Position numbers and translations under genes: made by a program
Notes under the pieces: model-generated
What the model saw: the letters and a program-made list of their open reading frames with translations, nothing else
The model's database searches: none
What the model was told of the DNA's origin: nothing
Part shown: positions 1 to 64,000 of the stretch, piece by piece
How the letters are laid out: every line of letters begins with the position of its first letter
Numbering within the stretch: the first letter of the stretch is position 1
DNA from: Lachnospiraceae bacterium
GTDB taxonomy: Bacteria > Bacillota > Clostridia > Lachnospirales > Lachnospiraceae
DNA: 64,000 nt
Assembly: GCA_910575005.1 (NCBI GenBank)
Contig: CAJTCL010000011.1
Coordinates: 62,001 to 126,000 of the forward strand
Direction: 5' to 3'

Positions 1-1671
1 GATCAAAACAGTCAGGTACAGTATGTGATCAGTTTACCGATGGAGAACGGACGTAATATCTTGCAGCTGCAGGAAGGAGCCATTTATGCAGTACGCATTG
101 TTGTCAGGGAAGCTTGTTCTTTCGATTTAGAAAGAATACAATTTCGTGAGAAACTACAGAACTTTGAGTGGAAGGACGCGCCAAAGACATTTGTGGTTGT
201 GATGATTTTCTATTCTCTAGTGGTTCTGCTTTTGCGTGGATTAGTGAATTACTTCCAGGGATTGGCCGATAAATCTATACAAAAAGGACAATGGATGGAA
301 GCAGTTCAAGAGGTGTATACTTATTTATTGGACAGAGGCAGTGAGATCTTTCAGGGCTTTTCTGAGAAAAGAAAAGCCCTGTTACGTAAACTTTTCTTTC
401 TGACTAGTATTGGTATTGTCTATTTTACAATGAATAAAGGATGGAATTGGATACTTCTGACACAGAGAAGGCAGGTTGCATTGCTGGGGATCTGTCTTCT
501 TTTTGTTGCTTTTTTATCTTGGGAGCGAAGCGATAAAATTATTAATTGGAAAAATCCTCTGGGATATTCCTGGTTTATCTTATGGTTAATGGTCATTGTA
601 TCAGAGTTTGTGGTGGAAAAGAGAATTAAAAATGTAGGAATTTTTATGCTGATCGCCGTGGCGCCCCTCTATATGGCTTGGAACAGTATGAATGAACCAG
701 AGAAATTTCTTAAAGATCTTTTGGTATCACTACAGTGGAGTTACTGGATAGGATGTATTTTTTGTATTTTTTGTCGTGCACTTGTTCCAGGTATAAGATA
801 TACAGGAATATACAAGAATCCTAATATTTTTGCAGGTTATTTGGTAACTGTAAATATTGTGTTTTTAACCTTTCTGGATGAGATTTTGGAACAAGAGAAA
901 ATAAAATACCGCCCCCTAATTGGAAATATGTTGGGATTGGCCAGTATATGGGAATTTTTGTATCTTACAGAGAGCATTACTTCTCTGGTTGCCTATATTT
1001 TGCAGTGGGCAGTGTTTATATGGAAACAATTTCCAAATGAGAAGAAGATAGCATATCGAAAGAATTTAAAGAAAACAGTGTTGATATTTCTTGTGTGTCT
1101 ATTTTTTGTGTCAGTTCCAGCAAAATGGTGTCTAACGAATGTGCCGCAATTATTGGGTACATCAGTTGTATTTACAGGAGAGGTGAGTCAGACAGTAACT
1201 GGGAAAATGTCTTTGTCACTAACATCCAAAGCAGCAACAACAGGAATATCAGAGCGGCTGTTACAGAAGATTACTAGCGGAGAATGGGACTTTCTATTTA
1301 CAGGCAGGGATGAGGTGTGGAAAATCTATATGCGTCAATTGAACTTATTTGGACATGAAGGTTATTTGAAATGTCTTGGAGAGACAAAAATGCATGCCCA
1401 TAATTCTTTACTTCAAATGATGCATTATTATGGTGTTTTTAGTGCAGTACCCTTTGTTGTGATGTTGTATTATAGCCTCAAATATAGTATACAGAAGATT
1501 TTTTGTAAAAGTCGTATGAAAATGGAACTCTTTTTTCTATTAACAGTGGTAAATTATATTGTTGAGGGGCTTACGGAAGATGTTGCCACTCCTTACTTTT
1601 ATATAAGCTGGCTCGTTTATTATATTGCGGTTGGAGGGATATTTTGCCAGTTAAAGAAGGCAGAAACATAA
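1..1671 (+). CDS. O-antigen ligase/polymerase-like membrane protein (5' partial)
   Basis: The reading frame is open from base 1 (GAT), so the protein starts upstream; a GTG at 25 is only an internal alternative. About 556 residues are visible. A short extracytoplasmic segment comes first, then a hydrophobic helix near residues 60-80, a basic cytoplasmic stretch and about ten membrane helices. Late in the protein a large loop carries LNLFGHEG and HAHNSLLQMMHYYG. The HN-S-L-L pattern in a polytopic protein recalls the O-antigen ligase/Wzy superfamily, which joins or polymerises lipid-linked glycans on the outer face of the membrane. The next gene is a diverged paralog 13 bases downstream, so the two are surely co-transcribed. 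The family call rests on architecture and the loop motif only; the exact reaction is unknown. Confidence 0.6.
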   Translation, partial: DQNSQVQYVISLPMENGRNILQLQEGAIYAVRIVVREACSFDLERIQFREKLQNFEWKDAPKTFVVVMIFYSLVVLLLRGLVNYFQGLADKSIQKGQWMEAVQEVYTYLLDRGSEIFQGFSEKRKALLRKLFFLTSIGIVYFTMNKGWNWILLTQRRQVALLGICLLFVAFLSWERSDKIINWKNPLGYSWFILWLMVIVSEFVVEKRIKNVGIFMLIAVAPLYMAWNSMNEPEKFLKDLLVSLQWSYWIGCIFCIFCRALVPGIRYTGIYKNPNIFAGYLVTVNIVFLTFLDEILEQEKIKYRPLIGNMLGLASIWEFLYLTESITSLVAYILQWAVFIWKQFPNEKKIAYRKNLKKTVLIFLVCLFFVSVPAKWCLTNVPQLLGTSVVFTGEVSQTVTGKMSLSLTSKAATTGISERLLQKITSGEWDFLFTGRDEVWKIYMRQLNLFGHEGYLKCLGETKMHAHNSLLQMMHYYGVFSAVPFVVMLYYSLKYSIQKIFCKSRMKMELFFLLTVVNYIVEGLTEDVATPYFYISWLVYYIAVGGIFCQLKKAET

Positions 1672-1684
1672 GAAGGTGAAAGAG

Positions 1685-3712
1685 TTGAATGCAAAGAAAA
1701 AACTTCATATTTTTCTGATTTTTTTAATAGGAATTCTGGTCAGTGTAATGCTTGTTATGATGCGCATGGGAGGAAGTATTAATTTTAATGAATTTATGTC
1801 TGCGGACAGAGTACATGATGTTTCCCCGATAGAATTGCAAAGGGATTCCTCCACTTGGAGCTATGATAAAGAGAAAAATGGATTTTGGCTGTTAAGTGAT
1901 AAGGCATTTATTCGTTATCTTCTCGATGGTGAGGAACAAGTCTGGAATTATCTCTATATTACAGTGGAACAAATGAGCACTGAGTCTTTGGAAGGAATGA
2001 TTAAATTTTTTAATAAGGACGGAAAAAAGACTGCCGAGCAAATTATTGGATTGACCAAAGGAAAGAATATGATTGTCCTGGATGGAGATATCCCAATGCA
2101 GAAATTAGGGATAATGATCTCTGACGCTCAGGGGCAGTTTATCTCTATTTCGGCTATACAAGTTCGAACAACTCCTTCCTGGTTTACAATTCCCCACTTT
2201 TTAAAGTTGTTTGTTCCAATATTTGTAGTTGTAATGGCAGTTATCATAGTTTTGGTGCGTTTGGGACGTAGGTTCAAAATCAAAAAGAAAATTGACGATA
2301 TTTATGTGTTTATTGATATCATACAGAATAGCATTCAGATCATGGGAGATTTCTTTGGAAGTCGAATCGGAGGAAAATTGTCAACAGGACAAAGAAAAAC
2401 CATGAGAAGATTTTTATTTAGTCTATTATGGGTATGGATGCTGGTTGGTAATGTAGCTGGTTGGTTGAATGATCTGCGAGGCTATCGTTTTCATATGTTA
2501 ATCTGTGCAATATTATTATTGGTTATATCGTTTGTTTCCTGGGAACAGCCTTTAGTAAAACAGTTATGGCGAAAACCGCTTATGGTTAGTTGGTTGTGGC
2601 TCTGGCTGGGAATGATAATTTGTGATTTTTTTGTAGTTAAAAAGATAGAATCTGCGGTAGGATATACAATGCTTCTTTCGGGGGTCATATTTATTTTTTT
2701 CTGGCAAAATATGGAGAAACCAGATTTGATTTTTTATGATATGACAGTATCTTTGGAGATCACTTTTTTTATAGAGATTGTGTTTTGTATATTTTTTCGT
2801 ATGAAAAAACCAGCAATTGATTATCATGGAATGTTTCAAAGTTCTGAAGAACTTTCTATGTATGCAGTGTTGATGGCAGTGATATTTTTTACAGAGATTA
2901 ATTGGATGATTGATAAAAGCATGAACAGCTCTGAGCAAAGAAATAGAAAGAAAGAATTTTATCTTTGTCTGAAAAATATATTGGGAGCAGGGGCGTCTCT
3001 GTTTTTGATATTGAGAAGTAATCATATGCCAGGGATTTTGGCATTTTTACTGATCAGTATTCTCTATATGGTCAAAGCTTTGCGAAGAATTGACGGAGAT
3101 TTCACGAAATGTAGAGAATTGTTTTTGAATTTTGCCGTGGCAGTAATTTTTGCCTATCTAGGTGTATGTATGATATATGTCGGAACAAAATATTTGCCTG
3201 GAATTCTTAATTTAGATTTGGAATATCAGCAGGAAGTATACTTGACAAAACTTACAGGAGAGGACAAGGAATTGTTTACATTACAATATCCTGGGAGTAT
3301 GAACCATGTACAGACTAAGGAAATAGAGAAATTATCCGTGATCTGGCAGAATTATGCCCGAAGGCTGAATTTGTTTGGACATAAAGGAGAGCTTATAGTA
3401 TTTCGCCGTGAGATTCCGGCATATAGTAGTTATCTTTCTATGGCGTATCATTATGGTATTTTTATATTAGTGCCTTATATTGTGTTTCAGCTTACCATGC
3501 TCACCGCGTCTATAAGAGGTATGTTTTCAGGAAATAAAAGGCGAACTGCCAGTATATTATTTTTGGCAGTTGGAATTGCTTATCTGTGTTTTGCAGTTAC
3601 AAGCAATGCAGAAATTCCCTGGGGCCATCCATTGTGGTTGTGTTATTATTTGTCAGTGGGGTATCTAGGAGCAGGGCGTATCAAAAAATCAAAGGAAAAT
3701 GCTGCTGTTTAG
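1685..3712 (+). CDS. Paralogous polymerase/ligase-like membrane protein
   Basis: About 675 residues. TTG at 1685 is preferred over GTG 1676, because AAGG at 1673-1676 lies 8 bases before the TTG but overlaps the GTG. One N-terminal helix (roughly residues 7-25) is followed by an extracytoplasmic domain of about 150 residues, a second helix, a basic cytoplasmic loop and about ten helices. It shares LNLFGHKG and a YHYG element with the preceding gene and has the same overall plan. The preceding protein's HAHNSLLQMM reads EIPAYSSYLSMAYHYG here, so the His-Asn pair is lost. It may be a non-catalytic partner or have altered specificity. It belongs to the same operon and to the O-antigen ligase-like superfamily by architecture; function is inferred. 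Confidence 0.5.
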   Translation: MNAKKKLHIFLIFLIGILVSVMLVMMRMGGSINFNEFMSADRVHDVSPIELQRDSSTWSYDKEKNGFWLLSDKAFIRYLLDGEEQVWNYLYITVEQMSTESLEGMIKFFNKDGKKTAEQIIGLTKGKNMIVLDGDIPMQKLGIMISDAQGQFISISAIQVRTTPSWFTIPHFLKLFVPIFVVVMAVIIVLVRLGRRFKIKKKIDDIYVFIDIIQNSIQIMGDFFGSRIGGKLSTGQRKTMRRFLFSLLWVWMLVGNVAGWLNDLRGYRFHMLICAILLLVISFVSWEQPLVKQLWRKPLMVSWLWLWLGMIICDFFVVKKIESAVGYTMLLSGVIFIFFWQNMEKPDLIFYDMTVSLEITFFIEIVFCIFFRMKKPAIDYHGMFQSSEELSMYAVLMAVIFFTEINWMIDKSMNSSEQRNRKKEFYLCLKNILGAGASLFLILRSNHMPGILAFLLISILYMVKALRRIDGDFTKCRELFLNFAVAVIFAYLGVCMIYVGTKYLPGILNLDLEYQQEVYLTKLTGEDKELFTLQYPGSMNHVQTKEIEKLSVIWQNYARRLNLFGHKGELIVFRREIPAYSSYLSMAYHYGIFILVPYIVFQLTMLTASIRGMFSGNKRRTASILFLAVGIAYLCFAVTSNAEIPWGHPLWLCYYLSVGYLGAGRIKKSKENAAV

Positions 3713-3744
3713 TAGGTAACGATTCCCTGTATTTTTTTGCTAAT

Positions 3745-3772
3745 TGTAATTTAAAAAAAGATCTTGTATAAT
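3745..3772 (+). promoter_or_regulatory. Probable sigma-A promoter with overlapping palindrome
   Basis: TTGTAA at 3745-3750, a 16-base spacer and a perfect TATAAT at 3767-3772. The -10 sits inside an inverted repeat, ATCTTGTA / TACAAGAT (3761-3781), which could be an operator. It would drive the dehydratase gene with a leader of about 240 bases. Confidence 0.5.
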
Positions 3773-3806
3773 GTACAAGATAGACAATGAGCAGTGCCAC
3801 AAAGTA

Positions 3807-3870
3807 ATATGGAAAATGTGATTGTTGTATTAACACAAATATGGAAAATGTGATTGTTGCACTAACACAA
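3807..3870 (+). repeat. Two tandem 32-bp repeats in a leader region
   Basis: Copy 1 is 3807-3838 and copy 2 is 3839-3870, 30 of 32 bases identical (the two differences are T/C changes). They lie between the putative promoter at 3745 and the gene at 4018. No ORF covers them. The rest of 3713-4017 is AT-rich with no other clear feature. Confidence 0.85.
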
Positions 3871-4017
3871 ATTGTAAGTTTTAGATTTGTGCATATGATT
3901 TACATTGCTGAGTAATCTAAATTATATGCATACAAACTATTCAGGAAGCACTGCAAAGAGTAATACAGAAAAACAGCTCTAAAAAGTAAACATTATGCTA
4001 GGAAAAGAGGAATACAT

Positions 4018-5874
4018 TTGAGAGTACTGATAGAAAATAACCAGCTTTTAATAAAAAAGATATTTTTAATAATATATGATGCATTCGCTGTGATAGCGGC
4101 CAGTATATTGGCATTGGTTTTACGTTTTGAAGGTAAGTATCATGAGATTCCGAGAAAATATGTGGAAAGAAGTTTACAGTATATTATAATCGTTATTGTA
4201 ATAACAATTATAATATTTTATGTATTTCGTCTGTATGACAGTCTTTGGAGTTATGCAGGTGCTACAGAACTCAGCAGTATTTTATTTGCATGTATTTTAT
4301 CTGCAGGAGTGCAGATGGCGGTTATGATATTGATGGAGATGCAAATGCCCAGAAGCTATTATTTATTTTATGGTGTCTGTCTGTTTGCAATGGTAGCAGT
4401 CAGCCGTTATTCCTATCGAACATTTCGTACTATTGTCAAGAGACAAAAATTAGCTAAGGAATGCACCAATGTATTGATGGTGGGAGCTGGAGGCGCAGGA
4501 AATATGCTGGTGCGGGAAATTTGTAACAGCAGTCATGTTAATAAAAGGGTAGTCTGTATTGTAGATGATGCAAAGGCAAAACAGGGAAGTTATCTGCATG
4601 GTGTCAAGATTATGGGAGGTCGTGGTGACATTCCTAGGTTGGTTAAGAGATATCAAGTAGATGAGATTATGATTGCGCTTCCCTCTGCACCTGCAAGGGA
4701 AATCAAAGAGATTTTGGATATCTGCAAAGAGACAGGATGTGAGATGAAGCGTCTTCCAGGAATGTATCAATTAGTTAATGGAGAGGTAAGCATCAGTACC
4801 TTAAAAGAGGTGGAGGTCAATGACTTGTTAGGCCGTGAGCCAGTGGAAGTGGATTTATCTGCGATTTTAGATTATGTAGCAGGTAAAACAGTTTTGGTAA
4901 CTGGCGGGGGCGGTTCCATCGGCAGTGAGATTTGCCGACAGGTGGCAGAGCATAATCCGAAAAGGCTTGTTATTGTGGATATCTATGAAAATACAACATA
5001 TGATATTCAAAATGAATTGAAGGCAGCTTATCCTAATTTAGATTTAACTGTTTTGATTGCCTCTGTCCGAAATACCAAGAGGATTGATTTTATTTTTCAA
5101 AAATTTCGTCCAGATATTGTTTATCATGCTGCAGCGCATAAACATGTGCCTTTGATGGAGGATAGTCCTAATGAGGCAGTAAAAAATAATGTCTTGGGAA
5201 CCTTAAAAGTGGTTCAGGCAGCTGACCGCTGGAAAGTGAGGCGTTTTGTGATGATCTCCACGGATAAAGCGGTAAACCCTACCAATATTATGGGAGCCAC
5301 CAAGCGAATTTGTGAAATGATTATTCAGACTTATAATAATCATTCCAAGACGGAATTTGTGGCAGTACGTTTTGGAAATGTGTTGGGAAGTAATGGAAGT
5401 GTGATTCCACTATTTAAAAAGCAGATTTCTCAAGGGGGACCAGTGACAGTGACACATCCTGATATTATCCGCTATTTTATGACTATCAAAGAGGCTGTGT
5501 CTTTGGTACTGCAGGCAGGTGCTTATGCCAAAGGTGGAGAGATTTTTGTACTGGATATGGGCGAGCCGGTGAAAATAGCAGATTTGGCGCGAAATCTTAT
5601 TTTATTATCTGGTCATAAGCCGGAGGAGGATATTCCAATTGTATATACAGGCTTAAGACCAGGGGAGAAACTGTATGAGGAAATGCTTATGGATGAGGAA
5701 GGGCTGCAGGAGACAGACAATAAGCTGATACATATTGGGAAACCGATCAAGATGGATGAGGATCGTTTTCTGATGCAGTTAGAAAATCTTGCAAATTATG
5801 TGATTCAGGAACCAGAAGATATTCGCAGATGGGTACAGGAGATTGTGCCGACTTATCATCCACAAGGAAATTAA
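4018..5874 (+). CDS. Membrane-bound UDP-GlcNAc 4,6-dehydratase (PglF/WbpM/CapD-like)
   Basis: 618 residues, full length for the large PglF/WbpM-type family. The start is TTG 4018, with AGAGG about 7 bases upstream. Four membrane helices (about residues 10-125) anchor it. A first Rossmann fold has GAGGAGN near residue 157, and a catalytic SDR domain starts with VTGGGGSIGSE near 295 and carries STDKAVNPTNIMGATK near 413. Family members convert UDP-GlcNAc to a 4-keto-6-deoxy sugar using bound NAD. The PLP aminotransferase downstream fits the next step, giving a 4-amino-4,6-dideoxy-HexNAc as in bacillosamine synthesis. It is monocistronic or leads the next transcript, since hairpins follow. Substrate is inferred from family and context. 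Confidence 0.85.
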   Translation: MRVLIENNQLLIKKIFLIIYDAFAVIAASILALVLRFEGKYHEIPRKYVERSLQYIIIVIVITIIIFYVFRLYDSLWSYAGATELSSILFACILSAGVQMAVMILMEMQMPRSYYLFYGVCLFAMVAVSRYSYRTFRTIVKRQKLAKECTNVLMVGAGGAGNMLVREICNSSHVNKRVVCIVDDAKAKQGSYLHGVKIMGGRGDIPRLVKRYQVDEIMIALPSAPAREIKEILDICKETGCEMKRLPGMYQLVNGEVSISTLKEVEVNDLLGREPVEVDLSAILDYVAGKTVLVTGGGGSIGSEICRQVAEHNPKRLVIVDIYENTTYDIQNELKAAYPNLDLTVLIASVRNTKRIDFIFQKFRPDIVYHAAAHKHVPLMEDSPNEAVKNNVLGTLKVVQAADRWKVRRFVMISTDKAVNPTNIMGATKRICEMIIQTYNNHSKTEFVAVRFGNVLGSNGSVIPLFKKQISQGGPVTVTHPDIIRYFMTIKEAVSLVLQAGAYAKGGEIFVLDMGEPVKIADLARNLILLSGHKPEEDIPIVYTGLRPGEKLYEEMLMDEEGLQETDNKLIHIGKPIKMDEDRFLMQLENLANYVIQEPEDIRRWVQEIVPTYHPQGN

Positions 5875-5933
5875 ATTATTCCTAAAATACAAAATAACTT
5901 TACATTATTCGACAGTTGTGTTAGAATAAAAAA

Positions 5934-6005
5934 GGAAGCATCGGACATGGAGCATATGATAATTATTTTTTTACAAAAGATAAAAATGCTCTGAATGGTG
6001 CTTCT
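5934..6005 (+). terminator. Nested hairpin downstream of dehydratase gene
   Basis: GGAAGCA (5934-5940) pairs with TGCTTC (5999-6004), and inside it GAGCAT (5950-5955) pairs with ATGCTC (5986-5991). The T-rich stretch TATTTTATTTTT follows. The loop is long and the stems short, so this is a plausible but weak terminator for the 4018 gene. Confidence 0.35.
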
Positions 6006-6082
6006 ATTTTATTTTTATCAGAGAAAACTGCTTTGTATTTCCAATTATATAAAATAATTATACATGTTTGCGGCGTGGAAGT

Positions 6083-6137
6083 TGCTGCTTTGCAGCACGT
6101 TCGTGCTTAGAATCTCACAGAGCGGGATTCTTTTTTG
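6083..6137 (+). terminator. Attenuator-like hairpin series ending in a T run
   Basis: GCTGC-ttt-GCAGC (6084-6096) overlaps GCACG-tt-CGTGC (6095-6106), so these two stems exclude each other. They are followed by AGAATCTC (6109-6116) pairing with GGGATTCT (6124-6131, one G-T pair), then TTTTTT. The last hairpin is a good intrinsic terminator. The alternating upstream stems suggest a small RNA or a regulated leader; I recognise no known riboswitch. The stretch 5875-6245 has no gene. Confidence 0.55.
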
Positions 6138-6165
6138 TATAAAATAGAATGGTATATTTTTTTAA

Positions 6166-6194
6166 TTGCAAAGGCAGAAGAAATGTAGTAGAAT
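6166..6194 (+). promoter_or_regulatory. Sigma-A promoter for aminotransferase gene
   Basis: TTGCAA at 6166-6171, a 17-base spacer and TAGAAT at 6189-6194, about 50 bases before the ATG at 6246. It closely resembles the promoter at 11112 (same -35, same spacing, GTAG before the -10). Confidence 0.7.
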
Positions 6195-6245
6195 AAACGA
6201 AAATATAACGTGGAAAGCACAGATATTGTGTTTATGGGAGGAAAA

Positions 6246-7427
6246 ATGAAACAACATATTTTTCTTGCTTCACCACATATGAGTGAAGAGGGATATGAAC
6301 AGGATTATATTAGAGAAGCATTTGAGACGAATTGGATTGCGCCTCTTGGTAAAAATGTGACAGAATTTGAGAAGGAGATAGAGAAAAAGCTGGGAGCAGG
6401 GAAAGCAGTTGCGCTTTCTTCAGGGACAGCAGCAGTACATATGGCGTTGAAAGCAGTTGGGATAAGTCAGGGTGATGTGGTATTTTGCCAATCTCTGACT
6501 TTTTCTGCGACAGCAAACCCTATTGTCTATGAAAAGGCAGTTCCGGTGTTTATTGACAGTGAGCAAGATACCTGGAATATGGATCCCAAAGCCTTGGAAC
6601 AGGCATTTGAGAAATATGAAAAGATTGGAAAGAAGCCCAAAGCAGTCATTGTGGTGCATCTCTATGGAATTTGTGCCAAAATAGAAGAAATTGCTGAGAT
6701 TTGTAATCGTTACAGGGTAACTTTGATTGAAGATGCGGCAGAGAGTTTAGGGACAACTTATCATGGCAAATACACAGGGACTTTTGGAGATTATGGTATT
6801 ATCAGTTTTAATGGCAATAAAATAATCACAAGTTCTGGCGGAGGAATGCTGCTGGTAAATACAAAAGACGCCGAAGAGAGAGCCGCCAAGGTACTTTATT
6901 GGGCAACTCAAGCCAGAGAACCTGCTCGATGGTATCAGCACACAGAGATTGGTTATAATTATCGTATGAGTAATGTAGTGGCAGGTATTGGAAGAGGACA
7001 ATTGAGAGTTTTGCAGAGACGCATAGAGAAGAAAAGATACATTTTTGATTATTATCGCAGGCGCCTCGGAGATTTGCAGGGGATTCAGTTTATGCCACAA
7101 CCAAAGGAAGGATATTGTAATTGCTGGCTTTCGGTTCTTGAAATGTCTCAGGAATGTCCTGTGAAACCGATAGATCTTATGAAGGCCTTGGAAGAAGATG
7201 ATGTGGAGAGTCGTCCAGTCTGGAAGCCCATGCATCTGCAGCCAGTGTTTGACGAATATGATTTTATTTCTCAGATAGAAGATTTGCATATTATAGATCA
7301 GGAAACAGGGGCGGATCATAGTATTGCTGGACAGTTGTTTGAATATGGTGTCTGTATGCCCAGTGATACAAAGATGACAGATGAGGATTTGGAGCGGGTT
7401 TGCAGTGTGGTGAAAATGTTGTGGTAG
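6246..7427 (+). CDS. PLP-dependent DegT/DnrJ/EryC1/StrS aminotransferase (PglE-like)
   Basis: 393 residues from ATG 6246, chosen because GGGAGG lies at 6236-6241; an in-frame GTG at 6210 lacks a ribosome site. The sugar aminotransferase fold is evident: GTAAVHMAL near residue 62, LIEDAAESLG near 163, and the PLP lysine in NGNKIITSSGGG at about K192. The C-terminal part has the usual SRPVWKPMHLQP. Such enzymes transfer an amino group from glutamate to the 4-keto group of a UDP-linked 4-keto-6-deoxy sugar. Together with the dehydratase at 4018 and the NeuD/PglD acyltransferases at 11833-13108, this suggests a bacillosamine-like or related 4-amino sugar. It has its own promoter at 6166. Confidence 0.88.
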   Translation: MKQHIFLASPHMSEEGYEQDYIREAFETNWIAPLGKNVTEFEKEIEKKLGAGKAVALSSGTAAVHMALKAVGISQGDVVFCQSLTFSATANPIVYEKAVPVFIDSEQDTWNMDPKALEQAFEKYEKIGKKPKAVIVVHLYGICAKIEEIAEICNRYRVTLIEDAAESLGTTYHGKYTGTFGDYGIISFNGNKIITSSGGGMLLVNTKDAEERAAKVLYWATQAREPARWYQHTEIGYNYRMSNVVAGIGRGQLRVLQRRIEKKRYIFDYYRRRLGDLQGIQFMPQPKEGYCNCWLSVLEMSQECPVKPIDLMKALEEDDVESRPVWKPMHLQPVFDEYDFISQIEDLHIIDQETGADHSIAGQLFEYGVCMPSDTKMTDEDLERVCSVVKMLW

Positions 7428-7468
7428 AGTGACAACAATATTTATTAATTATGGAAGAGGGTGTAACA

Positions 7469-9172
7469 ATGCACGATCAGCCGTTGGCAATTGGGGTAGA
7501 TGATTTTGAGAAGCTTATCACCAAAGGTTACTATTATGTAGATAAGACAGGATTTATAAAAGAACTGCTTGATAAAAAGGGAGAGGTGAGTCTTTTTACA
7601 CGTCCGCGGCGGTTTGGCAAGACCTTGAATCTTAGTATGCTGAAATATTATTTTGAAGATACAGGAAATGAGGAACAAAACAAAAGAAATGCAGAGCTGT
7701 TTTCCGGGCTTTGGATTGCAGATGCAGGGGAAAGCTATGTGAGAAAGATGGGGCAGTACCCAGTGATTATGCTGACTTTAAAATCGGCAAAGCAGAGGAC
7801 ATATGAGGAGGCATTTTACTGTCTCAAGGAGGCTGTTGCAGAAGAGTATGCAAGGCATGAAAAGGCAGTGATTGACAGATTAGAACATTCAGAAGATCTA
7901 GAGAAGTATAGGAGTATTCGTGGAAGAACGGCAGAAGCATCAGACTATTTGACCAGCATAGCATTTCTATCGAAATGTCTATACCAGGCATTTGGAAAGA
8001 AATGTGTGATATTGATAGATGAATATGATGTACCACTGGAGAATGCCTATTTTTGTGGGTTTTATGAGCAGATGGTAAGTTTTGTGCGTTCGTTGTTTGA
8101 GTCTTGCTTAAAATCAAATCCATATCTGGAATTTGCAGTGGTAACAGGATGCTTAAGGATCTCCAGAGAATCTATTTTTACAGGACTGAATAACCTGGAA
8201 GTGATATCAATAACCAGAAAGGATTATGGAGAGTATTACGGTTTTACACAGTCAGAAGTTGATCGAATGCTGAAAGCATATCAGATGGAGGAACATGCAA
8301 AGGATGTAAAACAGTGGTATGATGGGTATCTGTTTGGAGAGACAGAGGTTTATAATCCGTGGAGCATTATCAATTTTGTAAAAGTGCATGTTACAGACCG
8401 AGACGCATTTCCAGTGCCATACTGGGCAAATACCAGTTCGAATAGTGTGGTGAGAGATTTGGTGGAGCGTATAGACGATGAGGAAGGGGAATTGAAGGAG
8501 GAATTAGAGCATCTGATGAATGGGGGAACGATAGAGAAGCCAATCCATGAAGATATCACCTATGATGCCATATACGATTCTCAGGATAATCTGTGGAATT
8601 TTTTGTTTTTTACAGGATATTTGAAAAAGGTGGCAACACACAAAAAAGGGAAGAAAAACTATGTCACTATGTCTATTCCCAATGATGAGGTTGCATATAT
8701 CTATGAAAATACTATTTCAGTATGGTTTGAGAAAAAACAGAAAGGGTTTGAGATGTCGCCGCTATATAAGGCAATCGAAGAGGGAGACACAGAGGGGATG
8801 GAGGAAGAGATCAACCGATTTTTGGAAGAGACGATCAGTTATTTTGATTATGGAGAGAGCTATTATCATGGATTTCTGGCAGGGCTGCTGCGTCAGAATC
8901 GCAAATATCGAGTGCTGTCCAATCGGGAGACAGGACTGGGACGTGCAGATCTGATCTTAAAAACACCACGAATTCGTAAGGGAAGAGCAGTGATCCTGGA
9001 GTTGAAAGCAGTACAGAAATTTCAGGAGATGGAGAAAGGATGTGAGACGGCGCTGCGCCAGATAGATGAGAAGAAATACCAGGAGGAATTAAGGCAGGAA
9101 GGGTATGAGGATATTTTGGCCTATGGGATCTGTTTTTACCGGAAGGAATGTGTGGTGCGGGAAAAATGGTAA
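7469..9172 (+). CDS. AAA-ATPase / PD-(D/E)XK nuclease-like protein (DUF1703 type)
   Basis: 567 residues from ATG 7469; GAGGGTG just upstream and the family's usual start (an IGVDDFEKL-like beginning) favour it over ATG 7451. The N-terminal AAA-like region has FTRPRRFGKTLNLSML (Walker A, near residue 46) and VILIDEYDVPLENA (Walker B-like, near 185). The C-terminal region has GLGRADLIL followed by AVILELK, a D...ExK pattern of the PD-(D/E)XK_9 type. Family members are very common, often multicopy, in Bacteroidetes and Clostridia; their function is not established, with mobile or defence roles suspected. It sits in the same orientation inside the polysaccharide locus, 41 bases after the aminotransferase, but has no evident metabolic link to it. 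Confidence 0.85.
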   Translation: MHDQPLAIGVDDFEKLITKGYYYVDKTGFIKELLDKKGEVSLFTRPRRFGKTLNLSMLKYYFEDTGNEEQNKRNAELFSGLWIADAGESYVRKMGQYPVIMLTLKSAKQRTYEEAFYCLKEAVAEEYARHEKAVIDRLEHSEDLEKYRSIRGRTAEASDYLTSIAFLSKCLYQAFGKKCVILIDEYDVPLENAYFCGFYEQMVSFVRSLFESCLKSNPYLEFAVVTGCLRISRESIFTGLNNLEVISITRKDYGEYYGFTQSEVDRMLKAYQMEEHAKDVKQWYDGYLFGETEVYNPWSIINFVKVHVTDRDAFPVPYWANTSSNSVVRDLVERIDDEEGELKEELEHLMNGGTIEKPIHEDITYDAIYDSQDNLWNFLFFTGYLKKVATHKKGKKNYVTMSIPNDEVAYIYENTISVWFEKKQKGFEMSPLYKAIEEGDTEGMEEEINRFLEETISYFDYGESYYHGFLAGLLRQNRKYRVLSNRETGLGRADLILKTPRIRKGRAVILELKAVQKFQEMEKGCETALRQIDEKKYQEELRQEGYEDILAYGICFYRKECVVREKW

Positions 9173-9289
9173 TTATTAAGAGTGTAAAACTATTATTATG
9201 GTATTGAATTATGATTAGGAGTGGATGGACAAGAATGATAAATGGAAGAGAGGATAAGATATGGAGAAGATGGAGATTAGCCAGAAAAA

Positions 9290-11077
9290 GTGGGGGGGGG
9301 GTACAAATGTTCGATTGTTTGTCCTTTGTTGTTGGGAGGCTTGTCTTTATTATCATTTTGTATGACAAAATTTTTATCAAAATGTACAGGGAGTATATCA
9401 GAGATTTTAACGCTTTTTAATGAGCAAGTAAAGTCTATGGAAGTACTGCTAATAACTGCATGGTTAGGTATAAGCGGGTCATATTTGCAGTGGCTGAAAA
9501 GAATAGAACGAAAATTGAATGGAGGAGTTATAGGAATATCCATTTTATTTTCTTTTTTTACTTCTTTGCATGCATCTATGCCGAATGTTAATGCTGTGGC
9601 AAATCCTAATTCTATTTTGTTTTTATTGCATATGTCAGGATACTTTATTTTTTACTATATCGTTATAACTTATCTGTATGACTATTTGTTTGAATTCTCT
9701 GGAAAGATAAATCAGGAAGTGTTGTCATTTAGCCGTAAAAAAATGTTTATAACAAGTTTTATATGTTTATTTTTGTTGTGGTTTCCTTATATTATTATGT
9801 GTGCTCCTGGAAATATGATGTGGGACACAGGTTTATCAATAGAGCATAGCCTGGGATTGAGGCAGGTAAATAATAATCCATTTTTTCAAAATTATATTTA
9901 TGGTCTAGTGTATCATTTTGGGACACTAATTGGTAATATTTCTATCAGCGTATTTTTATATAATTTTTTGCAGCTAATTTTATTTAATGCAGTCATTTCT
10001 TATGGAATTGTGATATTAAAGGGGCATCATGTTCCCTCTATACTTTTGATAGGTATCATTATATTGTATGGATTATTTCCTGTATTTCCAATATATGCAT
10101 TTTGTATGGGAAAGGATTCTAATTTTGCACTATGTCTTTTGATGTTTAGTATCCTTATTTTTGAGCTAGTTACAAATAAAGTCAGATTTTTGTCAGATAA
10201 AAGAAATATTATATTATTGTTCTTTATTTCAATTTTATTAAGTCTACTTCGAAATCAGGCATATTTGATTGCTGTGATTTGTTTATTTGTTTGTTCTTTT
10301 GTGAAAGATAAAAAGAGTTTCCGAAAATTATTGTGGGGGATGAGTTTTATTGTTTTAATCAGCAATTTGACCATTCCAAAATTACTGCATATTCCTCAAT
10401 CAGATTTATCCGAAAATTTATCTATACCGTTGCAGCAGACCGCCTATTATGTTAATCGTTACAGAGATGAGATCACAGAATCAGAGAAAGCTGTGATTGA
10501 CAGGGTGATTCCATATGAAGCTTTGGATTTATATAATCAGGGAATTTCTGATCCAATCAAAGATAAATTTGATAATTTGGCAGATAAAGATGCAATTTGT
10601 AGTTATATTAAGGTTTGGTGGAAACATTTTCTTACCCATCCAGATGCATATTTGAAAGCATCATTTTATGGAAATTATGGATATTATTTTCCGACTGCAA
10701 ATAGAAATGATTTGAAGGGACATACTTTTGTAGGATATGAGGTAGATCCTGCTATTTTTAACAAGACAGAGTTAGAAGATAATACAAATCCTGGAATAAA
10801 AATTGTAAATATGATTGACAGCTATGTGACAGATACGCCAATATTAGGAGTATTTCAGAAAATTGGTATATATACATGGATTATGGCAGTTACTGTTCTT
10901 TTTGTGTTGTTACAAAAAAAATATAAATGGCTGCTTTGTATTTGTCCAAGTTTGTTTGTTTTTATTGGGAGTTGTTGTTCGCCGGTCAATGGATATTTTC
11001 GCTACGCATTTCCAATGATTGTTTGTATTCCTATAGTCTGTACAATGGTGCTGTTTGCTCTAATAGATGAAATATAA
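9290..11077 (+). CDS. DUF6020-like polytopic membrane protein, start disrupted by poly-G
   Basis: The long frame encodes 595 residues from GTG 9290, the only start in this frame before a TAG at 9278; it has no ribosome site and lies at the poly-G tract. There are many membrane helices, with paired tryptophan/aromatic motifs and the block APGNMMWDTG near residue 172 plus an SPVNGYFRYAFP element near 565. These resemble DUF6020 family proteins of Gram-positive polysaccharide and teichoic loci, thought to be glycosyltransferase-like (GT-C) enzymes. The natural product probably begins at ATG 9261 (MEKMEISQKKW...) and requires 8 or 11 G in the tract. With 10 G here it would be off or weakly made. 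The family call is from memory of the motif pattern. Confidence 0.65.
   Translation: MGGGYKCSIVCPLLLGGLSLLSFCMTKFLSKCTGSISEILTLFNEQVKSMEVLLITAWLGISGSYLQWLKRIERKLNGGVIGISILFSFFTSLHASMPNVNAVANPNSILFLLHMSGYFIFYYIVITYLYDYLFEFSGKINQEVLSFSRKKMFITSFICLFLLWFPYIIMCAPGNMMWDTGLSIEHSLGLRQVNNNPFFQNYIYGLVYHFGTLIGNISISVFLYNFLQLILFNAVISYGIVILKGHHVPSILLIGIIILYGLFPVFPIYAFCMGKDSNFALCLLMFSILIFELVTNKVRFLSDKRNIILLFFISILLSLLRNQAYLIAVICLFVCSFVKDKKSFRKLLWGMSFIVLISNLTIPKLLHIPQSDLSENLSIPLQQTAYYVNRYRDEITESEKAVIDRVIPYEALDLYNQGISDPIKDKFDNLADKDAICSYIKVWWKHFLTHPDAYLKASFYGNYGYYFPTANRNDLKGHTFVGYEVDPAIFNKTELEDNTNPGIKIVNMIDSYVTDTPILGVFQKIGIYTWIMAVTVLFVLLQKKYKWLLCICPSLFVFIGSCCSPVNGYFRYAFPMIVCIPIVCTMVLFALIDEI
9292..9301 (+). repeat. 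Poly-G tract (10 G) at the start of the DUF6020 gene
   Basis: Ten consecutive G bases in an otherwise low-GC region. The best ribosome site/start pair upstream (AGAGGAT at 9248-9254, ATG 9261) reads into the tract in a frame that stops soon after (at 9363-9365). The long downstream frame would be joined to ATG 9261 if the tract had 8 or 11 G, and to ATG 9211 if it had 9. This is the layout of a slipped-strand contingency switch. Confidence 0.75.
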
Positions 11078-11111
11078 TAGATTTACTTTGTCAATAACCC
11101 AATTTTATGGA

Positions 11112-11140
11112 TTGCAAATATAAATGAAAAGTAGTAAAAT
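11112..11140 (+). promoter_or_regulatory. Sigma-A promoter for the phosphoglycosyltransferase gene
   Basis: TTGCAA at 11112-11117, a 17-base spacer and TAAAAT at 11135-11140. It is about 38 bases before the start at 11178 and very similar to the promoter at 6166. Confidence 0.7.
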
Positions 11141-11177
11141 GTACGGAATGAATATTTGAAGTCAAAGAAGGATGAGT

Positions 11178-11786
11178 ATGTACGAGAAGATTATAAAACG
11201 TTGTATAGATTTTTTATTGGCATTGACAGCATTAGTTGTGTTAAGCCCTGTTTTTATTATTGTGTCCATTTTAGTTAAAATAAAATTGGGTAGTCCAGTG
11301 ATGTTTAAACAAAAACGACCAGGGAAAAATGAAAAAATATTTTGTATGTATAAGTTTCGTACAATGACAGATGAAAGAGGTGCAGATGGGGAGTTGTTGC
11401 CAGATGAGGAACGTTTGCCGAAATTTGGCAAGCTTTTGCGCAGTACCAGCTTAGATGAGCTTCCAGAATTATGGAATATATTGAGAGGAGATATGAGTAT
11501 TGTTGGTCCGAGGCCATTATTAATACAATATTTGTCCTTATATAATGAAAAGCAACGCCATAGACATGATGTCAGACCGGGATTTACTGGATTGGCACAG
11601 GTGAATGGAAGAAATGCGATTAGCTGGGAAGAAAAATTTGAGTGGGATATTAGATATGTAAATCATGTTACATTTACAGAAGATATAAAAATAATTTTAA
11701 AAACGATAAAAATTGTGCTGAAACGAGAAGGTATTAGCAGTAATACAGCAGTGACAATGGAATATTTTAGGGGAAATGATAATTAA
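11178..11786 (+). CDS. PglC-type polyprenyl-phosphate sugar phosphotransferase
   Basis: 202 residues from ATG 11178; AAGAAGG ends 6 bases upstream, whereas it abuts the alternative ATG 11172. One re-entrant N-terminal hydrophobic helix (about residues 10-30) is followed by the monotopic phosphoglycosyltransferase core: [34 protein letters not shown] and VGPRPLL. Small enzymes of this kind move a sugar-1-phosphate from a UDP-sugar to undecaprenyl phosphate, the committed step of glycan assembly; PglC uses UDP-diacetylbacillosamine. The two acyltransferase genes that follow match the PglC-PglD order and support a modified amino sugar as substrate. It has its own promoter at 11112. Confidence 0.88.
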
Positions 11787-11832
11787 GTAAAATGAAAGAG
11801 ATACATAATTTGTAATATTGAGGGTAAATGAT

Positions 11833-12495
11833 TTGGATGAGATGAAAAAAATTTTAATATTTGGCGCGGGTGGATTTGGGAGAGAAGTACAATGGCTGAT
11901 TGAACGAATTAACCAGATGAAACCAATTTGGAAAATTGAGGGTTATTTGGATGATGGTATTGAGTCAGGCACTGAGATTAATGGTTATAAAGTATTAGGG
12001 GGAGTGGAGAAACTCCAAGAGTTTGATGCTTCTGTTTCTGTGGTTTGTGCAGTTGGTTCTGCTAGAATAAGAGAAAAAATTATATCTAGAATCAAACAGA
12101 TTGGCAAATTTCAGTTTCCGAATCTGATTGATCCAGATGTACAAATGTCTCAATTTATATCTATGGGAGAAGGAAATATTATCTGTGCAGGAAATATTCT
12201 GACCGTAAATATTACGCTTGGAGATTTTGTGATTTTAAATCTTTCTTGTACAATAGGACACGATGCAGTTTTGGAATCCTTTGTGACAGTCTATCCTGGT
12301 GTAAATATTTCTGGTTGTACTAAGATGGAGCAGGGAGTGGAATTGGGAACAGGGAGCAAGATTATCCAAGGCATTACGGTGGCAAAAAATACGATTGTTG
12401 GAGCAGGTGCCGTGGTAGTGCGCCATATGCCCTCAGAATGCGTTGTAATGGGAGTTCCAGCAAAACCCTCAAAATTCGGGGGGGGGGGGATATAG
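11833..12495 (+). CDS. NeuD/PglD-type sugar O- or N-acyltransferase (first copy)
   Basis: About 220 residues. The start is uncertain: TTG 11833 has GAGGGT 8 bases upstream, while ATG 11842 gives the family-typical start (MKKILIFGAGGFGRE) but has no spaced site. It has an N-terminal nucleotide-sugar binding Rossmann half (GAGGFGRE) and then a left-handed beta-helix with hexapeptide repeats (GAGAVVVRHMPSECVVMGVPAKPSK). PglD transfers acetyl from acetyl-CoA to UDP-4-amino-4,6-dideoxy-GlcNAc; this is the likely role given the dehydratase and aminotransferase upstream. The last sense codons read GGG four times inside a 12-G tract before ATA-TAG. Loss of one G would read straight into the next gene. 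Confidence 0.82.
   Translation: MDEMKKILIFGAGGFGREVQWLIERINQMKPIWKIEGYLDDGIESGTEINGYKVLGGVEKLQEFDASVSVVCAVGSARIREKIISRIKQIGKFQFPNLIDPDVQMSQFISMGEGNIICAGNILTVNITLGDFVILNLSCTIGHDAVLESFVTVYPGVNISGCTKMEQGVELGTGSKIIQGITVAKNTIVGAGAVVVRHMPSECVVMGVPAKPSKFGGGGI
12478..12489 (+). repeat. Poly-G tract (12 G) joining two acyltransferase genes
   Basis: Twelve consecutive G bases at the end of the first acyltransferase frame. With 12 G the frame stops at TAG 12493-12495. With 11 G it continues as GGGG-Y-R-K-L-L-I-V-G into the second acyltransferase, giving one fused protein. With 13 G it stops after five further codons. No start codon exists in the second frame between TAA 12446 and GTG 12509. Confidence 0.85.
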
Positions 12496-12508
12496 AAAGC
12501 TTTTAATT

Positions 12509-13108
12509 GTGGGAAATAGCGGTCATGGAAGGGTAATAAAAGATCTGGCTCGTCAATTAGTTTTTTATCAAGAAATAAAATTTCTGGATGATAATAAAAA
12601 GGTTCAGCAAGAAAATCCTTCAGTATTGGGAGGAAGCAATGAGGCAATACATTATAAGGATGAATATGACATGATCATTGGTATTGGAAATGTCGGAATC
12701 CGCAGAAGGCTGCAGGAAAAGTATGAGACAGAAGGAATATCTATGGTGTCATTAATTCATCCGCATGCTCAGCTTCCAGAGGAATCAATAATGATTGGTG
12801 CAGGAAGTGTTATTATGGCAAATTCTGTCATTCAAACAGGTACAGTATTAGGAAAAGGTGTTATTATAAATACCAATGCATCTATAGACCATGAATGTAA
12901 GATTGGTGACTATGTACATATTGCAGTGGGTGCCCGTCTTGCGGGAAATGTGGAAATTGGGAATGATACATGGATAGGAGCAGGCGCAGTAATCAGTAAT
13001 AATATCTGTATTTGTGAAAAAGTGGTGGTAGGAGCAGGCGCAGTAGTAGTTAGGAATATTACACAAAGTGGAACTTATGTTGGGATTCCAGCAAGAAAAA
13101 TAGATTGA
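12509..13108 (+). CDS. NeuD/PglD-type acyltransferase (second copy), N-terminus disrupted
   Basis: 199 residues from GTG 12509, the first start in frame, but no ribosome site precedes it. Reading upstream in frame gives Y-R-K-L-L-I-V before GNSGHGRVIKD, which is the normal first beta strand of this family, so the GTG start cuts a conserved element. The rest is intact: GIGNVGIRR, left-handed beta-helix repeats (VIMANSVIQTGTVLG, GAGAVISNN, GAGAVVVRN) and a GIPARKID end. It is a paralog of the preceding gene, possibly acylating another sugar position or another sugar. Expression as drawn probably needs slippage on the 12-G tract (a fusion protein of about 430 residues) or weak coupled re-initiation. 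The enzyme call is firm; the expression mode is inferred. Confidence 0.72.
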   Translation: MGNSGHGRVIKDLARQLVFYQEIKFLDDNKKVQQENPSVLGGSNEAIHYKDEYDMIIGIGNVGIRRRLQEKYETEGISMVSLIHPHAQLPEESIMIGAGSVIMANSVIQTGTVLGKGVIINTNASIDHECKIGDYVHIAVGARLAGNVEIGNDTWIGAGAVISNNICICEKVVVGAGAVVVRNITQSGTYVGIPARKID

Positions 13109-13127
13109 CAGGAATTGAGGTTTGTTT

Positions 13128-14345
13128 ATGAATATTTTGTTTTTAACATTATTAGATTTTGATAGTCTTGACGAAAGAAATATATATACAGATTTGTTGA
13201 GAAAATTTTATCAGGAAGGACATGGTGTATATATTGTGTCGCCAGTGGAAAGAAAAAATCATAAACAGACAGAGTGTTTGAAGATAGATAAGAGACTTTA
13301 TATTATAAAATTAAAAATTGGAAATATTCAGAAAACCAATATGTTTGAAAAAGGGATTTCTACAATTATGCTGGAACCTGCCTTTATATCTGCAATTAAG
13401 AAATATTATTCAGATATTAAGTTTAAATTGGTATTGTATTCTACACCACCTATTACTTTGCAAAAGGCAGTAAATTATGTAAAAAGAAGAGATCATGCAA
13501 TTACTTATTTGATGTTAAAAGATATTTTTCCTCAGAATGCTGTTGACATGGGAGTGCTATCAAAACATGGAATTAGGGGGTTAATATACAAGTATTTTAG
13601 AAGGAAAGAAATAAAATTATATAGAGAATCAGATTATATTGGTTGTATGTCAGAAGCAAATGTGAGGTATGTCAGAGATCATAATCCACAGATAGATGCA
13701 AACCGGATAGAAATTTGTCCGAATTGTATAGAACCAGTATATAAAGTGATAAGTGAAGCTGAAAAAAAGAAAATAAGAAATAGGTTAGGGATTCCAAACG
13801 AAAGACTGCTTTTGGTGTATGGGGGGAATTTGGGGAAGCCCCAGGCGATCCCTTTTTTAATTGAATGTTTAAGGGGAATAGAGAATAATCAGCATGTTTA
13901 TGTGTTGATTGTGGGTAATGGAACAGAATATAAACAACTAGATAGCTTTATAAAGGATGAAAAGCCTTCAAATGTTAAGTTAATGCAGACATTGCCTAAA
14001 GAAGAATACGAAAATATGATTTTGGTAGCTGATGTAGGTATGATTTTTTTAGATCATCGTTTTACAATCCCTAATTTCCCTTCCAGAATATTGTCTTATA
14101 TGCAGGCTGGGATTCCTGTTTTAGCGGTCACGGATAAAAATACTGATATTGGACAAGTAATTGAAAATGGAAATTTTGGAATATGGGTGGAAAGTAAAGA
14201 TGAAAATCAATTTGTAAAGAGCGTGGAGAATTTAACTATAACAAATGATTTAACAGCTATGGGAAAGAGTGCAAAAGAATATTTGGAGCAATATTATGTA
14301 GTTCAAGTGGGGTATGATTGTATTATGAGGCATTTTGAAGAATAA
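13128..14345 (+). CDS. Glycosyltransferase, GT4 type (WbuB-like)
   Basis: 405 residues from ATG 13128, with GAGG about 7 bases upstream; TTG 13122 is less likely. It has the GT-B fold: N-terminal half with LDFDSLDERNIYTDLLRKFYQ, C-terminal donor domain with LLLVYGGNLGKPQ and IFLDHRFTIPNFPSRILSYM, the variant acceptor of the PSK-type motif seen in WbuB/colanic-acid WcaI-like transferases. It should add a sugar, perhaps FucNAc or another HexNAc, to the lipid-linked chain at the cytoplasmic face. It lies 19 bases after the acyltransferase, in the same operon. Linkage and donor cannot be read from sequence. Confidence 0.82.
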   Translation: MNILFLTLLDFDSLDERNIYTDLLRKFYQEGHGVYIVSPVERKNHKQTECLKIDKRLYIIKLKIGNIQKTNMFEKGISTIMLEPAFISAIKKYYSDIKFKLVLYSTPPITLQKAVNYVKRRDHAITYLMLKDIFPQNAVDMGVLSKHGIRGLIYKYFRRKEIKLYRESDYIGCMSEANVRYVRDHNPQIDANRIEICPNCIEPVYKVISEAEKKKIRNRLGIPNERLLLVYGGNLGKPQAIPFLIECLRGIENNQHVYVLIVGNGTEYKQLDSFIKDEKPSNVKLMQTLPKEEYENMILVADVGMIFLDHRFTIPNFPSRILSYMQAGIPVLAVTDKNTDIGQVIENGNFGIWVESKDENQFVKSVENLTITNDLTAMGKSAKEYLEQYYVVQVGYDCIMRHFEE

Positions 14346-14413
14346 AACAGTTGTGAAATTTATTCAAATACTTTATATGATGTTAAAAAAGGTAAATGAA
14401 GGAGGAATATAGA

Positions 14414-15736
14414 ATGTCACTTTACGAAAAGTTAATTGCAAAGGAAGAAAGTCTAGTGTTAGTTGGGCTTGGATATGTTGGTATGCCAATCGCAATAGCA
14501 TTTGCAGAGAAAAAACTTAATGTAATTGGGTTTGACTTAAATAAAGATAAAATCGAATTGTATAAATCTGGGATAGACCCAACTAATGAAGTTGGAGATG
14601 ATGTTGTTATGACAACAACAATGGAATTTACTTCAGATGAAAAAAGACTTAAAGAGGGAAAATTTTATATTGTAGCAGTTCCGACACCTGTCAATTCAGA
14701 TCATACCCCTGATTTGTCCCCTGTTATTGGGGCATCAGAAATTGTGGGAAGAAATATGAAAAAAGGAAGTATTGTTGTCTTTGAATCGACAGTATATCCA
14801 GGTGTTACTGAGGATATATGTGTTCCAATTCTTGAACATGAATCTGGAATGAAATGTGGTGTAGATTTTAAGGTTGGCTATTCACCAGAACGTATTAATC
14901 CTGGAGATAGGATGCATAGATTGGAGAATATACATAAGATTGTATCTGGAATGGATGAGGAATCTTTACAGGAAATAAAGAATGTTTATGATCTTGTAAT
15001 TGAAGTTGGAACATATCCAGTTTCCAATATTAAAACAGCAGAAGCAATAAAGGTTGTAGAGAATAGTCAGCGTGATATTAATATTGCGTTTATGAATGAA
15101 CTAGCTATGGTATTTGATCGTATGGGAATTGATACAAATGAAGTTGTTGATGGTATGAACACTAAGTGGAATGCATTAGGTTTTCGGCCAGGACTTGTGG
15201 GTGGACATTGTATTGGTGTTGATCCTTATTACTTTACTTATAAAGCAGAAAAACTTGGTTATCATAGTCAGATTATCTTAAATGGTCGTATTGTGAATGA
15301 TAGTATGGGTAAATATGTAGCTGATGTATCAGTTAAGAAAATGATTGAGGCAGGGAAGGCTCCTAAAAAATCTAAAGTCGTAATTTTGGGATTGACATTT
15401 AAGGAAAATTGTCCTGATGTTAGAAACAGTAAGGTAGATGATGTTATTAGAAGATTGAACGAATATGGGATTGTACCAATTGTTGTTGACCCGTGGGCAA
15501 ATGAAAAAGATGTAGAACGTGAATATGGAATAAATCTGGTGCAAATGAAGGATATTAAAGACGCAGATTGTATTATTATGGCTGTTGCCCATGATAAATT
15601 TAGGGATTTAAATTTGGAAGATGTTAAGAAATTATATAAAAAATGTCCTAATAATGAAAAAGTTCTGATAGATGTAAAAGGAATTTATGGGATAGTTGAT
15701 TTGGAGGCATCGGGCATAAATTATTGGAGATTATAA
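14414..15736 (+). CDS. Nucleotide-sugar 6-dehydrogenase (WbpA/TviB-like)
   Basis: 440 residues from ATG 14414, set by GGAGG at 14400-14404; ATG 14396 is less likely. The N-terminal NAD domain has VGLGYVGMPIAIAFAEKKL near residue 18. The catalytic cysteine lies in LVGGHCIGVDPYY at about C266. The C-terminal UDP-binding domain has LGLTFKENCPDVRNSK. The family oxidises C6 of a UDP-HexNAc (GlcNAc, ManNAc or an epimer) to a uronic acid with two NAD. This adds an acidic sugar to the glycan. TviB/WbpA-type enzymes use UDP-GlcNAc and those of the WecC type UDP-ManNAc; I lean to the former from the N-terminal extension but cannot decide. Confidence 0.9.
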   Translation: MSLYEKLIAKEESLVLVGLGYVGMPIAIAFAEKKLNVIGFDLNKDKIELYKSGIDPTNEVGDDVVMTTTMEFTSDEKRLKEGKFYIVAVPTPVNSDHTPDLSPVIGASEIVGRNMKKGSIVVFESTVYPGVTEDICVPILEHESGMKCGVDFKVGYSPERINPGDRMHRLENIHKIVSGMDEESLQEIKNVYDLVIEVGTYPVSNIKTAEAIKVVENSQRDINIAFMNELAMVFDRMGIDTNEVVDGMNTKWNALGFRPGLVGGHCIGVDPYYFTYKAEKLGYHSQIILNGRIVNDSMGKYVADVSVKKMIEAGKAPKKSKVVILGLTFKENCPDVRNSKVDDVIRRLNEYGIVPIVVDPWANEKDVEREYGINLVQMKDIKDADCIIMAVAHDKFRDLNLEDVKKLYKKCPNNEKVLIDVKGIYGIVDLEASGINYWRL

Positions 15737-15836
15737 AATTAATAAAATATCTGAGAGATTTTAAGTCAATACTATAAGACACGATATTATATGGTATTTT
15801 ACATGTTATCAATTAAGATAAAGGAGTAAAATTTTA

Positions 15837-17060
15837 ATGAATATACTGATTTTGACATCTATATTTCCAAGAAATAATAAAAATGAACAAAAAGAAGGAA
15901 TAACAAAGGTTGTATATTATTTTGCAAAAGAGTGGAAAAAGCAGGGACATAATGTAAAAGTAATCCACAATGCACACAAATATCCCCATTTTGTTTACCG
16001 TATTCCAGAAAAATGGAAGGAAAAGTTTAAGGCAAAGTTTGGTTTTCCAATTCCCGGAATCGATATTATAAAAGAACTACGATACACATATGATGGCATT
16101 GAAGTTTGGCGTTTACCAATGCTTAAATTAATTCCACATGGAGAACATCCAAAGTCTGTAATAAAGGCTCAAGGTAGAAAAATACAAAAAATTTTAGAAA
16201 AAGACAAATTTATTCCAGATGTAATAGTGGGACATTGGATGAGTCCACAAGCGCAGTTAATAAATGAATTAAAGCCTATATATCATTGTGAGACAGCACT
16301 GGTGTTACATGGTAAAACATATTTAAACTCGAAAAAGTTTGATTTTAATAAATATCGAAAAAATATTGATAAGTTAGGATGTCGATCAATTACAGAGGCA
16401 GAGGAAGTAAAAAAGATTTTAAATTTGAAGAAATGTCCTTTTATTTGTTATTCTGGTGTTCCAGGTAATTATATTTGCCGGTGGGAACAGGTGGAAAGTA
16501 AATTTCAGGATATAAAAAAATGGAGATTTTTGTATGTGGGAAGATTAGTACAATTAAAAAATATTGATAAGATTTTAATGGCATTGGCGGTCGTAAAAAA
16601 TAAAAATTATGTATTGGACATTATAGGTGATGGTGAATGTCAGAAAGAATTGGAAAAATTGTCTGTAAAATTAAATATACGAGAAAACGTTCATTTTCAT
16701 GGAAAATTATCTCGTGAAGAAACACAACAATATATGCGTAGGGCTCATTGTTTTACGATGATTAGTTCAGGGGAAGTTTTTGGGTTGGTATATTTAGAAG
16801 CAATGGCGGCAGGATGCATAACAATTGGTTCTCGTGGTGGTGGAATTGATGGGGTAATCACAGATAGTGTAAATGGATATTTGTGTGAAGATGGAAATAA
16901 TAAGGAATTAGCAAAAATATTTCAAAAGATATTAGAGTTGGATTATATTGATATAGTAGATTTGGTTAAGAATGCGCTGGAAACGGCTGAGAATTTTACA
17001 GACGAGAAGGTGGCGCAGAAATACTTAAAAGAGATATGTAATGGATATATAGAGGAGTAG
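15837..17060 (+). CDS. Glycosyltransferase family 4 protein
   Basis: 407 residues, ATG 15837 with AAGGAG about 12 bases upstream. GT-B fold: N-terminal TSIFPRNNKNEQKEGITKVV (acceptor side) and C-terminal WRFLYVGRLVQLKNIDKIL, then GEVFGLVYLEAMAAG, which contains the E-x7-E retaining motif of GT4. It is likely a retaining cytoplasmic transferase building the repeat unit. The 100-base gap upstream has no clear terminator, so it is probably read through from the dehydrogenase. Confidence 0.87.
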   Translation: MNILILTSIFPRNNKNEQKEGITKVVYYFAKEWKKQGHNVKVIHNAHKYPHFVYRIPEKWKEKFKAKFGFPIPGIDIIKELRYTYDGIEVWRLPMLKLIPHGEHPKSVIKAQGRKIQKILEKDKFIPDVIVGHWMSPQAQLINELKPIYHCETALVLHGKTYLNSKKFDFNKYRKNIDKLGCRSITEAEEVKKILNLKKCPFICYSGVPGNYICRWEQVESKFQDIKKWRFLYVGRLVQLKNIDKILMALAVVKNKNYVLDIIGDGECQKELEKLSVKLNIRENVHFHGKLSREETQQYMRRAHCFTMISSGEVFGLVYLEAMAAGCITIGSRGGGIDGVITDSVNGYLCEDGNNKELAKIFQKILELDYIDIVDLVKNALETAENFTDEKVAQKYLKEICNGYIEE

Positions 17061-17066
17061 TTTTAA

Positions 17067-18287
17067 ATGTGGTTTAAATCAGTAAAATTATATCTGTATT
17101 TTGAAGAAGCAGTGGCATTGTTTTTAAATGTTATGCTGTTGGTTGATTTGGTTAGAATGCTTATTCCAGAAAGTCTCAATGTAGTAATTTTGTTTATGCA
17201 GGCATTGTTATATGGAATTGGTTTTGGATATATGGTTTTGCTCGTTTATTGGAAGCGTTCAATAAACAGATATTTACTGCTATTTATAATGAGTAGTGGT
17301 ATGGTATGTCTTGGAAGTCTTATTCTCGAGCCTAAAATTATACAATTTTATCCCTATTTTATTTTTTCTTTTTTTTTACGATATATTCCAAGTATATATT
17401 ATATGTTGGAATTAAGAAATTTTGAGAAATTATTTGAGGCGATGAAAAAATATATTTGCATATGGCTCTTATATGCAATAATTGGAATATGGTATGTGCC
17501 TTTACATACACCGAATGGTTATTCCATGACATTTGGATATAATCTATTCTTTGCATTAGGTTTTTTGTTTGTATATTTATATAAAGAAAAAAAGATACAT
17601 TATTTGGTTTGTGAAATAATAATTTTGGGTGCAGTTGTATTGCGTGGATCAAGAGGAATTATTTTATGTTTTGGCGTGTTTGCTGTCCTGTCTCTTATGG
17701 TAGAAATTCTTAAAAAATTGACAATTCAAAGGAGTTTTGCGTTGTTGTTGTCCAGTTTAGCTGTTTTGATAGCAGTTTTTAATATTAACTATATTTTAAA
17801 ACTGGCATCTATAATATTACCTAATTCCAGAACATTAATGTTATTGAGTGACAATTTAACGTTTGATTCTGGAAGGAGTAGTATACAAGACATTTTTAAT
17901 TATGAAATTTCAAAAAATATATTTGCGGTTAGAGGTATTTTCTCAGACCGGATTTTTTTCACTGAAAAACAAACAGGAGTAGCATACAGTATTACAAATT
18001 ATCCTCATAGTTTTATTTGTGAAGTATTTTTTCAATATGGATTATTGATAGCCACAGTATTTCTGTTATTTCTTTTATATGGAACAATGAAGAGTATGAA
18101 GATTGTGAGAATACAGTCTATGGAAATAATTGCGATATTTTATATGTTGTTGTCAATAGGCGTAATTCAATTGTTTTTTTCAAACAGTTACCTGATTTCG
18201 TATACATTTTTTATGTATATTGGAATAATGATAAGAGTGATTACCACAGGAAGGAATTATAATGATAAAAGTATTACACCTGATTAA
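17067..18287 (+). CDS. Wzy-like oligosaccharide repeat-unit polymerase
   Basis: 406 residues with about ten to eleven membrane helices. A large extracytoplasmic loop occupies about residues 255-310 (DSGRSSIQDIFNYEIS, then NYPHSFICEVFFQYG). The PHSFICEVFFQYG element matches the H-S/N-x-x-x-E/Q pattern of Wzy/O-antigen ligase proteins. It should polymerise flipped lipid-linked repeat units outside the membrane. It starts 6 bases after the GT4 stop and overlaps the next GT gene by 26 bases, so it is tightly co-translated. The family is called by topology and loop motif, because Wzy proteins conserve little else. Confidence 0.78.
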   Translation: MWFKSVKLYLYFEEAVALFLNVMLLVDLVRMLIPESLNVVILFMQALLYGIGFGYMVLLVYWKRSINRYLLLFIMSSGMVCLGSLILEPKIIQFYPYFIFSFFLRYIPSIYYMLELRNFEKLFEAMKKYICIWLLYAIIGIWYVPLHTPNGYSMTFGYNLFFALGFLFVYLYKEKKIHYLVCEIIILGAVVLRGSRGIILCFGVFAVLSLMVEILKKLTIQRSFALLLSSLAVLIAVFNINYILKLASIILPNSRTLMLLSDNLTFDSGRSSIQDIFNYEISKNIFAVRGIFSDRIFFTEKQTGVAYSITNYPHSFICEVFFQYGLLIATVFLLFLLYGTMKSMKIVRIQSMEIIAIFYMLLSIGVIQLFFSNSYLISYTFFMYIGIMIRVITTGRNYNDKSITPD

Positions 18288-19371
18288 TGGAGCAACTTTT
18301 GGGGGAATATCAACTATGCTTTTGAATTATTATGCTAATATGGATCGGAGTAAAGTACATTTTGATTTTGTATATTCAGCAGAAGGGGCTTTTGGGCATG
18401 ATGGAGAACAATTAAAACAGTTAGGTGCAGAATTTTTTTATATACGAAAAAAGTCTGATGGTTTGATGAATCATATAAAACAGTTAGATGAATTGATAAA
18501 AAGGGGTCATTATGATGTAATTCATGTACATAGTTGCCATACTTCGTATATAGGTTTGATGGTGGCTTGGAAAAATGGTATTAAAATTAGGTTTGCGCAT
18601 GCCCATACGGCAGTAAAAGAGAAATTGAGCTTAAAAGAGGCCATATCAAGACGAACAGGCATTATATTGATGAAAATATTTGCTACTAAGAGGCTGGCGT
18701 GTAGCAGAGATGCAGCTGTATATATATTTGGGAAACATTCACTTCAACAGAAATCTATGTTAATTATCCCAAATGCTATTGAGACAAGAAAGTTTAGATA
18801 TAATAAGGATGCAAGAATGCAGATTCGAGAAGAACTGGGAATAGAGGCATCATCTTTTGTAGTTGGAACTGTAGGAAGAATGAGTGAAGAAAAAAACCAA
18901 ATTTTTTTGATAGACATTTTTGAACAGTTGAAGAAATTGGTGCCAGAAAGTTACTTGTTGTTGGTTGGAAACGGGGATAAAAAATCAGAAATAGAGAAAG
19001 TAGTTGAGGAAAAAGGTTTAACGAAATCAGTTATCTTTACTGGGAATAGAGCAGATGTATATAAGATTTTGAGTGCGATGGATGTTTTTGTATTGCCATC
19101 GTTGTATGAGGGTTCTCCGGTTGCAGGGATTGAAGCAGGGGCAAACGGTCTTCCAATTATAATGTCTGATACGATTACCCGAGAGCTAGATTTTCTGGAG
19201 GGAGCGGAATATATTTCTTTGCAGTCATCTGCTGGAAAATGGGCAAATAAAATTGTGCAATATAAAAATAAAGGAAGATTTTGTAGTTCAATCGATAAAA
19301 TGTTGGAACAAGGATATGATATCAAAAAATCAGCTAGAAAAATGGAAAAAATTTATGGCAGTAAAAATTAA
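18262..19371 (+). CDS. Glycosyltransferase family 4 (EpsF-like)
   Basis: 369 residues, ATG 18262 with GGAAGGA upstream inside the end of the polymerase gene. GT-B fold: N-terminal LHLINGATFGGISTMLLNYY and HVHSCHTSYIGL, donor domain GTVGRMSEEKNQIFLI and LPSLYEGSPVAGIEAGANG with the E-x7-E pair. It closely resembles EpsF-type transferases of Gram-positive exopolysaccharide loci. It acts on the lipid-linked intermediate in the cytoplasm; donor sugar unknown. Confidence 0.87.
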   Translation: MIKVLHLINGATFGGISTMLLNYYANMDRSKVHFDFVYSAEGAFGHDGEQLKQLGAEFFYIRKKSDGLMNHIKQLDELIKRGHYDVIHVHSCHTSYIGLMVAWKNGIKIRFAHAHTAVKEKLSLKEAISRRTGIILMKIFATKRLACSRDAAVYIFGKHSLQQKSMLIIPNAIETRKFRYNKDARMQIREELGIEASSFVVGTVGRMSEEKNQIFLIDIFEQLKKLVPESYLLLVGNGDKKSEIEKVVEEKGLTKSVIFTGNRADVYKILSAMDVFVLPSLYEGSPVAGIEAGANGLPIIMSDTITRELDFLEGAEYISLQSSAGKWANKIVQYKNKGRFCSSIDKMLEQGYDIKKSARKMEKIYGSKN

Positions 19372-19380
19372 GAGGAAAAT

Positions 19381-20274
19381 ATGAAAATTTTAGATAAATT
19401 TAGGATTCTTACGTATAATATAGGATTCATTAATGAAAGTATAGATAAAATATTATTAAACGGGATTAAATCTGGAGATATTGTTTGGATGAAACATCAT
19501 TTTAAAGACAGATATTTTGCAGATCCTTTTTTAATTAGACAGGATAGTAAATATTTTTATATACTTTGTGAAGAGTATATTTTTTGGGAAGAGAAGGGAA
19601 AAATAACTCTTTTAATGGTTGATAGGCAAAGTTATGAGCTGAAAGAACGCAGAATTATTATAGAGGAAGAATATCATTTATCATTTCCCTATTGTAAATT
19701 GAATGGAAATTGGATTCTTCCAGAAGCTTCTGCTTCAGACAAAGCTTATGCTTATGAAATTGATATAGATTCTGTAAAGATACAAAGAAAAATTGAAATT
19801 GCAGATTATGGATTGATTGATAATGTGATATATGAGGATAATAGTGGAAGATGGCTTTATGCAGGAAAAGTGGAACATCCTAATGTGGAGTTATATGAAT
19901 TTGAACAGAAAGGGAATGGGAAATTTTACTTAAATAATAGAAACCCTTTGCAATCCGATAGAAGCTGCAGTAGAGGAGCTGGAGATTTTTTTGCCTGTAA
20001 TGGAAAAATTTATCGCGGTGTACAAGATTGCAAGGTGAGATATGGACAACAAACAAAAATTATGGAAATGCTTCATATAGGGAAAGATGGATATGAGGCG
20101 AAAGAATTTTGTACATTGAATAGTTTTAAAAATCCGCCGTTTGATGAAACTATGCACACTTTTAATGTTTATGATGAAATTATAATTGTAGATGGAAGTA
20201 AAGATTTTTTTCGTTTTCCTATGAAACTCCTTTATAAGAAATGCCGTTGGTTATTTAGAAATAGAAAGCAATGA
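19381..20274 (+). CDS. GINT1_N-like beta-propeller protein of glycan loci
   Basis: 297 residues, no signal peptide or helix. It resembles the beta-propeller region (GINT1_N type) found alone or fused to transferase domains in bacterial polysaccharide clusters: DRYFADPFLIRQDSKYFYIL near residue 40, LSFPYCKLNGNWILPEAS near 100 and RGAGDFFACNGKIYRGVQD near 200. Asp/Glu at blade starts recall GH43/GH32-like propellers. Biochemical role in bacteria is not established; a transferase accessory or glycan-modifying role fits its position among GTs. Start ATG 19381 follows GAGGAAAAT. It overlaps the next ORF by ATGA only if that gene starts at 20271. Confidence 0.6.
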   Translation: MKILDKFRILTYNIGFINESIDKILLNGIKSGDIVWMKHHFKDRYFADPFLIRQDSKYFYILCEEYIFWEEKGKITLLMVDRQSYELKERRIIIEEEYHLSFPYCKLNGNWILPEASASDKAYAYEIDIDSVKIQRKIEIADYGLIDNVIYEDNSGRWLYAGKVEHPNVELYEFEQKGNGKFYLNNRNPLQSDRSCSRGAGDFFACNGKIYRGVQDCKVRYGQQTKIMEMLHIGKDGYEAKEFCTLNSFKNPPFDETMHTFNVYDEIIIVDGSKDFFRFPMKLLYKKCRWLFRNRKQ

Positions 20275-20282
20275 GGGATGAT

Positions 20283-21422
20283 ATGAAAAGATGTGGAATG
20301 GTCACAATGTACGATGATAATTTTGGGACATGCCTGCAGGCATATTCTTTGCAGGTAGTATTGTCACATATGAATATTGTCCCAGAAATTATTAGGTATA
20401 ATAGAAAAGATATGCCAATTCAGGAATCTGTTTTTGCTAAAATTATGGTAAAAATAAAAAATATAGGCGTAATAAATTTGTTTCGTTATATTCTTTCCTA
20501 CAAGTTTATTCAAGGAAGAAAGCAAGCTTTTGAGCAATTTCGTACCATAAAATTAAAATTATCAGAGCAACAATATTATCGAAACTCCAAATTGGAAACA
20601 TTAGAAAATTTGTATGATATATTTGTATGCGGCAGTGATATGTTATGGTCAGAAGAATTTGTGAAGGATTGGAAATTTTATTTTCTTGAATTTGTTTCAA
20701 ATAAAAAGACCATAGCTTATGCGCCCAGTTTTGGAAAAAATGAAATTTCAGAAAAATATCAGAACTTCTGCAAAAAATTACTGAAAAATATAGAGTTTTT
20801 GTCTTGTAGAGAGAATGCAGGCGTTAGACTGATACAAGAACTTTCGGAACTAAGAATTCCGCAGGTATTAGATCCTACAATGCTGCTTACAAGAAATGAT
20901 TGGAATGCGGTGATTGATAATAATTCCAGAATGGTTTCAGAACCTTATATATTGATGTATTTGTTTGGTGGAACAGATGGGAATCGAAAAAAATTTTTTG
21001 AGACTATGCAAAAAGAGTTGACAATAAGAAATGTTTTTGTTCCGATGACTTATGAACAATATAATGCTGAAACATTACCAGATATTGGACCATTAGAATA
21101 TTTGCGGCTGTTTCGGGATGCGGAATTTGTTGTTACAGATACGTTTCATGGTTTAATGTTTTCAATTATATTTAGGAAACCTTTTTTAGTCTTAGAGAGA
21201 GATGATCAAAATCATTGGGGAAAATATTCAGAACGTATGACTTCTACATTGGAAATGTTAGGGTTAGAGGAACGATATGTAAATTACAGCTTCCATGATT
21301 TTCAGAGTATGAAATATTTGGATTATTCTTCTTTGGATGATATATTGGAAGAGAAGAGACAGTATTCTTTGGAATATTTAAAAAAATCATTGGAAGATGA
21401 GAGGCATTGGGATGATAAATAA
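20283..21422 (+). CDS. Polysaccharide pyruvyl transferase family protein
   Basis: 379 residues from ATG 20283, with GAGGG about 6 bases upstream; ATG 20271 is the alternative. PF04230-type features: N-terminal DDNFGTCLQAYSLQ, central YDIFVCGSDMLWSEEF and APSFGKNE, and C-terminal VTDTFHGLMFSIIFRKPFLV. These proteins add ketal-linked pyruvate from phosphoenolpyruvate to glycans, or act on related substrates, and so add negative charge. It overlaps the next gene (start 21412) by 11 bases, so the two are translationally coupled. A pyruvyl transferase next to an F420-dehydrogenase-beta-like protein is a frequent pairing in polysaccharide loci. Confidence 0.83.
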   Translation: MKRCGMVTMYDDNFGTCLQAYSLQVVLSHMNIVPEIIRYNRKDMPIQESVFAKIMVKIKNIGVINLFRYILSYKFIQGRKQAFEQFRTIKLKLSEQQYYRNSKLETLENLYDIFVCGSDMLWSEEFVKDWKFYFLEFVSNKKTIAYAPSFGKNEISEKYQNFCKKLLKNIEFLSCRENAGVRLIQELSELRIPQVLDPTMLLTRNDWNAVIDNNSRMVSEPYILMYLFGGTDGNRKKFFETMQKELTIRNVFVPMTYEQYNAETLPDIGPLEYLRLFRDAEFVVTDTFHGLMFSIIFRKPFLVLERDDQNHWGKYSERMTSTLEMLGLEERYVNYSFHDFQSMKYLDYSSLDDILEEKRQYSLEYLKKSLEDERHWDDK

Positions 21423-22614
21423 TCATATAAATGTATCAAGTGACAAATGTATTGGATGCAGAAATTGTGAGTTGATCTGCAACTGTGGGGCAGTGAAATT
21501 CAAGACAGATACAGAAGGGTTTTTAATACCAGTTATTGATGAAAAAAAATGTCTGCATTGTGGGAAATGTATAAAAGTTTGTTGTATAGAAGCAGATGAA
21601 AGGAAAGTTGAAACTAATCAACAGAAAGCTTATATTGCCATTTCAAAGAACAAGAGGTTATACAAAAGGAGTGCATCAGGAGGAATATTTTCGACTATTG
21701 CTTATGATTTTTTATCAGAAAATGAAGGGGCAGTGGTATGTGGTGCCGCATTTTCAAGTGGAGAGGTGTGTCATATTATTATCAGGAATGTGGATGAGAT
21801 TTCTTTATTGCAGGGTTCCAAATATGTGCAGAGTAATCTTAATTCCGTTTTTCAGGAAATTAAACAATATTTAATATCAAATAAAAGAGTATTGTTTTGT
21901 GGAACACCATGTCAAGTATATGCGTTGAAATTGTTTTTAAAAGGAAAGTATAGTAACCTTTTTACAATTGATTTGATCTGTCATGGGGTTCCAAGTCCAG
22001 GATTTTTGAGAAAAGATATAGAATCTTATACAGACTATAAAAAAGTGGAAGATATCCAATTCAGGAAGAAAAACCCACTTTTTGAATCAAAAAGTGGGTT
22101 TTTCTTTACTATAGATAGTAAAGAAATACCCAAAAGGAAAAATAGAATTATGATTACAAGCAGCAGAGATCCATATTTTTCTATGTTTATGAATGGACTC
22201 ACGTTTCGAAAAGCATGTTATCAGTGTCAGTTTGCAAATTTGAACAGAGTGGGGGATATTACCATTGGAGATTGTGATTCTGCAAGTTATTATCCCAAAT
22301 TTCATCCAGAGGCAGCAACATCTACAGTAATTTTAAATTCTCAAAAAGGTAGATATTTGTGGGAGGGCAGTAAAAAGAGTATAGATTTTTGCCATCTTGA
22401 TCTAGTAAGAGAATCAGAAAATAACCATCAATTGAGCTATCCTTTTAAACAACCAGAAAAACGTGTTAATATTTATGATGAAATAAACAATACAGAGATT
22501 GATATATTAAGAAATAAATATGCAAAGAAGCGGAATTTCAAGGAACGTATTATTATCATTTTGTTTTTTTTGTTGCCTCAAAAATTTTTAAGAAAATGGA
22601 TAAGAACAAAATAG
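21412..22614 (+). CDS. F420 hydrogenase/dehydrogenase beta-subunit-like Fe-S protein
   Basis: 400 residues from ATG 21412, with GAGAGG 7 bases upstream. Two [4Fe-4S] motifs lie at the N-terminus, CIGCRNCELIC and CLHCGKCIKVC (about residues 10-60). Then comes the FrhB_FdhB domain, with SASGGIFSTIAYDFL near 85, GTPCQVYALKLFLKG near 165 and an ITIGDCDSASYYPK end. It is a predicted flavin/Fe-S redox protein, not a bona fide F420 enzyme by context. In polysaccharide loci it accompanies pyruvyl transferases, perhaps reducing a sugar or pyruvyl intermediate. An unusual perfect 18-bp hairpin lies inside the gene at 22066-22106. Function inferred. Confidence 0.75.
   Translation: MINNHINVSSDKCIGCRNCELICNCGAVKFKTDTEGFLIPVIDEKKCLHCGKCIKVCCIEADERKVETNQQKAYIAISKNKRLYKRSASGGIFSTIAYDFLSENEGAVVCGAAFSSGEVCHIIIRNVDEISLLQGSKYVQSNLNSVFQEIKQYLISNKRVLFCGTPCQVYALKLFLKGKYSNLFTIDLICHGVPSPGFLRKDIESYTDYKKVEDIQFRKKNPLFESKSGFFFTIDSKEIPKRKNRIMITSSRDPYFSMFMNGLTFRKACYQCQFANLNRVGDITIGDCDSASYYPKFHPEAATSTVILNSQKGRYLWEGSKKSIDFCHLDLVRESENNHQLSYPFKQPEKRVNIYDEINNTEIDILRNKYAKKRNFKERIIIILFFLLPQKFLRKWIRTK
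22066..22106 (+). other. Perfect 18-bp intragenic hairpin with T-rich 3' arm
   Basis: The left arm 22066-22083 is exactly complementary to the right arm 22089-22106 around a 5-base loop (GAATC). The stem core is AACCCACTT / AAGTGGGTT, and the right arm ends in TTTTTCTTT. In an intergenic region it would be called an intrinsic terminator. Here it is in frame inside the Fe-S protein gene and encodes KKNPLFESKSGFFF. Confidence 0.8.
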
Positions 22615-22635
22615 AAGACATTTAGGAGAACATAA

Positions 22636-24159
22636 ATGAAAGGTAAAACAAATCAGTTAAGGGCAGGTGTGATTTTATCATATTTATCTCAGTTATTACA
22701 GGTTCTGGTTACGGTGTTTTATACGCCCATTATGTTAAGGCTGCTTGGACAAAGTGAATATGGGTTGTATCAATTGGCATTTAGTATTGTAAGCTATTTA
22801 TCGTTGTTTACATTTGGATTTAGTAGTTCCTATGTTAAATTTTATTCAAATTGTATTGTTGAGGATGATGCCGACCGATTAGTAGCAAGACTGAATGGAA
22901 TGTTTTTTATTATTTTTTCGGTATTAGGATTTGTGGTGTTATTATTTGGAATTATTCTTATAGTTAATACCGAGACTGTACTTGGGGGGAATTTGACAGT
23001 TTCAGAATTGTCCATATCTCGTGGATTACTTGGAGTAATGATTGTTAATTGTGCACTTAATTTTCCGACAATTGTATTTAATAATTATATTATAGCAAAG
23101 GAGAAGTTTATTTGTCTGCAAACGTTAAATCTATTTGGCATTGTTTTAAATCCATGCTTGACATTTCCGATGTTGCTGATGGGATATAAGTCTATTTCTT
23201 TAGCAATTGTTTTGCTTCTGACAACTATAATGAAATTAGCAGTTAGTGCATTTTATTGTTTCAAAAAAATTGATTTCAAAATGATTTTTGGGCACATGAA
23301 TTTTTCATTGTTTAGAAATATTGGTTCATTTTCTTTTTTTATTTTTTTAGAATCAATAGTTTCTATGGTCAACATTAGTCTAGATCGTTTTTTATTAGGA
23401 AAAATGGTTGGAAGTACAGCCGTTGCAATTTATGCTGTGGGAGGGCAGATTAATACACTTTATGCAACTCTTTCCACATCGATTTCATCCGTTTTTACGC
23501 CAAGAATTAACCTAATGGTTACAGAAAAAAATAAAGATAAAGAATTATCGGAGTTGTTTATAAGAGTCGGAAAGATACAATATAGTGTTTTGCTTATGGT
23601 ATTGTTGGGTTTTGCCACATTTGGACAGCGTTTTATGATTTTGTGGGCTGGCAAAGACTATGCAATATCTTATTATGTGGCGATAATATTAATTTTTCCC
23701 AATACCATAAACCTGATACAAAATGTTGGTATAGAAATACAAAGAGCGAAGGGTATGCAGGCGTACAGAAGTATCATGTATTCTATAATTGCTATTTTGA
23801 ATATTATTATTAGTATTCTATTAATTCGAAGATGGGGAGAATGCGGAGCAGCTATGGGGACATGTATTGCGTGGTTAGTGGGTAGTGGACTAGTAATGAA
23901 CTGGTTTTATGCTAAATACGTGTGTTTAGATGTATCTAGATTTTGGAAAGAAATTTTTTTTATGTCGAGAGGATGTATTCCGTTAGTAATTATTGCAATA
24001 TTGCTTCAAAAGTACATAAATAATTGTGTCTTGTATATGTATTTTCTTTTGATAATGGCATTTACATTTATGTATGTATTTTTAATGTATTTTTGGGGAT
24101 TGCGGCAAGAAGAACGGCAACTTATGAGTTCTTATCTAAAGAAGTTTTTTAAAAAGTAG
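22636..24159 (+). CDS. Wzx-type oligosaccharide flippase
   Basis: 507 residues, ATG 22636 with AGGAGAA upstream. About 14 membrane helices across the whole length; the N-terminal block LSQLLQVLVTVFYTPIMLRL and GQSEYGLYQLAFSIVSYL are typical of the polysaccharide transporter branch of the MOP superfamily. It moves undecaprenyl-linked repeat units across the membrane. It is placed after all assembly GTs and before the FucNAc genes, consistent with a Wzx/Wzy-dependent locus. Confidence 0.9.
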   Translation: MKGKTNQLRAGVILSYLSQLLQVLVTVFYTPIMLRLLGQSEYGLYQLAFSIVSYLSLFTFGFSSSYVKFYSNCIVEDDADRLVARLNGMFFIIFSVLGFVVLLFGIILIVNTETVLGGNLTVSELSISRGLLGVMIVNCALNFPTIVFNNYIIAKEKFICLQTLNLFGIVLNPCLTFPMLLMGYKSISLAIVLLLTTIMKLAVSAFYCFKKIDFKMIFGHMNFSLFRNIGSFSFFIFLESIVSMVNISLDRFLLGKMVGSTAVAIYAVGGQINTLYATLSTSISSVFTPRINLMVTEKNKDKELSELFIRVGKIQYSVLLMVLLGFATFGQRFMILWAGKDYAISYYVAIILIFPNTINLIQNVGIEIQRAKGMQAYRSIMYSIIAILNIIISILLIRRWGECGAAMGTCIAWLVGSGLVMNWFYAKYVCLDVSRFWKEIFFMSRGCIPLVIIAILLQKYINNCVLYMYFLLIMAFTFMYVFLMYFWGLRQEERQLMSSYLKKFFKK

Positions 24160-24228
24160 TGTATAATGGAAATTATTAGTTGTAAAATGAAATTATTAAA
24201 CTGGTAACTGAGGAGAAAGGAAAAAATT

Positions 24229-25281
24229 ATGTTCAAAGACAAAATATTATTAATTACTGGAGGCACAGGTTCTTTCGGCAATGCAGTATTAAATCGATTT
24301 CTGGACACCGATATTCGGGAAATTCGTATTTTTTCCAGAGATGAAAAAAAGCAGGATGACATGCGCCATGAGTATCAGATCAAATACCCACATGTAAGCA
24401 ATAAAATAAAGTTTTTTATTGGAGATGTAAGAGACATTTCTTCTGTGAAGAATGCCATGTATGATGTGGATTATATTTTTCATGCGGCAGCATTAAAACA
24501 GGTTCCTTCCTGCGAATTTTTTCCAGTGGAAGCGGTTAAGACAAATGTATTGGGAACAGAAAATGTACTAACAGCTGCCATAGAAGCCGGAGTTAAAAAG
24601 GTAATTTGCTTGTCGACAGATAAAGCTGCATATCCAGTCAACGCTATGGGAACATCCAAGGCAATGATGGAAAAGGTTATTGTAGCGAAGAGCAGAACAA
24701 TATCTCCTGAAAAGACAAGTATATGTTGTACCAGATATGGAAATGTCATGTGTTCCAGAGGTTCTGTAATACCATTATTTATTGAGCAGATAAAGGCGGG
24801 AACACCTATGACGATCACAGAAGCAAAGATGACACGTTTTATTATGAGTTTAGAAGAAGCGGTTGAGTTGGTAGTTTTTGCATTTCAGAATGCAACTTCT
24901 GGTGATATTATGGTACAAAAAGCTCCAGCATGTACGATTGAGGTATTGGCACAGGCAGTGGCAGAGTTGTTTGCTCCAGATCATGAAATGAAAGTAATTG
25001 GAATTCGGCATGGTGAAAAAATGTATGAGACACTACTTACGAATGAGGAATGTTCCAATGCCATAGATTTGGGTGATTTTTATCGTGTGCCATGTGATAA
25101 GAGAGATTTGAATTATGATAAGTATTTTAATCAAGGAAATAAAGAACGAGTGAAGCTATCAGAGTTTAATTCTAATAATACGCAATTATTGACTGTAGAG
25201 CAAGTTAAGCACAAACTATTGGAATTGTCTTATATTAAGGAGGAATTGGAATATTTTCAAGAAATAAAAACAAAGTTATAA
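24229..25281 (+). CDS. fnlA: UDP-GlcNAc 4,6-dehydratase/5-epimerase (FnlA/CapE-like)
   Basis: 350 residues, ATG 24229 after GAGGAGAAAGG. Soluble SDR: LLITGGTGSFGNAVLNRFL near residue 5, FHAAALKQVPSCEF near 85 and the catalytic STDKAAYPVNAMGTSKAMME near 126. It starts UDP-L-FucNAc synthesis by dehydrating UDP-GlcNAc at C4-C6 and inverting C5. The next two genes encode the reductase/cupin and 2-epimerase of the same pathway, which fixes this enzyme as the FnlA/CapE type rather than the retaining PglF type at 4018. The length matches the soluble family. Confidence 0.87.
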   Translation: MFKDKILLITGGTGSFGNAVLNRFLDTDIREIRIFSRDEKKQDDMRHEYQIKYPHVSNKIKFFIGDVRDISSVKNAMYDVDYIFHAAALKQVPSCEFFPVEAVKTNVLGTENVLTAAIEAGVKKVICLSTDKAAYPVNAMGTSKAMMEKVIVAKSRTISPEKTSICCTRYGNVMCSRGSVIPLFIEQIKAGTPMTITEAKMTRFIMSLEEAVELVVFAFQNATSGDIMVQKAPACTIEVLAQAVAELFAPDHEMKVIGIRHGEKMYETLLTNEECSNAIDLGDFYRVPCDKRDLNYDKYFNQGNKERVKLSEFNSNNTQLLTVEQVKHKLLELSYIKEELEYFQEIKTKL

Positions 25282-25349
25282 AGTTCATTGTTGTTTATGA
25301 GAACTGTATATCTTAATAAAGGTTTTAGAATAGGAGTATGAAGTGAAGA

Positions 25350-26522
25350 ATGAAAATTTTAGTAACCGGAGCCAAAGGGTTTATTGGAAAAAATTTAATT
25401 GTAACCTTGAATAACATTAATGCAGGAAAAGATAAAACGTTTGGGTTATTTGAGGAGATTATTATATATGAGTATGACATAGATACTAATCCAGCTTTAT
25501 TAGATGTTTATTGTAAAGATTGTAATTTTGTATTTCACTTAGCAGGAATAAATCGGCCTAAGGAACAAAGTGAATTTATGACAGGTAATTATGGATTTAC
25601 TTCAAAATTGTTGAATACATTAAAAAAATATAAAAATATCTCTCCTATTATGATTTCGTCTTCCATTCAGGCAGAATTGGACAACCCTTATGGTTGGAGC
25701 AAAAAAGCAGGGGAAGATTTGATTTTTTCATATGGAGAAGAAACGGGTGCAAAAATTTATGCTTATCGTTACCCTAATGTGTTTGGAAAATGGTGCCGGC
25801 CAAATTATAATTCTGCTGTAGCAACTTTTTGTTATAACATTGCCCATGATTTGCCAATTCAGGTGAATGATCCATCTGTGATTATGAATTTAGTGTATAT
25901 TGATGATGTAGTTATGGAATTAATTGCTGCGTTAAATGATAATGTCCATATAAATGAAGAAGGGTTTTGTGTTGTTCCGGTTGTCCATACTATAACATTG
26001 GGTGAAATCGTAAAGTTGTTATATTCATTCCGTGATAGCCGGAATACTCTTAGTATACCAGATATGACAGAAGACGGATTTGTAAAAAAATTATATGCCA
26101 CTTATTTAAGTTATCTCCCAACAGAACAATTTAGTTATCCATTGAAGATGAACGTGGATGAAAGGGGAAGTTTTACAGAGATCTTGCGGACATCTGATAG
26201 AGGTCAGTTTTCTGTAAATATTTCAAAGCCAGGAATTACCAAAGGAGAGCACTGGCATCACACAAAGAATGAAAAATTTGTGGTGGTCAGTGGTAAAGGT
26301 GTGATACAATTGCGTAGGATTGACAGTGATGAGATCATTGAATACCATGTAAGCGGAGAAAAGATAGAAGTAGTGGATATACCTACAGGTTATACCCATA
26401 ATATTATCAACGAAGGTGATACAGATCTTATTACATTTATGTGGTGTAGTGAATGTTTTAATTCTCAGAAGCCAGATACATATTTCTTAAAGGTGGATGA
26501 GAAGAGGAAAGGAATAGATTAA
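25350..26522 (+). CDS. fnlB: UDP-2-acetamido-2,6-dideoxy-hexos-4-ulose reductase/epimerase (FnlB/CapF-like)
   Basis: 390 residues. The N-terminal SDR domain (LVTGAKGFIGKNLIV at residues 3-17; FHLAGINRP near 65; an SSIQAELDNPYGWSKKAGED stretch) is fused to a C-terminal cupin of about 120 residues (DERGSFTEILRT, GEHWHHTKNEKF with the metal-binding histidines, and PTGYTHNI). This two-domain layout is diagnostic of CapF/FnlB: the cupin epimerises C3 and the SDR reduces C4 to give UDP-6-deoxy-L-talose-type HexNAc. It is followed 3 bases later by the 2-epimerase. Confidence 0.9.
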   Translation: MKILVTGAKGFIGKNLIVTLNNINAGKDKTFGLFEEIIIYEYDIDTNPALLDVYCKDCNFVFHLAGINRPKEQSEFMTGNYGFTSKLLNTLKKYKNISPIMISSSIQAELDNPYGWSKKAGEDLIFSYGEETGAKIYAYRYPNVFGKWCRPNYNSAVATFCYNIAHDLPIQVNDPSVIMNLVYIDDVVMELIAALNDNVHINEEGFCVVPVVHTITLGEIVKLLYSFRDSRNTLSIPDMTEDGFVKKLYATYLSYLPTEQFSYPLKMNVDERGSFTEILRTSDRGQFSVNISKPGITKGEHWHHTKNEKFVVVSGKGVIQLRRIDSDEIIEYHVSGEKIEVVDIPTGYTHNIINEGDTDLITFMWCSECFNSQKPDTYFLKVDEKRKGID

Positions 26523-26525
26523 AGA

Positions 26526-27668
26526 ATGAATCAATTAAAATTAATGACAATCATAGGAACAAGGCCGGAAATTATCCGGTTGTCTGAGGTGATAAAAAAA
26601 TGTGATATGTATTTTGATCAAGTGCTTGTACATACAGGGCAGAATTGGGATTATTCTTTAAATCAAATATTTTTTGAAGATTTGGGGTTACGAGAACCAG
26701 ATCATTACTTGGAAACAGTGGGAACTAACCTTGGGGATACTATTGGAAATATTATTGCCAAAAGCTATAAAATTATGGTACAAGAAAAACCAGATGCCTT
26801 ATTGATATTGGGAGATACAAATTCGTGCTTGTCTGCAATTGCAGCAAAGCGGCTTCATATTCCGATTTTTCATATGGAAGCTGGAAATCGTTGTTTTGAT
26901 GAATGTCTGCCAGAGGAAACCAATCGGAGAATTGTAGATCATATCGCAGATGTCAATATGTGTTACTCCGAACATGCAAGAAGGTACTTGAATTATGAGG
27001 GAACAGCGAAGGAAAGGACTTATGTAACAGGCTCCCCTATGGCCGAGGTGCTTACTGCTAATTTGGAGAAAATAAAAAAAAGCCATGTATTGGAAACATT
27101 GAATATTGAAGCTGGAAATTATATTGTGTTATCAGCACATAGAGAAGAAAATATTGACAATGAGAAGAATTTTATAGCATTAATGAACGCAGTAAATGTA
27201 ATGGCGGAAACTTATCAAATGCCCATTATTTATAGTACTCATCCAAGAAGTAGAAAATTTATTGAGGAAAGGGGATTTGAATTTCACCCATTGGTGAGAA
27301 AACTCGAGCCTTTTGGATTTTCAGATTATAATCACTTACAGTTACATGCATTTTGTGTAGTATCGGATAGTGGAACATTACCAGAGGAAAGTTCATATTT
27401 TAATAATAAGGGAATGTCATTTCCGGCCGTGTGTATACGAACAAGTACAGAGCGCCCAGAAGCTATTGATAAGGGAAATTTTGTAATAGGAAGTATCACT
27501 GCTACACAGGTATTACAGGCAGTTGATCTAGCGATAAATATGAATAAAAATGGTGATTTGGGGTCTAATGTACCAGACTATATAGAAGAGAATGTAAGTG
27601 CAAAGGTAGTTAAAATAATCCAAAGCTATACAGGTATTGTAAATAAAATGGTATGGAGGAAATTTTAA
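26526..27668 (+). CDS. fnlC: UDP-N-acetyl-sugar 2-epimerase, UDP-L-FucNAc forming (FnlC/CapG-like)
   Basis: 380 residues. Non-hydrolysing UDP-GlcNAc 2-epimerase fold: IGTRPEIIRLSEVIKK at the start, LLILGDTNSCLS near 95, HMEAGNRCFDE near 115, LSAHREENIDNEKNF near 200 and SDSGTLPEESS near 280. In this gene order (fnlA-fnlB-fnlC) it converts UDP-L-PneNAc-type sugar to UDP-L-FucNAc. The stop TAA and the ATG of the Wzz gene share a base (TAATG), so the genes are coupled. Confidence 0.88.
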   Translation: MNQLKLMTIIGTRPEIIRLSEVIKKCDMYFDQVLVHTGQNWDYSLNQIFFEDLGLREPDHYLETVGTNLGDTIGNIIAKSYKIMVQEKPDALLILGDTNSCLSAIAAKRLHIPIFHMEAGNRCFDECLPEETNRRIVDHIADVNMCYSEHARRYLNYEGTAKERTYVTGSPMAEVLTANLEKIKKSHVLETLNIEAGNYIVLSAHREENIDNEKNFIALMNAVNVMAETYQMPIIYSTHPRSRKFIEERGFEFHPLVRKLEPFGFSDYNHLQLHAFCVVSDSGTLPEESSYFNNKGMSFPAVCIRTSTERPEAIDKGNFVIGSITATQVLQAVDLAINMNKNGDLGSNVPDYIEENVSAKVVKIIQSYTGIVNKMVWRKF

Positions 27669-29065
27669 TGGAAATACAAACAGAACGTGAGATAAACTTA
27701 ATAGAGATATTTTGGCATATATTATTAGGATGGAGACAAATTATTTGTTTTGGTATTTTATTTGCTTTGTTAATTGGTGGAATGAAATATTCTATGAATA
27801 TTAAGGCTTATCAAGCATCACAGAATATAGATATAGAGAAGGCAAAAATTGAACTTGGAAAAGAGGAACAAAAAAAACTTGCAGATGCTATAGATATTCA
27901 AAAGCGAATAGATGAATATGTGAATTATCAGAATACATCTGCTTTGATGCAGATTGATCCATATGAAAAGCATGTACTGGAATTGCAATATTATATTAAG
28001 TCAGATTATATCATTAATTATACAAAGGACAGTGAACGTGATTATACGAATGAACTTACCTCTATTTATTGTAATTATATTAATAGCGGAGAAATGGCAC
28101 AGAAAATAATTGATGAGTCAGGTTTGTCTATTACACAAGAAGATTTTCGGGAGTTGTTGTCAGTGTCACAAGCTTCTAATACGATCTATATTACAATTAG
28201 TTTTGCAGACACGGACAAACTGGAAGTAATTTGTGAGGTGCTGAAGAATTATTTGCAGCAAAAAGAACCAGAACTGCAAAAGATAGGTTCTCACAGCTTA
28301 AATTTGATAGAAGAATCTCAAAATGTGATTGTAGATTCGTCATTGATAGAAAAGAAGAATTCGATTTATTCTAATATCACATCGCTTAATTCACAGTTAG
28401 ATACACTAAAGGCAGGAATGTCATCGGAACAACAGACAATATTAGAATTAGAAGTAGAGAAAATGAGCGGTGAAAGTGAGGAAGAGGAAGTACCAAGTTT
28501 TAGTATCAAGTATCTGATCTTGGGTGCTATTATGGGTGGATTTCTGGTCTGTTTATGGATTGTATGTAAGATGATTTTTTCAGTAAAACTGCAGAATCCA
28601 GAAGAGATACGCAACCTCTATGGAGCACGATTATTTGGAGAAATCACCGTACATGGCAGAAAAAAACGTTTCTTATCCACTATTGATGATAAGATTATGG
28701 CATTAAAAAATAGAAAGAAGAAAAAAATGACAGCAGATCAGCAAATCAAAGTATTGTCTGCCAATATTGCTCTCTCTTGTAAACAACAGGGGATAGATTG
28801 TATTTATCTAACTGGAAGTGAATATGAAGAAATGGATAAGACCATATTAGATAAATTAAAGAAAGAATTATCAATGCAGCATATTAAAGTTAAAGATGGC
28901 GGAAGTATTTCATATGATGCTGATTCTCTACAATCAGGGATAGAAATTGGACATATTGTTTTTGTAGAACAGACAGGTCAGTCTATCTATGATGAGATTT
29001 ACAATGAGATTAATTTGGTAAAGGAGCAACACCGCGATATATTAGGGTTTGTTGTGTTGGTGTAA
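27668..29065 (+). CDS. Wzz/CapA-type chain-length protein with degenerate kinase-like tail
   Basis: 465 residues from ATG 27668, with GGAGG at 27656-27660; ATG 27653 is upstream of that site. A Wzz domain with two helices (about residues 22-42 and 280-302) brackets an extracytoplasmic coiled-coil-rich region. The cytoplasmic tail (about 305-465) looks like a BY-kinase/CpsD fold: KVLSANIALSCKQQGIDCIY, then GHIVFVEQTGQSIYDE and RDILGFVVLV line up with kinase strands. The Walker A position reads LTGSEYEEMDKT with no GKT/S, so it should be catalytically dead. No separate BY-kinase or phosphatase is seen in the window. It likely sets polymer length with the polymerase. Confidence 0.75.
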   Translation: MEIQTEREINLIEIFWHILLGWRQIICFGILFALLIGGMKYSMNIKAYQASQNIDIEKAKIELGKEEQKKLADAIDIQKRIDEYVNYQNTSALMQIDPYEKHVLELQYYIKSDYIINYTKDSERDYTNELTSIYCNYINSGEMAQKIIDESGLSITQEDFRELLSVSQASNTIYITISFADTDKLEVICEVLKNYLQQKEPELQKIGSHSLNLIEESQNVIVDSSLIEKKNSIYSNITSLNSQLDTLKAGMSSEQQTILELEVEKMSGESEEEEVPSFSIKYLILGAIMGGFLVCLWIVCKMIFSVKLQNPEEIRNLYGARLFGEITVHGRKKRFLSTIDDKIMALKNRKKKKMTADQQIKVLSANIALSCKQQGIDCIYLTGSEYEEMDKTILDKLKKELSMQHIKVKDGGSISYDADSLQSGIEIGHIVFVEQTGQSIYDEIYNEINLVKEQHRDILGFVVLV

Positions 29066-29095
29066 GCGCCAGATCATGTATAGGAGGTGCCATTC

Positions 29096-30256
29096 ATGGA
29101 TATAATTTTAGGAGAAAAAAAAGAAGTTGTAGTCGATAACCAAGGAGAATTGGAGATTGGCGGACAAGAAGATGGGAAAATTTATCCTATGTATGACATC
29201 AAAGTGGACAAAGGATTTTATACTGTATTTGAGTTAAAAAGAAGATATGATTCAAAGGAAAAGCGGATTATATTGGACAGTGATTTTCAGCGTGAGAGCA
29301 TCTGGACTCCTCAGAGAAAGGCAGAATTAGTGGAGAGCATACTGATGGGGCTTCCACTGCCAATCTTTTATTTTAACCAGGATAAATATGGGAGATTGAT
29401 TGTGGTAGATGGAAGGCAGCGGCTGACAGCTCTTTTTGAGTATATGGACGATCAGTTTGCGTTGGGGAAATTAAAAATCCTTTCTAATATGAACGGCCTG
29501 AAATTTTCTGAGTTGTCTCCCTTGATGGCAAATAGATTGGAGGATTATCAATTGCAGGCGCATGTCATACTGCCTCCTACACCAGATAGAATTAAGTTTG
29601 ATATTTTTGATCGGGTAAATCGGGGAGGAATGCAGTTAAATAAGCAGGAAATAAGGAATGCATTATATCAGGGAGAAGCTACCAAGCTGTTAAATCGTCT
29701 GGTAAAATGTGAGGAATTTCAAGAGGCTACAGGGAAGGCTTTTATCAGAGAAAAACGTATGAAAGATAAATATCTGCTAAATCGTTTCCTAGCATGTTGT
29801 TTTTATAAGTACAAAATGATAAAGGATGACCAGAGAAAAGAATATGTTTACAAAGATGACATAGATGAATTATTAGGAAATGGATTGGATATTCTAAATC
29901 ATATGCAGCCGGAGGCAATTAGAGGCGTAGAATCTTCGGTGAAGCGTACGCTTAGCAAATCATTTTATTATTTGGGTGCGGATGGATTTCGTCTTAGTTA
30001 TGGTGAAGGGAAGAGGCGAACTCCTATCAATATGAATGTGTTTGAGACGGTAATGATTATAATGTTGTATGCACCTGATGGAGAGAAAAGAAATAAGCAA
30101 AGGGTGAAAGAAACTATTTTAAAATTTTTGGAAAGTACGGATTTTAGGGAAAATATAGGAAATTATCGTGACAGCGCTGCAAAACTTAATTGGCGTATAA
30201 AACAGGCGGAGAAAATCGGAAAGGCCTTAAATAATGATAAAAAAATTGGAAATTGA
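29096..30256 (+). CDS. DUF262 (GmrS/ParB-like) domain protein, candidate defence operon gene 1
   Basis: 386 residues from ATG 29096; AGGAGGTG at 29082-29089 rules out GTG 29087. DUF262 core: LDSDFQRESIWTPQRKAELV near residue 60, GLPLPIFYFNQD near 85 and VVDGRQRLTALFEYMD near 102. The DGQR-type motif is the ParB-like NTP-binding/nuclease signature used by GmrSD-type modification-dependent restriction and BrxU, but no GmrD/HNH part follows. The C-terminal half (about 200-386) is helical without known motifs. It begins 30 bases after the Wzz stop but overlaps the next gene by 23 bases, forming a three-gene unit. Anti-phage function is inferred from family and neighbours. Confidence 0.8.
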   Translation: MDIILGEKKEVVVDNQGELEIGGQEDGKIYPMYDIKVDKGFYTVFELKRRYDSKEKRIILDSDFQRESIWTPQRKAELVESILMGLPLPIFYFNQDKYGRLIVVDGRQRLTALFEYMDDQFALGKLKILSNMNGLKFSELSPLMANRLEDYQLQAHVILPPTPDRIKFDIFDRVNRGGMQLNKQEIRNALYQGEATKLLNRLVKCEEFQEATGKAFIREKRMKDKYLLNRFLACCFYKYKMIKDDQRKEYVYKDDIDELLGNGLDILNHMQPEAIRGVESSVKRTLSKSFYYLGADGFRLSYGEGKRRTPINMNVFETVMIIMLYAPDGEKRNKQRVKETILKFLESTDFRENIGNYRDSAAKLNWRIKQAEKIGKALNNDKKIGN

Positions 30257-31316
30257 TAATTTTAAGAGTATAAAGCATCTGCAGATAGAATGTTCCGATA
30301 TTAATTTATTGATCGGTATCAATTCTTCTGGAAAATCTTCTGTGATTCAAGGGCTGCTCTTTTTTGCCCAGAACATGGATGAACCCGTAGGATTAAATGG
30401 GGCATTGGCTGTCCTTGGAACAATGGAAGAAAATAAGTGCGTGTTTAGTAAAAATAAAGAGATTACAGTTGGAATTGTAAATGATCAGGAAAGAGAATTG
30501 AAGGTGAAGCTGTTTTATGAAGAGGAAAAACTTCAGCTTCATAGATCATGTGCTGTTGACGATTCAATTTTACAGGAGTATAGTGTGGAAAAGAGAAATG
30601 TTCAATATCTATCCTGTCATCGTATTGGACCGCAGAATGCTTATAAGAAAAATCTGGCGCTCAATGAGCTGATAGGAATCGAGGGCGAATTTGCTTTGGC
30701 ATATCTGGATGGACATGGAGGAGATCCGCTGGCAGATGAATTGTGTAAGGAAAATCAGGATTATACACTGTCGGGGCAGGTAAACTGGTGGCTTAGCTAT
30801 ATTGCAGGCGCACAAGTCAGCACAGAGGCAATTACAGGAACAAACTTGATTAAGGTATCTTATGCCGTGGGAGAGTTGTCTAATTTAAGTTCTGAGAGTG
30901 TTGGTTCTGGGATCAGTTACTTGATCAGCGTTCTTATTATGTGCCTTTCATCCCCAGAAAAATCGGTACTAGTGATCGAGAATCCAGAAATACATCTACA
31001 TCCTTCTGCACAGGCGAAGGTTTGTGAATTTTTATATTTTATAGCACAGTCAGGAAGGCAGTTGTTTATAGAATCCCATAGTGATCATATATTTAATGGA
31101 TTTCGTGCAGGGATTGCCACAGGTGAGATGGACAAAGAAAAGATTAATATACAGTTTGTTAGTTTAAATGAGGAACATTTGACAAAGACCATGCGGGTAG
31201 AAATTGGGAGAATGGGGAGAATAGAAAACCAGAGAAAAGATTTGTTTGACCAGTTTGATTTGGATCTTAACAAAATGATTGGGGTAAGGGGAAATGATGG
31301 AAGTTATTGTAAATGA
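30234..31316 (+). CDS. AAA/SMC-like ATPase (DUF3696-like), candidate defence operon gene 2
   Basis: 360 residues. ABC/SMC-type ATPase: IDNFKSIKHLQIE at the start, Walker A LIGINSSGKSSVIQ near residue 26, signature SSESVGSGISYLISVL near 222, Walker B SVLVIENPEIHLHPSAQ near 243 and the switch His in FIESHSDHIFNGF near 280. This is the OLD/RecF-like ATPase type widely used as sensor or motor in defence modules (Septu, PARIS, Gabija-like, retrons). It overlaps both neighbours (23 bases upstream, about 20 downstream), so stoichiometric expression is likely. Confidence 0.85.
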   Translation: MIKKLEIDNFKSIKHLQIECSDINLLIGINSSGKSSVIQGLLFFAQNMDEPVGLNGALAVLGTMEENKCVFSKNKEITVGIVNDQERELKVKLFYEEEKLQLHRSCAVDDSILQEYSVEKRNVQYLSCHRIGPQNAYKKNLALNELIGIEGEFALAYLDGHGGDPLADELCKENQDYTLSGQVNWWLSYIAGAQVSTEAITGTNLIKVSYAVGELSNLSSESVGSGISYLISVLIMCLSSPEKSVLVIENPEIHLHPSAQAKVCEFLYFIAQSGRQLFIESHSDHIFNGFRAGIATGEMDKEKINIQFVSLNEEHLTKTMRVEIGRMGRIENQRKDLFDQFDLDLNKMIGVRGNDGSYCK

Positions 31317-32181
31317 TTTCTCATTGACAGGGCAGTTTCAATCCTGTGATGAATTCATAGATTATATGTTGGACGAGCTATGTCCCATATTAGATTTGAT
31401 CATAGAGAAGCAAATTCCATTTTTAAAGAAGCAGGATTTTTATGATAATAAGATTACGGAAAAATTGTCATTAAATGATATTTTTCAAATCCATAATGAT
31501 CCGGCAATTACAAAAATCAGGAACTATATAATTAAGTTAGCATATCACAAACCTTATTGGGGCAGTGAGGCACGAACAGATAAAAATGTAAACTATAGTT
31601 ATCCGTCAAAGGGAGAGGAACCAAATTGTTTTACAGAGGCGATTGAGCGTAAAGATGCCTTATTTTCCTTCCCATTGAAGGAATATGAAACAGGAAGGTT
31701 TCAGTGTTATCGAAATGATAAGGCGTTATTTATACAAAATATTACAGGAAAAAAGACATTTTTTGATACATATTTAATGGATGATATAAAAAATATCCGA
31801 TATATATTGGAGAGATATCCATTTGAACAATCCGTTATTTTGGCAGAGATAAAAGGAAAGTGTTATGCAGAGGAAGCACTTCTTAATAATAATTTAAAGC
31901 TTGAAGATATGCAAAAAATACTTATGTCCCTTCCAAAAATGATAGAGGGTATGGGGAATGGAAAGAAAAATAAATATTGGGACAGCCTTCGGGATGAGAT
32001 ATTTGAATTTCGTATAGACGTGAGTGATAATCGTGCATTTCGTCTGTTATTTTTCCACAATAATAGTATTGTTTTTGTGAATGGGTTTATCAAAAAGACG
32101 CAAAAAACGCCAAAAGATGAGATAGAAAAAGCTATAAAAATAAAAAAAGACTACCTTTATCATCACACTAAAACTAATTAG
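31297..32181 (+). CDS. Unknown N-terminus fused to HigB/Gp49-like toxin domain, candidate defence operon gene 3
   Basis: 294 residues from ATG 31297 (AAGGGG 6 bases upstream; ATG 31294 equally possible). The first 180 or so residues match no family I recognise; they are polar, with a YPSKGEEPNCFTEA element. The last 90 residues follow the RelE-superfamily phage Gp49-like/HigB pattern: WDSLRDEIFEFRIDVSDNRA, RLLFFHNNSIVFVNGFIKKT, then QKTPKDEIEKAIKIKKDYL. That domain normally cleaves ribosome-bound mRNA and is a stand-alone toxin of about 110 residues with a partner antitoxin; no antitoxin gene is present here. It may be the effector held inactive by the ATPase/DUF262 proteins. Confidence 0.65.
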   Translation: MEVIVNDFSLTGQFQSCDEFIDYMLDELCPILDLIIEKQIPFLKKQDFYDNKITEKLSLNDIFQIHNDPAITKIRNYIIKLAYHKPYWGSEARTDKNVNYSYPSKGEEPNCFTEAIERKDALFSFPLKEYETGRFQCYRNDKALFIQNITGKKTFFDTYLMDDIKNIRYILERYPFEQSVILAEIKGKCYAEEALLNNNLKLEDMQKILMSLPKMIEGMGNGKKNKYWDSLRDEIFEFRIDVSDNRAFRLLFFHNNSIVFVNGFIKKTQKTPKDEIEKAIKIKKDYLYHHTKTN

Positions 32182-32261
32182 CTATTCTTATGAGTGAAAA
32201 TAAGTTGGGGGGAATTGAAGATATAACAATACAGGACAACACCAGAAATATACAAACCCTC

Positions 32262-32290
32262 TTTAAAAAACAAAAATCTTGTGGTATCAT
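32262..32290 (+). promoter_or_regulatory. Possible promoter for LCP gene
   Basis: TTTAAA at 32262-32267, a 17-base spacer and TATCAT at 32285-32290, ending about 60 bases before the ATG at 32349. The -35 is weak. The gap 32182-32348 holds nothing else clear. Confidence 0.4.
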
Positions 32291-32348
32291 GTATGTGTTA
32301 TGAAAATTTAGCTTGAAACACATTAAGATAAGTCAGGAGGAAATCGAG

Positions 32349-33419
32349 ATGGCGAGAGATAGACATTATGATGGGGATGAGGTGAGACGCGGGAGGAGAA
32401 AAAAGCGACAGAGGCGAAAGCTGATATTACTGATTGTGCTGGTTTTGCTGGTTCTGATTATGATTCCGCTGGCATTTACCTGGAGTAAGTATGAGATGAT
32501 GGGAAAGATTGCCATTAAAGATAAGGATGTCAAGATCAATCAACTGGAACCAGAGACCAAGAAGGCCCTTGAAGGTTACGACAGTATTGCATTGTTTGGT
32601 CTGGATAACCGTTCTACCGGAAATTTTGAGAGCGGCAACAGCGATACGATTATCGTAGTAAGTATTAGTAAAGAGACCGGAGAAATTAAGATGGCTTCTG
32701 TCTATCGTGACACTTATCTGGATATCGATGAGAATAAATTCCGCAAGGCCAATGCTGCCTATGCCAATGGAGGCCCGAAGCAGGCCATAGAGATGCTCAA
32801 TAAGAATTTAGATTTGGATATTACGGATTATGTCAGTGTTGATTTCAGTTCTTTAGTCGATGCAATTGATCTGCTGGGTGGAATTGAGATTGATATTGAA
32901 GAGGACGAAGTGGGATATATGAATGATTATATCACTGCCACCAATGAGATTACCGGACACACCAGCGGACAGGTATCTGCGGGACAAGGCGTACATGTGG
33001 ACGGTGTGCAGGCGACTTCATACGCCAGAATCCGTTATACCACTGGTTGGGATTACAAGCGTACGGAGCGTCAGCGTACGGTAATTATGAAGATGTTTGA
33101 GAAGGCCAAGCAGTGTGATCTTTTGACCTTAAATAAGATTCTGGATGAGATGTTACCACAAATATCCACCAGTTTAAGTCCTACAGAGCTTTTGGGATTG
33201 GCAACCGGTGCTGGAAAATATCATATGGGTGAGAATACAGGATTCCCATTTGACAAGGAATCTGGAAGTGTTGGAAGCCAGGGAGATATGGTAATTCCAG
33301 TCGATCTGGAAAATAATGTTATTCAACTCCATCAGTTTTTGTATACCAATGAGACATATACACCTTCTCAGACTGTAAAAGATTTGAGCGCCACTATTCG
33401 GGCAAATACAGGGTATTAA
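32349..33419 (+). CDS. LytR-CpsA-Psr (LCP) family glycopolymer ligase
   Basis: 356 residues from ATG 32349, set by AGGAGGAAA at 32335-32343; ATG 32313 is upstream of that site. A short basic cytoplasmic tail (RRGRRKKRQRRK), one helix at about residues 26-46, then an extracytoplasmic LCP domain with FGLDNRSTGNFESGNSDTII, SVYRDTYLDI (conserved Arg/Asp) and RIRYTTGWDYKRTERQR. LCP proteins move undecaprenyl-linked polymers (teichoic acids, capsules) to peptidoglycan. Its neighbours are the polysaccharide locus and cell-wall hydrolases, so attachment of the locus-encoded glycan is likely. Confidence 0.9.
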   Translation: MARDRHYDGDEVRRGRRKKRQRRKLILLIVLVLLVLIMIPLAFTWSKYEMMGKIAIKDKDVKINQLEPETKKALEGYDSIALFGLDNRSTGNFESGNSDTIIVVSISKETGEIKMASVYRDTYLDIDENKFRKANAAYANGGPKQAIEMLNKNLDLDITDYVSVDFSSLVDAIDLLGGIEIDIEEDEVGYMNDYITATNEITGHTSGQVSAGQGVHVDGVQATSYARIRYTTGWDYKRTERQRTVIMKMFEKAKQCDLLTLNKILDEMLPQISTSLSPTELLGLATGAGKYHMGENTGFPFDKESGSVGSQGDMVIPVDLENNVIQLHQFLYTNETYTPSQTVKDLSATIRANTGY

Positions 33420-33509
33420 GAGTAAGGCCCGAAAGCTCTTGACAGTGGTGGAGGACAGGTCATATCGTGATAATATCTATAAATTGTGAGCGTCAGAGGG
33501 TGGAAAAGA

Positions 33510-34790
33510 TTGAAAAAGATATGGAAAAGTGTGAGAGTGTGCACAATTTTGTTTGTGTGCGCACTCGTTTTGGGGATTGGAATGAAAACAGAGGCAGCAG
33601 TGCCTGGCGTGACCAAGGTGCTTGAACAGATTGATGCTGGTCCCAATAGTGTGGAAATAAGCTGGGATGCAGTGATTGGAAATAATATACAGTATAAGGT
33701 TGAGTTGTGTGCTGATTCAACGTTTACTGGTGATGTGATGGATAATTTGGAATATAACAACAAGGAGCAGATTATAAGTGCAGCCACAAATCCAGATGAA
33801 AGTTTTAGCGGTTTGTCTCCAGGAAAGAAATATTATGTTCGTGTGACAGCATTTCGCAATACGGGTTATCCTGATTATATCTGTACCTGGGGCTATCCTT
33901 CTGATGAGATTGAGGTGGTTACAGCTCCAGCAAACAGTGATATTGCAAACTTTAAGCAGACAAAGGCGACTGAAACTTCGATCACACTGTCCTGGAAAAA
34001 GTATTCAGGAGCAAATGCCTATCAGCTTTCCTATGTAAAAAAAGGATCCAGCAAAAAGAAAACCATTCCGCTTAAGAATGTGAAATCATATACAGTTGAA
34101 AAGCTCAGCAAAAATGCAGAATATGAATTTTGGCTGTGGCCAGTAAAGGAGAGCAGTAGTGGTTTTCGTGCATACAATGGCAATGGCAGTGAATTGTATT
34201 GGTGTCCAGTTTTGCCAAGTAAGGTCACAGGCGTTGCTTCTACTTTTGAGGATCCATCCTCGAATGTGCTCAATATAAAATGGAATACACGTCCAACGGC
34301 TGTTTCCTATCAATACCAAATTTATCTAGATGGCGGCAAGAAAGCGCTGCTGACAGGGAAAACAACAAAAAATGTAAGTAAGACTAAGATCAACAGTGAT
34401 AAGCTAAAAGGTCTGCGGTTTTTGAAAATAAGATTGCGCGCCTGTGTTAAGGTAAATGAAAGTTCCAAATATGGCGCTTGGTCAGATTGGTTTTATTTTT
34501 CTAGACAGCCGAAGGTAAAGCTGGCAAGTACGAAAAACGGAATGAAGGTATCATGGGATAAAGTAAACGGTGCCAGTAATTATTCCGTTTATATTTCCCA
34601 AAATAGAAGTTCTGGATATAAAAAAGTGCAGAGTACAACAAAAACTTCAACTATTGTCAATAAATGTGGAAAATCTGCTTTGAAATCTGGTAAGACATAC
34701 TATTTTATTGTTGCAGCCAACAAGAAAGTGGGAAAAAAGAACTTTCAAAGTACTAGAAATTATTGTTTCTGGCGTATATATGGGAAGTAA
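33510..34790 (+). CDS. Secreted protein with four FnIII-like repeats
   Basis: 426 residues from TTG 33510, preceded by AGAGGGTGG; GTG 33486 lies upstream of that site. Signal peptide MKKIWKSVRVCTILFVC... cut near TEAAV, about residue 28. Four fibronectin type III-like modules follow, each with a V/I-x-I/L-x-W strand: NSVEISWDAV, ETSITLSWKK, NVLNIKWNTR and MKVSWDKVNG, with Y-x-V at the module ends. No catalytic domain, LPXTG or wall-binding repeat is seen. The same FnIII type occurs in the amidase and glucosaminidase downstream, suggesting a shared surface ligand. Role unknown, perhaps adhesin or wall scaffold. Confidence 0.75.
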   Translation: MKKIWKSVRVCTILFVCALVLGIGMKTEAAVPGVTKVLEQIDAGPNSVEISWDAVIGNNIQYKVELCADSTFTGDVMDNLEYNNKEQIISAATNPDESFSGLSPGKKYYVRVTAFRNTGYPDYICTWGYPSDEIEVVTAPANSDIANFKQTKATETSITLSWKKYSGANAYQLSYVKKGSSKKKTIPLKNVKSYTVEKLSKNAEYEFWLWPVKESSSGFRAYNGNGSELYWCPVLPSKVTGVASTFEDPSSNVLNIKWNTRPTAVSYQYQIYLDGGKKALLTGKTTKNVSKTKINSDKLKGLRFLKIRLRACVKVNESSKYGAWSDWFYFSRQPKVKLASTKNGMKVSWDKVNGASNYSVYISQNRSSGYKKVQSTTKTSTIVNKCGKSALKSGKTYYFIVAANKKVGKKNFQSTRNYCFWRIYGK

Positions 34791-34796
34791 AAGCAG

Positions 34797-35900
34797 ATGG
34801 GAATACAAATGAGAGATAAAATAAAGAAGGCCAATTTAATTTTGGGAGGCAAAGAACCTTTGGATGATGGGATCCGCTTTCGTATTTTTGCAAGTTCCCT
34901 GGCAGGCGTGCATCTGATTTTGGCCGGAATTGCAGCAGCGCTAATGTGCCAACCACTTCTAGTTGCAAATCTAATTGTATGTCTGCTTGATTTGTTGAGT
35001 ATTTTTGGAACTAGAAATGGAAGAAATTATTTCACATGGATTAGTATGGTTTATTTTGCATCCTGTTTTCAGTCTTTGTATGCCTGTGTACTGTTGGGAT
35101 GGAGATATGGTTTTTCGCTTTATAATTTGACCATGATACCGATCTTGTTCTATTTTATGTATCTGACCAAATCAATTTCCAATCCAAGATGTTATGCCGT
35201 ACTGTATACACTGATCAACTGTGTGGCCACCTTGGTGATTCGCAGGCTGGTATATGCAGGAGCGCCAATTTACTATTTTCCAATTCATACGGATTTTAAG
35301 ATTTCATTTTTTAATAATATAGTGTGTTTTCTGTTTCTGATAAGTTTTTCTACGTTATTTATTCTGGAATTGAGCGTAAAGCATCAGGAATTAGAACAAC
35401 AGAATCAAAAACTGATACGCTTGGCAAACTATGATGAATTGACAAATCTAAGAAACCGCAGAAGCATTTTGGCTGAGTGGAAGAAGTTACAACGCACAGA
35501 TTATTGTGTGGTAATGGGGGATATTGATGATTTTAAAAAGGTCAATGACACTTATGGACATGAACAGGGGGATGAAGTTCTTAAGACAGTAGCCCAGAGT
35601 TTATCACATTCTGCAAATGATGTTGATTTTGTAAGCCGTTGGGGCGGGGAAGAATTTCTTATGATTATATTTGGTGATATTTCTAGTGCCTTAGAGGTGG
35701 CAAATAAAGTTCAGCAAAAATTAAAGGCCACAGAACTTAAGGTTGGAGATCAAAGATTACTTGTAACAATGACTTTTGGGATTTCTGAGTGCGGCAAGAA
35801 GCTTGATGGAGCAATTGATGAATTGATTCGGCAAGCAGATCAACGTCTTTATCTTGGTAAGAGGAGTGGAAAAAATTGTATTATTGTCAGCGATCAATAA
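34797..35900 (+). CDS. Membrane diguanylate cyclase (GGDEF domain)
   Basis: 367 residues from ATG 34797 (ATG 34809 is an alternative). About six membrane helices (residues 28-200), a short coiled linker (LSVKHQELEQQNQKL) and a GGDEF domain: NYDELTNLRNRRSI, VVMGDIDDFKKVNDTYGHEQ and active-site GGEEF at about 283-287. This makes cyclic di-GMP from two GTP. The inhibitory I-site Arg is absent (N-D-V-D where R-x-x-D is usual), so product inhibition is not expected. It is a signalling gene set between wall proteins and ends at a terminator (35926). Confidence 0.88.
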   Translation: MGIQMRDKIKKANLILGGKEPLDDGIRFRIFASSLAGVHLILAGIAAALMCQPLLVANLIVCLLDLLSIFGTRNGRNYFTWISMVYFASCFQSLYACVLLGWRYGFSLYNLTMIPILFYFMYLTKSISNPRCYAVLYTLINCVATLVIRRLVYAGAPIYYFPIHTDFKISFFNNIVCFLFLISFSTLFILELSVKHQELEQQNQKLIRLANYDELTNLRNRRSILAEWKKLQRTDYCVVMGDIDDFKKVNDTYGHEQGDEVLKTVAQSLSHSANDVDFVSRWGGEEFLMIIFGDISSALEVANKVQQKLKATELKVGDQRLLVTMTFGISECGKKLDGAIDELIRQADQRLYLGKRSGKNCIIVSDQ

Positions 35901-35925
35901 AAAAAATATCATAGTAAATAATGGA

Positions 35926-35957
35926 AGTGTGCGGAAAGTTATTTCGTACACTTTTTC
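35926..35957 (+). terminator. Intrinsic terminator after the GGDEF gene
   Basis: AAGTGTGCGGAAA (35926-35938) pairs with TTTCGTACACTT (35943-35954) with one mismatch and one bulge around a 4-base loop, followed by TTT. Confidence 0.7.
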
Positions 35958-36019
35958 AAACCTTAGTAAAAATACGGGATAGGGGAAGTGGAAAGTTTTT
36001 GCAAGTTATATTTATATGG

Positions 36020-36048
36020 TTGTGATTTTGAAAAAATTATGGTACGAT
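36020..36048 (+). promoter_or_regulatory. Sigma-A promoter for the amidase gene
   Basis: TTGTGA at 36020-36025, a 17-base spacer and TACGAT at 36043-36048, 45 bases before ATG 36093. Confidence 0.6.
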
Positions 36049-36092
36049 AGACTACGATTTATAAAGAAGAAAATTGAAATGGAGTGAGAAGT

Positions 36093-39000
36093 ATGCAAAA
36101 GTGTAAGAGATGGATCGCGTTAATTTTGTCTGTATGTACGTTAATATCGTCAGTAGGGATCAATGTGCAGGCGCAAGAACCAGTTCGTGATACCATTTTG
36201 GATGTACAAGATCAGGAGACGATTTTGCAAGTGTCTCCAGATGAGCCAGAGATAGAAAGTGTGGAGACTCTGCCAGGTAAACTGAATTTTATTATGCAAG
36301 AGAGTGATTGTGTACAGACACCAGGTATGCAAAATATTGCTGCCAGTTTGGGAACAACAGACACAATCGTGGAGCAAGCAAAGCTCCATTATAAGCATAG
36401 AGCCAGTGGAGAGGAATTTACCGCAGAGGCAGTAAATACAGTGGACAATATGGTAAGATTTACCATGCAGTATACCGATAAAACACAAGCAGGAGTTTAT
36501 GAACTAATAAGTATTTTCTATCAAAGTGACGGCAAAAAATATCAGGTGGTTTTTGCCGAACTTGGTATGGAAGTAAGTTATGGTGTAGATCAGGAGACAG
36601 ACACAGAACCAGATGAGATACTGATTGATGAAGAGGTCTTAGAAGAAGTGGAGGCCAATGTAGTGTCTATGGACGGAGAGGGTAATGTGGTGTCTGAGAA
36701 TTCTGTTGCAGATGTTTTGGGAGATTTACAACAGGAAAATGGGATGCGTGCTTCCTGGAAGGCAGCAGCGCCACAAGCGACAAATAAGGTAATTGTACTT
36801 GACCCAGGACATGACAGTACCCATGCAGGTGCAAGAGGAAATGGCTGCAAAGAGGAAGAGTTGGTGTTAAAAATTGCACAATATTGTAGAACTGAGCTGT
36901 TGAAATATTCTGGCGTAACAGTATATATGACCAGAGAGAGCAATGTTTGTCCTTATGGTGGTACTTCGGCTGACTGTAATGCCAGCAGAGTGGATTTTGC
37001 AGCGTCGAAAAAGGCCAGTGTTTATGTGAGTTTTCATCTCAATTCCAGTCCCAGTACCAGTCCGCATGGGGTAGGTGTTTACTATCCAAATGGAAGTTAT
37101 CGGCCTGACCTTGGTCAAGAGGGCAAAGAATTAGCATGGCAAATTTATCAGAATTTGAGTGCATTGGGGCTGGCTACTTGGGCGGATGGAGTGTTGATAC
37201 ATAACTCAGAGAATAATACATTATATCCAGATGGATCCTTAGCAGATTATTTGTCGGTGATACGCAGAAGTAAACTGGCTGGGTTTCCGGCAGTATTGAT
37301 TGAACATGCATTTTTGAGTAATGCAGGCGATGTCAACGGTTTCCTAAACACAGAGGAAAAGCTTAAGAATCTTGGTGTCGCAGATGCCAAGGGAATTGCG
37401 GCGTATTATGGGCTTTCGGTCGGCGGAGGCAGTGGAAATGGAAATAAACCGAAGATTGAATGGATTCAATCCCGAAGCAGTAAGAGCCTTAGAGTTCGCT
37501 GGGAACCAGTCAATAACGCTGTTTCTTATCAGGTTTACCGCAGTACAAAAAAGACAGGATCTTATAAGAAAATGGCAGAGTTAAGTGAAAATACTTATAA
37601 TGATAAAAACTTAAAAGCAGGCACTACCTATTACTATAAAGTACGTGCCATATATTCTGATGGAAAGAAATCTTCTTTTTCCAGCATACACTCTGCCAAG
37701 ACATTGGCAGCACCACAAATTACTAGTATTGTTTCAAGAAGCAACGGCAGGTTAAAGATCACCTGGAAACCTGTGGCTAAGGCAAAACAATATGAACTTT
37801 TGCGCAGTACAAAGAAAAATGGCAATTTCCAAAAGGTTGCTACCATATCAAAAAAGGCAGGGGAGACTTTTATTGACCTGAATCTTAAGACTCAGAAAAA
37901 ATATTATTATAAAGTACGTGCCAGAGGCGGGGAGAAAAACGGTTACAGCAGTTATTCAGCAGTGTCTTTTGGTTGGGCGGTAAAAAAGACAGCGATTACC
38001 AGTGTTAGTTCCAAATCTAGCACATCTTTGCTGGTTAAGTGGAAAAAGGTCGACAATGCCTATGCATACCGAATTCAGAGAAGTACTTCCAAGAAGGGCA
38101 CTTATAAGACTGTTGCAGAAGTGAAAGATGGGAAAACTTCTTATGTAGATCAGAATCTGAAAGCAAAAAAGAATTATTATTATAAGGTTCAGGTTATAAA
38201 TCGGGTGAATGGTAAAAATGGAGCCAGTGGATACTGTAGTCCAACGGCAGGAAAGACAATTACTGGCACAACGATTACCTATGTGCGCTCTAAGAGCAGC
38301 GGCAGTATGGAACTAAAATGGAAAAAGGCTGCAGATGCTTTTGCCTACAGAATTAAGCGCAGTTTAAAAAAAGACAGTGGTTATAAAAAAATTGCAGAGG
38401 TTTTGGGCAGCAATGTCACTACATATGTAGATAAGGAAGCAGATGCTGGCAAACGTTATTATTATACAGTAGAGACGATTGTAAAACAAAATGGTGTAAA
38501 AGGTTACAGTGGAGATTCCAAACCGAAAAGTGCCGTAAATTTGCAGAAGATTAAAATTACTTCCACACGGGTGGATAATGGCGGGATAATATTGAACTGG
38601 GAGAAGATTTCTGGTGCCAATGGCTATCAGGTTATGCGCAGTGCAAACAAAGACAGTGGGTTTGAGGAGATTGCAAAGATAAACAAAGCAGAACTAACCA
38701 GTTTTACAGACTGGGATGTATCAGCGGGTGCCAGATATTTTTATCGGGTTCGTGCCCTTTGTGACGGAACTTATACTGGTTATGGAAGTAATTGTAAGAC
38801 CACAGAGAAATGGATGCTCAGAGCACCAGATGGTTTGCAAGTCAAAACAGTAAGTTCGTCTGTTACTCCAGATACACCAGCGCAGATCATGTTAAGTTGG
38901 AATAAAGTCGATGGTGCTAATTCTTATGTAGTTTTGAAAAGTGTTGAAGAGAAGGAGAATTATGAAGAGGTAGCTGTTGTCAATGATGGTGAGAATTTAG

Positions 39001-39134
39001 CCTATACAGACAGCAAAGTACAGACTGGCGTTACTTACTATTATAAAGTAGCGGCTGTCGCAAATTTGGGACAAGAGAGCGGCAGAGGTGATGAGACAGT
39101 TCCAGTATCAGGAATTGTACCAGAAACAAGGTAA
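36093..39134 (+). CDS. N-acetylmuramoyl-L-alanine amidase with FnIII repeats
   Basis: 1013 residues from ATG 36093; GGAGTGA lies just upstream, so GTG 36084 is unlikely. Signal peptide (about 1-28, cut near VQAQEP), an N-terminal domain of about 200 residues with an acidic linker, then Amidase_3 at about 230-440 (IVLDPGHDSTHAG with a zinc His; SFHLNSSPS; LIEHAFLSNAGD with the catalytic Glu). Six FnIII-like modules begin near 450, 540, 632, 727, 820 and 912, each with a W near the second strand and YYYKV at the end. It cleaves the lactyl-peptide bond of peptidoglycan, probably at division or for turnover. No sortase motif; the FnIII modules may bind wall glycans. Confidence 0.88.
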   Translation: MQKCKRWIALILSVCTLISSVGINVQAQEPVRDTILDVQDQETILQVSPDEPEIESVETLPGKLNFIMQESDCVQTPGMQNIAASLGTTDTIVEQAKLHYKHRASGEEFTAEAVNTVDNMVRFTMQYTDKTQAGVYELISIFYQSDGKKYQVVFAELGMEVSYGVDQETDTEPDEILIDEEVLEEVEANVVSMDGEGNVVSENSVADVLGDLQQENGMRASWKAAAPQATNKVIVLDPGHDSTHAGARGNGCKEEELVLKIAQYCRTELLKYSGVTVYMTRESNVCPYGGTSADCNASRVDFAASKKASVYVSFHLNSSPSTSPHGVGVYYPNGSYRPDLGQEGKELAWQIYQNLSALGLATWADGVLIHNSENNTLYPDGSLADYLSVIRRSKLAGFPAVLIEHAFLSNAGDVNGFLNTEEKLKNLGVADAKGIAAYYGLSVGGGSGNGNKPKIEWIQSRSSKSLRVRWEPVNNAVSYQVYRSTKKTGSYKKMAELSENTYNDKNLKAGTTYYYKVRAIYSDGKKSSFSSIHSAKTLAAPQITSIVSRSNGRLKITWKPVAKAKQYELLRSTKKNGNFQKVATISKKAGETFIDLNLKTQKKYYYKVRARGGEKNGYSSYSAVSFGWAVKKTAITSVSSKSSTSLLVKWKKVDNAYAYRIQRSTSKKGTYKTVAEVKDGKTSYVDQNLKAKKNYYYKVQVINRVNGKNGASGYCSPTAGKTITGTTITYVRSKSSGSMELKWKKAADAFAYRIKRSLKKDSGYKKIAEVLGSNVTTYVDKEADAGKRYYYTVETIVKQNGVKGYSGDSKPKSAVNLQKIKITSTRVDNGGIILNWEKISGANGYQVMRSANKDSGFEEIAKINKAELTSFTDWDVSAGARYFYRVRALCDGTYTGYGSNCKTTEKWMLRAPDGLQVKTVSSSVTPDTPAQIMLSWNKVDGANSYVVLKSVEEKENYEEVAVVNDGENLAYTDSKVQTGVTYYYKVAAVANLGQESGRGDETVPVSGIVPETR

Positions 39135-39159
39135 ACGATAGATCAATTTAGAGGAGGAA

Positions 39160-42100
39160 ATGGAGAGAGATATGAAGCCAGGAAACAAAACAAGACTGGC
39201 AGCGTGGCTGTTGACAGCAGCTATCCTGGCAGCCGATGTCTTTGGAAATGGTGGTTTGGCCTATGCCATGCAGCCCCAGGAGACAGAAGCAGCCGTGCAG
39301 CCAGAGCAGGACACAGAACAATTGTCAGAGGACGGCAAGACCACAGAAGATGAATTTATGGATGAGCTAGAGCAAGAGCAGGCAGAACATCCAGAAACTG
39401 AGATAGATGACAGCTCCAAACAGCCAGAAGAGGAGTCTGGTTCAAATATGGAGCAGAATAATACAGAAAATAGTGAAAATATAAAAGAAGAGAGGCAATT
39501 TGAGGAGGAAGACAGCAGAATACAGCAGGATGAGAGGATAGCAGATTCAGAGGATCAAGAGGACGCATTAGAGCAGGATATGTTGAGAACTCAAGCTCCG
39601 AATACAGAAAATCCAGCAGAACCAACAGCACAGGAAGCCTTTGCAGCGCTGCTTAAGGACTATGATATGTATGGTGTGCTTACGAATAGTGCAGAGATTC
39701 CTGTTTATCAGGAACCATTCACAGCTTCACCTGTAATACAGAAGCTTCCCAGTGGTTATCAAGTTAGATTTCAAAATGTAGTTTTGGGAACGGATGGCGT
39801 TTGGTTTCAAGTGGCTTTTGCAGTGAAGGGAGTAGAATATACAGGTTTTATTCAGAGTAATTTTGTGGTTTCTGAAGATACCAGGCTCACAGATTGGAGC
39901 AATCAATATCTCAATGGAACTGGGGAGAGAGGAACTGCGAGTAATGGTGTCAATGTACAGGCAACAGATCTTTCTGCATTTCCTTCCAGTTATCGTACAT
40001 TTATCAAACAGATGATGCAGGCACATCCAAGTTGGTGTTTTGTACCAATGAATACAGGAATAGAATGGTCTGATGTTGTGGAAAATGAGATGGTTACAGC
40101 TAGGAATTTGGTGGATATTAATCATCCAGAAGATTGGAAATCGAAAGCACCTGGGGATTATGATCCTGAGGAAGGATATGTAATTCGTGATGGAGAAACT
40201 TGGGTGCAGGCCTCGGAGCCAATCGTAAAATATTATCTTGATCCAAGAAATTTCCTCAATGAAACATCTGTCTTTCAGTTTGAGCAGCTTACCTATAACA
40301 GTGCCTATCATAATGAGGCTGGGGTGGAAAGAATATTGAGCGGCACTTTTATGAGCAAAAAGAAGCTGGAGGATGGTTCTGGCGGTGGGATTACCTATGC
40401 CAAGGCATTTATGAAGATTGGAAAACAATTAAAGGTCAGTCCTTATTTTCTGGCCAGCCGTATTCGCCAGGAGCAGGGGGTCAACGGTGATTCTGCATTG
40501 ATTTCCGGTACATATCCAGGATTTGAGGGATATTATAATTATTTTAATATTTCTGCATATGGATTGGGAGAGCAGGTCATTATCAATGGATTGACAGAGG
40601 CCAAAAAGGAGGGGTGGACGACTCGTTATGCTGCTCTGTATGGTGGAGCCAAGAAGACGGCAGAAAATTATATTTCCAAAGGACAGGATACCTTCTATCT
40701 GCAGAAATTTGATGTGGTTGGCGCCTATGGTGCTTTATATATGCATCAGTATATGCAAAATCTTTTGGCTGCGGACAATGAGGGGAAAAATGTAAAGAAC
40801 AGTTATGCTGCAATGGGTGTTCTTGAGAACAGTTTTGTATTTAAAATTCCAGTTTATAACAATATGCCAGCTTCTCTGTGTCCATTGCCAGGAAATCCAC
40901 TGAGTAAGCCTACCTTGAAAGTTTCCAAGAATGGTTATACGTCAGCAAAGCTCTCTTGGTCTCAGGTGGGAGGCGCGGATGCTTATCAGATTTACCGCAA
41001 AGAAGGCTCTAAGGGGTCCTATGTCAGAATTAAGACGGTAAAGGGGGAAACATCTACCTCTTATCAGGATAAAAATGTCTCCCCTGGAAAAACTTATTAT
41101 TATAAAGTGCGAGCCTATGTAAAGCTCAACTCTGGAACAAAATTTTCGTCCTTTGCCAGTGAAAAAACAGCAAAGTTTACAATACCTGCTACTGATTGGA
41201 CAAAATTTTATATAAAAACCTATACCTCAGTAAGGCTGTCATGGAAGCAAGCATCAGTGAGTGGCTATTGGGTTTATCGTAAGACAGATTCTGGCAAATT
41301 TACGCGGATTAAAACTTTAAAAGGGAAGACTAGTCTGACCTATACTGATCAGACAGTGCTTCCGGGACATACTTACTCTTATAAGATACGTGGTTATAAG
41401 ACAATTGCAGGAAAGAATTATTCTTCCCCTTATACCAGTATAAAGACAGCGGCAATTAAAATAAAAGCGCCGCAGTTTAGCAGTGCTTCTGTCTCTGGAA
41501 TCAATAAGGCGAAACTAAAATGGAAACAGGATTCCAAAGCCACAGGTTATTGTATTTACCGTTCTACGACAGAGAAAGGCGGCTACAAGAAAATTAAGAC
41601 CATTAACAATAATAAGACATTGAACTGGACAGACAGCAGTATTTCCCCTGGAACTTCATATTATTATAAGATACGCTCCTATGTGAAATCTGAGTATGGA
41701 AAGGGAAACTCTGGTTATTCCAAGATTTTGATGGTCAATACAAGTATTGATAAGCCGTTGGTTTCTTCTGTTACTTCCTCAGCCACCGGAATTAAGCTGA
41801 AATGGAAAAAAAGCGAGAATGCCACTGGTTATCAGATTTATCGTTCCAGTTCATATAATGGAAAATATACTTCTGTAAAAAAGGTCACGAAAAATTCTTC
41901 CGTGACCTTTACGGATAAAAGTGTCACATTTGGCAAAACATATTATTATAAAGTCAGAGCCTATAAAACGATTGGCACAAGTACAAAATATTCCAGTTGG
42001 TCAGCCATTGTATGTGGCAGGCCAGAGCTTGAAGAAACACGTTTTACAGGAATTTCTGGTATCAGTTCCACAAAGGCAACCTTAAAGTGGAGTAAAGTTT

Positions 42101-42315
42101 CTGGTGTACAGGGCTATAAATTGTATCGGAAGACAGGCAAAAGCGGCAAATATAGTGCAATGAAAAGTATTTCCAGTGCTGCAACTACAAAGTATACAGA
42201 CAAAAGCTTAAAAAAGAACACTACTTATTATTATAAAATACGAACCTGGAAGAAAGTAGATGGAAAGGTTCGTTATTCTGCATATTCCAAGGAATGGTGT
42301 GTGCAGACCCAATAA
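39160..42315 (+). CDS. Endo-beta-N-acetylglucosaminidase (LytD/GH73-like) with SH3 and FnIII repeats
   Basis: 1051 residues. ATG 39160 sits 2 bases from GGAGG and ATG 39172 is 14 away, so the start is uncertain. Signal peptide (cut near LAYAMQ), a Glu/Gln-rich low-complexity stretch (about 40-150), SH3-like domain (about 170-235), a glucosaminidase domain (about 276-560) with LASRIRQEQGVNGDSALISG (Glu as acid near 433) and YYNYFNISAYG, then five FnIII-like modules with YYYKV/YYYKI ends. It cuts the glycan strand of peptidoglycan. It is paralogous in its C-terminal half to the preceding amidase, so an amidase and a glucosaminidase with the same targeting modules are encoded in tandem, 25 bases apart. 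Confidence 0.87.
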   Translation: MERDMKPGNKTRLAAWLLTAAILAADVFGNGGLAYAMQPQETEAAVQPEQDTEQLSEDGKTTEDEFMDELEQEQAEHPETEIDDSSKQPEEESGSNMEQNNTENSENIKEERQFEEEDSRIQQDERIADSEDQEDALEQDMLRTQAPNTENPAEPTAQEAFAALLKDYDMYGVLTNSAEIPVYQEPFTASPVIQKLPSGYQVRFQNVVLGTDGVWFQVAFAVKGVEYTGFIQSNFVVSEDTRLTDWSNQYLNGTGERGTASNGVNVQATDLSAFPSSYRTFIKQMMQAHPSWCFVPMNTGIEWSDVVENEMVTARNLVDINHPEDWKSKAPGDYDPEEGYVIRDGETWVQASEPIVKYYLDPRNFLNETSVFQFEQLTYNSAYHNEAGVERILSGTFMSKKKLEDGSGGGITYAKAFMKIGKQLKVSPYFLASRIRQEQGVNGDSALISGTYPGFEGYYNYFNISAYGLGEQVIINGLTEAKKEGWTTRYAALYGGAKKTAENYISKGQDTFYLQKFDVVGAYGALYMHQYMQNLLAADNEGKNVKNSYAAMGVLENSFVFKIPVYNNMPASLCPLPGNPLSKPTLKVSKNGYTSAKLSWSQVGGADAYQIYRKEGSKGSYVRIKTVKGETSTSYQDKNVSPGKTYYYKVRAYVKLNSGTKFSSFASEKTAKFTIPATDWTKFYIKTYTSVRLSWKQASVSGYWVYRKTDSGKFTRIKTLKGKTSLTYTDQTVLPGHTYSYKIRGYKTIAGKNYSSPYTSIKTAAIKIKAPQFSSASVSGINKAKLKWKQDSKATGYCIYRSTTEKGGYKKIKTINNNKTLNWTDSSISPGTSYYYKIRSYVKSEYGKGNSGYSKILMVNTSIDKPLVSSVTSSATGIKLKWKKSENATGYQIYRSSSYNGKYTSVKKVTKNSSVTFTDKSVTFGKTYYYKVRAYKTIGTSTKYSSWSAIVCGRPELEETRFTGISGISSTKATLKWSKVSGVQGYKLYRKTGKSGKYSAMKSISSAATTKYTDKSLKKNTTYYYKIRTWKKVDGKVRYSAYSKEWCVQTQ

Positions 42316-42330
42316 AAAGGAATTTTATCT

Positions 42331-44202
42331 ATGAAGATTACACCTTATAAAATAAAAAAAGGGATTCGATATTTTAAGCATTATGGGCCCAAAGCCTTTT
42401 GGAATCGGTTGCGCGACAAATTGGAGCCGGAAGATGTGCCTTATGCACCGTGGTTTGAAAAATATAAGGCTGGAGAAGAAGAATTGGCTCGTCAGGTAAG
42501 ACAGGAACAGAAATTTGTGTATCGTCCCTTGATCAGTGTGGTGGTTCCCTGTTATCAGACACCAGAGGATTATCTGCTGCAGATGTTGGATTCTGTGCGT
42601 TTGCAGTCATATAGTAATTGGCAGCTTTGCCTGGCGGACGCTACGCCTTCTGACCAAGTGGCCAAAGTAGTGGAAAGTTATTGTCAGCAATATTCAGAGA
42701 CGAGAATTATCTATCGTCACTTACAAGAGAATCAGGGAATTGCAGGAAATACCAATGCGGGTATAAATTTTGCACAGGGAGAATGGATTGGATTGTTAGA
42801 TCATGATGATCTCTTGGCGCCAAATGCTTTGTATGAGATGGTTGCTTTGATGAATCAGGAACCACAGATGGAAGCACTCTATTCTGATGAAGATCAGGTG
42901 GAAGAGACAAGACATGGGTTAGAACACAAAAAGCCACATTTTAAGCCAGATTTTAGTCCTGATCTTTTGCGTTCCAACAACTATATCACTCATTTCTTCT
43001 GTGTCAGGTGCAGCGTGGTGCAGAAGACAGGTGGGCTGCGGGCTGAATTTGAAGGCGCTCAGGATTATGATTTTATTTTACGTTGTACCGAGATTGCGGC
43101 TATGGTTGGGCATGTGCCGAAAGTTCTCTATCACTGGCGGGTTCACAGTAATTCCACCGCAGATAATCCCTTGAGTAAGACATATGCTTATGAGGCTGGT
43201 CAGCGTGCTTTACAAGAACATTTAAAACGAGTGGGACAGCCAGGAGAAGTCAGCCAGTTGATGCATTTTGGATTTTATCGGGTAAAATATCCAGTCAAGG
43301 GAAATCCACTGGTGTCCATCTTAATTCCCAATAAAGATCAATCAGATACTTTGCGCCGTTGTATAGAATCCCTGATGAAATCTTCATGGCAGAATTTTGA
43401 AATTATTATTGTGGAGAATAATAGTCAAGAATCAGAGACTTTTCAATATTATCAGGAACTCTGTACACAGTTTAGAGAAAATGATCCCCAGTTGCCAGAA
43501 AATCAAACACAAGCGATTTATGGGCAGGGTACATTGCCAGGCGGACAGTTGGTCAAGGTGGTAGTTTGGGAGAGTGGTTTTAATTATTCGGCAATCAATA
43601 ATTTTGGCGCTTCCTATGCACAAGGTGAATATTTCGTGCTGCTTAACAATGATATTGAAATGATTACGATAAACTGGTTGGAAGAGATGCTGGGCAATTG
43701 CCAGAGACCAGAGGTTGGCATTGTTGGGGCAAGGCTCTATTATCCAGATCAAACGATTCAACATGCAGGTATTGTACTAGGAATTGATGGTATTGCTGCA
43801 AATATGTTTCCAGGGCTGCGTCGTGGGCAGGAAGGTTATTACCATAAAGCGGCAATTCAACTAAATTACAGTGCAGTGACAGCGGCCTGTTTGATGGTAT
43901 CACAAGAGATTTATCAAAAGGTTCACGGATTGGAAGAACAGCTTGCAGTAGCTTTTAATGACCTGGATTTCTGTCTGCGCGTCTGCAAGGAAGGCTATCT
44001 AGTGGTATATGATCCGTTTGTGGAGGCATATCACTACGAGTCAAAATCCCGTGGAGAGGAAGATACAAAGGAAAAGGTATATCGTTTTGGGGAGGAGATA
44101 GAGTTTATTCGTACACGCTGGATTGACTTGTTAAAGAAAGGGGATCCATATTATAATCCTAATTTTTCGCTGAAAAAGTGTAATTATGCTTTAAAACCTT
44201 AA
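42331..44202 (+). CDS. Double-domain family 2 glycosyltransferase
   Basis: 623 residues, soluble. Basic N-terminal region (YKIKKGIRYFKHYGPKAFW), then two GT-A domains: the first at about 70-290 (ISVVVPCYQTPEDYL; GLLDHDDLLAPNALYEM with DHDD), the second at about 325-570 (VSILIPNKDQSDTLRRCIES; YFVLLNNDIEM). This tandem layout is common in rhamnan/O-antigen chain synthesis, adding alternate residues. It starts 15 bases after the glucosaminidase and may begin a second glycan group with the genes at 44722-47641. Donor sugar unknown. Confidence 0.85.
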   Translation: MKITPYKIKKGIRYFKHYGPKAFWNRLRDKLEPEDVPYAPWFEKYKAGEEELARQVRQEQKFVYRPLISVVVPCYQTPEDYLLQMLDSVRLQSYSNWQLCLADATPSDQVAKVVESYCQQYSETRIIYRHLQENQGIAGNTNAGINFAQGEWIGLLDHDDLLAPNALYEMVALMNQEPQMEALYSDEDQVEETRHGLEHKKPHFKPDFSPDLLRSNNYITHFFCVRCSVVQKTGGLRAEFEGAQDYDFILRCTEIAAMVGHVPKVLYHWRVHSNSTADNPLSKTYAYEAGQRALQEHLKRVGQPGEVSQLMHFGFYRVKYPVKGNPLVSILIPNKDQSDTLRRCIESLMKSSWQNFEIIIVENNSQESETFQYYQELCTQFRENDPQLPENQTQAIYGQGTLPGGQLVKVVVWESGFNYSAINNFGASYAQGEYFVLLNNDIEMITINWLEEMLGNCQRPEVGIVGARLYYPDQTIQHAGIVLGIDGIAANMFPGLRRGQEGYYHKAAIQLNYSAVTAACLMVSQEIYQKVHGLEEQLAVAFNDLDFCLRVCKEGYLVVYDPFVEAYHYESKSRGEEDTKEKVYRFGEEIEFIRTRWIDLLKKGDPYYNPNFSLKKCNYALKP

Positions 44203-44364
44203 GCCAGAGTATGTGATTATCTCTAGATTGGCTGACGAGCGAATGATAACTAATATAATAACAATGATTGGGGCGGTTTTTTAAAACTTGCCCTTTTCCC
44301 AATTCAATGCTACAATAGAGGGAACCAAAAATATACAGAATTGGATGGATGTGAGAAGAGACAC

Positions 44365-44571
44365 ATGATGAAAGTATTTATATGCCCAAAATGCGGAAGT
44401 ATTACAACAGTATCTCGCAGAAAAGAGATATTTTGCCATAAATGTGGTGGAACACAGATGATTCCTGCTAAGCTTACATTTGCAAAATATAGTGAGATGG
44501 ATGAACAACAGAGAAAAGATTACTCAGAAAGTTGGCTGTACATACGGAATCATACTTCCGGTGAAGTTTAG
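44365..44571 (+). CDS. Small zinc-ribbon protein
   Basis: 68 residues from ATG 44365, with AGAAGAG upstream. CPKCG (near residues 6-10) and CHKCGG (near 25-30) form a four-Cys zinc ribbon; the tail EMDEQQRKDYSESWLYIRN is soluble and polar. Short proteins of this form occur in Clostridia with no known role; nucleic-acid or metal binding is a guess. The gap 44203-44364 contains an imperfect ATTGGG/CCCAAT hairpin (44266-44302) only. Confidence 0.6.
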   Translation: MMKVFICPKCGSITTVSRRKEIFCHKCGGTQMIPAKLTFAKYSEMDEQQRKDYSESWLYIRNHTSGEV

Positions 44572-44637
44572 GAAAACACTGTTCAGGTTTACTAAAAAAT
44601 ACAGTGCAATCTTAAGAAATTATTAATACAATTGCCG

Positions 44638-44667
44638 TTGTTTTGTATAAAAGAGCTGTTGTATGAT
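44638..44667 (+). promoter_or_regulatory. Possible promoter for WbaP-type gene
   Basis: TTGTTT at 44638-44643, an 18-base spacer and TATGAT at 44662-44667, about 55 bases before ATG 44722. Confidence 0.5.
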
Positions 44668-44721
44668 GTGATAAGCGTGACTGCACACAAATTTTGACTA
44701 TGGACTTTTGAGGATTGAATT

Positions 44722-46137
44722 ATGTACAAAAAGCAGAAAAAGAGCTGGGTAAAGCATCTGGATTTTTTGATTTTGGATGTGCTTTGTCTGGAAATTACGT
44801 TTTATCTGTCCTGTCTGGCCAGGCTGGGACATTTCCATAGCCATTCTGGAATCAGCCAATATTATAACCGTTTGGCAGTACTGCTTTTACTGATTGATAT
44901 CTGTGTTGTATTTCTTGCAGAAGCATATACTGGAATTTTGCGAAGAAACCGGATTCAGGAATTGAAAGCGGTGATTATGCACTGCAGTACCATATTTGCA
45001 GCGATCACAGTCTATCTTTGGGGCACAAAACAGTCTGAAATCTATTCCAGACAGGTGATCCTGGTATTTTGGGGTGTGTCCATTGTGGTGGAGTATTTTG
45101 CCCGTTGTCTATGGAAAATTTATATCCGTCAGCGCATGATTCGCGGCAAACGATTTACGCGGTTGGTGATTGTGACAGAGGAACGTTTTGCAAAGCAGTG
45201 TGTTTCTGATTTTCAGAAGGACAGATATAAAGAGTTTCAAGTGATTGGTGTGGTGGTTGTAGATGAGGACCGAACAGGAGAGATGATTTGTGATGTGCCT
45301 GTTGTGGCCTCTGCGGATAGTTTTCTTGAGTATGTCCGTCTGAATGTGGTGGATGAAGTCTTTATCAATGGGAATACTAGAGAAAGCAGTGAGGCTTTGG
45401 CAAATGAGTTGTTGGAACTTGGTTTGACGGTGCATTTTAATCTTGTGCGGGAGTCTCGATTGATGCCGAATAAATTGGTAGAGCAGTGCGGAAAATATTT
45501 GGTATTGACAACCAGCATGAAAATAGCTACCAATCGGCAGGTATTTTTAAAACGATGTATGGATATTGCAGGCAGTCTGGTGGGATTGATTTTAATGGTA
45601 ATTGCATTTTTAGTTTTTGCACCTTTCATTAAGCTACAATCACCAGGGCCGATTTTTTATGCGCAGACCAGAATTGGCAAAAATGGGCGTCGGTTTAAAT
45701 TTTATAAATTTCGTACCATGATTGTCGGTGCAGATGATATGAAAAAAGATCTGATGGAACACAACGAGATGCAGGGGCTGATGTTTAAGATGGAGGAGGA
45801 TCCGAGAATTTTTCCAGTAGGAAAAGTGATGCGTAAATTTTCCATTGATGAACTTCCACAGTTTTGGAATGTGCTTAAGGGAGATATGAGTCTGGTAGGG
45901 ACAAGACCTCCCACAGAAGATGAATTTGAGCAGTATGAGCTGCATCACAAGGCCAGGCTTGGTATTCGGCCAGGACTGACGGGTATGTGGCAGGTCAGCG
46001 GCAGAAGTGATATCAAGGATTTTGAAGAAATTGTTGCCTTGGACACCCAATATATATCCAACTGGTCGCTTGCTATGGATATACGGATTTTATTTCGCAC
46101 AGTGGGTGTAGTACTGACAGGAAAAGGATCATCATGA
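44722..46137 (+). CDS. WbaP/CpsE-type undecaprenyl-phosphate glycosylphosphotransferase
   Basis: 471 residues. Four N-terminal helices (about 10-115), a CoA-binding-like domain (LVIVTEERFAKQCVSDF near 145), then the phosphoglycosyltransferase core from about 275: KRCMDIAGSLVG, RFKFYKFRTM, DELPQFWNVLKGDMSLVGTRPP and GLTGMWQVSGRSD. It loads hexose-1-phosphate (Gal or Glc in best-studied members) on undecaprenyl phosphate. With the PglC-type enzyme at 11178 this is the second initiating transferase in the window, so two glycans may be made. Its stop overlaps the next start (ATGATAG). Confidence 0.88.
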   Translation: MYKKQKKSWVKHLDFLILDVLCLEITFYLSCLARLGHFHSHSGISQYYNRLAVLLLLIDICVVFLAEAYTGILRRNRIQELKAVIMHCSTIFAAITVYLWGTKQSEIYSRQVILVFWGVSIVVEYFARCLWKIYIRQRMIRGKRFTRLVIVTEERFAKQCVSDFQKDRYKEFQVIGVVVVDEDRTGEMICDVPVVASADSFLEYVRLNVVDEVFINGNTRESSEALANELLELGLTVHFNLVRESRLMPNKLVEQCGKYLVLTTSMKIATNRQVFLKRCMDIAGSLVGLILMVIAFLVFAPFIKLQSPGPIFYAQTRIGKNGRRFKFYKFRTMIVGADDMKKDLMEHNEMQGLMFKMEEDPRIFPVGKVMRKFSIDELPQFWNVLKGDMSLVGTRPPTEDEFEQYELHHKARLGIRPGLTGMWQVSGRSDIKDFEEIVALDTQYISNWSLAMDIRILFRTVGVVLTGKGSS

Positions 46138-46898
46138 TAGATATTTCAATTACGATCGTAGCCTACAATGACGAAGTGGATGTGAGAAATGCGGTATGTT
46201 CTATCTTGGAGCATACCGCAGTGACAATTTCCAAGAAGATTTATATTGTAGACAACAGTACAAAAGAAAATACACTGTCTTTTCTTGCAAAAGAATATAA
46301 GGATGTGGATTATCAAAAACCAGAAAAAAATCTGGGGTTTGGGGGAGGGCATAATTATGTGCTCAATAACCTCAATTCCAAGTATCACGCAATTGTAAAT
46401 CCTGACATTCTCTTGACAGAGGACAGTTTTTTGACGTTGATGGGATTTCTGGAAAAAACTGGAGCAGGTATGGTGGTTCCCAGACTGACCGATGAGCAGG
46501 GAGAACTGCAGTCTGTATATCGGCGTGAGCCGACATTGTTGGATATGGCAATTCGTATGTTTTTTCCTTCTCTTTTTAAGAAGCGTCAATCGTACCATAC
46601 CATGCAGGATATGGATTATGGGAAACCATTTCGGGTGCCATTTGCACAGGGCAGTTTTCTGGTAATTCGTACAGAATTGTTTCGGGAGTTGGGAGGATTT
46701 GACAATCGTTATTTTATGTATATGGAAGATGTAGATCTTTGCAGGCAGGTAAATATAAAAAGCAGTCTCTGGTATTGCCCGAAAACTTCTGTGATCCATA
46801 AATGGGAACGAGGTTCACACAAAGATTGGAAGCTGTTAAAGCTTCATTTAACCTCTATGTTTCAATATTTCAGAAAATGGGGGTGGAGGCTGTGTTAG
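46134..46898 (+). CDS. Family 2 glycosyltransferase (rhamnosyltransferase-like)
   Basis: 254 residues. GT-A fold: ISITIVAYNDEVDVRNAVCS at the start, VDNSTKENT near 38, a NLGFGGGHNYVLN block near 63, NPDILLTEDSFLTL with the DxD-like site near 88, and FMYMEDVDLCRQ near 195. It resembles rhamnosyltransferases of O-antigen and capsule loci, but no rml genes are in the window, so the donor is open. It is coupled to the upstream sugar phosphotransferase and overlaps the next GT. Confidence 0.83.
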   Translation: MIDISITIVAYNDEVDVRNAVCSILEHTAVTISKKIYIVDNSTKENTLSFLAKEYKDVDYQKPEKNLGFGGGHNYVLNNLNSKYHAIVNPDILLTEDSFLTLMGFLEKTGAGMVVPRLTDEQGELQSVYRREPTLLDMAIRMFFPSLFKKRQSYHTMQDMDYGKPFRVPFAQGSFLVIRTELFRELGGFDNRYFMYMEDVDLCRQVNIKSSLWYCPKTSVIHKWERGSHKDWKLLKLHLTSMFQYFRKWGWRLC

Positions 46899-47641
46899 AG
46901 AAGAATGTCCGTGTCTCTGTGGCGATGGTAACATACAATGGCGCTGCGTATCTTCGTCAGCAGATGGATTCCATTTTGGGACAGTTGGGAGAGCAGGATG
47001 AATTGGTGGTTTCTGATGATGGTTCCAAAGATCATACAGTTTCAATTCTCAGAGAATATCAGAAGAAAGATTCCAGAATTCGTCTGCTTCAAGGGCCTGG
47101 TAGGGGGGTTAAGTGCAACATATCACATGCCCTGCAAAATACCAGAGGAAAATATATTTTTCTTGCCGATCAGGATGATATCTGGCTGTCGGGAAAAGTG
47201 GAACAGGTATTGCAGGCGTTTGAGAGGCAGAAGGCAGCCGTTGTGATTCATGACGCCAGAGTATTTGTTGGTGAGAACATTTCAGATGTTCTTATGGAAT
47301 CTTTTTTTGAGTTTCGAGGCGCTAAGCCTGGGGTATTAAAAAATATAATCAAGAACAGTTATATTGGCTGTTGTATGGCTTTTCGGAGGGAGTTGTTGGA
47401 GGTGGTTCTGCCAATCCCAGAGCAGATTGAAATGCATGATCAGTGGATTGGGATTCTAGGAGATTATTACATGGGAAAATCCTGTTTTTTGCCAGAGCCA
47501 TTATTGTTGTACCGCAGACATGAAAAGAACCAATCTGCAATGACACATTATGGATTTGGCAAAATGTTACGGAACCGTTTGGTGTTTTTGGGATGTTTTT
47601 CAAGAAGGATATTATTTCATCACCGTAATAGGAATGAGTAG
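46892..47641 (+). CDS. Family 2 glycosyltransferase
   Basis: About 249 residues from GTG 46892, 7 bases inside the upstream gene. GGGGGTGGAGG lies just before, with short spacing, and ATG 46877 is an alternative; the frame runs back to 46802, but that would give a long overlap. GT-A fold: VAMVTYNGAAYLRQQMDSIL, VVSDDGSKDHT near 45, FLADQDDIWLSGKV near 88 and a MHDQWIG block near 190. Similar to alpha-1,3-rhamnosyltransferases of Gram-positive wall polysaccharides. Third gene of the 44722 operon. Confidence 0.82.
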   Translation: MLEKNVRVSVAMVTYNGAAYLRQQMDSILGQLGEQDELVVSDDGSKDHTVSILREYQKKDSRIRLLQGPGRGVKCNISHALQNTRGKYIFLADQDDIWLSGKVEQVLQAFERQKAAVVIHDARVFVGENISDVLMESFFEFRGAKPGVLKNIIKNSYIGCCMAFRRELLEVVLPIPEQIEMHDQWIGILGDYYMGKSCFLPEPLLLYRRHEKNQSAMTHYGFGKMLRNRLVFLGCFSRRILFHHRNRNE

Positions 47642-47676
47642 TTATGATATTTTTGTAGAAATGAAGAAAATAATGG

Positions 47677-47705
47677 TTGATAAATGACAAGAAATATTAT
47701 AATAT
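47677..47705 (+). promoter_or_regulatory. Sigma-A promoter for LCP-glmS operon
   Basis: TTGATA at 47677-47682, a 17-base spacer and TAATAT at 47700-47705, about 74 bases before ATG 47779. Confidence 0.65.
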
Positions 47706-47778
47706 TAGTCATAAGTGTGTAATATTTATAAAATATATCAGTAATAAACTAGAAATAATCAACGGGTAGGGTGAAGGT

Positions 47779-48909
47779 ATGGCAAGAAAACAGGATGGAA
47801 ATGAGAATACAGCAAACAAGAAAGCCAAAAAAGCAAAAAAAATCAGGAGAAGAATTTTTTTAGTATGTGCGGAGCTATTGTTGCTTGGCGGTGTTGTGGC
47901 GTGGCTATGGACTGATTCTAAGATGGACAAGATTACCACCGATGACACTTTTCATGCAAAAGAGGTGAAAAATATTGAGCTCACGAAAGAGACACAGGAT
48001 GTTTTGGGTGGATATACAACATTTGCTTTGTTTGGATTGGACAACCGGGATGAAAGCACTTACAACAGTGGTAATTCAGATGTTATTATGGTGGCAAGGA
48101 TTGATAATAAGACCAAGGAAGTGCGTTTAGTGTCAGTGTATCGCGATACATTTTTGAAGATGGCAGATTTGGACAATACAGAGGCTTACAGTAAGGCCAA
48201 TGCAGCCTATGCAGTGGGCGGGCCTAAGCAGGCAGTTCGTATGTTAAATACAAATTTGGATTTGGATATTCAGGACTATGTTTCTTTTGATTTTAGTGCA
48301 GTGGCAGAGGCTGTGGATATTTTAGGCGGCGTGGAAGTAGAAGTGACGCCGGAGGAAGCAGGGCACCTAAATAATTATTGTATTGAGACTTCCAAGGTGA
48401 CAGGCAAGAGTTATGAACCGCTTCCAGAGATTGCTGAGACAAAGAGTTACACATTGAATGGTGTTCAGGCAGTTTCCTATGGGCGAATCCGTTATACATT
48501 GGGGGATGATTTTAAGAGGACGGAACGTCAAAGGCTTGTGCTGAATAAAATGGTAGAAAAGGCATTAAATTCTGATGCTGTAACGATCAATAAATTGATC
48601 GACGCAGTATTCCCCAAGATTCAGACCAGTCTGGGTAAGGCAGAGTTGCTTTCTATGGCTATGGATGCATTTAATTATAAAATGGGAGAGAATGCGGGAT
48701 TTCCATTTGATTTTCGCAATGTGGTAGTGGATATTGCTTATCAGAAGGAAGATGCTGACTGTGTAATTCCGGCAGATCTGGCAAGCAATGTCAAACAGCT
48801 TCATGATTTTTTATACGGGACAACAAGTTATACTGTGACAGAGAGCGTGCAGAGCATCAGTGATGAGATGGAATACAGGACTGGCGTGGCTGGGGAGAGC
48901 AGTGAATAG
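47779..48909 (+). CDS. LytR-CpsA-Psr (LCP) family protein, second copy
   Basis: 376 residues, ATG 47779 after AGGGTGAAGGT. Lys-rich cytoplasmic tail, one helix at about 33-52, LCP domain with FGLDNRDESTYNSGNSDVIM, SVYRDTFLKM, NAAYAVGGPKQAVRML and RIRYTLGDDFKRTERQR. It is clearly paralogous to the LCP protein at 32349. Likely role: attaching wall glycopolymers to peptidoglycan. It is co-transcribed with glmS, 14 bases downstream, linking polymer attachment with UDP-GlcNAc supply. Confidence 0.9.
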   Translation: MARKQDGNENTANKKAKKAKKIRRRIFLVCAELLLLGGVVAWLWTDSKMDKITTDDTFHAKEVKNIELTKETQDVLGGYTTFALFGLDNRDESTYNSGNSDVIMVARIDNKTKEVRLVSVYRDTFLKMADLDNTEAYSKANAAYAVGGPKQAVRMLNTNLDLDIQDYVSFDFSAVAEAVDILGGVEVEVTPEEAGHLNNYCIETSKVTGKSYEPLPEIAETKSYTLNGVQAVSYGRIRYTLGDDFKRTERQRLVLNKMVEKALNSDAVTINKLIDAVFPKIQTSLGKAELLSMAMDAFNYKMGENAGFPFDFRNVVVDIAYQKEDADCVIPADLASNVKQLHDFLYGTTSYTVTESVQSISDEMEYRTGVAGESSE

Positions 48910-48923
48910 CAGGAGGACAGAAT

Positions 48924-50750
48924 ATGTGCGGAATCGTAGGTTATATTGGAGTATCACAGGCAGCGCCGATTTTGCTGGATGGATTGTCAAAATTGGAATA
49001 CAGAGGATATGATTCAGCTGGAATTGCGGTTTATGATGGGGAAAATATTAAGGTACAAAAGGCAATTGGGCGGCTGAAAGTGCTTAGTGAGCAGACTCAT
49101 GATGGTGCTACTATGACAGGCATGGCCGGAATTGGCCATACTCGTTGGGCTACACATGGTGCTCCATCCAACCAAAATGCCCATCCTCATTTTAATCAGG
49201 AGGAGACCATTGCTGTTGTACATAATGGTATTATTGAAAATTATCTGAAGCTCAAAAAACATCTGGAGGGAAAAGGTTATCAGTTTGTGTCAGATACAGA
49301 TACAGAGGTAGTGGTTCATCTTTTGGACTATTATTATAAGGGGGATCCAATCGAGGCGATTACTAGAGTGATGCATCGTGTGGAGGGTTCTTATGCCCTG
49401 GGGATCATGTTCAAGGCCCATCCAGGGATTTTGTATGCGGTGCGAAAGGATAGTCCTCTGATTGTAGGTCATGGCAAGGACGGCAATTTAATTGCTTCTG
49501 ATGTGCCGGCAGTCCTTAAATATACCCGCAATGTATATTTTATTCAAAATGAGGAAATTGCTGTTCTATCAGAAGAGGATATTTCTTTCTACAATGTTGA
49601 TGGCGAGGAGATAACAAAGGAATCTACCACGATTGATTGGGATATTAATGCCGCAGAAAAAGGCGGATATGAGCATTTCATGTTAAAAGAAATGTATGAG
49701 CAGCCACAGACAGTCAGAGATACGCTCAATCCTCGAATTAAGGATGGTACGATAGATATTGAAGAGCTTGGCATGTCTGAGGATGAGATTTGCAGAATCC
49801 GCAAGATACATATTGTTGCCTGTGGTTCGGCGTATCATACAGGAGTAACTGCCAAATATGTATTTGAAGGGATTGCGCGGATTCCAGTGGAGGTAGATCT
49901 GGCCTCAGAATTTCGTTATCGGAATCCAATTTTGCAGCAGGATGAACTGGTGATTATCATCAGTCAGTCCGGCGAGACAGCGGATTCTTTGGCTGCACTG
50001 CGGGAAGCTAAAAACAGAGGCATTAAGACTTTGGGTATTGTCAATGTGGTGGGAAGTTCGATTGCCAGGGAAGCTGACAAAGTGATGTATACCTGGGCAG
50101 GGCCGGAGATCGCGGTAGCCACCACCAAAGCATACAGTGCTCAGTTAGTGGCAGAATATCTGTTAGCTATTAAATTTGCGCAGATTCGAGGAGAGATTAC
50201 TGACACAGAGGTTGCCTCATATCTCAAAGATTTGCAGAAACTGCCAGAACAGATAGAGATGCTTTTGAGCAATAAGGAAAAGATTCAGCATTTTGCAAAT
50301 CGTTATATCTCTGCAAAAGATGTGTTTTTTGTGGGACGTGGCTTGGACTATGCAATTTCTATGGAAGGTTCTCTGAAGTTAAAAGAGATTTCCTATATCC
50401 ATTCTGAGGCATATGCGGCAGGCGAATTAAAACATGGCACGATTTCTCTGATTGAGGAAGGGACATTAGTTGCAGCAGTTGTGACACAGGAAGCACTTTA
50501 TAAGAAGACAATCAGCAATATTGTAGAGCTTACCAGCAGAGGCGCTTTTGTGCTTGCTGTCACGAATACTGGAAATACAGAGATTGAGAAAGCCGCGGAT
50601 TATGTGATTTATATTCCACAGACAAATCGATGGTTTACAAATTCCCTGGCCATTATTCCGCTGCAGCTTTTCAGTTATTATGTTTCGGTTGGCAAGGGCT
50701 GTGATGTAGATAAACCACGTAATCTTGCAAAATCTGTGACTGTGGAGTAA
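48924..50750 (+). CDS. glmS: Glutamine-fructose-6-phosphate aminotransferase (isomerising)
   Basis: 608 residues, full length. N-terminal class II glutamine amidotransferase with the nucleophile Cys directly after Met (MCGIVGYIG) and GHTRWATHG near 72. Two SIS sugar-isomerase domains follow, with CGSAYHTG near 300, SQSGETADSLAALREA near 347 and a C-terminal KPRNLAKSVTVE. It makes glucosamine-6-phosphate, the entry to UDP-GlcNAc for peptidoglycan and for the sugars made in this window. GGAGGACAGAAT precedes the ATG. The 14-base gap to the LCP gene leaves no room for a glmS ribozyme. Confidence 0.96.
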   Translation: MCGIVGYIGVSQAAPILLDGLSKLEYRGYDSAGIAVYDGENIKVQKAIGRLKVLSEQTHDGATMTGMAGIGHTRWATHGAPSNQNAHPHFNQEETIAVVHNGIIENYLKLKKHLEGKGYQFVSDTDTEVVVHLLDYYYKGDPIEAITRVMHRVEGSYALGIMFKAHPGILYAVRKDSPLIVGHGKDGNLIASDVPAVLKYTRNVYFIQNEEIAVLSEEDISFYNVDGEEITKESTTIDWDINAAEKGGYEHFMLKEMYEQPQTVRDTLNPRIKDGTIDIEELGMSEDEICRIRKIHIVACGSAYHTGVTAKYVFEGIARIPVEVDLASEFRYRNPILQQDELVIIISQSGETADSLAALREAKNRGIKTLGIVNVVGSSIAREADKVMYTWAGPEIAVATTKAYSAQLVAEYLLAIKFAQIRGEITDTEVASYLKDLQKLPEQIEMLLSNKEKIQHFANRYISAKDVFFVGRGLDYAISMEGSLKLKEISYIHSEAYAAGELKHGTISLIEEGTLVAAVVTQEALYKKTISNIVELTSRGAFVLAVTNTGNTEIEKAADYVIYIPQTNRWFTNSLAIIPLQLFSYYVSVGKGCDVDKPRNLAKSVTVE

Positions 50751-51003
50751 ACTTGATCTTGGAAATGTGTAAGATCAGACAACAGATAGATTGGTAGCTA
50801 TTACAAAGACAGTATGTTTCCTGTTGCTATAATAAAATCGTATACCATTAAGAGGGGTTGTTGTAAAATGCAGCTTATATACAATATATGGATGGGATTC
50901 TTGCGTTTTAAATGCCATATTTTGTATATATTAGCTATTTTGCGGCACCCTTTTTGTGATAGAAGATTACGATCAATTGCAGTGGGTAAATTTGTTTTTA
51001 CAG
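50751..51003 (+). other. Intergenic stretch with a short hairpin, no recognised gene
   Basis: TGATCTT (50754-50760) pairs with AAGATCA (50771-50777) around 10 bases, just after glmS, without a T run. The remainder is AT-rich, with two overlapping short frames on opposite strands that match nothing I know. It is probably decayed sequence next to the truncated regulator. Confidence 0.5.
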
Positions 51004-51846
51004 TTATGATTTGCAATAATGTTGATGTAATTCATATATTTTTTGTTTTATAAGTTCTATTAGTTCCAAAGGCTCCAATACAGTGGCATTGTTCCCAAAC
51101 GGCAAGATATAATCGGCAACCCATGCTAAAGACGCATGATTTATTTCCATGTCGATTATCCCATCGCCTGCTGCAAATATTTTTAATCCGGTTGCCAGTA
51201 AACATTCACTTTCACAGCGTTTTACACCTATATCCGTCAGTTGGATTTTCAGGTGGTAGTCGTTTTTAATCTCTGTTTTTTCAAGATATTCTTGAATAGA
51301 TGCGGGGATAGGATATGTTCCTTTTGGATAGGGTTTTTCTGTTAAGATTTCCTTGATACGGTCAACGCGGAACACTCTGATTTGATTTGCTGTTGTGCAG
51401 TAGGCGGGACAATACCAAAGGCCATTCATGGCATATAAGCCGATCGGTATAATTGTGCGCGTATTTTCGGAATATGTTGAGGAATATCGGATCGTTACAG
51501 CGTGATGGTTTATGACTACAAGAAACATTGATTTAAGCAAGGGTGAATCACAATGCCTGTCTGGAATCCAGAATACGATTTTGTTTTGAATCTGTGTGAT
51601 ACTGTTTTGCACATCTAATGGCAGACAATTCAAAAATTTTTTCAGGACGGATATTGTTTCCTGTTCAAAAGGTAAGTCACGATAATATTGCAAGGCTTGA
51701 CAGGCAAAGAATATGGCTTCTGCTTCATTTTCTGAAAAAGCAATCGGCGGTAAAATACATTCTTTCAAAATATGATACCCACCCGCCGCCCCAACTTCAG
51801 AATAAAGAGGAAAGCCAGCTTGTTCTAATTCTTGCAGATCACGCAA
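51004..51846 (-). pseudogene. WYL-domain transcriptional regulator lacking its HTH (truncated)
   Basis: 280 residues from a TTG at 51846 on the minus strand. It begins in the middle of the usual YafY-type HTH (RDLQELEQAGFPLYSEVGAAGGYHI is normally preceded by about 40 residues with helix-turn-helix). Codon TGA lies two codons upstream in frame, and no HTH sequence is found on the minus strand beyond it. The WYL ligand-binding domain (about 140-210) and C-terminal extension are intact. Such regulators bind DNA through the HTH, so this copy is probably non-functional. The + strand gene starting at 51866 occupies the place of the missing 5' end, so a deletion or rearrangement is likely. Confidence 0.75.
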
Positions 51847-51865
51847 ATATCATATGGAAAAGTTG

Positions 51866-52153
51866 ATGTACATAATGATGATTGAGAAAAGCAAGACCTA
51901 TCATAAAATGACAAAACAAGTAGTGATAGAACATGTTGAGAACATAAGAAAATTAGATGATGATGGAAAGCTGGAAATCTGTGGTGTCTTTAAAGGCTAT
52001 CCAGGCATGGCAGGTATGTATATCCTAAAAACAGAAAGCCGAAAAGAGGCGGAAGAAATTTGCAATACAGAGCCTTTGGTTGTGGGAGGATATGCAACCT
52101 ATAAATTAGTCGGTTTACAGATTGCAAATCGGGAAAACAATTACTTATTGTAA
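51866..52153 (+). CDS. YciI-like (YCII-related) small protein
   Basis: 95 residues from ATG 51866 (ATG 51854 also in frame), with GGAAAAG upstream. Start MYIMMIEKSKTYHKMTKQ, then HVENIRKLDDDGKLEICGVF and GMYILKTESRKEAEEICNTE with PLVVGGYATYKL: the ferredoxin-like alpha/beta plan of YCII-related proteins (about 95 residues), whose role is undefined. It is divergent from the truncated WYL regulator with a 19-base gap. Confidence 0.65.
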   Translation: MYIMMIEKSKTYHKMTKQVVIEHVENIRKLDDDGKLEICGVFKGYPGMAGMYILKTESRKEAEEICNTEPLVVGGYATYKLVGLQIANRENNYLL

Positions 52154-52272
52154 TTGAAAAAACACGGTTTTTTAAAATATTAGTCACAGATTTATCACAA
52201 ATATTCCGTAAACTGCTTATTAGAAACAAAGAGAAAATAAAACAAAAGCATAAACGGAAGGAGTTATTGATT

Positions 52273-54090
52273 ATGGATAATAGATTTAATGATTATAATA
52301 ATGAGAACAATTTTGATAACACAAACAATATGGAGAATAACAACAATATGGGAACTGTTGTGGAAAATAACAGTAATATGGGAACTGTTGTGGAAAACAA
52401 TCATATGAGTAACGCTGTAGAGAGCAGCAATTCAAATGATGTTGGTGCAGCTAATAGTGCTAATTCAGAATCCGTTACAAGTACTGGAGCTTCCGGCGCA
52501 ATCTATTCCTACAGTTATATGAATCATAATAATCAGGAGCGCAATCCTAATTATTATGAGAGAAAGGAAGAAGAGAGCAGCACACAAAGAACATATACAA
52601 CAGGGAGCTATGGCACAACACAAAATCAGAGTTATACAGGTGCAGAAACGGCAGGCCAGAATAATTCCCATATGCCAAATTTCAATCAGGCAGATATGAA
52701 TCAGCAGGCTTATACAGAGGGAAATACAGAAAATCAGGAAGATGTAAGAAGGGCAAGATTTTATCAATCTACCAATCAGAGCAATCCTACTGGGACTGAT
52801 AATGCATCTTCTGACCATACAAAAGGAAATTTTGGGAAAAAGAAAAAACAGAAAATGTCTGGCATGAAGAAACAGCATGGATTTGGGATGATGGTCATAA
52901 AATGTGCGGCGCTTGCTTTGGTATTCGGTTTGGTGTCTGGCACTGTATTTTATGGAACAGGAATGGCTTTTGAGCATACAGTGGGCGTGAATAAGTCATC
53001 CGCAGAATTGACATCTGAAGGTACTGGAAGCAATCAGAAAGCAGTACCAAATGGCGGCAGTCTGTCAGCTACTAATGTCAGTACAGCAACGACAGTGACA
53101 GATGTATCTGATATTGTGGAAAATGTTATGCCCTCTATTGTCTCAATTACCAATATGGGACAGATGGAAGCAGATTTCTTTGGACGGACATTTCAGCAGG
53201 AGACTTCCAGTGCTGGGAGCGGAATTATTATGGGGCAGACAGATGATGAGATTTACATTGCCACCAATAACCATGTGGTTGCCAATTCCAATCAGCTTAC
53301 TGTGAATTTTATTGATGATCAGCAGGTGACAGCAGAGATCAAAGGAACAGATGCCAGCACAGACTTAGCTGTACTTGCTGTAAAAGTAAAAGATATTCCA
53401 AGCGATACCATGAAGAAGATTAAAGTTGCAACTGTTGGTAATTCGGATGATATCAAGGTGGGGCAGTCAGTAGTGGCAATTGGAAATGCTTTGGGCTATG
53501 GACAATCTGTTACCACAGGTGTGATCAGTGCCGTTGATCGTGAGGTGACAGTACAGGATGAGACTACTGGAGCTTCTATTACCAATGATTTGCTGCAGAC
53601 AGACGCGGCAATCAATCCTGGAAACAGTGGAGGAGCTTTGCTGAATATGAATGGTGAGGTTGTGGGAATTAATTCTGTCAAATATTCTGATACTCAGGTG
53701 GAAGGCATGGGTTATTCCATTCCTATTTCTGCAGCAGAGCCGATTATCAATGATTTGATTACCAGAGAGGTAGTAGATGAGTCCAATTCCGCATTCTTAG
53801 GTGTGGCAGGTCAGGATGTCACAGCAGAAGTGTCACAGAGTTTTGGAATGCCAGAAGGCTTATATATTACTATGGTGACAGAGAATAGCGCTGCGGCACA
53901 GGCAGGGATTAAGAACGGTGATGTAATTACAGAATTTGATGGAAGAAAGATAAAATCTATGGATAGTCTGCAAGAGATTATGCAGTATTATGCGGCAGGC
54001 TCTGAGGTGGAAGTGACATTGCAAATCAATGAAAATGGAGAGTGGAAGGAGCAGAAAGTAACAGTTACACTTGGCAGGAAGAACAAATAA
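52273..54090 (+). CDS. HtrA/DegP-like membrane serine protease with PDZ
   Basis: 605 residues from ATG 52273, with AAGGAG 10 bases upstream; TTG 52267 is also possible. A long Asn/Gln/Ser-rich cytoplasmic region (about 1-195), a basic patch (GKKKKQKMSGMKKQ), one helix at about 205-230, then a trypsin-like domain with triad H334 (ATNNHVV), D364 (STDLAVL) and S452 (PGNSGGALL), and a PDZ domain at about 510-600 (SAAAQAGIKNGDVITEF). It degrades or refolds damaged proteins outside the membrane. The unusual cytoplasmic part contains tandem repeats (52336-52395). Confidence 0.92.
   Translation: MDNRFNDYNNENNFDNTNNMENNNNMGTVVENNSNMGTVVENNHMSNAVESSNSNDVGAANSANSESVTSTGASGAIYSYSYMNHNNQERNPNYYERKEEESSTQRTYTTGSYGTTQNQSYTGAETAGQNNSHMPNFNQADMNQQAYTEGNTENQEDVRRARFYQSTNQSNPTGTDNASSDHTKGNFGKKKKQKMSGMKKQHGFGMMVIKCAALALVFGLVSGTVFYGTGMAFEHTVGVNKSSAELTSEGTGSNQKAVPNGGSLSATNVSTATTVTDVSDIVENVMPSIVSITNMGQMEADFFGRTFQQETSSAGSGIIMGQTDDEIYIATNNHVVANSNQLTVNFIDDQQVTAEIKGTDASTDLAVLAVKVKDIPSDTMKKIKVATVGNSDDIKVGQSVVAIGNALGYGQSVTTGVISAVDREVTVQDETTGASITNDLLQTDAAINPGNSGGALLNMNGEVVGINSVKYSDTQVEGMGYSIPISAAEPIINDLITREVVDESNSAFLGVAGQDVTAEVSQSFGMPEGLYITMVTENSAAAQAGIKNGDVITEFDGRKIKSMDSLQEIMQYYAAGSEVEVTLQINENGEWKEQKVTVTLGRKNK
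52336..52395 (+). repeat. Tandem 30-bp coding repeat in htrA-like gene
   Basis: Two 30-base units (52336-52365 and 52366-52395), 28 of 30 identical, encode NNNNMGTVVE and NNSNMGTVVE; a third, diverged unit follows. They lie in the low-complexity cytoplasmic region. Confidence 0.85.
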
Positions 54091-54139
54091 TTTTTTCTTT
54101 TAAAATTCCCTGAAATATGGTAGGATAGAAATAAATCGA

Positions 54140-54172
54140 GACGCCAATCCGGATTATGTCTGGATTGGCGTC
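54140..54172 (+). other. Perfect 11-bp hairpin upstream of carbamate kinase
   Basis: GACGCCAATCC (54140-54150) pairs exactly with GGATTGGCGTC (54162-54172) around an 11-base loop. CTATATAT follows instead of a T run, and the carbamate kinase ribosome site is 11 bases further on. It may be a weak terminator for the protease gene or a leader structure. Confidence 0.6.
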
Positions 54173-54195
54173 CTATATATATGGAGGGATTTTTT

Positions 54196-55128
54196 ATGAG
54201 GAAGAAGAAAATCGTAATTGCTTTAGGACATGATGCGTTGGGAACCACACTGCCAGAACAGAAAAGCGCAACAAAGAGAACGGCAAAAGCAGTGGCTGAT
54301 TTTATAAAAGATGATTATCAGGTTGTGATTTCTCACAGTAATGGTCCTCAGGTTGGAATGATTCATACTGCTATGGCTGAGTTTTGCCGTATTTACCCAG
54401 AGTATACGGCGACACCGATGTCTGTCTGTTCTGCAATGAGCCAGGGATATATCGGTTATGACCTTCAGAATGCCATTCGCACAGAACTTTTAAATCGTGG
54501 TATTTACAAACCAGTTTCTACAATTTTGACCCAGGTATCAGTAGACCCCTATGATGATGCATTTTATCATCCCACCAAAGTGATCGGACGTATTATGACC
54601 GAGGAGGAAGCGGAGGCAGAGGAAAAGAAGGGCAATCATGTGGTTAAGACCAAGGAGGGCTATCGCCGAATTGTGGCTGCTCCTAAGCCAGTGGATGTTG
54701 TGGAAATTGATGCGATTCGAGCTCTGCTAGATGCAGATCAGATTGTGATTGCCTGCGGCGGTGGTGGGATTCCGGTGCTGGCACAGGGTAATAATTTAAA
54801 AGGAGCCAGTGCAGTGATCGAGAAGGATTCAGCAGCCGGAAAGCTGGCAGATCTGGTGGATGCAGATCGTCTGGTCATTTTAACAGGCGTAGAGAAGGTA
54901 TGTTTGAATTTTGGTAAGGAAAATGAACAAAAGATAGATGAGATGACAATATCTGAGGCCAAGAAGTATATGCAGGAGGGACAATTTGAGGCTGGTACAA
55001 TGCTTCCCAAGATTGAGACAGCGATTGAGTTTATTGGAAATTCTGCGGTACGCAGTGTTCTGATTACGAAGTTGGATGTCTCAAAAGAAGACAGCATGGG
55101 CACTGATGGCACTGTGATTCACAAGTAA
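54196..55128 (+). CDS. arcC: Carbamate kinase
   Basis: 310 residues from ATG 54196, with GGAGGG at 54183-54188; ATG 54181 precedes that site. Amino-acid kinase fold: KKIVIALGHDALG at the start (the second G/N is H-D here), SHSNGPQVGMIHTAMAEF near 45, PVLAQGNNLKG near 195, IEKDSAAGKLADLVDAD near 215 and LPKIETAIEFI near 275. It makes ATP from carbamoyl phosphate and ADP in the cytoplasm, or the reverse. No arginine deiminase or ornithine transcarbamylase gene is nearby, so its pathway here is unclear. It is followed 12 bases later by pyruvate kinase. Confidence 0.9.
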   Translation: MRKKKIVIALGHDALGTTLPEQKSATKRTAKAVADFIKDDYQVVISHSNGPQVGMIHTAMAEFCRIYPEYTATPMSVCSAMSQGYIGYDLQNAIRTELLNRGIYKPVSTILTQVSVDPYDDAFYHPTKVIGRIMTEEEAEAEEKKGNHVVKTKEGYRRIVAAPKPVDVVEIDAIRALLDADQIVIACGGGGIPVLAQGNNLKGASAVIEKDSAAGKLADLVDADRLVILTGVEKVCLNFGKENEQKIDEMTISEAKKYMQEGQFEAGTMLPKIETAIEFIGNSAVRSVLITKLDVSKEDSMGTDGTVIHK

Positions 55129-55140
55129 ATAGGAGAGTGT

Positions 55141-56895
55141 ATGATGAAGAATATGAGAAAAACAAAAATTATTTGTACGTTAGGACCATCCACGGACAAG
55201 GATGATGTATTAAGGCAACTGATGCTGGAGGGAATGAATGTTGCCAGATTTAATTTCTCCCACGGAACCCATGAGGAACAGGGGGAGCGCTTGAAAAGAG
55301 TACAAAAGCTGCGTGAAGAGCTGCATTTGCCAATTGCCACATTGTTAGATACCAAAGGACCGGAGATTCGGCTGCGCGAGTTAAAAGATGGCAAAGCAAT
55401 GCTTAACGCTGGACAGAAATTTGTTCTGACCACAGAGGAAATTTTAGGAGATGAGAATAAAGTCTCCATTACCTACAAGGATTTAGTCAATGATGTCCAG
55501 GCGGGTTCAAGAATTTTGATTGATGATGGACTGATTGAGTTGGCAGTAGATGAAGTTACGGATACCGAGATTTGCTGCCATGTGGTGAATGGTGGTTTGA
55601 TTTCTAATAAGAAGGGGGTCAATGTGCCCAATGTAGAACTGTCCATGCCTTATATCAGTGAAAAAGATTATGAGGATATTGTCTATGGTATTGAAAATGA
55701 TTTTGATTTTGTGGCGGCTTCTTTTGTGCGCACGGCAGATGATATTTTGCAGATTCGCAAGATTTTTGAGGAGAAGAACTGCCACAATATCAATATTATT
55801 GCCAAGATAGAGAATATGCAAGGGGTAGATCATATTGATGAGATTATTCGCGTGTCAGATGGAATTATGGTGGCCAGAGGAGATATGGGAGTGGAAATTC
55901 CTCTGGAAGATGTGCCGGTAATCCAAAAGATGATTATCAAAAAGGTAATTGAAGCGGGCAAGCAGGTAATTACCGCCACACAGATGTTGGATTCAATGAT
56001 GAAAAATCCAAGGCCGACCAGGGCAGAGTCTACAGATGTGGCCAATGCCATCTATGACGGAACCAGCGCGATTATGCTTTCTGGTGAGACCGCCGCGGGC
56101 ATGTATCCAGTGGAGGCATTAAAGACAATGGTAAAGATTGCCATTCGTACCGAGCAAGATATCAATTATACTGCCAGATTTAAGCTGAGGGAGACGATGA
56201 GCAATCCAGATATCACCAATGCCATTTCTCATGCTACCTGTACCACAGCCATTGATTTGAATGCGGCAGCGATTATCACAGTAACACAGTCAGGAAAGAC
56301 AGCGCGCATGATTTCTAAATATCGTCCAGACTGCAATATTATTGGAGGCAGTATGCATCATAAAGTTTGCCGTCAGTTAAATCTCTCCTGGGGAGTAACA
56401 CCTCTGGAAGTCTATGAGAAAGATGATGCGGACGAGCTGTTTGAACATGCGGTAGATATGGCAGAGAAGGCAGGTCTGGTATCTATGGGCGATATCACTG
56501 TGATCACAGCAGGTGTGCCGCTGGGGGTTTCTGGAACCACCAATATTTTAAAGGTTCATGTGGCAGGGCATATCCTTGTGACAGGAAAGAGTGTCAGTGA
56601 TAAGAGTGTGTCTGCCAATGTCTGCGTCTGCAAAAATGCGGATGATTTGAGACGCAATTTTAAAGAGGGAGATATCATTGTCGCCAAAGAGACCAACAAT
56701 GATATGATGGAGCAGATCCGCAAAGCTTCTGGTTTGATTGTGGAAGAAGGCGGACCCAATTCTCATGCAGTGATTGCCGGATTAAGTCTTGATCTTCCGC
56801 TTATTGTCGAAGCTGAGAATGCCACTAGTATTCTGAAAACAGGAGCCTATGTAACCTTGGACGGCAGAGAGGGTATCGTTAGCTGCAATCGTTAA
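55141..56895 (+). CDS. pyk: Pyruvate kinase with C-terminal PEP-utiliser domain
   Basis: 584 residues, ATG 55141 after GGAGAG. Barrel with KIICTLGPSTD, NFSHGTHEEQGERL, LLDTKGPEIRLREL, the IAKIENMQGVDHIDEII block and VARGDMGVEIPLEDVP; then GKQVITATQMLDSMM. After the usual allosteric domain a PEP-utiliser domain of about 90 residues ends the protein (EEGGPNSHAVIAGLSLDLP), the His-containing swivelling domain also found in Bacillus-type pyruvate kinases. Reaction: PEP + ADP to pyruvate + ATP. It forms an operon with the carbamate kinase, two ATP-yielding kinases. Confidence 0.96.
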   Translation: MMKNMRKTKIICTLGPSTDKDDVLRQLMLEGMNVARFNFSHGTHEEQGERLKRVQKLREELHLPIATLLDTKGPEIRLRELKDGKAMLNAGQKFVLTTEEILGDENKVSITYKDLVNDVQAGSRILIDDGLIELAVDEVTDTEICCHVVNGGLISNKKGVNVPNVELSMPYISEKDYEDIVYGIENDFDFVAASFVRTADDILQIRKIFEEKNCHNINIIAKIENMQGVDHIDEIIRVSDGIMVARGDMGVEIPLEDVPVIQKMIIKKVIEAGKQVITATQMLDSMMKNPRPTRAESTDVANAIYDGTSAIMLSGETAAGMYPVEALKTMVKIAIRTEQDINYTARFKLRETMSNPDITNAISHATCTTAIDLNAAAIITVTQSGKTARMISKYRPDCNIIGGSMHHKVCRQLNLSWGVTPLEVYEKDDADELFEHAVDMAEKAGLVSMGDITVITAGVPLGVSGTTNILKVHVAGHILVTGKSVSDKSVSANVCVCKNADDLRRNFKEGDIIVAKETNNDMMEQIRKASGLIVEEGGPNSHAVIAGLSLDLPLIVEAENATSILKTGAYVTLDGREGIVSCNR

Positions 56896-56916
56896 ACTTG
56901 ACAGGAGAAAAGACCG

Positions 56917-58074
56917 ATGAAAAAATATCTTATCGCTATATTGCTGTTACTTTTCGTTTTGACGCTTGGGGGGTGTGCTGCCGAGGAATCTGGCGGCACA
57001 CAGCAGGGACAGAGAACGGCTGACAATTCAGGAAATGAGGAACAAGAATCTGTACAGGAGTCAAAAGAAGATCCGACAGTTGATGTGTCTAAGGAAGAAC
57101 AGGAAGATCTGCAAAAAGAGGATGAGACATCAAAGGAGCAGGAAAAGTCCAAGAAGAATAAAAAGAAATCTGAGAAAGAGAAGAAAGATTCTGCCCAGAA
57201 AAAAGCGGCCAAACCAGCCTTAAATCCTGATACTGTGGTTTATGCAGAGGAGGAAGTGGTGACGACCGCGACGGTTAATGTGCGCAAAGCCCCTTCCACA
57301 GACAGTGAAGTATATCAGGCAGTACCCAGAAGAAGTTCATTTACAAGGACGGCAGATGATGGGACTTGGAGTGCGGTCAAAGTGGGCGATCAGGAATATT
57401 TTATTGCCTCAGAGTATCTGCAGTTGGCGTCAGAGGTGACAGACAATGGTCATCTGGTGGTGATTGACGCCGGACATCAGGCACAGGGCAACAGCGAGCA
57501 GGAACCGATTGGGCCAGGCGCTTCTGAGACAAAGGCCAAGGTTGCCAGCGGTACTTCAGGCTGTGTCACTGGATTGAATGAGTATGAGCTGACGCTTCAA
57601 GTTTCTTTGAAGCTGCAGGCAGAGCTGGAAGCGAGAGGATATCAGGTGATCATGGTGCGTACCAGTCATGATGTGAATATCAGCAACAGTGAACGTGCAG
57701 CAGTTGCCAACAATGCGGGGGCAGATGCTTTTATCCGTGTCCATGCCAATGGTGCGGATGACAGCAGTGAGCATGGCATCCTCACCATTTGCCCTACTTC
57801 GGCCAATCCCTATATGGGAAATCTTTACAATGAGTGCCGCAGCTTATCAGAGTGTGTGCTGGATGGTGCGGTCAATGCCACAGGAGCCAATAAGAAGTAT
57901 ATCTGGGAGACAGACAGTATGAGTGGCATCAATTGGTGTACCGTTCCGGTAACAATTGTGGAAATGGGATTTATGACCAATCCTACCGAGGATCAGAATA
58001 TGGCAGACGGCGGTTATCAGCAGCAGCTGGCACAGGGAATGGCTGATGGGCTGGATGCTTATTTTGGGGATTAG
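56917..58074 (+). CDS. Lipoprotein N-acetylmuramoyl-L-alanine amidase with SH3 domain
   Basis: 385 residues. Lipobox LGGC with acylated Cys at 20, a highly charged Lys/Glu linker (about 21-105), bacterial SH3 domain (about 112-170, VVTTATVNVRKAPSTDSEVY) and Amidase_3 (about 178-383): HLVVIDAGHQAQGNSE with zinc His, LNEYELTLQVSLKLQAEL with zinc Glu, FIRVHANGADDSSEHG, and IVEMGFMTNPTED with the catalytic Glu. A membrane-anchored peptidoglycan amidase. It lies 21 bases after pyruvate kinase. Confidence 0.9.
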   Translation: MKKYLIAILLLLFVLTLGGCAAEESGGTQQGQRTADNSGNEEQESVQESKEDPTVDVSKEEQEDLQKEDETSKEQEKSKKNKKKSEKEKKDSAQKKAAKPALNPDTVVYAEEEVVTTATVNVRKAPSTDSEVYQAVPRRSSFTRTADDGTWSAVKVGDQEYFIASEYLQLASEVTDNGHLVVIDAGHQAQGNSEQEPIGPGASETKAKVASGTSGCVTGLNEYELTLQVSLKLQAELEARGYQVIMVRTSHDVNISNSERAAVANNAGADAFIRVHANGADDSSEHGILTICPTSANPYMGNLYNECRSLSECVLDGAVNATGANKKYIWETDSMSGINWCTVPVTIVEMGFMTNPTEDQNMADGGYQQQLAQGMADGLDAYFGD

Positions 58075-58121
58075 TATGCGGAAGGTTTGAATAATCCTGA
58101 AAATTAATAATGGAGGAGAAA

Positions 58122-59483
58122 ATGCAGCGCCGTTTCATAATAGAAAAGTTTGGAAAGATTGAGAGAGCTGAAATACAAGTTTCACCATTGACGTTATTTG
58201 TAGGAGATAATAATAGTGGAAAGAGCTATCTGTTGTCATTGTTATGGGCAATTTATTCAGCAGAAGATACTTCTGCTATTTTTCATAATTTTACCCAATT
58301 GCAGATTAAAAAGAAACAGGAAGTTTACGATCAATTGTGTAAATTTGTATTAGAGGCGGATAAAAATCCAGAACAAGAGATTGAATTATCATCGCAAATA
58401 TTTGTTGATATTTTGAATGAAATATTAGAAGAGAACAAAGATAGGTTTGTGGCGAGCATTTTTAATTCAGATCAAGTAATCATTAAAAAACTTGCAGTGG
58501 AGGTTGACCAGGAATTTTCAGTAAAAATTGTAAGCCAGAGAGAAGAACGTGGCATTAAATTTTATTTTGTTCAGAAAGATTTTGCAATTACTTTCAGTGA
58601 TGGAGTGAGAAAAGATAATTATCAGTTGGTGACAAATGTGCTTATTTTAAATTTATTGCTTTGGTTTTTGAAGGGCGAAAATGAAGCATATTCTTTTAAT
58701 ACTGTCTATCTTCCTGCTGCAAGAACAGGGTTTGTCTTAGCAAAAAATGTCATAAACAGGGTTGGAAGACAGATTGCTTATGATGTCTCAGAATATTATG
58801 ATAAGGATAGAAGACTGCAGATACAGCCTTTTACCAAGCCTGTGATACGTTTTCTGGATATGTTGGAAGAATTATCAGTAGAAAACAAGACGCAATATGC
58901 TGAAATCGTCAACTGGATGGAACATTCTATGACACATGGAAAGGTTCAGTTTGGTGGCGAGGCTGGTGCAAAGGAAATCCGATATGTGCCAGAGGGTAGT
59001 CCAGACAGTCTGCCGCTTCGTACCTCCTCTGCTGTGGTGACAGAGTTGACGCCATTGTTGATGCTTTTAAAGTACGGGTACAAGCTGAAAACAATTTGCT
59101 ATGAAGAACCAGAAATGTGTCTGCATCCCAGATTACAGCAGGAAATGGGAAAATTATTGATACGTCTTGTCCAGAGTGGGGTGACTATGATTACAACGAC
59201 CCACAGTGATATTATTATTCAGCATATCAATAATATGTGCCAGCTTAAAGAGATGGGAACGCCCAAAGGATTGATGGATAGATTGGAGCTGTCAAACAAA
59301 GATGTGATTGATTTGCAGGATGTAGCAGTATATCAGTTTACAGATCAAGGAGCGCATTCTGTGATTGAGAGAGTAATGCCAGAGAATGGCCAATTTCAGA
59401 TCCATACATTTTCAAATGCCTTGCTGGAAATATTACAACAAACTTCTGAGGTTCAGGATTATGAACCAGAACAGGAGGGATAA
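58122..59483 (+). CDS. AAA family ATPase (OLD/RecF-like), two-gene module
   Basis: 453 residues from ATG 58122, with GGAGGAGAAA directly upstream; ATG 58110 precedes that site. Walker A FVGDNNSGKSYLL near residue 25, Walker B TICYEEPEMCLHPRLQQEM near 325 and the switch His in MITTTHSDIIIQHI near 352. The insert between them is helical. This resembles ATP-binding AAA_15/AAA_21 proteins that work with nuclease partners in phage defence. The next gene begins one base after its stop (TAA-A-GTG). Confidence 0.82.
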   Translation: MQRRFIIEKFGKIERAEIQVSPLTLFVGDNNSGKSYLLSLLWAIYSAEDTSAIFHNFTQLQIKKKQEVYDQLCKFVLEADKNPEQEIELSSQIFVDILNEILEENKDRFVASIFNSDQVIIKKLAVEVDQEFSVKIVSQREERGIKFYFVQKDFAITFSDGVRKDNYQLVTNVLILNLLLWFLKGENEAYSFNTVYLPAARTGFVLAKNVINRVGRQIAYDVSEYYDKDRRLQIQPFTKPVIRFLDMLEELSVENKTQYAEIVNWMEHSMTHGKVQFGGEAGAKEIRYVPEGSPDSLPLRTSSAVVTELTPLLMLLKYGYKLKTICYEEPEMCLHPRLQQEMGKLLIRLVQSGVTMITTTHSDIIIQHINNMCQLKEMGTPKGLMDRLELSNKDVIDLQDVAVYQFTDQGAHSVIERVMPENGQFQIHTFSNALLEILQQTSEVQDYEPEQEG

Positions 59484-59484
59484 A

Positions 59485-60084
59485 GTGTTTCCTGTACAGA
59501 TAGAGGAAAAATTACAAATGTTTCGGGAGGAGACATATGTGATTTTAAAAGAAAGAGAACAGACAGAACTGATAGAGAAGAAACAAGGAGGAGAAGTAAA
59601 TCTTACCTATATAGCACAGGGAAATACCTTGATTTTTCTCTCGCCAGAGAATCATGTATTATCTTATTTGGACGGACAAAAGAAAGGAGCCACAGCATGC
59701 GCAGATATATTTTTATTTAAATTGATCTGCGAGAGTGGAAAATGGGAACTGCATATCATTGAATTTAAGAAAACCGTTAATTTAGATACAGTTGGAAAAT
59801 CAAGATGGCAGTTTACAATGGGGATTTACAATGCGCGTGCTGTGGCGGCATTTTTGGGGATAGAAATTGAGAATATTTGTTTATATTCTGGATTTCGTAA
59901 CGATAAAGTTGAGGATAATTCACAGCTGATTAATCTAAGAGCAAGGATTAATACAGAAGCAATAAATAAAATCAAACAGTGGAACAATGAAGAGTGTAAA
60001 CTAATCATTGATGGAAAGGAAATAGTGCTTCCGCATAAAAAAATCTACTTAGACCAGTCTGGAAATGGTCAATTTTCTATCTAA
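59485..60084 (+). CDS. Putative PD-(D/E)XK-like nuclease, partner of ATPase
   Basis: 199 residues from GTG 59485; AGGAGG at 59473-59478 fixes it, although the frame is open further back inside the ATPase gene. I recognise no named family. A central stretch has ACADIFLFKLICESGKWELH followed by IIEFKKT: a D then, 18 residues on, E-x-K, the spacing of PD-(D/E)XK nuclease cores, then a helix (GKSRWQFTMGIYNARAVAAF). Downstream strands fit the fold. It is one base after the ATPase stop, so the pair is obligately coupled. Nuclease activity is inferred. Confidence 0.55.
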   Translation: MFPVQIEEKLQMFREETYVILKEREQTELIEKKQGGEVNLTYIAQGNTLIFLSPENHVLSYLDGQKKGATACADIFLFKLICESGKWELHIIEFKKTVNLDTVGKSRWQFTMGIYNARAVAAFLGIEIENICLYSGFRNDKVEDNSQLINLRARINTEAINKIKQWNNEECKLIIDGKEIVLPHKKIYLDQSGNGQFSI

Positions 60085-60090
60085 ATTCTT

Positions 60091-60582
60091 TCACCCATGC
60101 CCTTTCTCATGCTCTAACAGCCATTCCTTAATATCTAATCCTCCAGCATAACCAACTAATGTGCCATTGCTTCCAATCACTCGATGGCAGGGAATGATTA
60201 ACATAATAGGATTGCGGTTATTGGCCATGCCAACTGCCCGGCATCCCTTTGGATTATCAATCGCAAGGGCTATTTCTTTGTAACTTCTGGTTTGACCATA
60301 GGGAATTTGACAGAGAGCCTGCCAAACCTTTTTCTGGAATGACGTGCCGGAAGGATTGAGCGGCAAGTCAAAAATTTGCCGTGCACCCTGAAAATATTCT
60401 GTGAGCTGAGATTTTGCATTCTCAATAAGCGTGGTTGTGGTGTGGGACATAGGATCGGGGGAATGTGAGATCTCCAAGAACTCTGGTTTTTGCGTACAGA
60501 GGCTAAGCCGGATAATGGCGTTATCTTCTTCCAGGATCACCATATTTCCCAGCGGAGATTTGTAGTAGTCAAAAAATTTCAT
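60091..60582 (-). CDS. ogt: Methylated-DNA-protein-cysteine methyltransferase
   Basis: 163 residues, normal for Ogt. Active-site LIIPCHRVIGSNGTLVGYAG with the acceptor Cys; upstream IPYGQTRSYKEIA and the GMANNRNP recognition-helix region. It removes alkyl groups from O6-alkylguanine by suicidal transfer. Last gene of the minus-strand operon, next to a DNA alkylation repair protein; convergent with the nuclease gene, 6 bases away. Confidence 0.95.
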   Translation of the reverse strand: MKFFDYYKSPLGNMVILEEDNAIIRLSLCTQKPEFLEISHSPDPMSHTTTTLIENAKSQLTEYFQGARQIFDLPLNPSGTSFQKKVWQALCQIPYGQTRSYKEIALAIDNPKGCRAVGMANNRNPIMLIIPCHRVIGSNGTLVGYAGGLDIKEWLLEHEKGHG

Positions 60583-60588
60583 AGTAGT

Positions 60589-61290
60589 CTATATCCTTTT
60601 TAATGCTTTGAGCAATAATTTTTCTTCTTTTGGAACTTTTAAAGATTCCATAATCTTTTGAATGGCTTTATTGTGAGTAAAATCGTCTAAATGATTTTCT
60701 TTTACATAGGGCAGTGTCTGTTGTGGAAATTCCCGATAGCAGATAGAAACAGCCCAGGCCTGCGCCATTTGTACATAATATGCTTTTAAGTTTACATGAT
60801 CTATTGCCTCTAAAACGTGTGCTAGATAAGCTTCATTGATATAATAATCCAACATTTGAACTAATGCAAAACGTACTTCATATTCTCTGTTACTGTACAA
60901 ATATTCCTGTAAAAAATCCCAGAATGCCTCCGGCTCTTCTTTTGCCAGTTTTATGGTGGCGCAGGTGCTGTCACAGACAGACCAATTGTCAATTTTGGGA
61001 ATATATGAGCGCAGAAACGGTTCTTTTTCCTTAAGATTGCCTTGGGCATAGCCGAGAACCAATCCTTGCAGCATAATCTCTTCATAACTGTCATCCAAGG
61101 CCAAGAGCAAGTAATCCTGCCATTTCCCTTTTGCAAGCTGTTTGGCGATTTTTCTTAAGGTTGGCAGGCGTATGCCCAGGATATTGTCTATCCCGGGCAG
61201 TAATTTCGCCATAAATTGCTGAAAACTAGGTTCTTTTTGCGTTTTTAATTGCATCTTAATCCATGCGTTTATTTTTTCATCATTTTTCAT
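60589..61290 (-). CDS. AlkD-like DNA alkylation repair protein (HEAT repeat)
   Basis: 233 residues from the ATG at 61290, which overlaps the sdpI stop by ATGA; the frame continues upstream inside sdpI but without a matching start. HEAT-like helices throughout: LPGIDNILGIRLPTLRKIAK, FLRSYIPKIDNWSVCDST, a WDFLQEYLYSNREYEVRFAL block and QMAQAWAVSICYREFPQQTL. Matches the small DNA alkylation repair (DUF1061/AlkD) type that senses or excises bulky or cationic alkyl bases. Co-transcription with ogt supports a role in alkylation repair. Confidence 0.85.
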   Translation of the reverse strand: MKNDEKINAWIKMQLKTQKEPSFQQFMAKLLPGIDNILGIRLPTLRKIAKQLAKGKWQDYLLLALDDSYEEIMLQGLVLGYAQGNLKEKEPFLRSYIPKIDNWSVCDSTCATIKLAKEEPEAFWDFLQEYLYSNREYEVRFALVQMLDYYINEAYLAHVLEAIDHVNLKAYYVQMAQAWAVSICYREFPQQTLPYVKENHLDDFTHNKAIQKIMESLKVPKEEKLLLKALKRI

Positions 61291-61937
61291 AATTTTTTCT
61301 GCTTTTGATAATATAGAAAAGAAACAATACAGGGGACGAATGCAGTCACAATCGTCACAGCAGGTAGGATCCAGGTATATGTTAGATTGATCAGGGAAGC
61401 TATGATAAAAAATAATCCCGTGAATACCCACAGCCAGCCTGCAAACCGATGTGTATAATTCCAATTATCTTCATTATCCAATGTCCAGGGAAGTTTTATG
61501 CCAACGGTATAATTTTGTTTGCATTTGGGCAGGTAATTTCCGATTACAAGAAAGAGTAAGCCCATAAACAGTTTTGAAAAAAGTCCCATGTCAAATTTAA
61601 AATTCAATGCATATCCATAGGTTACAATGCCACACATCACAGAAACAGCTGGACAGAGCAAAAGTACCAATCTATATAATTTATCATTGATATGTTGTCT
61701 TTTCGGATCTTCTAAGGTGTAAAATGTACAAAATAGATGTGCGGCAAGAATAAACAGGGGAAGACCAAAAACAGCAAATGTTTTGCTGCTCCATCCATTT
61801 GGCACATTTTGAAAATCAAAGTGCGTGGCCATCTGGTCTGGCAGTTTTTGCCACAAAAAGATTCCCGCCATCATAGGCAATAAAGTGATTAAACTTGTAA
61901 GTATGATAAAGCCCTTATTTTTCTTCCATTTTTCCAT
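61287..61937 (-). CDS. sdpI: SdpI family membrane immunity/signal protein
   Basis: 216 residues, ATG 61937 after GGAGGGC. Six helices; DUF1648 N-terminal LPMMAGIFLWQKLPDQMATH with FDFQNVPNGW and SdpI C-terminal NYLPKCKQNYTVGIKLPWTL with NWNYTHRFAGWLWVFTGLF. In Bacillus subtilis SdpI gives immunity to the SdpC toxin and sequesters SdpR at the membrane. No sdpABC genes are present in the window. It overlaps sdpR by 23 bases. Confidence 0.88.
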   Translation of the reverse strand: MEKWKKNKGFIILTSLITLLPMMAGIFLWQKLPDQMATHFDFQNVPNGWSSKTFAVFGLPLFILAAHLFCTFYTLEDPKRQHINDKLYRLVLLLCPAVSVMCGIVTYGYALNFKFDMGLFSKLFMGLLFLVIGNYLPKCKQNYTVGIKLPWTLDNEDNWNYTHRFAGWLWVFTGLFFIIASLINLTYTWILPAVTIVTAFVPCIVSFLYYQKQKKL

Positions 61938-62205
61938 TCTTTTGCCCTCCTTTCAAATCTGACAGCCACAACATAACTTCTTCCACCACTGAAGTATTCA
62001 GTTCATAGTAAATAAAATTTTTCTCCCGCTGTTCGTACACCAACCCTGCCTTTTTCAAAATGCTCAGGTGATACGAAATGGTTGCGCCTGTCATATCAAA
62101 ATGATTTCCAATTTCTCCTGCAGACAACCGTTCCTGTTTTAACAAAACCAGAATATCACGCCGTGCTGTGTCTGACAGGGCTTTAAAAGTTTCTGCAAAC
62201 CCCAT
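61915..62205 (-). CDS. sdpR: ArsR-type autorepressor (SdpR-like)
   Basis: 96 residues from the ATG at 62205, preceded by GGGAGG at 62216-62221 (reverse strand); a GTG at 62214 overlaps that site. Winged helix: FKALSDTARRDILVLLKQER, then LSAGEIGNHFDMTGATISYH as recognition helix and VYEQREKNFIYYEL as wing. No metal-binding cysteines, as in SdpR. It leads the sdpR-sdpI-alkD-ogt operon. Two near-identical palindromes flank its promoter, which argues for tight autoregulation. Confidence 0.9.
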   Translation of the reverse strand: MGFAETFKALSDTARRDILVLLKQERLSAGEIGNHFDMTGATISYHLSILKKAGLVYEQREKNFIYYELNTSVVEEVMLWLSDLKGGQKNGKMEEK

Positions 62206-62220
62206 AATTGACACCTCCCA

Positions 62221-62250
62221 ATAGTATTTAGAAATTTATCTAAATACTAT
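62221..62250. promoter_or_regulatory. SdpR operator 1
   Basis: Perfect 30-base palindrome with 11-base arms: ATAGTATTTAG and CTAAATACTAT around AAATTTAT. It overlaps the -10 end of the sdpR promoter and its start region. Confidence 0.8.
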
Positions 62251-62277
62251 TGTAAAACAGTTTAAAGTTATTGTCAA
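62249..62277 (-). promoter_or_regulatory. Sigma-A promoter for sdpR operon
   Basis: On the minus strand, TTGACA (62277-62272), a 17-base spacer and TACAAT (62254-62249), close to consensus. It sits between the two operators. Confidence 0.85.
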
Positions 62278-62281
62278 GTGG

Positions 62282-62303
62282 TATTTAGAAATTTATCTAA
62301 ATA
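62282..62303. promoter_or_regulatory. SdpR operator 2
   Basis: TATTTAG-AAATTTAT-CTAAATA, the same 22-base core as operator 1, 57 bases away, lying upstream of the sdpR -35 and about 20 bases upstream of the divergent prfB -35. Confidence 0.78.
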
Positions 62304-62322
62304 TCTAACAGCAAACTGATTA

Positions 62323-62351
62323 TTGACGCAATCGAAGGAAACCCTTATAAT
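62323..62351 (+). promoter_or_regulatory. Sigma-A promoter for prfB
   Basis: TTGACG at 62323-62328, a 17-base spacer and TATAAT at 62346-62351, 36 bases before the ATG at 62387. Confidence 0.85.
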
Positions 62352-62386
62352 GGAAGCCAGAATTTGAAATAGAAAGAGGTGACACA

Positions 62387-63506
62387 ATGGTTGAATTAGA
62401 CCAGTTCAAGACAACGTTGAACACATACAAGGAACCGTTAGTGGAAGTGAGGGATTCACTTTGACCTGGCTAATAAAGAGCAACGAATCCAGGAATTAGA
62501 ACGGGAAATGGAAGCGCCAGATTTTTGGGATGACACAGAAGTGTCTCAAATCAAAATGAAACAGCTAAAGAGCCTTAAGGATGATGTGGAGACGTATGCC
62601 CATCTATCGCAGCAGTTTGAAGATATTGAAACTCTATTGGAAATGGGCTATGAGGAGAGTGATGCCTCTCTGATTCCCGAAATTCAAGAGGCGCTTGAGG
62701 AGTTTGAGGAGACTTATGAATCTATCCGTATAAAAACATTGTTGTCAGGAGAATATGATGGCGAAAATGCCATTGTCTCTCTCCATGCAGGAGCTGGCGG
62801 TACGGAGTCTTGCGACTGGAACAGTATGTTGTACCGGATGTATAAGCGCTGGGCAGAGGACAAAGGCTTTGCCGTGGAGGTATTGGATTCTCTGGATGGC
62901 GATGAAGCAGGCATTAAATCCATTACTTTTGAGGTACAGGGAGAGAATGCTTATGGCTATTTAAAATCGGAAAAGGGGGTTCATCGTCTGGTGCGTATAT
63001 CACCATTTAATGCCGCAGGAAAGCGGCAGACGTCATTTGCCTCCTGTGATGTAATGCCAGATATTGAGAAAGATCTAGATATTGAAGTCAAAGATGATGA
63101 GCTTCGGATTGATACTTATCGCTCCAGCGGAGCTGGAGGACAGCATATCAATAAAACCTCATCGGCAATTCGTATCACTCACCTTCCCACAGGGATTGTG
63201 GTTCAGTGTCAAAATGAGCGTTCTCAGCATATGAACAAGGACAAGGCTATGCAAATGCTAAAGGCCAAGCTGTATCTTCTCAAACAAGAGGAAAACGAAA
63301 AGAAGGCGGCAGATATTCGCGGTGAGGTTTCAGAAATTGGCTGGGGAAATCAGATCCGTTCCTATGTGATGCAGCCTTATACTATGGTAAAAGATCATCG
63401 TACCAATGCAGAGACCGGAAATGTGGACAGTGTGATGGATGGAAAATTGGATCTGTTTATCAATGCTTATCTGAAATGGAAGAATCTCTCAGGGGCGGAG
63501 AAATAG
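62387..63506 (+). CDS. prfB: Peptide chain release factor 2, with programmed +1 frameshift
   Basis: ATG 62387 (AGAGGTG upstream) reads 25 codons to CTT followed by TGA 62462-62464. A +1 shift at CTT-T (skipping T 62462) continues as DLANKEQRIQELE... for about 347 more residues, giving about 372, the normal RF2 length. The domain has the GGQ loop (SSGAGGQHINKTSSA) and the RF2-type SPF tripeptide (RISPFNAAGKRQTS) that reads UGA/UAA. The shift is the known autoregulation: when RF2 is scarce, the UGA is read slowly and frameshifting produces more RF2. The downstream frame alone starts at 62508 in a simple ORF call, which misses the true N-terminus. Confidence 0.93.
62449..62465 (+). promoter_or_regulatory. 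prfB: prfB frameshift site
   Basis: GAGGG (62449-62453), 5 bases, then CTT-TGA-C (62459-62465). The SD-like element and CTTTGAC heptamer match the RF2 frameshift signal; the gap is a little longer than the 3 bases of E. coli. Confidence 0.85.
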
Positions 63507-63546
63507 CAACTGAGTGTGGGATTTTAGATGAAAAAGAGCTTGCATT

Positions 63547-63594
63547 AAAAAAACAAATGTGCTAATATCTTTCCAGAGAGCACATTTGTTTTTT
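63547..63594 (+). terminator. Intrinsic terminator after prfB
   Basis: The left arm 63548-63563 is perfectly complementary over 16 bases to 63579-63594 (core CAAATGTGCT / AGCACATTTG), with A and T runs at the outer ends, so it can act on both strands. Confidence 0.92.
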
Positions 63595-63618
63595 GTAGGC
63601 AAACAAACCGGAGGCAGT

Positions 63619-64000
63619 ATGGAGGAGAAGACAAAATATTTTGTTTTAAAGAAAAAAGCTGTCCCAGAAGTATTGTTAAAAGTGGTGGAAGCCAAGAAAC
63701 TTCTGGAATCTGGCCGCGCGGAATCCGTACAGGAGGCAACTGATTTGGTGGGTATCAGCCGCAGTTCTTTTTATAAGTACAAGGACGACATTTTTCCATT
63801 TCACGATAATGCTAAGGGAAAGACGATTACAATGGTCATTCAGATGGATGATGAGCCAGGGCTTTTGTCTTTGGTATTACAGATTGTGGCAGATTTTCAC
63901 GCCAATATTCTGACGATTCATCAGAGTATACCAGTCAATGGGATTGCATCTCTTACTTTGAGTGTGGATGTACTGCCCGATACGAAAAATGTGTCTCAGA
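63619..64000 (+). CDS. UPF0735 / PheB-like ACT domain protein (3' partial)
   Basis: ATG 63619, with GGAGG at 63610-63614; 127 codons are visible before the window ends. An N-terminal basic helix-turn-helix-like part (LLESGRAESVQEATDLVGIS then RSSFYKYKDDIFPF) is followed by an ACT domain (TITMVIQMDDEPGLLSLVLQ, HANILTIHQSIPVNG). Matches UPF0735 proteins (about 145-150 residues), often encoded next to amino-acid biosynthesis genes and thought to sense amino acids. About 20 residues are missing. Confidence 0.88.
   Translation, partial: MEEKTKYFVLKKKAVPEVLLKVVEAKKLLESGRAESVQEATDLVGISRSSFYKYKDDIFPFHDNAKGKTITMVIQMDDEPGLLSLVLQIVADFHANILTIHQSIPVNGIASLTLSVDVLPDTKNVSQ

Follow-up and report, generated by a model that had tools for sequence, protein, structure and literature searches.

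A poly-G tract in the linker between two acyltransferase domains as a probable slipped-strand switch in a Lachnospiraceae glycan locus

Slippage in long runs of G is established for other bacteria, and phase variation of many loci through simple repeats is best known in host-adapted Gram-negatives. A fusion involving pglB2 was reportedly described by Viburiene et al. in 2013. The closest described systems come from Neisseria and Campylobacter. In the excerpts available of PMC5320596, the Neisseria gonorrhoeae genes NGK_1211 and NGK_1212 are presented as a case of ‘C-terminal phase variation’ in which the coding sequence behind becomes fused, and the same excerpts cite work in which N. meningitidis pglB2 is fused with a downstream phosphoglycosyltransferase gene, apparently via a poly-A tract. 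Neisseria PglB is described as a bifunctional acetyltransferase/phosphoglycosyltransferase (PMC11130364, in extract). In Campylobacter jejuni, the difference between 8 and 9 Gs switches the gene cgtB (PMC6437147, in extract). According to the available part of a 2025 review (PMC11868660), the association between repeat-based phase variation and pathogens could reflect selection during host colonisation or, more prosaically, database bias.

Here, we describe a related arrangement in a Lachnospiraceae bacterium (assembly GCA_910575005.1), located in a stretch of 64,000 nucleotides from contig CAJTCL010000011.1, referred to as the window. Two neighbouring acyltransferase frames, A and B, meet at a tract of 12 Gs (Table 1). 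This G12 is very probably a slipped-strand contingency tract in the glycine linker of a two-domain N-acyltransferase, with a VioB-like A domain and a PglD-like B domain. Judged from its reading frames, the junction has one frame state that would extend the first protein into the coding sequence that follows, as in the Neisseria cases.

Table 1. Features of the acyltransferase locus and its surroundings, in window positions
Feature	Position	Strand	Remarks
PglF-like nucleotide-sugar dehydratase	4018..5874	+	Pfam Polysacc_synt_2 9.2e-124
DegT/LegC/PglE-like sugar aminotransferase	6210..7427	+	Pfam DegT 7e-89
G10 tract	9292..9301	+	Close to the 5' end of the ORF for a DUF6020 membrane protein (9290-11077)
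PglC-like phosphoglycosyltransferase	11172..11786	+	Pfam Bac_transf 3.7e-63
Acyltransferase A, NeuD/VioB-like	11842..12495	+	217 aa in the present frame; ATG 11842; ends GGGG-I-stop
G12 tract	12478..12489	+	Exactly 12 G; A/B frame junction, codes for the Gly linker; relatives have a tract or linker at this position
Acyltransferase B, PglD-like	12488..13108	+	Open from the tract (GYRKLLIVGNSGHG...) to its stop; out of frame with A here
GTG	12509..12511	+	Earliest start available to the B frame; beginning here would cost the N-terminal domain its strand 1 (KLLI)

As in NGK_1211/NGK_1212 and pglB2, so far as the extracts of PMC5320596 and PMC11130364 describe them, a repeat tract near the 3' end of the first gene would choose between alternative C-termini and downstream fusion, and as in pglB2, the enzymes that are joined belong to a bacillosamine-type pathway. 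Unlike pglB2, for which the extract of PMC5320596 gives a poly-A tract and a phosphoglycosyltransferase partner, the present locus combines a poly-G tract with two acyltransferase paralogues in a host that is not Neisseria. It also differs from Neisseria PglB as outlined in the extract of PMC11130364, since the acetyltransferase is joined to a VioB-like acyltransferase and not to a phosphoglycosyltransferase. Like the poly-G contingency loci of C. jejuni covered by the extract of PMC6437147, the locus has its poly-G in a surface-glycan gene, and slippage would toggle it in the same way. In cgtB, the outcome is one truncated enzyme, whereas here the first enzyme would remain whole while the second is added or removed. 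Because tract-mediated fusion is known in Neisseria, the kind of switch is not new; it is the host group that is unexpected. Among the matches listed from the open-licence PMC literature, none dealt with poly-G switching in Clostridia, Lachnospiraceae included. The literature search found no Campylobacter cases of joined neighbouring genes, and fusion terms were absent from the one review that was searched for them.

The first-pass annotation had placed a G12 on the junction of two NeuD/PglD-type frames, and direct reading of the sequence agrees with it to the base, in a draft assembly of 88 contigs where a count of 12 may be off by one. The first protein ends as had been stated, with ...SKF-GGGG-I-TAG and its stop at 12493-12495; TTG 11833 or TTG 11818 are possible earlier starts. 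After the tract, the B frame continues GGA TAT AGA AAG CTT TTA ATT GTG GGA (G-Y-R-K-L-L-I-V-G). Between the preceding in-frame stop and GTG 12509, this frame contains no ATG, GTG or TTG, and by eye the GTG has no ribosome site at a useful distance. The earlier claim that this is the only start available to B, and that it cuts off the conserved first strand, therefore stands. So does the claim that 11 Gs fuse the frames and 13 close them, as the sequence requires 3n+2 Gs (11 or 14) for a continuous A-B frame, and with 13 Gs the A frame runs into a TAA shortly past the tract, within a few codons. A continuous protein is likewise encoded in the fused frame, but it is slightly shorter than the 430 or so residues first suggested, at about 421 aa from the ATG of A; the fusion in one relative, G002, is also 421 aa. 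Since B in the broken frame lacks a good start, the choice would lie between ‘A alone’ and an ‘A-B fusion’ instead of the ‘separate and fused forms’ of the annotation.

The same junction can be followed in related species. A protein search of 29 genus genomes, one per species and including our own, matched A or B in nine, six of which have both. The two form one unbroken ORF in four of the six, with linkers encoded by G9 (G002), G11 (G014), G5 (G009) or no tract at all (G025, with a YGKGY linker). In the other two, the frame is broken exactly at the tract: our own genome with G12, and G004 with G13 after T6. The single ORF is 420-422 aa in G002, G009 and G025. In G014, the locus lies on two contigs that have about 470 identical bases in common, one of which stops about 67 codons into B while the other carries an N within A. 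A further genome, G007, has B without A, behind an open stretch of 39 codons and a G9 that does not lead into B, and two more (G012 and G020) have an A match alone, without a G-run of at least 7 at the A end. Tract length at one site thus differs between species and gives both frame states, with none, 5, 9 or 11 Gs in frame and 12 or 13 out of frame. A count fixed at 12 is not what the relatives have at the species level, and the proposal of a phase-variable switch is well supported by four fused and two tract-broken junctions, a comparison that is between species only.

At the junction, all four fused relatives lack an ATG for B. The B frame of G004 has a TTG immediately ahead of the tract, with no visible ribosome site, and the relatives keep the KLLI-type strand residues that a start at GTG 12509 would remove. 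In all three OFF tracts (our own, G004 and G007), the count is one G over the continuous frame. Because four of the six pairs are one ORF, no junction ATG exists for B in the fused relatives, and B is intact, the fusion seems to be ancestral, the working form on which selection acted, and the 12-G and 13-G forms look like OFF states for B. A separate B gene was considered as the normal state and rejected, as the relatives have no junction ATG, while separate genes outside the genus have their own starts.

B has remained under purifying selection, including in the OFF lineages, according to rough pairwise Nei-Gojobori counts. pN/pS is 0.23-0.48 for B (21 pairs from seven genomes) and 0.11-0.30 for A (15 pairs from six genomes), values that are rough because synonymous sites are near saturation in most pairs. 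For B, our own genome against G014 gives 0.23, and G004, which is OFF, against G025, where the fusion is fixed, gives 0.26; this latter pair is also the least saturated (dS 0.48, dN 0.098). No internal stops occur in B in the seven genomes, and both OFF genomes have it intact. B is less conserved than A, with 54-70% identity between our own genome and its relatives, compared with 72-81% for A.

The tract itself is very unlikely to be a product of base composition, which bears out what had been said of it at first pass. When the window was dinucleotide-shuffled 100 times, no shuffle contained a G12, and Markov models (order 1-5) trained on the window itself predict 4e-5 to 1.1e-3 runs of at least 12 per window (at most about 0.001), or 0.003-0.075 per 4.29 Mb. 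Nine-G overlapping matches number six in the window, against a shuffle mean of 0.22 and a maximum of five, so that none of the 100 shuffles reached six. The window has no G/C runs of 7, 8 or 9, and then one G10 and one G12. A chance origin of the G12 was set aside on these shuffles and expectations. Across our own genome, six runs of at least 10 were seen against about 0.13-1.5 expected, an extrapolation from the window-fitted models. For runs of at least 9, the seven observed equal the 7.0 expected under the order-1 Markov model, the weakest null, and there is no excess. Genome-wide, a clear excess of G-runs shows only at lengths of 10 and above, and in their placement.

Both enzymes are readily assigned to a family. 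Against TIGR03570 (NCBIfam, cutoff 160.8), A scores 195 bits and B 206 bits; the profile scans of A were run from TTG 11818. A matches Pfam PglD_N and Hexapep, and the PglD_N alignment of B, taken from GTG 12509, begins only at model position 5. The best solved relative of the G002 A domain is VioB (7txp, E 2.6e-34). For the G002 B domain it is 4m98, a ‘Pilin glycosylation protein’ (E 7.4e-46), followed by 3bss, a UDP-N-acetylbacillosamine N-acetyltransferase (1.7e-37), and PglD structures at about 1.6e-37. We take 4m98 to be the acetyltransferase domain of N. gonorrhoeae PglB and 3bss to be C. jejuni PglD. Each hexapeptide domain has a histidine, within TIGHD in A and SIDHE in B, and the matching H in G002 B aligns with the VDH of 4m98; this is presumably the catalytic residue. 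These families suggest that A and B may both acylate a 4-amino-4,6-dideoxy sugar. B, judged by its G002 orthologue, resembles Neisseria PglB and C. jejuni PglD in its nearest structures and in lying beside PglF-, PglE- and PglC-like genes.

By its predicted gene content, the pair is part of a PglF/PglE/PglC-like, bacillosamine-type module. Dehydratase, aminotransferase, acetyltransferase and phosphoglycosyltransferase are all present, which together make up the gene set for UDP-diNAcBac (PglF-PglE-PglD-PglC). The dehydratase has a homologue in five of the seven genus stretches compared (L056 and L058-L061, but not L057 or L062), and of the 22 loci with A or B that were compared, 16 also have a phosphoglycosyltransferase homologue. 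The aminotransferase reaches 365 bits against TIGR04181, below the cutoff of 420 for this LegC model. In the four genus relatives at L057-L060, it lies directly upstream of A-B, and the phosphoglycosyltransferase follows. Downstream of A-B in the window are glycosyltransferases, a UDP-sugar dehydrogenase, a weakly Wzy_C-like protein (below cutoff) and a flippase-like protein. The cluster also contains an AAA-ATPase-like/PDDEXK_9 gene at 7451-9172, and a homologue with 69-71% identity lies near the module in G007 and G009.

Beyond the genus, 397 family genomes, sampled evenly from a wider set, were searched with the fused protein, and 13 of them, our own included, had matches at E <= 1e-60. None of the 15 non-own family loci that were read has an A-B fusion. 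A and B are separate neighbours in L046, L048 and L049, in the order B-A in two and A-B in one, and each gene has its own start (ATG in five of the six; the B of L048 has TTG behind AGAGGG). As assembled, the A of L046 stops after 48 codons. G tracts lie at the C-terminal end of the first enzyme in L048 (G9) and in L049 (G7). In five further loci (L040, L042, L044, L047 and L050), A alone was seen with an aminotransferase and a phosphoglycosyltransferase; as these loci are only about 3.6 kb long, B may lie further away. In G007, only B takes this place beside the same two enzymes. Such A-only and B-only loci hint that A and B could be alternatives acting on one substrate. Another fusion at the C-terminus of an A-type enzyme occurs in L041 (G299), where a single 664-codon frame, with no G tract, joins it to an unrelated partner, by eye a 3-hydroxyacyl-CoA-dehydrogenase-like domain. 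G8 runs also lie upstream of A genes at L054:2159 (G201) and L111:2214 (G020), adjoining the ATG in L054 and some 60-80 nt before it in L111, which suggests that tract control of A-type enzymes may have arisen at other places.

The coding sequence is intact on both sides of the G12, and a change in its length alters the frame. Under the contingency-tract reading, replication slippage (slipped-strand mispairing) would add and remove Gs at a high rate, and because of this, a population would be a mixture of cells with the A-B fusion (a tract of 3n+2) and cells with A alone, carrying a short glycine tail. Our own assembly would have caught the A-only phase, with B OFF and A still made. One step further, A and B might act on the 4-amino sugar supplied by the PglF/PglE-like pair, before transfer to a lipid carrier by the PglC-like enzyme; if so, the switch would alter sugar acylation in a surface polysaccharide or glycoconjugate. 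More doubtful, and offered tentatively, is the idea that this low-GC, Clostridia-like genus has poly-G contingency loci throughout its surface-glycan genes, like Campylobacter and Neisseria, and that in it the tract picks which acyl group is placed on the priming 4-amino sugar. A alone would then yield one N-acyl form, and the A-B fusion another.

Several alternatives to the contingency tract need to be weighed. Homopolymer counts are error-prone, particularly where the assembly is a draft such as ours, and with four relatives fused and both broken copies one G over, the true tract might be in the fused frame of an ordinary two-domain acyltransferase. We consider an assembly or sequencing error of this sort quite improbable, as G004, which is assembled into four contigs, has 13 Gs at this tract and is broken there too, and both in-frame and out-of-frame states are found at further tracts of the genus. 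Should the count be off by one, a tract of 11-13 Gs would still be expected to stay unstable. Decay is less probable again, and we give very little credence to B as a pseudogene domain that was permanently lost through a chance indel in a G-rich linker. It would fit the greater divergence of B than of A and the occurrence of B without A in G007, but the seven genomes are free of stops in B, pN/pS is well below 1 in 21 of 21 pairs, and the tract is expanded, not merely one base off.

An unlikely reading, though one with more in its favour than error or decay, is that no real OFF state exists, B being made by reinitiation at GTG 12509 or the fusion by transcriptional slippage or ribosomal frameshifting. 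The stop of A is just 13 nt from this GTG, long G-runs could make RNA polymerase slip, and the selection on B, together with three OFF tracts that share the same excess, would be accounted for. Against it stand the want of a useful ribosome site by eye and the loss, from a GTG start, of KLLI-type residues that relatives keep; moreover, the four fused relatives need no shift, and other tracts in the genus would need one in either direction. A programmed frameshift was set aside on these last two points, yet the three OFF tracts here do share the +1 offset, and a common slip may compensate for the one extra G in our own genome, G004 and G007. Reinitiation or transcriptional slippage could also leave some B activity where the tract is out of frame.

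If the tract does act as a contingency switch, its output would be unusual, in that both states yield A and differ in whether a second domain is attached. The A-B case would indicate that a tract coding for a linker can add or remove a whole enzyme domain and leave the first enzyme intact. More broadly, multi-locus phase variation through simple repeats would reach Clostridia-like bacteria if a genus carries poly-G tracts, some in frame and some out, in genes of fucosyltransferase, MBOAT, glycosyltransferase and acyltransferase type, and slippage-based diversification of surface sugars becomes testable in this group.

At least one G-run of 9 or more occurs in 26 of the 29 genus genomes, the other three having none. 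The 63 such tracts that were read comprise all of those in our own genome (7/7), G002 (6/6) and G004 (11/11), most in G009 (12/13) and G003 (20/21), some in G007 (4/17), and one from G014 and two from G025, each from a single stretch. Twelve lie within one frame that is open for at least 55 codons on both sides, and ten join two different long frames, with an offset of +1 in six and +2 in four. Without the studied junction, which contributes four of these 22 tracts, ten are in frame and eight join frames. Since the remaining 41 of the 63 fall into neither class (short upstream part, gene ends or intergenic positions), not every tract is a coding switch. In their frames, with some tracts in and some out, the genus tracts are distributed as contingency loci would be.

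A Pfam scan covered 39 of the 58 coding segments listed and one gene with a G8, and 12 of these 40 had no match. The tract-bearing genes include MBOAT, Acyl_transf_3, GT4, GT11, methyltransferase, formyltransferase, epimerase and GNAT types. Others are not obviously related to glycans: an AraC-type regulator, an FtsX-like permease, a subtilase, an ArdA-like protein, an integrase, DNA polymerase III delta, an ABC-2-like membrane protein and an FMN oxidoreductase. Because such genes are among the matches too, an enrichment of tracts in glycan genes across our own genome and the relatives sampled is an impression. GT11 (fucosyltransferase-type) genes carry tracts in their 5' part at L082:5003 (G009; G9, two frames) and L102:2055 (G007; G12, one frame), which presumably resemble those of Helicobacter futC.

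The seven G-runs of at least 9 in our own genome are spread over four contigs, with two in the window, two on C1, one each on C4 and C15, and one elsewhere on C11. The second window tract, the G10, precedes the body of the DUF6020 gene, and the best upstream start by eye, ATG 9261, which AGAGG precedes by a few nt, is not in frame with that body, so the gene seems to be phase-variable and OFF. No close DUF6020 orthologs were found in the genus, as three of the 29 genomes matched, including our own, and the other two did so at 27-28% identity. On C1 (L017, own C1:286000-301000), a G10, a G8 and a G11 lie on the minus strand at 4821, 7659 and 9987, within about 5 kb, each breaking a gene. The G11 and the neighbouring G8 break two genes that we take to encode FkbM-like methyltransferases, with Pfam silent for the two segments scanned, and the G10 breaks a radical-SAM-like gene (match below the Pfam cutoff). 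On C11, a G9 at L019:4403-4411 lies inside an MBOAT O-acyltransferase, whose Pfam profile is split across two frames; this is possibly another O-acylation switch in the same genome. On the minus strand of C4, a G10 (L018:4084-4093) lies 37 nt upstream of a TPP riboswitch (Rfam RF00059, L018:3948-4046, 65.6 bits) and is possibly a promoter-spacing tract. On C15, a G10 (L020:4510-4519) separates an ORF that is excisionase-like by eye from a phage-type integrase.
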